Shown here one piece after another: positions 1 to 23,920 of a stretch of 23,920 bases of DNA. A model generated the notes under the pieces. That model was given only the letters and a program-made list of their open reading frames with translations, made no database searches and was not told the DNA's origin. Every line of letters starts with the position of its first letter. Position 1 is the stretch's first letter. The translations under genes and the position numbers were made by a program. This DNA is from a virus, in IMG/VR virus record IMGVR_UViG_3300025000_000418, positions 1-23,920 of that record; one strand, given 5' to 3'.

Positions 1-130
1 TTATTTTGTTTACGATTTTTTTAATCTCAGAATTTTGGCTGATTTTTCTGAATTTTTGCAGATGAAATCAGAAAAGTTTATGGGGGATTTTTCGGTTTTT
101 ATACCACGGTGAAGGGGTAGATTACCTTTC
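1..130. other. AT-rich possible left end of the transposable phage
   Basis: This stretch is strongly AT-rich against a GC-rich background and has no gene. It holds related motifs: CAGAATTTTGGC near 29-40, CTGAATTTTTGC near 49-60, and a similar TTTTCTGATTTCA on the opposite strand near 65-77, plus three GATTTTT runs. Mu-like phages carry several transposase-binding sites just inside each end, outside the repressor, which fits this position. Transposable phage ends usually begin with TG, and TGTTTACG at 7-14 is one possible terminus. No host flank or target duplication can be checked, so the end call is an inference. Confidence 0.3.
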
Positions 131-140
131 CTTCGCCGCC

Positions 141-171
141 GATCCGCCACTGGGATCTGGGCAGGCGGATC
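141..171 (-). terminator. Hairpin just downstream of the repressor gene
   Basis: GATCCGCC (141-148) and GGCGGATC (164-171) form a perfect 8-bp stem with a 15-base loop, directly after the leftward repressor stop codon. There is no strong U-run after it on the minus strand, so it is at best a weak or factor-dependent terminator. Confidence 0.3.
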
Positions 172-172
172 A

Positions 173-658
173 CTATTCGTTGCCGGCTGCTTTCCTGGTG
201 TCCAGGCGCCGTTCCATGGCGGCCATTCTTTCTTCCAGCCTGTCTATTTTGCCACGCATTTCCTTATTGTCAAGCTCGATACCGATGGCGCGGTGAAATG
301 CCTTAATATTCGCGGCCAGGGCCGGGCGATATACCGTTTCCGATATCAGCACTTCAGCAGTCATATTCAGGAGTTGCTGAATATTAATGTCTTTTTCCGG
401 GGCCTGTTCAGGCTCCGGTTCGGCTCCAGCATTCTCACCCCTATACATCGGACCTTCACCGAGCACAAGCCATGTCGGGCTGATGTTGTATTCCTCGCAC
501 AGGGCTGAAATAAATTTTGCGTCCGGCGGATTTACCCCAGATTCATATCTCCTGATAGTATTTGGCGTTGCGCCAAATTTGACGCCGAAATCCTTTTGCG
601 AAGCGTCATTTCTAATCAGTTTTATTCTCTCGCCGAGAGAGTTGGAGTCATGCTTCAT
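173..658 (-). CDS. XRE-family phage repressor (Mu c / cI-like)
   Basis: The protein has 161 residues. Residues about 8-65 form a typical XRE helix-turn-helix domain (LGERIKLIRND, then SQKDFGVKFGATPNTIRRYE, then the region ending in SPTWLVLGEGPMY). After an acidic Glu/Pro linker the C-terminal third is helical and rich in Glu, Arg and Met (KIDRLEERMAAMERRLD), a likely coiled coil for oligomerisation. There is no S24/LexA-type peptidase domain, so induction would not follow the RecA-cleavage route. It is divergent from the early operon and sits beside at least five copies of a GAAAGCRTTTCA dyad, its probable operators. Its role as lysogeny repressor is inferred from domain, position and orientation. 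No strong Shine-Dalgarno precedes the ATG at 658. The gene is less GC-rich than the transposition genes. Confidence 0.8.
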   Translation of the reverse strand: MKHDSNSLGERIKLIRNDASQKDFGVKFGATPNTIRRYESGVNPPDAKFISALCEEYNISPTWLVLGEGPMYRGENAGAEPEPEQAPEKDINIQQLLNMTAEVLISETVYRPALAANIKAFHRAIGIELDNKEMRGKIDRLEERMAAMERRLDTRKAAGNE

Positions 659-678
659 GATGCCAGATCATTTTTTTT

Positions 679-814
679 GAAAGCATTTCACAATTAAGCG
701 AAAGCGTTTCAGAAAGCGTTTCACTGAAAATAATGAAATGCTTTCTATAATATATTGAAATCATTATTTAATTTTATAAAAACCATTGAATAGCTTTAAA
801 ATTAAAGCGTTTCA
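679..814. promoter_or_regulatory. Operator cluster: five GAAAGCRTTTCA dyads
   Basis: Near-identical 12-mers lie at 679-690 (GAAAGCATTTCA), 700-711 and 712-723 (GAAAGCGTTTCA, directly adjacent), 734-745 (inverted, TGAAATGCTTTC) and 803-814 (TAAAGCGTTTCA). The core GAAA-N3-TTTC is palindromic, as expected for a dimeric HTH protein. The region between the divergent repressor and early genes is where Mu-like phages place operators. A perfect TATAAT at 746-751 and its AT-rich surroundings probably include the repressor promoter. The last copy lies just upstream of the -35 of the rightward promoter, so binding there could block RNA polymerase. Confidence 0.7.
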
Positions 815-826
815 TCATTTTTGGCG

Positions 827-856
827 TTGACAATGCGCTAAAAATAGTGCTAACGT
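827..856 (+). promoter_or_regulatory. Early rightward promoter (Pe-like)
   Basis: A perfect TTGACA at 827-832 is followed after 18 bases by TAACGT at 851-856, preceded by TG at 848-849 (extended -10). An operator copy at 803-814 abuts the -35 element. It points into the early operon and is the natural target of the leftward repressor. The -10 itself is poor. Confidence 0.5.
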
Positions 857-960
857 CATTGTGAACATAACAATAGTTATACACATGGTCATCATAAACG
901 GGGCATGGCCTCTTGGTCAATGTCCGAATTTTAAAAAGAATGGACGGAGGAGGGAGGTTA

Positions 961-1529
961 TGGCGGACAGTGAAAGAATGATCGTTGAGATTCTCCTCAT
1001 CGTCAGCATGGCTGTCGCCATGCCTTTTGTTTTTGGGCTTCTTTTTCCACCGAGGCGGTGGCCAGACGACCCCACGGCGAGAGAACGACTACAGCATCTT
1101 TTTTATATCTTCGGAAAGTTTGTCCACTCCAAGGTCTTCCCGCACAGCATTTACGATATCAAAATACTTATTAATCACAGCCATAGGGATCGTCGCGTCA
1201 GGGACTTCTATTGGGGCCACCAGCTCTTCGACCTCATGATACATCCTGAAAATCCTCTCGGGCAGAAGGTGGGCGGTCCCTTCGATGATGGTTTTACACT
1301 TGGTCAGGTGATCCAACAAGCTCTTCTTGTAGAACAAGCTCTTCTCATCACTTCCGGCCTTCTCGACAGCCACGCACATCAGGCAGATGTGCGAGAGTTG
1401 CGTGACAAGCTGTTCGTAAACGGCAAACTGCCTCTGATAGAGGAACTGCTTGAAAGGCTCTTTGCGCAGGCGCAGGCGTATGCGGTCGCTCACCCTGGTG
1501 GAGACGTAGGTCAAGATGATACTCAGTAG
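961..1529 (+). CDS. Possible small membrane protein, probably truncated by cargo insertion
   Basis: A strong Shine-Dalgarno (GGAGGGAGG, 947-957) precedes the ATG at 961. It is the first open frame after the early promoter, where Mu-like phages often have a small early gene. The first 43 codons, outside any other gene, encode a short polar start, a hydrophobic membrane segment of about 20 residues (IVEILLIVSMAVAMPFVFGL) and a basic/proline stretch. From 1089 on, the frame runs antisense to a well-supported leftward gene and is probably not selected protein. My preferred reading is an original rightward gene whose 3' part was replaced when the leftward cargo arrived. It may instead be leader sequence with a chance frame. 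Confidence 0.25.
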
Positions 1530-1556
1530 TGATATTTCGGTATTCGTTAAGTCCAT
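1089..1556 (-). CDS. Leftward cargo membrane protein, copy A
   Basis: This 155-residue protein is a clear paralogue of the next leftward gene (1649-2170). It has an N-terminal hydrophobic segment (about residues 4-20), then a basic-aromatic stretch (RLRKEPFKQFLYQRQFAVYE), a helical middle and a C-terminal signature (AVREDLGVDKLSEDIKKML). The paralogue shares these as RKEKFKELVYKERFTVYKQL and AVRADLGIDPLAKDIKK, so both are real genes. It starts at 1556 with GGAGG upstream. The likely topology is one N-terminal membrane anchor with a cytoplasmic helical domain. I do not recognise the family. Leftward genes in a rightward early operon, transcribed from their own leader beside the repressor, are typical of morons expressed in the lysogen. 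A role in superinfection exclusion or phage defence is plausible but inferred. Confidence 0.75.
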   Translation of the reverse strand: MDLTNTEISLLSIILTYVSTRVSDRIRLRLRKEPFKQFLYQRQFAVYEQLVTQLSHICLMCVAVEKAGSDEKSLFYKKSLLDHLTKCKTIIEGTAHLLPERIFRMYHEVEELVAPIEVPDATIPMAVINKYFDIVNAVREDLGVDKLSEDIKKML

Positions 1557-1626
1557 GATTTCCTCCGCGTGTGAAATGGTTGGTTACCCTCCTTGCAGAG
1601 TAGCACGCGGGGGAATTTTTACCAGG
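1554..1626. repeat. 73-bp cargo leader repeat, copy 1
   Basis: This 73-bp block matches 2168-2240 in direct orientation with only two mismatches, by eye. On the minus strand it includes the start codon, the Shine-Dalgarno (GCGGAGGAAATC) and the upstream leader of the cargo gene, with a second purine-rich AAGGAGGG stretch. The identity extends well beyond what a ribosome-binding site needs. It probably carries the promoter or a leader RNA, and it could act as a homology arm for cargo exchange. Confidence 0.85.
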
Positions 1627-1648
1627 AGCAGGGCGTGAAATTAATGTT

Positions 1649-2170
1649 TTACCGCCTTCGAAACCAACCAATAAACGTGAGCCAGGTGTCATGAACGGTC
1701 TTTTTGATATCTTTCGCAAGTGGATCAATACCAAGGTCGGCGCGGACTGCCGTTGTCAGCGCCATCTGGGCCCCGACTATTCCGCCATACTGCTCCCTCC
1801 GCCCATCCTTTTTCACGGTCAAAACAGTGAGCTGTCTGAAGTGAGTCGCAGGCTGCAAAACCTGATCAGCCGCAATGTACTCTGCCAGCGAGAGCAGGCG
1901 CGGATAGCGCGCAAGCTCGCTATTGAGCTTATCTCGGCTCGCTGGATCCTCAATATGGGATATGCCCTCCATCATAAGGATCGGCCAGAGATGGACGATT
2001 TCCACTGCGCATTCGACAAGCTGTTTGTAGACGGTAAACCGCTCTTTATAGACGAGTTCTTTGAATTTCTCTTTGCGCAGGAAGATCTGAAAAGCGAGGG
2101 TGCCGGCAACGCCGAGCAGTGCCGCGCCTGCGCCTATAAGCGCTGTGAAAACAGGAACGTATTCTGACAT
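1649..2170 (-). CDS. Leftward cargo membrane protein, copy B (paralogue of copy A)
   Basis: The protein has 173 residues. An N-terminal glycine/alanine-rich membrane segment (about residues 8-30, FTALIGAGAALLGVAGTLAF) is followed by the shared RKEKFKELVYKERFTVYKQL motif, a helical middle and the shared C-terminal VRADLGIDPLAKDIKK motif, then a basic tail ending FRRR. The middle differs strongly from copy A, so the duplication is old or the two were acquired separately. The start at 2170 is fixed by GGAGG and by the 73-bp leader shared with copy A. Its product is probably anchored in the inner membrane with the helical part in the cytoplasm. No enzymatic motif is visible and the function is unknown. 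Its placement suggests a lysogen-expressed accessory gene. Confidence 0.75.
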   Translation of the reverse strand: MSEYVPVFTALIGAGAALLGVAGTLAFQIFLRKEKFKELVYKERFTVYKQLVECAVEIVHLWPILMMEGISHIEDPASRDKLNSELARYPRLLSLAEYIAADQVLQPATHFRQLTVLTVKKDGRREQYGGIVGAQMALTTAVRADLGIDPLAKDIKKTVHDTWLTFIGWFRRR

Positions 2171-2240
2171 GATTTCCTCCGCGCGTGAAATGGTTGGTTA
2201 CCCTCCTTGCAGAGTAGCACGCGGGGGAGTTTTTACCAGG
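2168..2240. repeat. 73-bp cargo leader repeat, copy 2
   Basis: This is the second copy of the leader at 1554-1626. It sits immediately upstream of the rightward gene at 2249, whose Shine-Dalgarno (AGGGG, 2238-2242) overlaps the repeat edge. Copy 1 is followed by a similar-looking AGGAGCAGGGCGTGAA stretch, which may be a leftover of the same junction. Confidence 0.85.
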
Positions 2241-2248
2241 GGTATGGC

Positions 2249-2665
2249 ATGAAGCAACTGGGTCTGTTTTCGGCGCCGTCCTTGAACGTGCTGGGCGCGG
2301 TGAAAGAGCGGATGGCGGCGGCGGCCAGCGAGTGCGGCCTGAGCCGGGCGCTGCTCTGCGACCGGATGAACGAGCTGGCTGACCGGTACGGGATTTGTCT
2401 GGTGGGCGGGCGCAGCGGCCGGTTGTCACCGGACACCCTGGAGAAGTGGCTGAACCCGGTGGACCGGGAACATTTTCCCTCGATCAAGGCGTTGCCGGTG
2501 TTTGTCGCGGCGGTGCAGGACACGGGCGCGGTGCAGGAGATGGTGGCGCCGCTGGGCTGGCGGGTGATCGACGAGCAGGACGCCAGGCTTTTGCAGTGGG
2601 CCAAGCTCTACCACAGCGCCCGGGAGACCAGCCGGCGCCTGAAGAAGCTGGAGGCGGAATTATGA
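2249..2665 (+). CDS. Early phage regulator, probable DNA-binding protein
   Basis: The protein has 138 residues. It matches the general pattern of small early regulators in Mu-like phages: a helical N-terminal half (VKERMAAAASECGLSRALL, then DRMNELADRYGI), a central 'sites for specificity' block (LSPDTLEKWLNPVDREHFPS) resembling phage CII-like or Ner-like regulators, and a C-terminal helical tail ending RRLKKLEAEL. The ATG at 2249 is chosen because AGGGG lies six bases upstream. An in-frame ATG-less extension to 2207 would run back into the cargo leader. In the original phage its TGA would have overlapped the ATG of the next HTH gene (ATGA), but a cargo cassette now separates them. The exact regulatory target is unknown. 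Confidence 0.7.
   Translation: MKQLGLFSAPSLNVLGAVKERMAAAASECGLSRALLCDRMNELADRYGICLVGGRSGRLSPDTLEKWLNPVDREHFPSIKALPVFVAAVQDTGAVQEMVAPLGWRVIDEQDARLLQWAKLYHSARETSRRLKKLEAEL
2644..2665. repeat. 22-bp direct repeat flanking a cargo cassette, left copy
   Basis: A perfect 22-bp match to 3198-3219. It begins GAAGCTGGAGGCGG and ends ATTATGA. It covers the last codons and stop of the upstream regulator, and includes the GGAGG and ATG that belong to the downstream HTH gene. Confidence 0.9.
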
Positions 2666-2667
2666 TT

Positions 2668-3090
2668 TCAGTCGGTCGGCGGCCAGATGCCGCGGCAGCG
2701 CCTCTTGGTGTCGGCCAGCGCTTCTTCGAGGAATGTCTTTTTGAATTCAAAGGCCGGGACCCCCATCCCCAGGGCAACGGGCGGATTCATCCAGACGCCG
2801 TCATGGTCGGTATAACCGATGGGGATAATCAGCTCATTGGCGCAGAACGGGCACCTGTAGAGTACCTGGTCCCGCCTGAGAAAGATGTATTTGCGGCGCA
2901 CCCTGAAGCCGCAGATGAACCGCATGTAGGCGACAGCGCCGCTTTTTGTTCGGCCTGCCGCGAACCATTGGTCACGAGGGGACAATAAGGAGTTCTTCCA
3001 CATGAAGGTAAGGGTATCACAACAGAGCGTTGACAGGAGTTTATTGAAGTCAATCAACATCTCGGACGGCGAAAACTGTTCTTCATTCAT
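2668..3090 (-). CDS. Leftward cargo protein with CxxC motif
   Basis: The protein has 140 residues from the ATG at 3090. That start is preferred because GGGAGGGATCGACC lies just upstream; the frame stays open to 3183 without a better site. It has a helical N-terminus (SPSEMLIDFNKLLSTLCC), a central basic part (MRFICGFRVRRKYIFLRRDQ), a single CPFC knuckle (RCPFCANELI) and a C-terminal tail. One CxxC could bind metal as a dimer or be a redox pair, perhaps helped by the CC and C residues elsewhere. I do not recognise the family. It is oriented against the early operon, flanked by a 22-bp direct repeat, and has its own likely promoter in 3091-3197, so it is an inserted moron. The function is unknown; host takeover or exclusion is possible. 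Confidence 0.7.
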   Translation of the reverse strand: MNEEQFSPSEMLIDFNKLLSTLCCDTLTFMWKNSLLSPRDQWFAAGRTKSGAVAYMRFICGFRVRRKYIFLRRDQVLYRCPFCANELIIPIGYTDHDGVWMNPPVALGMGVPAFEFKKTFLEEALADTKRRCRGIWPPTD

Positions 3091-3197
3091 GGTCGATCCC
3101 TCCCTGGCTGCATTTTTGAAAAATCCAGATGCGTTCAAAGAAAAGCGGCTCATCACTCTACATGATCCGCTGCTCGATGGCAATGCTGCCGCGTAAT

Positions 3198-3219
3198 GAA
3201 GCTGGAGGCGGAATTATGA
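3198..3219. repeat. 22-bp direct repeat flanking a cargo cassette, right copy
   Basis: An exact copy of 2644-2665. Here it supplies the ribosome-binding site (GGAGG) and start codon of the HTH gene at 3216. Together the two copies bracket a 532-bp insert carrying one leftward gene. Confidence 0.9.
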
Positions 3220-3428
3220 GAAACACGGTCAGGATCAAAATATGGATGCTGCACCAGGGCGTCCGGTGCGCGGACATTCAGCGGGCACTGCGGATGAAGA
3301 GCATGACCCAGGTGTGGGGGACGATCAACGGCGACCGTAGTGACCGCCGCGTCCTGGCCTGGCTCAAGGATCACGGCTGCCCGGCCCGATTTCTGGCACT
3401 GCCGCCGGACATGCGTGAGGCGGCATGA
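3216..3428 (+). CDS. Small HTH regulator (Ner-like position)
   Basis: The protein has 70 residues. Its layout is that of a single-domain XRE/Ner-type HTH: helix (VRIKIWMLHQGV), turn and recognition region (CADIQRALRMKSMTQVWGTINGD), then RRVLAWLKDHGCPARFLAL. In Mu and relatives a small DNA-binding protein (Ner) precedes the transposase and dampens early transcription, which fits this location. The ATG at 3216 follows GGAGGCGGAATT. The stop overlaps the transposase start (ATGA at 3425-3428), so translation is coupled. The specific Ner assignment is by position; sequence supports only a small HTH protein. Confidence 0.7.
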   Translation: MRNTVRIKIWMLHQGVRCADIQRALRMKSMTQVWGTINGDRSDRRVLAWLKDHGCPARFLALPPDMREAA

Positions 3429-5590
3429 TGCAGGACTGGTACGAGGCCAAGGAGCTGGCGGGGTTGCCGGGGATGCCCGGCACGGTTCGGGGCGTGTCCA
3501 AGATGGCCATCCGCGACGGCTGGGAGTCCAGGCGGCGCAAGGGCCGCGGCGGCGGCAGGGAGTACCGGCGCAAGTCGCTGCCGGCCGAGACCAGGGGCCA
3601 CCTGGAGCAGGCGGGTTACTTGCCCGCCATCCAAGCCCTCCCCACCCTCCCAGCCCGCACCGAGATCCCGCCGACGCCGGCGATCAGCGAGGAGCAGAAG
3701 CACAAGGCCCTGTGCAAGTTCGAGCTGCTGCAGCGCTACACCGAGGCCGTGGAGTCCGCGCCGTTCGGCGGCAAGCTCCAGGCCCGGGCCGACTTCATCA
3801 CCGCCTACAACTCCGGGATCGCGTACCCATATATATATAGGCAGCTTGGCCAAACCTCGTGGCAGACAATCGAAGGCTGGAAGCGGACGGTCAAGCGCTA
3901 CCGCAACGACTGCTACCATCTCGCCGACATGCGCGGCAAGGCCCGGCGCGGCCAGTGCGGGCTGACCGAGGAGCAGACCAACATCCTGTTGCGCTGCACC
4001 CTCAAGCCCGGCAAGGACGGCAGGCTGAGCGAATCCATCCGCCAGGCGTTCGCGATCATGAAGGCGCGCGGCATCCGCTGCACGCGCAGCGAGGCCACCT
4101 GCCGCCGCTGGCTGGAGAACTGGCGGGACCGCAACTTCGGCACCTGGATCTTCTGCCGCGAGGGGGCCAAGGCCCTGAATGACAAGGCCCTGCCCTACCT
4201 GGAGCGCGATTATTCCAGGATCGAGGTCGGCGACATCATCGTCGCGGACGGGCACGGGCTGAACTTCGAGATCATCAATCCGTGGACCGGCAAGCCGCAG
4301 AACCATATGGCGCTGATTCTGTTCTACGACATGAAGTCCAACTATCCCCTGGGCTGGGAGATCATGCCCACGGAGAACACGCAGGCCATCGCCTCGGCCC
4401 TGCGCCGTGCGATCCTGCAACTGGGCAAGATACCGAAGGTAGCGTATCTGGACAACGGCCGGGCGTTCAAGGCCAGGTTCTTCAAGGGCGCGGACTTTGA
4501 CGATGTCGCCTTCACCGGGCTCTACCAGCGACTGGGGATGCAGACCATCCACGCCTGGCCGTACCATGGGCAGTCCAAGACGGTGGAGCGGTTCTTCGGC
4601 TCGCTGGCGGAGCTGGAGCGGATGATGCCCACCTACACCGGCACCTCCATCGAGCACAAACCGCCCAGGATGAACCGGGGCGAGCGGCTGCACCGCAAGG
4701 TCCACGAGAAGGCCTTCGGCGGGCGGGTGCTGACCATGGCCGAGGCGCACATCCTGATCGCCGCCTGGTTTGACGAATACGCGCGGCGCGCGCAGGGAGA
4801 CGGCAGCCATTTAAAGGGACTCCGGCCAGTCGACGTCTTTGTTGATGGGCGCGGCCCGGGCGTGGACCGTGGCGAGCTGGCCTTTCTGATGATGTCCATG
4901 GAGCTCAAGCGGATCCACCGCAACGGCATCGCCTTCCAGAAACAGAACTACTATCACCCGGCCCTGTTCGGCCGCAAGGGTTCGGTGGTGGTGCGCTACG
5001 ATCTGCAGGACTTATCGTGCCTGTACGTCTACGACAAGAACGGCGAGCTGATCTGCATCGCCGAGCCGGTGGCCAAGACGCACCCGGCGGCGGCGCAGCT
5101 CGGCGACAGCGCTGACCAGCAGCTCCTTATCGAGCACATCGAGGCGAAGAAGAGCTGCGAGAAAGAGGCGACCCGCCTGGCGCGCGACTTCCTGCGCGAC
5201 GAGGTCATGCCGGAGCATCAGCGGCTGCTGGCCCGGCACGGGATCGGCGGGGAGATGCCCGCCCTGCCCGCGCCGGCCGCGAATACCAAAGTGATTTCCT
5301 TCGACGCCGAGAAGGTGGCGCGGGAGGTGGCGGAACAGGAGCGGTGGCAGGCCGAGGCCGAGGCCGCCGACGCCCGCCACGAACTGCTGCGGCTCTCCGA
5401 TGCCGATCGCTACGAGCGGTTGATGGAGATGGAGGCCCAGGGCCTTGAGCTGGCCGACGAATGGAAAGGGTTCATGCGGTTCTTCGAGGGCATGGACGAA
5501 TACAAGCTGACGCCGGACTACTGGGAGAGCTGCCGGGTGAAGTTCGGGCTGATGTACGGATCGGAAGATAGAGGGCAGGAGGCCCGATAG
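3425..5590 (+). CDS. A: Mu-like DDE transposase (MuA homologue)
   Basis: The protein has 721 residues against 663 for Mu A. The N-terminal part (about 1-60, WYEAKELAGLPGMPGTVRGV) is the Mu-type winged-helix DNA-binding domain, followed by a proline-rich linker and a helical end-binding region. The catalytic core carries D275 (VADGHG), D343 (YLDNGRAF) and E388 (SKTVERFFG), spacing close to Mu D269/D336/E392. The C-terminal third includes a Mu-type beta-barrel (about 480-560) and a helical tail that in Mu contacts B and ClpX. It cuts the phage ends and joins them to target DNA during integration and replicative transposition. The start overlaps the preceding stop. ATG at 3428 is an alternative start. 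Confidence 0.95.
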   Translation: MMQDWYEAKELAGLPGMPGTVRGVSKMAIRDGWESRRRKGRGGGREYRRKSLPAETRGHLEQAGYLPAIQALPTLPARTEIPPTPAISEEQKHKALCKFELLQRYTEAVESAPFGGKLQARADFITAYNSGIAYPYIYRQLGQTSWQTIEGWKRTVKRYRNDCYHLADMRGKARRGQCGLTEEQTNILLRCTLKPGKDGRLSESIRQAFAIMKARGIRCTRSEATCRRWLENWRDRNFGTWIFCREGAKALNDKALPYLERDYSRIEVGDIIVADGHGLNFEIINPWTGKPQNHMALILFYDMKSNYPLGWEIMPTENTQAIASALRRAILQLGKIPKVAYLDNGRAFKARFFKGADFDDVAFTGLYQRLGMQTIHAWPYHGQSKTVERFFGSLAELERMMPTYTGTSIEHKPPRMNRGERLHRKVHEKAFGGRVLTMAEAHILIAAWFDEYARRAQGDGSHLKGLRPVDVFVDGRGPGVDRGELAFLMMSMELKRIHRNGIAFQKQNYYHPALFGRKGSVVVRYDLQDLSCLYVYDKNGELICIAEPVAKTHPAAAQLGDSADQQLLIEHIEAKKSCEKEATRLARDFLRDEVMPEHQRLLARHGIGGEMPALPAPAANTKVISFDAEKVAREVAEQERWQAEAEAADARHELLRLSDADRYERLMEMEAQGLELADEWKGFMRFFEGMDEYKLTPDYWESCRVKFGLMYGSEDRGQEAR

Positions 5591-5593
5591 GTG

Positions 5594-5691
5594 TCCCCCT
5601 CACCCCGGCCCTCCCGGAGTCTCAGCTCCGCTTCGCTTACCTCCGCCAAGGGAGAGGGAGTGGGATGGCGGACTCTCCCAGGGGGAGAGGG
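5594..5691. repeat. CT/GA-rich palindromic repeat between transposase and ATPase genes
   Basis: This non-coding block has the wording of the dispersed element seen five more times in the window: CCCCTCACCCCGGCCCTCCC at its left and a hairpin CTCTCCC (5673-5679) / GGGAGAG (5683-5689) at its right, with a second GGGAGAGGGAG at about 5650. It looks like a composite or partly decayed REP-like element in the 185-base gap between the two transposition genes. Confidence 0.6.
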
Positions 5692-5715
5692 ATATTAAAG
5701 AGAGGTAGGGTTTAC

Positions 5716-5747
5716 CAATAAAAAAGCCGGCGGTGAGGCGCCGGCTT
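5716..5747 (-). terminator. Rho-independent terminator on the minus strand
   Basis: AAGCCGGCG (5724-5732) and CGCCGGCTT (5739-5747) form a perfect 9-bp stem with a GTGAGG loop. On the minus strand it is followed by a T-rich run (complement of 5716-5725). It would stop leftward transcription from entering the transposase gene. No leftward gene lies immediately to the right. On the plus strand it is a stable hairpin 19 bases before the ATPase Shine-Dalgarno. Confidence 0.6.
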
Positions 5748-5775
5748 CCACACAACCTTTGGATGAGGAGGTGGC

Positions 5776-6507
5776 ATGACTGAGAAGATACGATTTACCC
5801 CCGCGTTTGTCCAGACAAAAAACGCCCGGAACTTTGACGCGGTGATGTCCGGGCTGCTGATGGGCAAGGGCGGGGCGAGGGAGGGCGACGAGCGGCTTGG
5901 CTGCATCTGGGGCCGGGCCGGCCGGGGCAAAACCCGGACGGTGCAAACCTGGGCCGCGAAGAGCGGAAGCGCCTATGTTGAGACGGTTTCAGTGTGGAGC
6001 GAGCTGGACTTTCTCCAGGCCCTGGCCCGTGAACTCGGGGTGCGGCAGGTGGCCTGGCGGCGCGGCCGCTGCTTTGACCTGGTGATCAATGCCATGCTCA
6101 CCAACCCGGTACCGGTGTTCGTCGATGAGGCGGAGCGGTTCGGGCAGCGCTATCTGGAGATCATCCGCGATATCGCCAAGATCACCGGCGGGGTGATCGT
6201 CCTGGTCGGCGAGGAGGAGCTGCCGCACCTGATGCGCCAGAACCGCCGGGTCTGGAGCCGCACCTACCAGGAGATGGAGTTCGAGCCAGTCTCCCAGTCC
6301 GATGTAATCATGTACGTCAAGTCCACCACCACACTGCCGCTGTCCGCGCCGGCGGCCGAGATCATGCACAAGGCCTCGGGCGGGGATCTGCGGATCGTCC
6401 GCCGCGACACCATCAACCTGACCCATGCCGCCAACTCCTTGCGCCGGCACGGCGAGGTGGACGGCGAGCTGGCCCGGATCGCCTGCAAAGTCGGGTTGAG
6501 GGGGTAG
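5776..6507 (+). CDS. B: Mu-like AAA+ target-capture ATPase (MuB homologue)
   Basis: The protein has 243 residues. Walker A is GRAGRGKT (residues 46-53), Walker B is VPVFVDEAE (D117, E118), and sensor-type residues follow in IVLVGEEELP. MuB proteins form ATP-dependent filaments on target DNA, recruit and stimulate the transposase and provide target immunity. It is shorter than Mu B (312) because it begins close to the ATPase fold and lacks the N-terminal HTH domain of Mu B. The C-terminal part (about 175-243) fits the helical DNA-binding lid. The ATG at 5776 follows GAGGAGGTGGC. It is separated from the transposase by a 185-base gap with a repeat and a minus-strand terminator, unusual because A and B are normally close. 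Confidence 0.9.
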   Translation: MTEKIRFTPAFVQTKNARNFDAVMSGLLMGKGGAREGDERLGCIWGRAGRGKTRTVQTWAAKSGSAYVETVSVWSELDFLQALARELGVRQVAWRRGRCFDLVINAMLTNPVPVFVDEAERFGQRYLEIIRDIAKITGGVIVLVGEEELPHLMRQNRRVWSRTYQEMEFEPVSQSDVIMYVKSTTTLPLSAPAAEIMHKASGGDLRIVRRDTINLTHAANSLRRHGEVDGELARIACKVGLRG

Positions 6508-6510
6508 GCC

Positions 6511-7062
6511 ATGGCGGAACATTACACGGAAACAGTCCTGGCCGCGGTCAACGAACTGGGCCGCGAGGTCACGGCGGCGGAGATCGGCCACTATCTGCAT
6601 ATCCAGACCCAGCGCGTCCACAAGAAGATGCTGAACGTGCTGTCGGTGCTCTGCATCTCCGGCCGGATCGCGCGGGTGCGGCAGGGCGTCTATGCCCCGA
6701 TCCGGAACCAGCAGCCGCAAACCATCGAGCTGCGGCAGGTGATGTGGCGGGTGCTCAAGATGCGGCGCCGGGTCACGGTTGAGGACCTGCAGACCATGGC
6801 CGGCGCCAGCTATGTCTACGCATCCGACTGGCTGCGGATGCTGGAGGACAAGGGAGTGGTACGCAAGGTCGGCATCGATGGCGAGCACTTCGCGGTCTGG
6901 CAGCTCATCGCCACGGACGCGGAACTTCCGGCCGACGACAAGGAAGCGGCCCGGCTGCGGACGTACCGCTCGAAGAAAAAGGAGGCGCTGGCCAAGATGC
7001 GGTCGGCGCGGACATTGATCAATCAGGCCATTGCGGCCATGGAAGAGGAGGAAAAGGGATGA
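6511..7062 (+). CDS. Phage protein with two winged-helix-like modules
   Basis: The protein has 183 residues. Residues about 1-65 (TVLAAVNELGREVTAAEIG through GVYAP) and about 70-135 (MWRVLKMRRRVTVEDLQTM through EHFAVWQL) each read as a winged helix with a helix-turn-helix followed by a beta wing. The C-terminus is a charged helix (YRSKKKEALAKMRSARTLI) ending in EEEEKG. Proteins of this kind are common right after B in Mu-like phages. A regulatory or replication-linked DNA-binding role is inferred. It begins four bases after the B stop and overlaps the next gene by four (ATGA), so it is part of one translationally coupled operon. Confidence 0.65.
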   Translation: MAEHYTETVLAAVNELGREVTAAEIGHYLHIQTQRVHKKMLNVLSVLCISGRIARVRQGVYAPIRNQQPQTIELRQVMWRVLKMRRRVTVEDLQTMAGASYVYASDWLRMLEDKGVVRKVGIDGEHFAVWQLIATDAELPADDKEAARLRTYRSKKKEALAKMRSARTLINQAIAAMEEEEKG

Positions 7063-7406
7063 CAACGAGAATCACACGCACGGAGATCGCCGCCCGGATC
7101 GGCGACGCGCAGTATCGGCTGGCCAATGGCGAAGACTCGATTGATGTGGAGCTGGACCTGCTCCGGTTGCGAAATGAGATCATGGCCGAGGAAATCACGG
7201 ACAACGCCCTGGCCGGCTATCGCCGCGATGCGGTCGAGCAGGTGGCTACCTTAGGCGAGATGCTGGCCAAGCTGGACCTTGGTTTGGCCCCGGACCAGGA
7301 GCTGTTCCATGTTGCGGCCTGCGCCGAGCTGGCGCGGCAGCAGATGGAGCATTACTTCGACCTGCGCAACCGCGTTGCCGAGGCGCGGCTCAAGGCCGCG
7401 GCATGA
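7059..7406 (+). CDS. Small helical phage protein, function unknown
   Basis: The protein has 115 residues. It is predicted to be almost wholly helical with regularly spaced leucines (VELDLLRLRNEIM; VATLGEMLAKLDL; AACAELARQQMEHYFDLRN). There are no catalytic motifs, membrane segments or cysteine pairs beyond one lone Cys. It starts at 7059 in ATGA overlap with the previous gene, with GGAGG upstream, and its own stop overlaps the next start the same way. Conserved operon placement supports a real gene in early phage replication. I do not recognise the family. Confidence 0.65.
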   Translation: MTTRITRTEIAARIGDAQYRLANGEDSIDVELDLLRLRNEIMAEEITDNALAGYRRDAVEQVATLGEMLAKLDLGLAPDQELFHVAACAELARQQMEHYFDLRNRVAEARLKAAA

Positions 7407-8191
7407 CCTGGCGCCAGCTCCTGGGCCGGGCAATCGTCGCCGAGGGCAGCCAGAGCGCGGTGGCCCGGCGGCTCGGCTACAGTCCATCGGCTATCTCGGC
7501 GGTGCTGGGCGGCAGCTATAACGGCAGCGCTAAGGCCATCGAGGCCGCGGTGCGCAACATCTACGGAGGCAAGACAGTGACGGAACAGGCAGTGCCGGCG
7601 GGCTATAAGCGCAATGCGATCGGGCACCTGGTGCCCATCGAGTCGATCAAGGACGAAGATTTGCTGCGCGACGAGTTCGTGCAGCGGGTCATCGAGCAGG
7701 CGATCGAGCTGGCAACGGTGATTTCGGCGTTCAAGACGCGGCTGGGCGAGGACATGCAGGCCCTGATGGAGCTGGCCTTCGAGAAGTACGGGGCAAAGAT
7801 CGGCGGCGAGCGCGGCAACGTGACCCTGACCAGCTTTGACGGCAAGTACCAGATCCTGCGCGCCGTGTCGGATCAGCTCGATTTCGACGAGCGGCTGCAG
7901 GCGGCCAAGGCGTTGATCGACGAGTGTCTGCGGGAGTGGACAAAGGACAGCCGGTCCGAGATCAGGGCCTTGATCGAGTCGGCGTTTCAGGTCGATAAAA
8001 AAGGCAAGATCAATAGCAAACGGATCCTGGCGCTCAGGTCGCTGAAGATCGAAGACCCGGTGTGGAAAAGGGCGATGGAGGCCATCAGCGACGCGGTCAC
8101 CGTGATCGGCAGCCGGACGTATTACAGGCTCTACGAGCGCGACGAGCACGGTAACTATCGGCAGATCCCCATGGATTTTTCAGGGGTGTAA
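7403..8191 (+). CDS. HTH regulator fused to DUF3164 phage protein
   Basis: The protein has 262 residues. Residues 1-56 form a compact HTH (LLGRAIVAEGSQSAVARRLG, then SPSAISAVLGG) of the kind often encoded by its own small gene in Mu-like phages. From about residue 67 (YKRNAIGHLVP) to the end it is a full DUF3164 protein, with the typical GNVTLTSFDGKYQI, FDERLQAAKALIDECL, FQVDKKGKINSKRILALR and TYYRLYERDEHGNYRQI segments. DUF3164 proteins sit in the early operon of many Mu-like phages and have no established biochemical role. The fused arrangement is unusual. A GGAGG and GTG lie at the junction (7566-7579), so a separate DUF3164 product may also be made. The start is coupled by ATGA to the upstream gene. 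Confidence 0.85.
   Translation: MTWRQLLGRAIVAEGSQSAVARRLGYSPSAISAVLGGSYNGSAKAIEAAVRNIYGGKTVTEQAVPAGYKRNAIGHLVPIESIKDEDLLRDEFVQRVIEQAIELATVISAFKTRLGEDMQALMELAFEKYGAKIGGERGNVTLTSFDGKYQILRAVSDQLDFDERLQAAKALIDECLREWTKDSRSEIRALIESAFQVDKKGKINSKRILALRSLKIEDPVWKRAMEAISDAVTVIGSRTYYRLYERDEHGNYRQIPMDFSGV
7566..7579 (+). promoter_or_regulatory. Internal ribosome-binding site and GTG for stand-alone DUF3164
   Basis: GGAGG (7566-7570) lies six bases before an in-frame GTG (7577-7579), codon 59 of the fusion. Starting there gives a product beginning VTEQAVPAGYKRN, about where ordinary DUF3164 proteins begin. This supports two products from one frame; it is not proof. Confidence 0.45.
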
Positions 8192-8211
8192 TTCAGAGGA
8201 CGGAAGCGAAA

Positions 8212-8247
8212 CCGGACCATTTTCCTGGCGTCAGGAAAATGATCCGG
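8212..8247. other. Strong hairpin after the DUF3164 gene
   Basis: Two 16-base arms (8212-8227 and 8232-8247) pair at 15 of 16 positions around a GCGT loop; the single mismatch is C8217 against A8242. No U-run follows on either strand, so it is not a standard terminator. It lies in the 195-base gap 8192-8386 just before a palindromic repeat, and could protect an mRNA end or be part of a small non-autonomous element. Confidence 0.6.
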
Positions 8248-8283
8248 TCATCCGGGCGTGGCGGCCCGGGTCTGATGAGCAGC

Positions 8284-8357
8284 CGTAGGATGCCGGTGAG
8301 GCACGAACCGCATCTGTCGCGATTTGATGCGGTTCGCGTGGCTCACCGCATCCTACG
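8284..8357. repeat. GTAGGATG-family palindromic repeat, copy 1
   Basis: This 74-base element has outer arms CGTAGGATGCCGGTGAG (8284-8300) and CTCACCGCATCCTACG (8342-8357), and inner arms CGAACCGCATC (8304-8314) and GATGCGGTTCG (8326-8336). It matches a second full copy at 12064-12135 and a half copy at 14764-14793. The pattern is that of REP/BIME-like chromosomal repeats. Confidence 0.85.
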
Positions 8358-8386
8358 AAGATCACGAAGACTGTTTTGGTGAGGCG

Positions 8387-9124
8387 ATGGAGCGTTACTA
8401 CTGGACAACAGCGGAGGTCAATATCATCCGCCAGCACTATCCGACCGGCGGCGCGAATGCCTGCATGGCGCATCTGCCGCGGCGCACCTCATCAGCCATC
8501 TACCAGCAGGCCACGAGACTTGGCCTGCGCTACGGCAACAAGGAGCACAAGAACCGCAAGTGGCCGGCGGACGAGCATATCGACCGGGCGATTGTCGAGG
8601 CATACCACCACCCGGAGCGCGGCCCGATCTATAAGCAGCTGCGCGGCCTGATGCGGCCGGTGTGGTGGATCAAAAAAAGGGCGGTCAAGCTGGGACTGTC
8701 GCAGCTGGTCGGCAGGAAAGAGGCGCCCTGGGCGAATGAGGAACTGGCCCTACTGGAGAAGCATAGCCACAAATCGCTGAAGGTGATCGCGCGGATACTG
8801 CGGCAGCGCGGCTATCACCGCACCGAGACGGCCATCAAGGTCAAGCGGACCAGGATGGAGTTGAGCACCGACGATCCGGACCACTACACCGGCCGGCAGC
8901 TGGCCAGGGAGTTCGGCGTTGACGAGCATGTGGTGATCCGCTGGATCAGTCAGGGCTGGCTCAGGGCCGGGCGGCGCGGCACCAACCGTACCGAGGCCAA
9001 CGGCGGGGACATGTGGTGGATAAAGCGCAAGCATGTCCGGGACTTCGTGGTGGAGAATGTCGGCGTGATCGACATCCGCAAGGTGGACAAGGTTTGGTTC
9101 GTGGACCTGCTGGCGAACACATGA
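8387..9124 (+). CDS. Phage protein with Myb/SANT-like and HTH DNA-binding segments
   Basis: The protein has 245 residues from the ATG at 8387, which has GGTGAGG upstream. The frame is open to 8324, but those extra 21 codons lie largely in a palindromic repeat, so the later start is preferred. Two repeats resemble Myb/SANT or GcrA-type modules (YYWTTAEVNIIRQHYPTGG to ATRLGLR; APWANEELALLEKHSHKSLK to AIKVKRTRM), each with spaced tryptophans and a basic third helix. A MerR/HTH-like part follows (YTGRQLAREFGVDEHVVIRW). It is probably a sequence-specific DNA-binding protein of the early/middle operon. The target is unknown. Confidence 0.65.
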   Translation: MERYYWTTAEVNIIRQHYPTGGANACMAHLPRRTSSAIYQQATRLGLRYGNKEHKNRKWPADEHIDRAIVEAYHHPERGPIYKQLRGLMRPVWWIKKRAVKLGLSQLVGRKEAPWANEELALLEKHSHKSLKVIARILRQRGYHRTETAIKVKRTRMELSTDDPDHYTGRQLAREFGVDEHVVIRWISQGWLRAGRRGTNRTEANGGDMWWIKRKHVRDFVVENVGVIDIRKVDKVWFVDLLANT

Positions 9125-9146
9125 CATGAGCGCAGGAAGACAGATT

Positions 9147-9183
9147 CCCTCTCCCCTCGCGGGAGAGGGCCAGGGCGAGGGGG
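9147..9183. repeat. CCCTCTCCC-family palindrome donating an RBS
   Basis: CCCTCTCCC (9147-9155) and GGGAGAGGG (9161-9169) form a perfect 9-bp stem with loop CTCGC. The purine-rich tail (CAGGGCGAGGGGG, 9171-9183) directly abuts the ATG of the next gene and is its only possible Shine-Dalgarno. Confidence 0.8.
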
Positions 9184-9372
9184 ATGAAGCAGACTAGCAA
9201 CGAGTTTAAAATCACCGGCAGCTGCGACAAGTGCGGCCGGTTCGAGGTTATCCGCATGCGCGGCAAGCGGGTGTCGAGCGACGGCAAGGTCCATTACCTG
9301 CCACAGAACGTGGTGTGCCCGACCTGCCGCATGTGGGCGGAGATCGTGGCCATCGAGGAGATAGCGAAATGA
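9184..9372 (+). CDS. Small zinc-ribbon phage protein
   Basis: The protein has 62 residues. Two CxxC knuckles, C14-C17 (SCDKCG) and C45-C48 (VCPTCR), frame a short beta-rich segment, as in a single zinc ribbon. It could be a DNA- or RNA-binding adaptor, but no partner can be named. Its ATG at 9184 sits directly at the end of a palindromic repeat whose G-rich tail serves as ribosome-binding site. The stop overlaps the next gene (ATGA at 9369). Mu encodes other small zinc-finger proteins (Com); this one does not clearly match Com. Confidence 0.65.
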   Translation: MKQTSNEFKITGSCDKCGRFEVIRMRGKRVSSDGKVHYLPQNVVCPTCRMWAEIVAIEEIAK

Positions 9373-9584
9373 GCAAGTGGATACCTGTTGCCAGGCGGCT
9401 GCCGGCACCGTTGACCGATGTCCTGGTGGCGTACCGCAACCTGGAGGGCGACGTGATCGTCGATGTCGGGTTCATGCGTGCTGACGGAACGTTTCGCTAC
9501 CTGGGCATGGATATGGTGCGCATGCATAATGTCGTCGCCTGGATGGAGTTTCCGGCGCCTCCTTCCTTCGAGGTCGAGGGATGA
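9369..9584 (+). CDS. DUF551-like small phage protein
   Basis: The protein has 71 residues. It opens MSKWIPVARRLPAPLTDVLV and closes VVAWMEFPAPPSFE, the pattern of DUF551 proteins (WIPVxERLP near the start, HWMPLPxPP at the end). DUF551 proteins are common in phage genomes and have no established function. The start at 9369 is set by overlap with the preceding stop; the open frame further upstream would run through the previous gene. Confidence 0.75.
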   Translation: MSKWIPVARRLPAPLTDVLVAYRNLEGDVIVDVGFMRADGTFRYLGMDMVRMHNVVAWMEFPAPPSFEVEG

Positions 9585-9763
9585 ACCAGATTCTATCTAC
9601 GATTGCGCTCGCTGTCGGGTGTTTCTTTCTGGGAGCCGGATACGTAATGCGCGCTGTGGAAATGGTTGAGAGGCATGCCACCCGGCAGTCATTGGTGGTT
9701 TTACTGTGTGGCCTTGGCCTGCTGGCTATATGGATGGTCATTGTTCTGGGAGTTGGTGAATGA
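9581..9763 (+). CDS. Small two-helix membrane protein
   Basis: The protein has 60 residues with two hydrophobic segments, about 4-23 (ILSTIALAVGCFFLGAGYVM) and about 38-58 (LVVLLCGLGLLAIWMVIVLG), separated by a charged loop (EMVERHATRQS). It is shaped like a holin or small inner-membrane phage protein. Position in the middle operon, far from the lysis gene, makes a holin role uncertain. It is coupled by ATGA overlaps on both sides, with GAGG before the start. Confidence 0.6.
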   Translation: MNQILSTIALAVGCFFLGAGYVMRAVEMVERHATRQSLVVLLCGLGLLAIWMVIVLGVGE

Positions 9764-10359
9764 AAGGCATCTGCCCGACCTGCGGGGCTTCCGGGTCCAT
9801 CGAGTTTTTCGCCTCCGAGGCGATCGCGCGCCAGACGCTGGCATCGGCCCTGGCTCTGCCCAAGGCGGTGCAGGACAGCCTGTTCGGCTACCTCGCCCTG
9901 TTCCGGCCGAAGAGCGGCGGGGCGATCCAGCCACGCAAGGCGCTGCGGCTGATGCAGGAGATCGCGGCCCTGATCGCGCCCGGCTACATCCAGGTAAAAG
10001 GCCAGCCAGCCAGGCCATGCCCGGCGCGGATCTGGGCCGAGGCCATGACCCAGATAAGCGAGCGGCGCGACAGCCTGCGGTTGCCCCTGGCCAGCCATCA
10101 GTACATGGCCAAGATCGCCTGGGACCTGGCGGACCGCGAGGACGCCAGGGTTGAGGCGACGAGGAATGAAGAGGCGCTGAGCGGCAATCACCGTGCTCCC
10201 TCATCCGGCCCGCGGCCACCTTCTCCCGGGGGGAGAAGGATAGCGGATCCCCCTCTCCCCCCGGGAGAGGGCCGGGGTGAGGGCGAGGTTGACGACGGCC
10301 TGTTGCCCGTGGAGCGGGCCATCCTCGCCAAGGGTGGCACGCTGAAGAGGATGGAATGA
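9760..10359 (+). CDS. Phage protein with N-terminal zinc knuckle and in-frame repeat insertion
   Basis: The protein has 199 residues. The N-terminus has a CPTCG knuckle (residues 5-9) but no obvious second cysteine pair nearby. The body to about residue 145 is helical (EAIARQTLASALALPKAVQD; ALRLMQEIAALIAPGYIQV; YMAKIAWDLADREDARVEA). Residues about 147-178 are low-complexity Pro/Gly/Arg/Glu encoded by two CT/GA palindromes (10219-10239, 10251-10271), clearly an insertion of repeat DNA that kept the frame. The frame then resumes a helical tail (LPVERAILAKGGTLKRME). I do not recognise the family. Translational overlaps link it to both neighbours. Confidence 0.65.
   Translation: MKGICPTCGASGSIEFFASEAIARQTLASALALPKAVQDSLFGYLALFRPKSGGAIQPRKALRLMQEIAALIAPGYIQVKGQPARPCPARIWAEAMTQISERRDSLRLPLASHQYMAKIAWDLADREDARVEATRNEEALSGNHRAPSSGPRPPSPGGRRIADPPLPPGEGRGEGEVDDGLLPVERAILAKGGTLKRME
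10219..10271. repeat. Two CCCTCTCCC-family palindromes inside a coding region
   Basis: CCTTCTCCC (10219-10227)/GGGAGAAGG (10231-10239), and CCCTCTCCC (10251-10259)/GGGAGAGGG (10263-10271), are both perfect 9-bp stems with 3-base loops. They lie in tandem within the gene at 9760-10359 without breaking its frame. Confidence 0.85.
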
Positions 10360-10550
10360 CGTCTGATACTACTCAAATGAGTAGTACCGAGCTTGCCGGC
10401 TGCCGGGCCTTCCCCGCCGGCGCAACCTGCCCGCGTGAGTGGTGCGCCGAGGCCCAGCACTGGGCCATGTGCAAAGGCTGCGTCCATTTCGGCAGCGGCC
10501 GGACCGTGTCCCGGTACCAGGAGGAAAAGAACCATGCCGACCCGCGCTGA
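10356..10550 (+). CDS. Small cysteine-rich protein
   Basis: The protein has 64 residues with cysteines at 16, 25, 30, 39 and 42 (AGCRAF, ATCPREWC, MCKGC), a spacing that could bind one zinc. It begins in an ATGA overlap with the previous gene and its last 17 bases overlap the start of gemA, so it fits the tightly packed operon. The function is unknown. GGAGGAAAAGAACC inside its 3' end is the ribosome-binding site of gemA. Confidence 0.55.
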   Translation: MTSDTTQMSSTELAGCRAFPAGATCPREWCAEAQHWAMCKGCVHFGSGRTVSRYQEEKNHADPR

Positions 10551-10962
10551 CTACGCCAAGATCAATATCGCCTGCAAGGAGCTGGGGCTCGACAAGCATC
10601 AGTTGCTGGCGGACCGCTACGGCCTGCAGTCGTCGAAAGAGCTGACCGGCACGCAGACCTTTGACCTGCTGCGCCACCTGCAGTCCCTGGGCTGGCGGGC
10701 GAAGTCCGGCCGTGGCGCGCCGGGCAAGGCGGACCGGACCCGGCCCGGCTACATCGCCATCAAGCCGGGGCCGGCCGCCGGCCAGCAGCGCAAGGTCCTG
10801 GCCATGTGGGCGCGGCTCGGCTACGCGCCGGAAAAGCTGCACGAACGGTGCCGGCGGCAGTTCGGCGTCGATCGCTTTGAATGGGTGACCGAGTACGCGC
10901 ACCTGCACGTGCTGATCACCGACCTGTCGAAACGGCTGAAGGCCACGATGGAGGCGCGATGA
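10534..10962 (+). CDS. gemA: GemA-like protein (Mu gp16 family, DUF1018)
   Basis: The protein has 142 residues. It follows the GemA pattern: N-terminal helices (YAKINIACKELGLDKHQL, then KELTGTQTFDLLRHLQSLGW), a glycine/basic linker, and a C-terminal helical part (QQRKVLAMWARLGYAPEKLH, then FGVDRFEWVTEYAHLHVLIT). Mu GemA has been linked to modulation of host gene expression and DNA supercoiling; the mechanism is poorly known. The ATG at 10534 has a strong GGAGG seven bases upstream. The next gene (mor) starts in an ATGA overlap, matching the usual gemA-mor order of Mu-like phages, which raises confidence in both. Confidence 0.85.
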   Translation: MPTRADYAKINIACKELGLDKHQLLADRYGLQSSKELTGTQTFDLLRHLQSLGWRAKSGRGAPGKADRTRPGYIAIKPGPAAGQQRKVLAMWARLGYAPEKLHERCRRQFGVDRFEWVTEYAHLHVLITDLSKRLKATMEAR

Positions 10963-11297
10963 ACATATTCGACCTTGACATCATCGAGCTGCCGGACGAT
11001 GCCCTGCCGGCAATCGAGGAGCTGGACGGCGACATGCGCCTGGTGGCCGAGACCATCGGCGTACGGCTGGCCCTGCGACTGGCCCAGGTGTTTCATGGCA
11101 CCTCGATCAATCTCTATAAGTGGAAGAAGTGGACCCGCCGCCACCGCGACAAGTGCATCCGCCGCGACTACGACACCGGCCGGTATACCGGGGTGGAGCT
11201 GGCGCGCAAGTACTTTATCGGCCAGCGCCAGGTGTGGAACATCCTTGGCCGGGCGGAAGCCCCGGTTAAGGAAGACCGGCAATTGCGGATGTTTTGA
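10959..11297 (+). CDS. mor: Mor-family middle transcription activator
   Basis: The protein has 112 residues against about 129 for Mu Mor. The N-terminal part is acidic (DIIELPDDALPAIEELDG), followed by the dimerisation block (MRLVAETIGVRLALRLAQVF, then GTSINLY) and a C-terminal HTH (KCIRRDYDTGRYTGVELARK, then FIGQRQVWNILGR). Mor/C proteins bind as dimers next to weak promoters and recruit RNA polymerase through alpha and sigma. Here it should activate middle or late transcription. No separate C homologue is visible in the window, so this protein may do both jobs or C may lie elsewhere. It directly follows gemA with ATGA overlap. Confidence 0.85.
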   Translation: MNIFDLDIIELPDDALPAIEELDGDMRLVAETIGVRLALRLAQVFHGTSINLYKWKKWTRRHRDKCIRRDYDTGRYTGVELARKYFIGQRQVWNILGRAEAPVKEDRQLRMF

Positions 11298-11333
11298 GGG
11301 ATAAAACACGCTTGATGATAACGGAGGATGAAT

Positions 11334-11552
11334 ATGCCAGGATACCCGCCATTCGGGACACGCCCGATAAAATGCTGCCGCCGCGGGTGCTCTTTTCGCG
11401 GGTACGAAACAGACCTCGCCGAGGAGCCATGTGTCATCGGTGGAGTAGTCGCCATGCAGTCCGTGTGTCCTGTTTGCGGTAATCAGAGCTATCAGTTTAT
11501 GAAATCTCCCCTCTCCCGCCGGGAGAGGGGCAGGGGGGAGGGAAAATGTTAA
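11334..11552 (+). CDS. Small zinc-ribbon-like protein with repeat-derived C-terminus
   Basis: The protein has 72 residues. Cysteines at 14, 15, 19, 33, 45 and 48 (IKCCRRGC, EEPC, VCPVCG) suggest a zinc ribbon. The ATG at 11334 is preferred over the one at 11328 because GGAGG (11323-11327) directly abuts the latter and is six bases from the former. The last residues (SPLSRRERGRGEGKC) are encoded by a CT/GA palindrome (11508-11530) and its tail, so the original C-terminus may have been replaced. The function is unknown; it follows mor in the middle operon. Confidence 0.55.
   Translation: MPGYPPFGTRPIKCCRRGCSFRGYETDLAEEPCVIGGVVAMQSVCPVCGNQSYQFMKSPLSRRERGRGEGKC
11508..11542. repeat. CCCTCTCCC-family palindrome donating an RBS
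   Basis: CCCCTCTCCC (11508-11517) and GGGAGAGGGG (11521-11530) form a perfect 10-bp stem with loop GCC. The tail CAGGGGGGAGGG (11531-11542) is the Shine-Dalgarno of the gene at 11546. Confidence 0.85.
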
Positions 11553-11950
11553 CAAAAAAGGTAACTGTTTTCGACCGGATCATCATCGCCGTGCTGGCCT
11601 GGCTGCTGCCGGTGCTGGCGTTTGCGGCCCATCCTCACAAGGAAGAGTATTACCAGGCCAAGTGGTGCGCGGCCCACGGCGGGACAACAGAGTATGTCCT
11701 GCCGGACAGGACAAGGGTGGACTGCCTGACCGAGGCCAACGCCATCGAGTTCGACTTCGGCTATAAGCACTACGAGGCCATAGGCCAGGCCATCAAGTAC
11801 GGCATGGCCACCGGCAAGAGGCCGGGGATCGTCCTGATCATCGAGAACAAAAGGGATGCAAAGAAGTGGGTGGAGCTGCAGGAGGTGGTTATCTTCCTGC
11901 GCGAGCGGTTCCGCTTGCGGATCGACACCTGGATGATGCCTGGAGAATGA
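11546..11950 (+). CDS. Exported protein with nuclease-like (PD-(D/E)xK-type) residue pattern
   Basis: The protein has 134 residues. An N-terminal signal peptide is clear: basic start (MLTKKVTVFDR), hydrophobic core (IIIAVLAWLLPVLAF) and cleavage after AFA near residue 27. The mature part has a conserved-looking core: D59 (RVDCL), E68 and D70 (AIEFDF), K74, then Q81-x3-Y85 (GQAIKYG), and a hydrophobic strand (GIVLIIEN). D...ExD...K plus QxxxY resembles PD-(D/E)xK nucleases, but this is a pattern match, not a proven fold. Similar small exported proteins occur in other phages and chromosomes without known function. It may act in the periplasm, for example on incoming DNA. Confidence 0.7.
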   Translation: MLTKKVTVFDRIIIAVLAWLLPVLAFAAHPHKEEYYQAKWCAAHGGTTEYVLPDRTRVDCLTEANAIEFDFGYKHYEAIGQAIKYGMATGKRPGIVLIIENKRDAKKWVELQEVVIFLRERFRLRIDTWMMPGE

Positions 11951-12105
11951 CGGCAATGGCTGAGGAGCTGCGCTGCGCCGGTTGCGGCGAGCTATGCGCG
12001 ACCGGGCTCTGCCCGGTGTGTGAGGTGCTGCTTATGGCCCAGGGGGCCGAGCAGGAGATCAGGGTAGGATGTGGTGAGGGACGAACCGCATCGGGCCGCG
12101 ATTGA
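11947..12105 (+). CDS. Very small double-CxxC protein, end supplied by a repeat
   Basis: The protein has 52 residues. RCAGCG and LCPVCE give two CxxC knuckles about ten residues apart, a likely zinc ribbon. It starts in ATGA overlap with the exported protein. Its last 15 or so codons, including the stop, lie in the palindromic repeat at 12064-12135, so the gene end was captured from the repeat. ATG at 11956 is an alternative start. Confidence 0.5.
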   Translation: MTAMAEELRCAGCGELCATGLCPVCEVLLMAQGAEQEIRVGCGEGRTASGRD

Positions 12106-12135
12106 TGCGGTTCGCTGGGCTCACCGGCATCCTAC
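12064..12135. repeat. GTAGGATG-family palindromic repeat, copy 2
   Basis: The outer arms begin GTAGGATG (12064-12071) and end CATCCTAC (12128-12135). The inner arms are CGAACCGCATC (12082-12092) and GATGCGGTTCG (12104-12114). It is the same element as 8284-8357. Confidence 0.85.
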
Positions 12136-12160
12136 GGTGGAAGAAATAATGGAGGATGAT

Positions 12161-12406
12161 ATGGATAAAAGTGTGTTTGCGGAGCCTCCGCGCCGGGTGT
12201 CCGGCGCGGAGTTCAGGGCGAAGTTTTACGCCAGGCTCGTCAGTGCACCATGTTGCTGCGGATCGGGGAGGAGCCCTCGATTGTTTTCTCATCTAAAAGC
12301 GCGATGCTCCACGCCAGAAGGTCTTCGGCTGCACAGCGAATATTCGCCTCTTCAATGTTCTCTGTGTCGGCATGGAGCCAGCGAAGGAAAGCGCGGGCGT
12401 CGATGA
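12161..12406 (+). CDS. Small open frame, probably truncated
   Basis: A good Shine-Dalgarno (GGAGG, 12151-12155) precedes the ATG at 12161. The first 26 codons (MDKSVFAEPPRRVSG, then AEFRAKFYARL) look like real protein. From 12240 the frame runs antisense to a more convincing leftward gene and the sequence becomes Cys/Arg/Ser-rich without clear pattern. I read it as a rightward gene cut by insertion of the leftward gene; the alternative is a real 81-residue cysteine-containing protein. Confidence 0.35.
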   Translation: MDKSVFAEPPRRVSGAEFRAKFYARLVSAPCCCGSGRSPRLFSHLKARCSTPEGLRLHSEYSPLQCSLCRHGASEGKRGRR

Positions 12407-12422
12407 GCTTTGACCTGTGCAT
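12240..12422 (-). CDS. Small leftward cargo protein, function unknown
   Basis: The protein has 60 residues: an acidic, helical part (SKLIDARAFLRWLHADTENI, then EEANIRCAAEDLLAW) and a short C-terminal tail. Composition and helix periodicity are far more protein-like than the opposite strand. The ATG at 12422 is preferred by protein similarity to small accessory proteins, but there is no clear Shine-Dalgarno, which lowers confidence. It opposes all neighbours, like the leftward cargo near the left end, and appears to truncate the rightward frame at 12161. Confidence 0.45.
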   Translation of the reverse strand: MHRSKLIDARAFLRWLHADTENIEEANIRCAAEDLLAWSIALLDEKTIEGSSPIRSNMVH

Positions 12423-12432
12423 GGCTTGGCGT

Positions 12433-12457
12433 CGCGGGGCGGAGAATTTCTTAAATC
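12433..12457. repeat. 25-bp leader repeat, copy 1
   Basis: This matches 13092-13116 with two mismatches (CGCGGGGCGGRGAATTTCTT core). Both copies lie 20-40 bases upstream of a rightward gene (12477 and 13135), so this may be the tail of a regulatory leader that was duplicated with the C4-type control region. Confidence 0.7.
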
Positions 12458-12476
12458 CTTTTCCAGGGAGCAATGC

Positions 12477-12818
12477 ATGAAAAAATTCGCGAACATGAAC
12501 GAAGCCCTTGCCGTGGCAACCGACCGCAGCAAGATTAACACCAAGGAATGGCGGGACGCGGCGTGCTACATTTTGGACAACGCGCCGCCTCCCCTGCGGG
12601 CTCGATTCGACGCCATCCAGGGCGAGCTGATGGGCAAGCATTTCCCGGAATTGAAGCCAGATCATTACGATGAGCAAGGAGTTCCTTACTATTCTGCCGC
12701 GTCAGTCCAGAAGGCACTGGATATGAGTGACGAAGAAATGAACGTGGCTATTGCTGACCTGAAGGATTGCCACCCTTCCCACGTCACGACCGCAGATAAG
12801 CTGCATCGGCTGCAGTGA
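12477..12818 (+). CDS. Phage protein of unknown function upstream of the C4 RNA
   Basis: The protein has 113 residues. It is helical and charged (KKFANMNEALAVATDRSKIN; WRDAACYILDNAPPPLRARF; SVQKALDMSDEEMNVAIADL), with no membrane segment or metal site. The ATG at 12477 has AGGGAG six bases upstream. Its leader shares a 25-base block with the leader of the rha gene. It precedes the promoter of the C4-like RNA. I do not recognise the family. Confidence 0.65.
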   Translation: MKKFANMNEALAVATDRSKINTKEWRDAACYILDNAPPPLRARFDAIQGELMGKHFPELKPDHYDEQGVPYYSAASVQKALDMSDEEMNVAIADLKDCHPSHVTTADKLHRLQ

Positions 12819-12828
12819 GGAAGGCGCC

Positions 12829-13113
12829 ATGGTGGGGCAACAGGTAACTGTGAATGACCGCTTGACAAATGGTGATCGGTTCGGCTATCATACTTGTGTC
12901 GTCGGGATACCGGCGGCCGGGTTTAGAAGCCCGAAACCAGAGGCGGACACACCGCCACCAGCAGTCTTGGCGGTTTTTTTGTGTCCGTGGCATGGCGCTC
13001 TCTCCTTGGGCGGCATGCGGGGAGCTTCGGCTCGCCGGTTCCTCTGGTCCGGTCTTCTAACCCGCATGTCCGCCCATTTTGCGTTTAGAAGCGCGGGGCG
13101 GGGAATTTCTTAA
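12829..13113 (+). CDS. Leader frame running through the C4 region (Icd/Ash-like)
   Basis: This 94-residue frame spans the whole C4-like RNA and its target site. Its segments (PPPAVLAVFLCPWHGALSLG; ARRFLWSGLLTRMSAHFAFR) resemble the many phage ORFs annotated as Ash or Icd-like that overlie C4 regions. In phage P1 the C4 RNA controls translation of a leader frame coupled to icd and ant. A similar coupling to rha, 21 bases downstream, is possible. The frame may instead just reflect the conserved RNA. GAGGAAGG lies before the ATG. Confidence 0.35.
   Translation: MVGQQVTVNDRLTNGDRFGYHTCVVGIPAAGFRSPKPEADTPPPAVLAVFLCPWHGALSLGGMRGASARRFLWSGLLTRMSAHFAFRSAGRGIS
12862..12891 (+). promoter_or_regulatory. 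Strong sigma-70 promoter for the C4-like RNA
   Basis: A perfect TTGACA (12862-12867) is followed after 18 bases by TATCAT (12886-12891). It starts transcription a few bases before the C4-like hairpins and depends on no visible activator, so it should be active in the lysogen. Confidence 0.75.
12900..12990 (+). ncRNA. c4: C4-type antisense RNA
   Basis: The RNA has the C4 layout known from P1/P4-like prophages. A first hairpin CGGGTTTAGAAGCCCG (12918-12933) exposes the first antisense segment, then ACCAGAGG (12936-12943) is the second. The 3' hairpin is GGACAC (12945-12950)/GTGTCC (12981-12986), enclosing ACCGCCA (12951-12957)/TGGCGGT (12968-12974) with a T7 run (12974-12980) that can terminate transcription. 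Both antisense segments match a site 100 bases downstream in the correct antiparallel order. C4 RNAs repress antirepressor operons post-transcriptionally, keeping the lysogen stable. Confidence 0.85.
13041..13064 (+). promoter_or_regulatory. C4 target site in the rha leader
   Basis: CCTCTGGT (13041-13048) is the perfect complement of ACCAGAGG in the C4-like RNA. CTTCTAACCCG (13054-13064) pairs with CGGGTTTAGAAG with one bulged base. Order b then a against a' then b' is as required for antiparallel pairing. It lies 71 bases before the rha start. Confidence 0.75.
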
Positions 13114-13116
13114 TTC
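13092..13116. repeat. 25-bp leader repeat, copy 2
   Basis: A copy of 12433-12457 with two mismatches, between the C4 target site and the rha Shine-Dalgarno. Confidence 0.7.
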
Positions 13117-13134
13117 TCTACCGGAGGAAATGTC

Positions 13135-13764
13135 ATGAACCAGAAGCAGATCAGCACCATCAAGCGTCACCTCACCATCAAAGACGGCGAGCCCGTCACC
13201 ACCTCCCTGGACATTGCCACGTTTTTCGGCATGAAACACAAGGATGTCCTACGGGCAATCGAGAACAAAATAGCCGATTGTCCGACGGAATTCGTCGGGC
13301 GCAATTTTGCGCTCGTCTCGTATGTCGATAATCACAACCAGCAGCGGCCCATGTACGAGCTGACCCGCAAGGGGTTTGACATTGTGGCCCTGGGCTTCAC
13401 GGGGCCGAAGGCCATGGAGTTTCAGATTGCCTACGTCGAGGCCTTTGAACAGAAGGAACAGGAGCTGCAGCAAAAGGTGCTCGCGGGGCGGGCCGATGCC
13501 GTCATCGGAACGCTGGCTATCACCGCCGCCATTGCCAGGTCCGGCTACAAAGCTGACTTCCTCGCCAGGATGGTGCACCTGCGTTTTGCCGGTCTCACCG
13601 TCAAGGAGGTGGGGCGGGTGCTTGGCGTGAGCAAGGATGTCGTGGTCCGGTGGTCCAGCGTCCTGCGCAAGGCCGGGGTGGACTTTCCGAAGAGCGCGAA
13701 GCCGGCCGCGGCCCTGCTCAAGTCCGCCGGCCGCCAGCTCTGCCTGCCGGGGCTGGCGTCATGA
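13135..13764 (+). CDS. rha: Rha-family phage regulatory protein (antirepressor-like)
   Basis: The protein has 209 residues. Residues about 14-95 are a Rha domain: LTIKDGEPVTTSLDIATFFG, then KHKDVLRAIENKI, EFVGRNFALVSYVDNHNQQR, PMYELTRKGFDIVALGFTG and the KAMEFQIAYVEAFE helix. The C-terminal half has an HTH (LRFAGLTVKEVGRVLGVSKD, then VVVRWSSVLRKAGV). Rha proteins in lambdoid phages affect lysogeny and host-factor dependence, and are often paired with C4 RNAs as antirepressor-like switches. GGAGG (13123-13127) lies seven bases before the ATG. The leader holds a C4 target site, so expression is probably blocked in the lysogen by the C4-like RNA. The next gene overlaps by ATGA. Confidence 0.85.
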   Translation: MNQKQISTIKRHLTIKDGEPVTTSLDIATFFGMKHKDVLRAIENKIADCPTEFVGRNFALVSYVDNHNQQRPMYELTRKGFDIVALGFTGPKAMEFQIAYVEAFEQKEQELQQKVLAGRADAVIGTLAITAAIARSGYKADFLARMVHLRFAGLTVKEVGRVLGVSKDVVVRWSSVLRKAGVDFPKSAKPAAALLKSAGRQLCLPGLAS

Positions 13765-13955
13765 ACGGGCCGGTGCTGGCCTTCGGCTCGGAGGAGCCGC
13801 GGGATTTATTGCATAACGCCGCGGCGGTGCTCAGCCTGCTGGCGGCCCTGGCGCCCGGCGCGGCCGATGACTTCGGCCACGACGCCGCTGACGGCCTGGG
13901 CCTGGTGCTGCGCGCGGTTGAGCTCACCATCGAGGCGGCGGTCGCGCGGTTGTAG
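13761..13955 (+). CDS. Small helical phage protein after rha
   Basis: The protein has 64 residues, alanine- and leucine-rich and helical (LLHNAAAVLSLLAALAPGAA; DGLGLVLRAVELTIEAAVAR). It lacks charged flanks typical of a membrane helix pair, so a small cytoplasmic helical bundle is more likely. The start is coupled to the rha stop (ATGA), which suggests co-expression under the same C4 control. The family is not recognised; similar tiny proteins are often found in this place in phage operons. Confidence 0.55.
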   Translation: MNGPVLAFGSEEPRDLLHNAAAVLSLLAALAPGAADDFGHDAADGLGLVLRAVELTIEAAVARL

Positions 13956-13972
13956 CTGCACACTCACCCCCA

Positions 13973-14038
13973 CCCCTCTTCCCCTCACCCTGCCCTCTCC
14001 CAGTGGGAGAGGGTAAGAGAAGAGGGGGAGGGGGTTCC
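13973..14038. repeat. CCCTCTCCC-family palindrome with long outer stem
   Basis: The inner stem is CCCTCTCCC (13993-14001)/GGGAGAGGG (14005-14013) with loop AGT. The outer arms CCCCTCTTC (13973-13981) and GAAGAGGGG (14019-14027) extend it. This is the first part of the 308-base non-coding stretch 13956-14263, which separates the middle genes from the lysis gene. Confidence 0.8.
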
Positions 14039-14124
14039 CCCTAAAAGCCTAATCCCCTAAACTCCTAAACCCCTCTCTCCTTAAAATACTGCACTGTTTC
14101 ACCTATATATAGCCCTGCATCTCC

Positions 14125-14133
14125 TGCTATAGG
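14125..14133 (+). promoter_or_regulatory. Candidate activator-dependent (Mor/C-type) promoter
   Basis: An extended -10 (TGC TATAGG, 14125-14133) lies in the only AT-rich part of the junction, with no recognisable -35 (ATATAT region at 14104-14109). Mor/C-activated promoters have weak -35 elements, and the position before the lysis gene is right for a late promoter. The transcript would have to pass the hairpin at 14172-14200, so this is tentative. Confidence 0.3.
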
Positions 14134-14171
14134 ATAGACACGAGCACGGCAGCGGGCTCCTCCTCATCCTT

Positions 14172-14200
14172 CCCCGGACGGTTCGCCGCCCGGGGTTTTC
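14172..14200 (+). terminator. UUCG-loop rho-independent terminator
   Basis: CCCCGGACGG (14172-14181) and CCGCCCGGGG (14186-14195) pair at nine of ten positions around a TTCG tetraloop, followed by TTTTC. It would end the middle operon on the plus strand, before the lysis gene. Only four Ts follow, so termination may be incomplete. Confidence 0.7.
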
Positions 14201-14228
14201 CTGCATGGAGAGGGCCGCCTGCGGCGGC

Positions 14229-14249
14229 AAGTGACAAGTGACAAGTGAC
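14229..14249. repeat. Three tandem AAGTGAC heptamers
   Basis: Exact 7-base units at 14229-14235, 14236-14242 and 14243-14249, directly before the GGAGGGG ribosome-binding site of the lysis gene. They could be a slippage tract or direct-repeat protein site. Confidence 0.8.
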
Positions 14250-14263
14250 AGAGTGGAGGGGCG

Positions 14264-14755
14264 ATGACCAAGGAATACGACCGGTGGTTTCAGGAGTTTA
14301 CCTTCCTCTACTTCTCCGGGCTGGTGAGCTGGCCGTGGCTGAAGGCGCAGGGGATCGCCGAGTCGAACCTCCGGCACGATGCGGTATCAAAGGCCGGGGC
14401 GCGGGGGCTGATGCAGATCATGCCCGGGACCGCCGTCGATATCGCCAAGCATTTCGCGGTGGTGCCCAACCTGGATGACCCGAAGACCAACATCATGTTC
14501 GGCGCCCATTACCTGCGCAAGTGCTGGGACATCTTCAAGAAAGAAGAGGGGTTGGAGCGGTTGCGGTTTGCCTTCGGCGGCTACAACGCGGGGCCTGGCC
14601 ACATCATCAAGGCCCAGGAATTGACCGACCGGCCAACCGTATGGGAGGCGGTGAGCGCCCAGTTGCACAAGGTGACCGGCGAGAAGAACGCGCTGGAGAC
14701 CATCACCTATGTCCGCCGGATCGAGGGGATCCGGCTTTCGATGATCGAGATATGA
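14264..14755 (+). CDS. Lytic transglycosylase endolysin (SLT family)
   Basis: The protein has 163 residues. The catalytic Glu is E33 in GIAESNLRHDA, followed by the SLT motifs GLMQIMPGTA (48-57) and YNAGPG (107-112). Such enzymes cut the beta-1,4 bond between MurNAc and GlcNAc, giving anhydro-MurNAc, and are used by Mu-like phages for lysis. The N-terminus (RWFQEFTFLYFSGLVSWPW) is moderately hydrophobic and aromatic but is not a classical signal peptide; release could need a holin. It is the first gene after the middle-operon terminator, as lysis genes are in Mu. The ATG at 14264 follows GGAGGGGCG. Confidence 0.9.
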   Translation: MTKEYDRWFQEFTFLYFSGLVSWPWLKAQGIAESNLRHDAVSKAGARGLMQIMPGTAVDIAKHFAVVPNLDDPKTNIMFGAHYLRKCWDIFKKEEGLERLRFAFGGYNAGPGHIIKAQELTDRPTVWEAVSAQLHKVTGEKNALETITYVRRIEGIRLSMIEI

Positions 14756-14763
14756 CCGCGACC

Positions 14764-14805
14764 GATGCGGTTCGTTCCTCACCACATCCTACGGGGGGGG
14801 GGGGG
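14764..14805. repeat. Half GTAGGATG-family repeat plus 13-G tract
   Basis: The right half of the palindromic repeat (GATGCGGTTCG at 14764-14774 through CATCCTACG at 14785-14793) is followed without a gap by 13 consecutive Gs (14793-14805). The left half is missing. The tract lies in the 101 bases before the TraR-like gene. Confidence 0.85.
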
Positions 14806-14856
14806 CGAGTGGCCTGGCTGGCCGGGCTGCATGAAATCTGGAGATGGAAACGGACC

Positions 14857-15072
14857 ATGGCCGACGAAATTGACATTGCCAATGACAACGCCGCGCGCAT
14901 CCTGGCGGGCCGCATCGAGGCGGCCAGGGGCGAGGCGGGCCGGACCGGCCTTGGCGCCGAGAGCTGCGACTGGTGCGGCGAGGATATCCCCATGAAACGC
15001 AGGGAGGCCATGCCCGGGTGCACCCTGTGTTTCGGCTGCCAGGCGCAGAAGGAAAGGTTGAAGCATGGTTGA
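14857..15072 (+). CDS. TraR/DksA-type zinc-finger protein
   Basis: The protein has 71 residues. The four-cysteine finger is C37-x2-C40 and C58-x2-C61 (SCDWCG, LCFGC), with a helical N-terminus (DIANDNAARILAGRIEAARG). TraR-like proteins bind RNA polymerase in the secondary channel and alter transcription without ppGpp; many Mu-like phages carry one here. The start at 14857 gives the usual length. An in-frame ATG at 14752, overlapping the endolysin stop, would add 35 residues through a 13-G tract, so an extended form could depend on tract length. The next gene overlaps by eight bases. Confidence 0.85.
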   Translation: MADEIDIANDNAARILAGRIEAARGEAGRTGLGAESCDWCGEDIPMKRREAMPGCTLCFGCQAQKERLKHG

Positions 15073-15490
15073 ACTGTTCGGCGGAGTGGCCCTGCCCACG
15101 GTCATCGCGGTGGTGAACCTGCTCGGGCTGCCCGGGCTGGTGCTGATCATCTGGTCGGCGGACCAGCGGCGGTTCCACTCGATGCAGTTGCTGGCCCAGG
15201 AGGAGCGGGCCAGGGAGGCAAAGCGGCGGCAGGAGGAAATGACGGCGCTTAAGGAACAGTTTCTGGCCGCCATGGCCGAGGCGGCCCGGCAGCATGCCGA
15301 CGCGGTGCGGCTGTACGAAAACAATGTCGTCCTGACCAAAAGCTACGAGCGAACCACCAACGAGCTGATGAGCATCATCCAGCTGGCGACTCAGACCATG
15401 ACCAGGCTGAGCGAGCAGGTCGTCAATAACATGTACTGTCCGGTCATCCGCAACGGGGAAAACAGATGGGCTTTGACACAGAGAGACTGA
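15065..15490 (+). CDS. Membrane-anchored coiled-coil protein (DUF2730/Mu gp25-like)
   Basis: The protein has 141 residues. A single N-terminal membrane segment (about 9-30, LPTVIAVVNLLGLPGLVLII) is followed by a long charged coiled coil (ERAREAKRRQEEMTALKEQF, then AAMAEAARQHADAVRL). This shape and the position between TraR and the small terminase fit the DUF2730-like proteins of Mu (gp25). Its role is not established; a Rz-like spanin or lysis/anchor role is another possibility. It overlaps the next gene by 25 bases. Confidence 0.65.
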   Translation: MVELFGGVALPTVIAVVNLLGLPGLVLIIWSADQRRFHSMQLLAQEERAREAKRRQEEMTALKEQFLAAMAEAARQHADAVRLYENNVVLTKSYERTTNELMSIIQLATQTMTRLSEQVVNNMYCPVIRNGENRWALTQRD

Positions 15491-15717
15491 AACACAAGGG
15501 CCGGCTGGCCGAGAAAGAGGCGGCCGCGTACCGGCTTGGCGTGATCCTGCGGGGGCAGATCACCACCCTGCGCGATCTCCTGGACCCGTTCTTGGCGCTC
15601 GATGAGCTGCCGGCCGAAGCGGCCGCGGTGCAGGCGGTGGAGCTGGCCGGGGTGCATGCCGAATACCTCGGGCTGCTCGCCGAGATCAAGGCAATCAAGC
15701 GGGCGCTGGGAGACTGA
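15466..15717 (+). CDS. Small helical protein upstream of the small terminase
   Basis: The protein has 83 residues: two helices (LKHKGRLAEKEAAAYRLGVI; AVQAVELAGVHAEYLGLLAE) and an acidic linker (FLALDELPAEAAA). Its place, directly before the small terminase and behind the coiled-coil membrane protein, corresponds to Mu gp26. The function is unknown. It overlaps the previous gene by 25 bases, in another frame. Confidence 0.6.
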   Translation: MGFDTERLKHKGRLAEKEAAAYRLGVILRGQITTLRDLLDPFLALDELPAEAAAVQAVELAGVHAEYLGLLAEIKAIKRALGD

Positions 15718-15722
15718 TGGAA

Positions 15723-15750
15723 CGGTTCGCGGTTCACGGTTCACGGTTCT
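15723..15750. repeat. Four tandem CGGTTCN heptamers
   Basis: CGGTTCG, CGGTTCA, CGGTTCA and CGGTTCT run directly one after another (15723-15750), then a T7 run and a CCGGCC/GGCCGG hairpin (15761-15776). All lie in the 69-base gap before the small terminase gene. The Ts precede the hairpin, so this is not a plus-strand terminator. Confidence 0.8.
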
Positions 15751-15786
15751 TTTTTTCGTGCCGGCCTGGGGGCCGGGGAGGCGGTC

Positions 15787-16395
15787 ATGCCTGACGCCTA
15801 TGGGTGGGACATCCGCGAGCAGGCCGAGGAACTGTACATCATCGACGGCCTGACCTATGAGCAGGTTGCGGAGCGGACCGGGGTGTCGCTTACCCAGCTC
15901 AAACGCTGGGGCACGGACTCCGAGCCCGGCTGGGCGGAGCGGCGGCGCGAATACCGCCAGGCCCAGACCACGGTCCGCCGCGGGGTGATGCTGGCCAAGG
16001 CCAAGGCGGTCAACTCCCTGCTGGAGGCCATGGACCCGCAGACCGCGTATGCGTTCTCCAGCCTGGTCAGCGCCGGCCGGGTGATCGAAGAAGAGTCCAG
16101 GCGGCAGCGCATCGAGGACCAGGGGCAGGCGGAGGCCGAGGTCCGGCAGATCAACACTGCCGAGGACGCCGTCGCCGCCCTGGGCGAGGCGGTGCAGCGC
16201 AAGGTGAATGTGCTCCTCTCCCAGCCGGGGGCGGTGTCGCTGGCCGGGATCAAGGAGATGCAGCAGGCCCTGGAAATGATCGAGAAACTGAAGACCAAGT
16301 ATGCACCGGTTGACGCCGGCCAGGACGGGCCGCGCGGGATTTCGGCGGAGGCCCTGCAGACCATCCGCCGCGACGTGCTGAGGATGTCGACATGA
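15787..16395 (+). CDS. Small terminase subunit (DUF1804/DUF3486-like)
   Basis: The protein has 202 residues. An N-terminal HTH (REQAEELYIIDGLTYEQVAE, then RTGVSLTQLKRWG) is followed by a long helical oligomerisation part (VNSLLEAMDPQTAYAFSSLV onward) and a C-terminal tail. HTH plus helical body, directly before the large subunit, is the standard small terminase plan. It recognises phage DNA and feeds it to the large subunit. In Mu the equivalent (gp27) helps select the pac site near the left end. Start ATG 15787 has GGGGAGGCGG upstream. The stop overlaps the large subunit start (ATGA). Confidence 0.8.
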   Translation: MPDAYGWDIREQAEELYIIDGLTYEQVAERTGVSLTQLKRWGTDSEPGWAERRREYRQAQTTVRRGVMLAKAKAVNSLLEAMDPQTAYAFSSLVSAGRVIEEESRRQRIEDQGQAEAEVRQINTAEDAVAALGEAVQRKVNVLLSQPGAVSLAGIKEMQQALEMIEKLKTKYAPVDAGQDGPRGISAEALQTIRRDVLRMST

Positions 16396-17804
16396 AGAAG
16401 TTTTACGGCAAGGCCAAGATCGTCCCGGTCAACCCGGGCGGGCTCTTTTTGCCGTACCAGGAGGCGTGGATCAAGGACCGCGGCAGGCTGAAACTGATGG
16501 AAAAGGCGCGGCAGATCGGCATCTCCTGGTCAACGGCCTATGCCGCGGTGGAGCGGACCGCCGAGGACGGCGCCAAGTGGGATCAGTGGATCTCCAGCCG
16601 CGACGATCTGCAGGCCCGGCTGGTGATCGAGGATTGCAAGATGTTTGCCCAGGTGCTGCAGATTGCCGCCGAGGACCTGGGGGAACGGGTGATCGACGAG
16701 GAGCGCAAGATTTCGGCCTACGTGCTGCACATGGTCAACGGCCGGCGCATCCATTCGATGAGCAGCAACCCGGACGCCCAGGCGGGCAAGCGCGGCGGCC
16801 GTATCCTGGACGAGTTCGCCCTGCATCCGGACCCACGCAAATTGTGGTCCATCGCCTACCCGGGCATTACCTGGGGCGGCTCCATGGAGGTGATCTCCAC
16901 CCACCGCGGCAGCGCGAATTTTTTCAACCTGCTGGTGCGCGAGATCCGCGAGCACGGCAACCCGAAGGGGATCAGCCTGCACCGGGTGACCCTGGACGAT
17001 GCCCTGCTCCAGGGGTTCCTCTGGAAGCTGCAGCAGTCGCTGCCGGCCGGCCACGAGGTGCAGGAGATGGACGAAGCCCAGTACTTCGACTTCATCCGGA
17101 GCGGCTGCGCCGACGAAGAATCGTTTCGCCAGGAGTACATGTGCGAGCCGGCGGACGATGCTTCCGCATTTTTGGAATATGACCTGATTGCGCACAGCGA
17201 GTACGGCCAGGCCGATCAGTGGGAGTGGGACGGCCTGAGCGCGACCAGGCCCAAGGGGCGGCTCTACGGCGGTCTGGACATCGGCCGCAAAAAGGACTTG
17301 ACCGTGCTGTGGGTGGTGGAGGAAGTGGGCAGCGTCCTGGAGACCAGGCTGATCATCGAGCTGCATAAAATGAGCAAGCCCGCCCAGGAAGCGATTCTCT
17401 GGCCGATCATGGGCCAGCTTGACCGGACCTGCATCGACTACACGGGCCTGGGCATCGGCTGGGGCGACGACGCCCAGCACAAGTTCGGCGAGTACCGGGT
17501 CGAGCTGGTGACCTTTACGCCCCGGGTCAAAGAGGAGCTGGCCTATCCGGTGCGGGGGCTGATGGAGGACAGGCGGCTGCGCATCCCCTACCGGCCGGAG
17601 ATCCGTGCCGACCTGCGGGCGGTGACCAAAGAGACCACGGCGGCCGGCAATATCAGGTTTACGGCCGAGCGCAGCGAAAACGGCCATGCGGACCGCTTCT
17701 GGGCGCTGGCCTTAGCGGCACATGCCGGTTCGACACCGGGCGGCGACACGGCGATCCTCTCGGGGCTGCCGCGGGAATCAGCAACCTTGACCAGGGGGTA
17801 TTGA
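16392..17804 (+). CDS. Large terminase subunit (Mu gp28-like)
   Basis: The protein has 470 residues. The ATPase half has a Walker A-like KARQIGISWST and Walker B D140-E141 (GGRILDEFA), then a coupling motif (EVISTHRGS). The nuclease half has an RNase H-like fold with D296 (GGLDIGRKKDLT), a second acidic site (CIDYTGLG) and a third near HADRFWALALA. It drives DNA packaging into the prohead and cuts it, headful-style in Mu-like phages. The length is shorter than Mu gp28 (551). Confidence 0.9.
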   Translation: MKKFYGKAKIVPVNPGGLFLPYQEAWIKDRGRLKLMEKARQIGISWSTAYAAVERTAEDGAKWDQWISSRDDLQARLVIEDCKMFAQVLQIAAEDLGERVIDEERKISAYVLHMVNGRRIHSMSSNPDAQAGKRGGRILDEFALHPDPRKLWSIAYPGITWGGSMEVISTHRGSANFFNLLVREIREHGNPKGISLHRVTLDDALLQGFLWKLQQSLPAGHEVQEMDEAQYFDFIRSGCADEESFRQEYMCEPADDASAFLEYDLIAHSEYGQADQWEWDGLSATRPKGRLYGGLDIGRKKDLTVLWVVEEVGSVLETRLIIELHKMSKPAQEAILWPIMGQLDRTCIDYTGLGIGWGDDAQHKFGEYRVELVTFTPRVKEELAYPVRGLMEDRRLRIPYRPEIRADLRAVTKETTAAGNIRFTAERSENGHADRFWALALAAHAGSTPGGDTAILSGLPRESATLTRGY

Positions 17805-17805
17805 C

Positions 17806-19326
17806 ATGGCGGACGGCATCTGGGTGAGCCCTGACAGGTTCGTCTCCTTCGCCGAGGTCAAGCCGGCCGAGTTGACCCGGGAGATTGCCAGTCGGTCCAC
17901 GGCCTGGGACTTCTCCCAGGTGGTCGGCCTGCTGCCCGACCCTGACCCGGTGCTGCGCAAGCGCGGGGACGGGGTGCAGATTCTGGAGGAACTGCTGGGC
18001 GACGCGCACCTGACCAGCGTGGTCCAGACCCGCAAGCTCGGCACCCTCAAGCGCGAATTCAAGTGGGAGCCGGGCACGGTGGACGGCCAGGCGCCGGCGG
18101 CGGCAGAGGCCCTGTGCGCGCAATTGGTCGAGGACCTGGAGCGGGTCGATCTCTACAGCCTGATCTCTGGCATCCTGGACGCCCCGCTCTACGGCCTGGC
18201 GCCGGTGGAGCTGATGTGGGAGCCGGGCGATCACCTGCGGCTCGCTGATCTGCGCTGCCTGCCGGCGCGCTGGTTCGGCGCCGACCAGGACAATGCGTTC
18301 CGGTTCAGGAGCATTGATCAGCCGGACGAGGGCGAAGAGATACCGTTCGGCAAGGTGGTCTTTGCCCGGCACTTCCCAACCTATGACAACCCCTACGGCC
18401 TGCGGCTGCTGTCGCGTTGCTTCTGGCCGGTGATGTTCAAGAAGGGGTCCATCAAGTTCTGGGTGACCTTCACCGAGAAGTACGGCATGCCCTTCCTCCT
18501 GGGCCGGTACGCCCGGGGCTCGTCCCTGGAGGATCAGCAGAACATGCTTGCCAGCCTGGTCAAGATGGTCCGGGACGCGGTGGCGGTGGTGCCCGAGGGC
18601 AGCACCGTGGAGATGCTCGGCGGCACCGGCAAAACCGGCGGCAGCTATCTGGCCTTCGAGCGCCTGAAAGATGCCATGGACGCCGAGATCTCCAAGGCGA
18701 TCATGGGCCAGACCCTGACCGCCGAGATCGGCGACAAGGGCAGCTACGCCGCCAGCAAAACGCACGAGAACGTGTTGGGCCTGTACCAGGACGCGGACCG
18801 GCAGCTGGTCAAGACGGCCATGGAAGAAATCGCCTGGGTCTACGGCGAGGTCAACGCCCCGGGCGTGCCGCCGCCGACCTTCACCTGGTTCGAGACCGAG
18901 GACCCGCAGCAGGCGTTTGCCGATCGGGACAAGGCCCTGACCGAGGGCGGCCGGGTCCGGCTGAAGAAGGAGTATTACATCCGCCGCTACGGGTTCGGCG
19001 AGGATGAGATCGAGGTCGTTGACCAGGGTGGGGTGCCGGGCCAGCCTGGCAAGGCCGGCGGCGAGTTCAGCGAGGGCGATCAGTCCTACCCGCCGGACCT
19101 GATTGCCGACCGGCTCGATGCGGACGGGCAGCCGGCCGTTGACGAATGGATCGATCAGGCGCGGGTCATGCTGGCGCAGGCCTCCAGCCTTGAAGAATTT
19201 CGGGCCATGGTCCTCGCCGCCTGTCAGGATCTGCCCATCGATGCCCTGGGCCGGCTCATGGCCGGCGCGATGCAGGCGGCGCATGCTGCCGGGATCTTTG
19301 ACATCGAGGAGGGGTCGGATGAATAG
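17806..19326 (+). CDS. Portal protein (DUF935, Mu gp29-like)
   Basis: The protein has 506 residues against 512 for Mu gp29. DUF935 hallmarks include DPDPVLRKRGDGVQILEELL, SVVQTRKLGTLKREFKW, YGLAPVELMWEPGD, YGMPFLLGRYARGSS and the GSYAASKTHENVL region. It forms the dodecameric ring at one head vertex through which DNA enters and leaves. The last 60 residues are acidic and helical. AGGGGG lies upstream of the ATG at 17806, which follows the terminase stop by one base. The stop overlaps the next start. Confidence 0.95.
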   Translation: MADGIWVSPDRFVSFAEVKPAELTREIASRSTAWDFSQVVGLLPDPDPVLRKRGDGVQILEELLGDAHLTSVVQTRKLGTLKREFKWEPGTVDGQAPAAAEALCAQLVEDLERVDLYSLISGILDAPLYGLAPVELMWEPGDHLRLADLRCLPARWFGADQDNAFRFRSIDQPDEGEEIPFGKVVFARHFPTYDNPYGLRLLSRCFWPVMFKKGSIKFWVTFTEKYGMPFLLGRYARGSSLEDQQNMLASLVKMVRDAVAVVPEGSTVEMLGGTGKTGGSYLAFERLKDAMDAEISKAIMGQTLTAEIGDKGSYAASKTHENVLGLYQDADRQLVKTAMEEIAWVYGEVNAPGVPPPTFTWFETEDPQQAFADRDKALTEGGRVRLKKEYYIRRYGFGEDEIEVVDQGGVPGQPGKAGGEFSEGDQSYPPDLIADRLDADGQPAVDEWIDQARVMLAQASSLEEFRAMVLAACQDLPIDALGRLMAGAMQAAHAAGIFDIEEGSDE

Positions 19327-20581
19327 CCCCTCGGCCATGACCGGCGTGCTCAAGCGGCCCTTTGCCGAACAGGTGGCGTATTTCCGGGGCAAGCTCGGCA
19401 GCCTGGTGCCCACGGCCCGCTGGGATGACATCGAGAAAAGCGCCCACGATATCGGCTATATGGTTGCCGGCGCGGCCAAGATGGACCTGTTGACGGACTT
19501 TGCCGCCGCCACCGACCGGGCCATAGCCGAAGGGACAAGCCTTGAGGCCTTCCGCAAGGACTTCATGGCCATCCTAGGTCGGCACGGATGGTCAGGCTTC
19601 ACCGGCGACGAGTCCCCGGCCAGGCGGGCCTGGCGGACCAGAATGATCTACACCACCAACTGCACCACCAGCTACAACGCCGGCCGTAACGCCCAGTTGG
19701 ACGCTGCCGGGTTTCCCCTGCTGGTCTACCGGCACAACGATGCGGTGGACAATCCCCGGCCCCAGCACCTGGCGTGGAATGGGTTGACCCTGCCCAAGGA
19801 TCATCCGTTCTGGCAGACGCACAAGCCGCAGAACGGTTGGGGCTGCCGGTGCTACATCCTCGGCGCGCGCAGCGATAGGGGCGCGCGGCGGCTGGGCGGC
19901 GGCCCGGACAAGCAATTGCCGGAAGACTGGGACGCGATCGACCCCAAGACCGGCGAGCAGGTGGGGATCGGCAAGGGCTGGGGCTACTCGCCCGGGGAGA
20001 GCATCAAAAAGGAGATCAGCAAGCTGGCGGAGAAGACGTTGCAGTGGGACTACACCCTGGCCAAGGCCTACATGCAGGGCGTGCCGGAACGCCAGCGCGA
20101 CGCCCTGGCCAAGGCATACCGGGGACTGCCCTCGGTGGCCGACGATGTCCGGCGCTACGCGCAGCGGATCGTCGAGGGGCGGACGCATCTTGACATCCCG
20201 CCCTACCGGACCATGGGCCTGCTTACCTCGGCGGATGCGGCGACGGTCGGCGGACTCAAAGGCCTTGAGGTTGCCGGATTCGATTACGCCGTGGACCAGA
20301 GCGCGATCAACAAGGTCCACAAGGACCACGGCGATCCGGAGAGCGAGGCCCCAAGGGGGCAAATTGCCATCACCGCCAGCGATTACGCCGACCTGCCGGA
20401 GCTACTGAACTCGCCGGACCAAATCAGTGACGTGGGCTCGACATGGAAGAGCAAGCAGCCGGTGATCAAGATTTCGAAGTATTTCGGAGGCGAGGAGCTG
20501 GTTACGGTCTGGGAGGTTCGGACCGGCCGCAAGAGCCTGGTCCTGCAATCAATGTGGAGGTTGGCTCATCGCGCCCTATAG
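19319..20581 (+). CDS. F: F-type head morphogenesis protein with C-terminal PBECR-like nuclease domain
   Basis: The protein has 420 residues. Residues about 10-210 are the Mu F-like head morphogenesis domain, with the typical TNCTTSYNAGR, YRHNDAVDNPRPQHLAWNG and NGWGCRCYI segments (minor head protein bound to the portal). A middle linker follows. From about 315 to the end is a domain resembling phage Barnase-EndoU-ColicinE5/D-RelE-like nucleases: INKVHKDHG (330-338), GQIAITASDYADLPELL, PVIKISKYFGGEEL and EVRTGRKSLVLQSM. Such domains are predicted RNases or toxins that could be delivered with the virion. The ATG at 19319 has GAGGAGGGG upstream and overlaps the portal stop. The tail after SMWR is short. 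Confidence 0.9.
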   Translation: MNSPSAMTGVLKRPFAEQVAYFRGKLGSLVPTARWDDIEKSAHDIGYMVAGAAKMDLLTDFAAATDRAIAEGTSLEAFRKDFMAILGRHGWSGFTGDESPARRAWRTRMIYTTNCTTSYNAGRNAQLDAAGFPLLVYRHNDAVDNPRPQHLAWNGLTLPKDHPFWQTHKPQNGWGCRCYILGARSDRGARRLGGGPDKQLPEDWDAIDPKTGEQVGIGKGWGYSPGESIKKEISKLAEKTLQWDYTLAKAYMQGVPERQRDALAKAYRGLPSVADDVRRYAQRIVEGRTHLDIPPYRTMGLLTSADAATVGGLKGLEVAGFDYAVDQSAINKVHKDHGDPESEAPRGQIAITASDYADLPELLNSPDQISDVGSTWKSKQPVIKISKYFGGEELVTVWEVRTGRKSLVLQSMWRLAHRAL

Positions 20582-20668
20582 CCCATCTTCCCACGCCCGT
20601 GACGTTTCGGGGTATGAGCCCGACGGTGGATGTGCCATAGGGGCGGAGAGCCTGTACAAAGTATAGCC

Positions 20669-21208
20669 ATGATCACCATAAAAATCAATGACCGCGAAGT
20701 GACCGAGGCCCTGGGCAAGCTGGCGGGGCGCTGCTCTGACCTGCGGCCGGCCATGGACGATATCGGCGAGTACATGGTCGAGTCCACGAAAAAGCGGTTC
20801 GCTACCTCCACGGCGCCGGACGGGACGAAATGGGCGCCCAACAAGGAGACGACGCTGCGCGAGTACTTCCGCCGCAAGGGTGGCGGCACGGTCCTGCGCA
20901 AGGGCGAAAAGGGGCCGGTGCCCGGCGGGCAGATCCTGGGCAGCAAGAAGGTGATGATCGGCGAGTCGAAGCGGCTCGGGACCGAGATCGCGCCGAAGGC
21001 GGAGCAGCGGCGGGTGGAGATCACCTCCAGCCTGATTTACTCAGCTGTCCAGCAGTTCGGGGCCGCGAGAGGGTCATTCGGCCGCACCAAGAGGGGCGCG
21101 CCCATCCCCTGGGGGAACATCCCGGCCCGGCCATTTATGGGCCTCTCGGACGAGGATAAGGCGGCGGTGCTCGACATCATCCAGGAGCATCTGGAGCTGG
21201 CGGATTGA
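20669..21208 (+). CDS. G: G-type virion morphogenesis protein (Mu gp31 / P2 gpS-like)
   Basis: The protein has 179 residues. It fits the tail-completion/virion morphogenesis family: an N-terminal strand and helix (ITIKINDREVTEALGKLAGR), the FATSTAPDGTKWAPNKETTL segment, the LIYSAVQQFGAARGSFG motif and a C-terminal helix after IPARPFMGLSDED. Mu G is needed for head-tail joining or tail function. The ATG at 20669 follows a short 87-base spacer after F with no strong Shine-Dalgarno (GGCGGAGAG is distant); an upstream in-frame start is not better. Confidence 0.9.
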   Translation: MITIKINDREVTEALGKLAGRCSDLRPAMDDIGEYMVESTKKRFATSTAPDGTKWAPNKETTLREYFRRKGGGTVLRKGEKGPVPGGQILGSKKVMIGESKRLGTEIAPKAEQRRVEITSSLIYSAVQQFGAARGSFGRTKRGAPIPWGNIPARPFMGLSDEDKAAVLDIIQEHLELAD

Positions 21209-21410
21209 AGGGCGGCCCTCACCCCTTCCCTCTCCAGAGGGGAGAGGGGGAGAAGAGAAAAGGCCAAAACAGGCCCTAATTTGCAAAAACAGGGTCAGGG
21301 GATACCAACGTACCGGCGAGATGCCAATCGTCGAATACAGAGGATTTTAAAAATAGTTTCACAACGGTTCTGTTGATCGTCACTGACGACCTGAAAGCGA
21401 GAGGAAGGAA
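21209..21410. repeat. Intergenic region with CCCTCTCC-family palindrome
   Basis: CCCTCTCC (21228-21235) and GGAGAGGG (21241-21248) form the sixth member of the CT/GA palindrome family, with loop AGAGG. The remaining AT-richer part (21340-21370) before the protease gene could hold an extra late promoter, but no convincing hexamers are visible. Confidence 0.7.
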
Positions 21411-22436
21411 ATGGCAAAAAACGAGTTCAAGGGGTTTGGCGACTGGGTGGAAATTTTCCGCGGCGGCAAGCAGGTCGATTCCAAGGGCCGGGAGCATGAC
21501 GGTGACGCGGTGATCGACCGGGCAGTTGCCAGCTTTGACGCGGGCAGGCATGAGCCGCCCCTGGTGCTCGGGCACCCGGCGGACAACGGCCCGGCCTTCG
21601 GCTGGGTCGAGGAACTGAAGACCGCGGCCCGGGACGGGGCGAAAGTGCTCCTGGCGAAGTTCCGCCAGGTGGCGCCCGAATTCGAGGAGCAGGTGCGCGC
21701 CGGCCGCTGGAAGAAACGGTCCGCCGCCTTTTACCGCGACGGCCGCCTGCGGCATGTCGGGTTTCTGGGAGGGACGCCGCCGGCGGTCCAGGGCCTGGCC
21801 GACCTGCGCTTCGACGAGGGAGAGGCCGATACTTTCGAGTTCGCTGATCCTTGGACCTGGGGTGTTATCGGTCGGCTGTTCGGCCAGCTCCGGGAGTGGA
21901 TCATTGCCAAGGACGGGATCGAGGCGGCGGACCGCCTGCTGCCCGCGTGGGATATCGACCAGTTGAAAAAAGAGGCAGAGCGCCCCGGGGAAGAGGCCTC
22001 GGTGGTGGCATATGCCGAACCATCACAGGAGGGCACCATGCCGACCGTAGAGGAATTGCAAAAAGCACTGGACGCCGAAAAGGAGGCGCGGCAGGAGACG
22101 AACTTTTCCGAGCAGCAGCAGGCGGCCCGGCGCCGGGAGGTGGACGCCTTTATCGACCAGGGCGTCGCCGCCGGCAAGATCCTGCCGGCCTGGAAGGCGC
22201 AGGGGCTGGGCGAGTTCATGATGTCCCTGGACGGGGACGCGGCCACCTTCGAATTCAGCGAGGGGAAAAAAGAGAGCAAGGCGGAGTGGTTCAAGGGTTT
22301 CCTGGCCACGTTTGCCAGCCACCCCCTGTTCAAGGAGATGGCGCCCAAGGCCGCGCCGGCAGCGGACGCGCAGTTCAGCGAAGATGAGAAAACTGCCCGC
22401 GAGATCGCGGGCGTAGCCATGGAGGAGACGAAATGA
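21411..22436 (+). CDS. I: I-type head maturation protease with internal scaffold (Mu gpI/gpZ-like)
   Basis: The protein has 341 residues against 361 for Mu I. The N-terminal half is the Mu I-like peptidase domain (FGDWVEIFRGGKQVDSKGR, PPLVLGHPADNGPAFGWVEE, WKKRSAAFYRDGRLRHVGFL). The C-terminal half is charged and helical (VEELQKALDAEKEARQETNF, then a Lys/Glu/Ala-rich tail), as scaffold regions are. A strong in-frame ribosome-binding site and ATG at codon 210 would produce the scaffold alone, as for gpZ in Mu and Nu3 in lambda. The protease cleaves scaffold and itself during capsid maturation. GGAAGGAA lies before the ATG. Confidence 0.9.
   Translation: MAKNEFKGFGDWVEIFRGGKQVDSKGREHDGDAVIDRAVASFDAGRHEPPLVLGHPADNGPAFGWVEELKTAARDGAKVLLAKFRQVAPEFEEQVRAGRWKKRSAAFYRDGRLRHVGFLGGTPPAVQGLADLRFDEGEADTFEFADPWTWGVIGRLFGQLREWIIAKDGIEAADRLLPAWDIDQLKKEAERPGEEASVVAYAEPSQEGTMPTVEELQKALDAEKEARQETNFSEQQQAARRREVDAFIDQGVAAGKILPAWKAQGLGEFMMSLDGDAATFEFSEGKKESKAEWFKGFLATFASHPLFKEMAPKAAPAADAQFSEDEKTAREIAGVAMEETK
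22027..22040 (+). promoter_or_regulatory. Z: Internal ribosome-binding site for the scaffold protein
   Basis: AGGAGGG (22027-22033) lies four bases before an in-frame ATG (22038-22040). The nested product runs from residue 210 of the I-type protein to its end (22436), about 132 residues beginning MPTVEELQKALDAEKEA. Confidence 0.8.
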
Positions 22437-22768
22437 CCACTGAAACAACCCTGGATGTGAAGGCGTACCTGGCCTCGGACACCTACGGCCCGGTACTGAT
22501 CAAGAAAACCATCGGCACCGCCGCCGACCTGGTGGTGGGCACCATCCTGGGCCGGATCACCGCCACCGGCAAGCTGGTGGCCTATGACGCCGGCAACGCT
22601 GACGGCAGCGAGAACCCGGTGGCCGTGCTCATGGAGGCGGCCGCCGCCGCCGCCGCCGATGTCGAGGCGATCTGCGGCTTTGCCGGGGTCTATGTCGAGG
22701 CCAATATGACCGGGCTCGATGCCGCCGGGAAGCTGGCTTTGGAGACTCGGGGTGTCTACTTCGTTTAA
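22433..22768 (+). CDS. Head decoration protein (lambda gpD-like)
   Basis: The protein has 111 residues, beta-rich with little helix (VLIKKTIGTAADLVVGTILG; VAVLMEAAAAAAADVEAICG; GFAGVYVEANMTG), as in lambda gpD/SHP-type head decoration proteins (lambda gpD has 110 residues). Trimers of this kind bind the expanded capsid and stabilise it. A (GCC)n run encodes a seven-alanine stretch. It starts in ATGA overlap with the protease and precedes the major capsid gene, the usual decoration-capsid order. Confidence 0.85.
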   Translation: MTTETTLDVKAYLASDTYGPVLIKKTIGTAADLVVGTILGRITATGKLVAYDAGNADGSENPVAVLMEAAAAAAADVEAICGFAGVYVEANMTGLDAAGKLALETRGVYFV

Positions 22769-22860
22769 GAAGGCAGGCTCTAAGGTGTAAGGCACTGAGA
22801 AAGAGGCCGCTGCCGTGGCTGACAAGCAACTGACCAACATCTCTCTTATTGGAGGACATC

Positions 22861-23850
22861 ATGCCTGAAGTATTTTCGTCCCGCGCGTTGACCATGGCGG
22901 TCAATCTCATGCGCACCGCCCCCACCAAGGTCCTGGATACTGTTTTTTCCAGGAAGAAACGCCAACTGTCCGGCATCTTCGAATGGGATGTCAAGACATC
23001 GAGCGAGCACCTGCTGTCGAACATCTCTGTTTCCGCCGAGGCGACGGTGCGCGGCGGCATCGGCCGCAAGAACATCACCTGCCGCGCGCCCCGGTACGCG
23101 GAAAAGGAATTCATCTCCGCCGCGGACCTGAACAACATGCGCGCCTTCGGCGATGCGGTCGCCCCGGAGCTGCTCAAGGAGCGGGTCGGCGACGAGCAGT
23201 TCGACATGAAGCAGACCATTGACCTGACCCGCGAGTTCCAGGCGGTCAAGGCCCTGTCAGGCCAGGTGGTGGACAAGAACGGCGTGGTCCTGGTGGACTA
23301 CAACCTGCCGGCGGCCCACAAGCCGGTGCTCGCCGGCACGGCCCTGTGGACCGATGCCGCCTCGGACCCGATCAAGAACATCCGCGCCTGGAAGAAGCTG
23401 ATCGGCCAGGCCGGGCCGGTCACCGGCTTTGCGGCGTTCTGCGGCACCGGGGCCATGGATGCGCTGATCAACAACGGCAGCGCCCGGGAGCTGCTCAAGT
23501 ACACCATGGGCGACCAGATCGCCAAGGAGGGGCGCGTCGCCCACCTGGCCGGGGTCGATATCGACGAGTACGACGGCTCGTATCTCGATGGCTCGGGCAC
23601 TCGTCACGACCTGATCCCCTCCGGCGTGTTCGCCCTGGTCGGGTTCGGGCCGGACGTTGCGGCGGAGCTGTTCGCGCCGGTCATCGACCTCAAGGCGCCC
23701 GGCGGCGTCGGCAAAGGCAAGGAGGCGGACATCTTCTTCTCCAAGATGTGGGAGTCGGAAGACCCCTCCGGCCAGTGGGTCAAGGTGGAGTCGCGGCCGC
23801 TGCCGGTCTTCTTCCGGCCGCTGTGCGTGGTCTACGCGACGGTCATCTGA
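22861..23850 (+). CDS. Major capsid protein (lambda gpE / PF03864 type)
   Basis: The protein has 330 residues (lambda E has 341). Diagnostic stretches include RTAPTKVLDTVFSRKKRQLS, EWDVKTSSEHLL, FISAADLNNMRAFGDAVAPE, REFQAVKALSGQVVDKNGVV, HLAGVDIDEYDGSYLD and KAPGGVGKGKEADIFFSKMW. It forms the icosahedral shell with the HK97 fold, here of the lambda E family rather than the Mu gpT type. The ATG at 22861 has GGAGG five bases upstream. The pairing with a gpD-like protein is consistent. Confidence 0.95.
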   Translation: MPEVFSSRALTMAVNLMRTAPTKVLDTVFSRKKRQLSGIFEWDVKTSSEHLLSNISVSAEATVRGGIGRKNITCRAPRYAEKEFISAADLNNMRAFGDAVAPELLKERVGDEQFDMKQTIDLTREFQAVKALSGQVVDKNGVVLVDYNLPAAHKPVLAGTALWTDAASDPIKNIRAWKKLIGQAGPVTGFAAFCGTGAMDALINNGSARELLKYTMGDQIAKEGRVAHLAGVDIDEYDGSYLDGSGTRHDLIPSGVFALVGFGPDVAAELFAPVIDLKAPGGVGKGKEADIFFSKMWESEDPSGQWVKVESRPLPVFFRPLCVVYATVI

Positions 23851-23867
23851 TCGGCAACCTGAGATAC

Positions 23868-23891
23868 GGGGCGGCGGGCAGCCGCCGCCCC
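23868..23891. other. Perfect GC hairpin after the capsid gene
   Basis: GGGGCGGCGG (23868-23877) and CCGCCGCCCC (23882-23891) form a perfect 10-bp stem around GCAG. There is no U-run, so it is probably an mRNA-stabilising or attenuating hairpin after a highly expressed capsid gene rather than a full terminator. Confidence 0.75.
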
Positions 23892-23908
23892 GGCATGAGG
23901 AGAATGCA

Positions 23909-23920
23909 ATGCAGATAACT
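23909..23920 (+). CDS. Start of the next head/tail gene, cut by the window end
   Basis: GAGGAGA (23897-23903) precedes ATG at 23909; only four codons (MQIT) are inside the window. The ATG at 23904 runs into a stop after four codons, so 23909 is the likely start. By position it is a head-completion protein gene. Confidence 0.4.

Follow-up and report, generated by a model that had tools for sequence, protein, structure and literature searches.

A probable C4 antisense RNA module of P1 type ahead of a Rha-type gene in a Mu-like phage

The region behind mor in this Mu-like phage raises the question of how the Rha-type gene found there is controlled, i.e. which RNA is the antisense partner and which sites are its targets. 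The window analyzed here is the whole 23,920-base virus record IMGVR_UViG_3300025000_000418, a contig of metagenomic origin with no host in culture, which encodes a transposase and a portal of Mu type together with a Mor-type activator. The Mor assignment (PF08765), the rha gene (PF09669, 2.4e-25), and the Mu-like surroundings were confirmed, in agreement with a sequence-only reading of the locus that had placed a Rha-like gene after mor in a Mu-like phage. The closest transposases among bacterial genomes come nearly all from Desulfobacterota, which is therefore probably the phylum of the host. C4 switches are already known in P1-type and other prophages, and phage P1 silences its antirepressor by such a small C4 antisense-RNA switch. 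Between Mor and an SLT lysozyme-like gene, the window holds a promoter, a leader with a terminator, a structured RNA, and rha, arranged as follows:

10881-11297: Mor
12862-12891, + strand: sigma-70-type promoter of the module, TTGACA-18-TATCAT (from sequence, with its position conserved across modules)
12898-12980, + strand: a1b1 target leader, isrK-like, a possible short terminated RNA (isrK and c4-a1b1 matches, both below cut-off)
12923-12929, + strand: a1, TTAGAAG in a hairpin loop, partner of a' of the C4 RNA (complementarity)
12936-12943, + strand: b1, ACCAGAGG, partner of b' of the C4 RNA, overlapping the 5' arm of the anti-terminator (complementarity, folding)
12942-12956, + strand: predicted anti-terminator, GGCGG-ACACA-CCGCC
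12952-12980, + strand: intrinsic terminator, CCGCC...GGCGG-U7
13002-13076, + strand: C4 antisense RNA (RF01695, fold)
13041-13048, + strand: b', CCTCTGGT, in the C4 loop (complementarity to b1 and b2)
13054-13060, + strand: a', CTTCTAA, single-stranded within C4 (fold, complementarity)
13085-13091, + strand: a2, TTAGAAG in a hairpin loop (complementarity to a')
13120-13127, + strand: b2, ACCGGAGG, containing the Shine-Dalgarno of rha (pairs with b' at 8 of 8 positions, one of them G-U)
13135-13764, + strand: rha, a regulator carrying a Rha domain and, at its C terminus, a helix-turn-helix-like part (PF09669, PHROG 518, weak helix-turn-helix matches)
14264-14755: SLT lysozyme-like gene

An all-Rfam scan matched the C4 family (RF01695) at 13002-13076 with 45.1 bits, just 0.1 bit above the gathering cut-off of 45, and the same segment folds into the C4 shape (z = -5.2). 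A C4 model built here (R1) gave 65 bits for the window, a value that is not independent evidence because the window was in its training set, so that the Rfam score is the independent one. The arrangement that characterizes RF01695 members was likewise found, with a score of at least 45 bits, a1/b1 upstream, and a2/b2 downstream over the ribosome-binding site.

All four sites (a1, b1, a2, and b2) are fully paired with a' or b'. The ordered pair a1/b1 (12923-12929 plus 12936-12943 against 13054-13060 plus 13041-13048) lies in antiparallel order, and a comparable pair arose in 29 of 20,000 dinucleotide shuffles, against 33 of 20,000 for a pair comparable to a2/b2, i.e. about 0.15% for each. On the + strand, scanned over all 23.9 kb of the window, these two were the only ordered matches to a' plus b'; action of the C4 RNA on another gene of the window was rejected, as that strand has no third ordered site pair. 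The pairing also holds across relatives: we compared own and foreign flanks for 41 distinct C4 modules, counting as a match at least 7 contiguous Watson-Crick pairs (contiguous runs were used, duplex energies over long segments being blurred by a common CCGG stem). The a' core matched the upstream flank of its own module in 40 of 41 cases (foreign flanks, 2.5%) and the downstream flank in 38 of 41 (1.8%), while b' did so in 27 (3.3%) and 30 (7.4%) of 41, respectively, these counts not being independent events as the modules are partly related, a relatedness that the foreign-flank control shares. The variable 7-nt cores thus vary jointly in the antisense RNA and both targets over the 41 modules, with b'-b1 matches weaker than a'-a1 ones.

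The strong promoter of the sequence-only reading is present, with TTGACA at 12862-12867 and TATCAT at 12886-12891 around an 18 bp spacer, and its position is conserved in most modules: a promoter-like match of at least 9 of 12 stood at a fixed distance 5' of a1 in 34 of 40 modules, the mean score at that distance being 8.85 versus 4.65 in shuffles. Its hairpins with an intrinsic terminator (CCGCC...GGCGG with T7, to 12980) and its two short complementary segments were also borne out, the latter by the shuffles above. Within the leader (12898-12980), the isrK model (RF01394) scored 39.2 bits over all 77 positions, short of its gathering threshold of 50, and c4-a1b1 (RF03163) matched the first part with 29.0 bits, short of 46.7, a cut-off under which 8 of 10 c4-a1b1 matches in C4-bearing relatives likewise fall.

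The same order of promoter, a1, b1, C4, a2, b2 with the Shine-Dalgarno, and gene, at similar spacings, is found in the c4-icd-ant1/2 operon of P1/P7 (in the P1 record, a1 at 48255, b1 at 48269, c4 at 48343-48419, a2 at 48423, b2 at 48452, and icd at 48470). Ordered pairing is common to both, as is a gene of antirepressor type, putative in the window, and the window terminator, between b1 and C4, matches the order annotated for P1 c4/icd/ant. The window differs in its Mu-like rather than P1 backbone, and in that rha directly follows b2, whereas P1 has icd and then ant. Because of this P1 precedent, C4 would repress rha at a2/b2, and we consider it highly probable that the locus is a P1-type C4 immunity module whose switch acts on rha at these sites.

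For the expression, processing, and repression of this module, we infer the following course. The constitutive promoter (12862-12891) would give a single RNA of leader, C4, and rha, from which the 75-nt C4 RNA (13002-13076) would be freed by processing, by analogy with P1. On newly made transcripts, the b' loop and the a' strand of C4 would bind b2 and a2, masking the Shine-Dalgarno of rha so that translation is blocked; they would bind b1 and a1 of the leader as well. Occupation of b1 would destroy the predicted anti-terminator, so that the terminator (12952-12980) would form and transcription would end 5' of rha. In a lysogen, rha would be kept off; in a newly infected cell, with no C4 yet, the leader would be read through and Rha made.

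The leader step follows from an overlap, the last two bases of b1 beginning the GGCGG (12942-12946) that partners the terminator 5' arm CCGCC. In equilibrium folding, the anti-terminator has a probability of 0.96 in the free leader and 0.00 once b1 is occupied, and the terminator correspondingly goes from 0.04 to 0.99. Across 39 modules, the mean predicted terminator probability was 0.43 in free leaders, 0.82 with b1 occupied, and 0.48 in a control in which a neighbouring block of the same length was occupied instead. The rise exceeded 0.3 in 22 of 39 modules versus 4 of 39 for the control, and 16 of the 38 leaders examined had alternative stems of at least 5 pairs, the expected number being 2.6. 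The folding switch is not general to C4, as it is missing in 17 of the 39 modules and in P1, where the anti-terminator is not effective and the terminator reaches 0.93 already in the free leader. A role of the Gifsy-1 C4-like RNA in modulating termination at the IsrK terminator was raised as a possibility by the authors of the IsrK study (PMC4825925), while in the literature covered, which includes little of the older phage literature, an anti-terminator at b1 was nowhere found described. On these folding models, we regard C4-dependent attenuation at b1 in the rha leader as an evenly balanced proposition. If it is true, the leader of rha would serve this Mu-like phage as an RNA switch with two locks. 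The function of the upstream a1/b1 sites, labelled only ‘putative’ in the P1 record, becomes directly testable as that of an attenuator.

Other readings of the locus assign its RNAs differently. In the sequence-only reading, the RNA starting near 12898 was itself the C4 antisense, repressing rha by pairing with a leader site at 13041-13064. While this complementarity is genuine and the upstream RNA comes with a promoter and a terminator of its own, the above-cut-off match to the C4 model lies at 13002-13076 instead of on the upstream RNA, the P1 annotation makes the upstream sites targets, and 13041-13064 stops 70 nt 5' of the rha start codon, excluding the Shine-Dalgarno that b2 includes. We thus hold that assignment to be very improbable: the RNA from about 12898 is the isrK-like a1/b1 target leader, and 13041-13064 is the b'/a' pairing region of C4 itself. 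What stands is a C4-type system before a Rha-type gene, with the antisense and target roles swapped and with a2/b2, which that reading had missed. It is similarly hard to credit that the module is a decaying, functionless remnant of which the C4 match is left over, even if the Rfam score barely reaches the cut-off and b2 contains a G-U pair, given that the four pairing sites are fully paired, the promoter strong, the C4 fold stable, and the rha open reading frame intact, and that a near-identical contig (L008) retains all 971 bases of 12800-13770.

A less distant alternative supplements the C4 switch with activation of IsrK type, the short terminated RNA 12898-12980 serving as a trans decoy for C4, or for the C4 part of the mRNA, and turning rha on. 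The coverage of the full isrK model speaks for it, as does Gifsy-1, in which the short IsrK turns on the translation of the mRNA made by read-through of its own terminator (PMC4825925). The isrK score is under the Rfam cut-off, however, and, since the terminator is predicted not to form in the free state, the short RNA would be scarce in the absence of C4; we view this activation as possible but rather unlikely. The isrK-orf45-anrP region of Gifsy-1 otherwise resembles the layout predicted for the window in having a short terminated leader RNA, a stable processed RNA (STnc1160) that shares complementary sequence with the IsrK leader RNA, and an antirepressor gene (PMC4825925), but the window leader is below the isrK cut-off and no equivalent of orf45 lies between C4 and rha. 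The CI RNA of P4, with seqA and seqC, also combines upstream and downstream targets with termination as output (PMC4825925), a likeness drawn from its description only, and differs in belonging to a satellite phage and in controlling replication genes.

The module, in our preferred reading a C4 switch on rha, recurs in related elements. A degenerate C4 pattern was detected in 9 viral contigs, including L008, and a C4 family search of 192 genomes from one Desulfobacterota class gave matches in 15. Searching by transposase identified two more Mu-like elements with the module 3' of Mor, L012 (= L036) and L055, whose loci have MuA proteins 45-53% identical; the gene after the module is a Rha gene in L012 and a Bro-N-like gene in L055, the latter label coming from sequence inspection and not from a family search. 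With the window, this makes three diverged Mu-like phages, linked to Desulfobacterota, in which the module follows mor, while the remaining transposase-bearing loci, some of them too short-reaching, gave no significant C4 match. A C4 model built here recovers the C4 RNA of P1 at 46 bits and finds nothing significant in Mu, vB_ThpS-P1, Aussie, TJ1, KS10, MP22, or vB_RhkS_P1; a distant DNA search of the locus against named phages gave no match. The window places a C4 of known kind in a backbone where none was seen among the named phages sampled. Because C4 is known from P1-type phages and none was found in Mu or these six named Mu-like phages, the window shows that the module moves between unrelated phage backbones, and at least three diverged Mu-like elements retain it behind mor. 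Separately, AATTTCTTAA, in surroundings that are alike over about 20 nt, occurs at 12445 and 13104, before the gene at 12477 and rha, respectively; in the rha leader it forms a hairpin between a2 and b2, and it is also present in L012.

In L047, another relative of the Mu-like element, sRNA-Xcc1 (RF02221, 62.6 bits; L047:7236-7440) stands where C4 would be, ahead of a gene with Bro-N and Rha domains. Its layout of promoter, b1, terminator, antisense, b2 with the Shine-Dalgarno, and antirepressor-type gene is like that of the window, but sRNA-Xcc1 forms its own Rfam family outside the C4 clan, and a folding switch at b1 as its rule was unsupported in the module folding test. Requiring at least 6 Watson-Crick pairs, the sRNA-Xcc1 loop core matched the upstream pre-terminator site in 16 of 17 own combinations versus 20 of 270 foreign ones, and the Shine-Dalgarno of the next gene in 17 of 17 versus 12 of 270. 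By eye, the pattern also holds for two copies on plasmids, which precede KilA-N and Bro-N genes. Across the sRNA-Xcc1 loci (L047, L100, L101, L102, L105-L117, L127, and L128), the next gene is often Rha, Bro-N, or KilA-N, and the loop core co-varies with both sites. The papers covered describe this sRNA as acting in trans or linked to virulence, with no target confirmed, and note it 5' of symE in integron cassettes (PMC2996969, PMC12444791, PMC12189769). Its sequence suggests a second antisense RNA of C4 type, which gives it a concrete local candidate target, the gene immediately behind it. As the L047 slot holds sRNA-Xcc1 with the same b1/antisense/b2 layout, this suggests that the slot takes interchangeable antisense types. 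We would place at about even chances the broader proposal that, in many C4 modules including that of the window, the a1b1 leader is an attenuator operated by a trans RNA in addition to the translation block at b2, with an antisense slot exchangeable with sRNA-Xcc1.

The rha product also matches anti-repressor PHROGs, and its only close relative among viral contigs lies in the near-identical contig. Its C-terminal part (13507-13761) gives helix-turn-helix matches below cut-off, and because this part looks helix-turn-helix-like, the Rha of the window may itself bind DNA. Rha would act as an antirepressor, and the module may, as the sequence-only reading proposed, add a further lysis/lysogeny control to that by c/Ner. 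The c-like repressor lies at 173-658; no word of at least 9 bases that could be a common operator is shared between its region (640-1000) and the promoter of the module. Elsewhere in the window, a type II hammerhead ribozyme (8204-8288, + strand; 65.3 bits against a cut-off of 37) lies in the early region 3' of the MuB-like gene, and another occurs in a Mu-like relative (L035:6903-6973, + strand; 52.5 bits).
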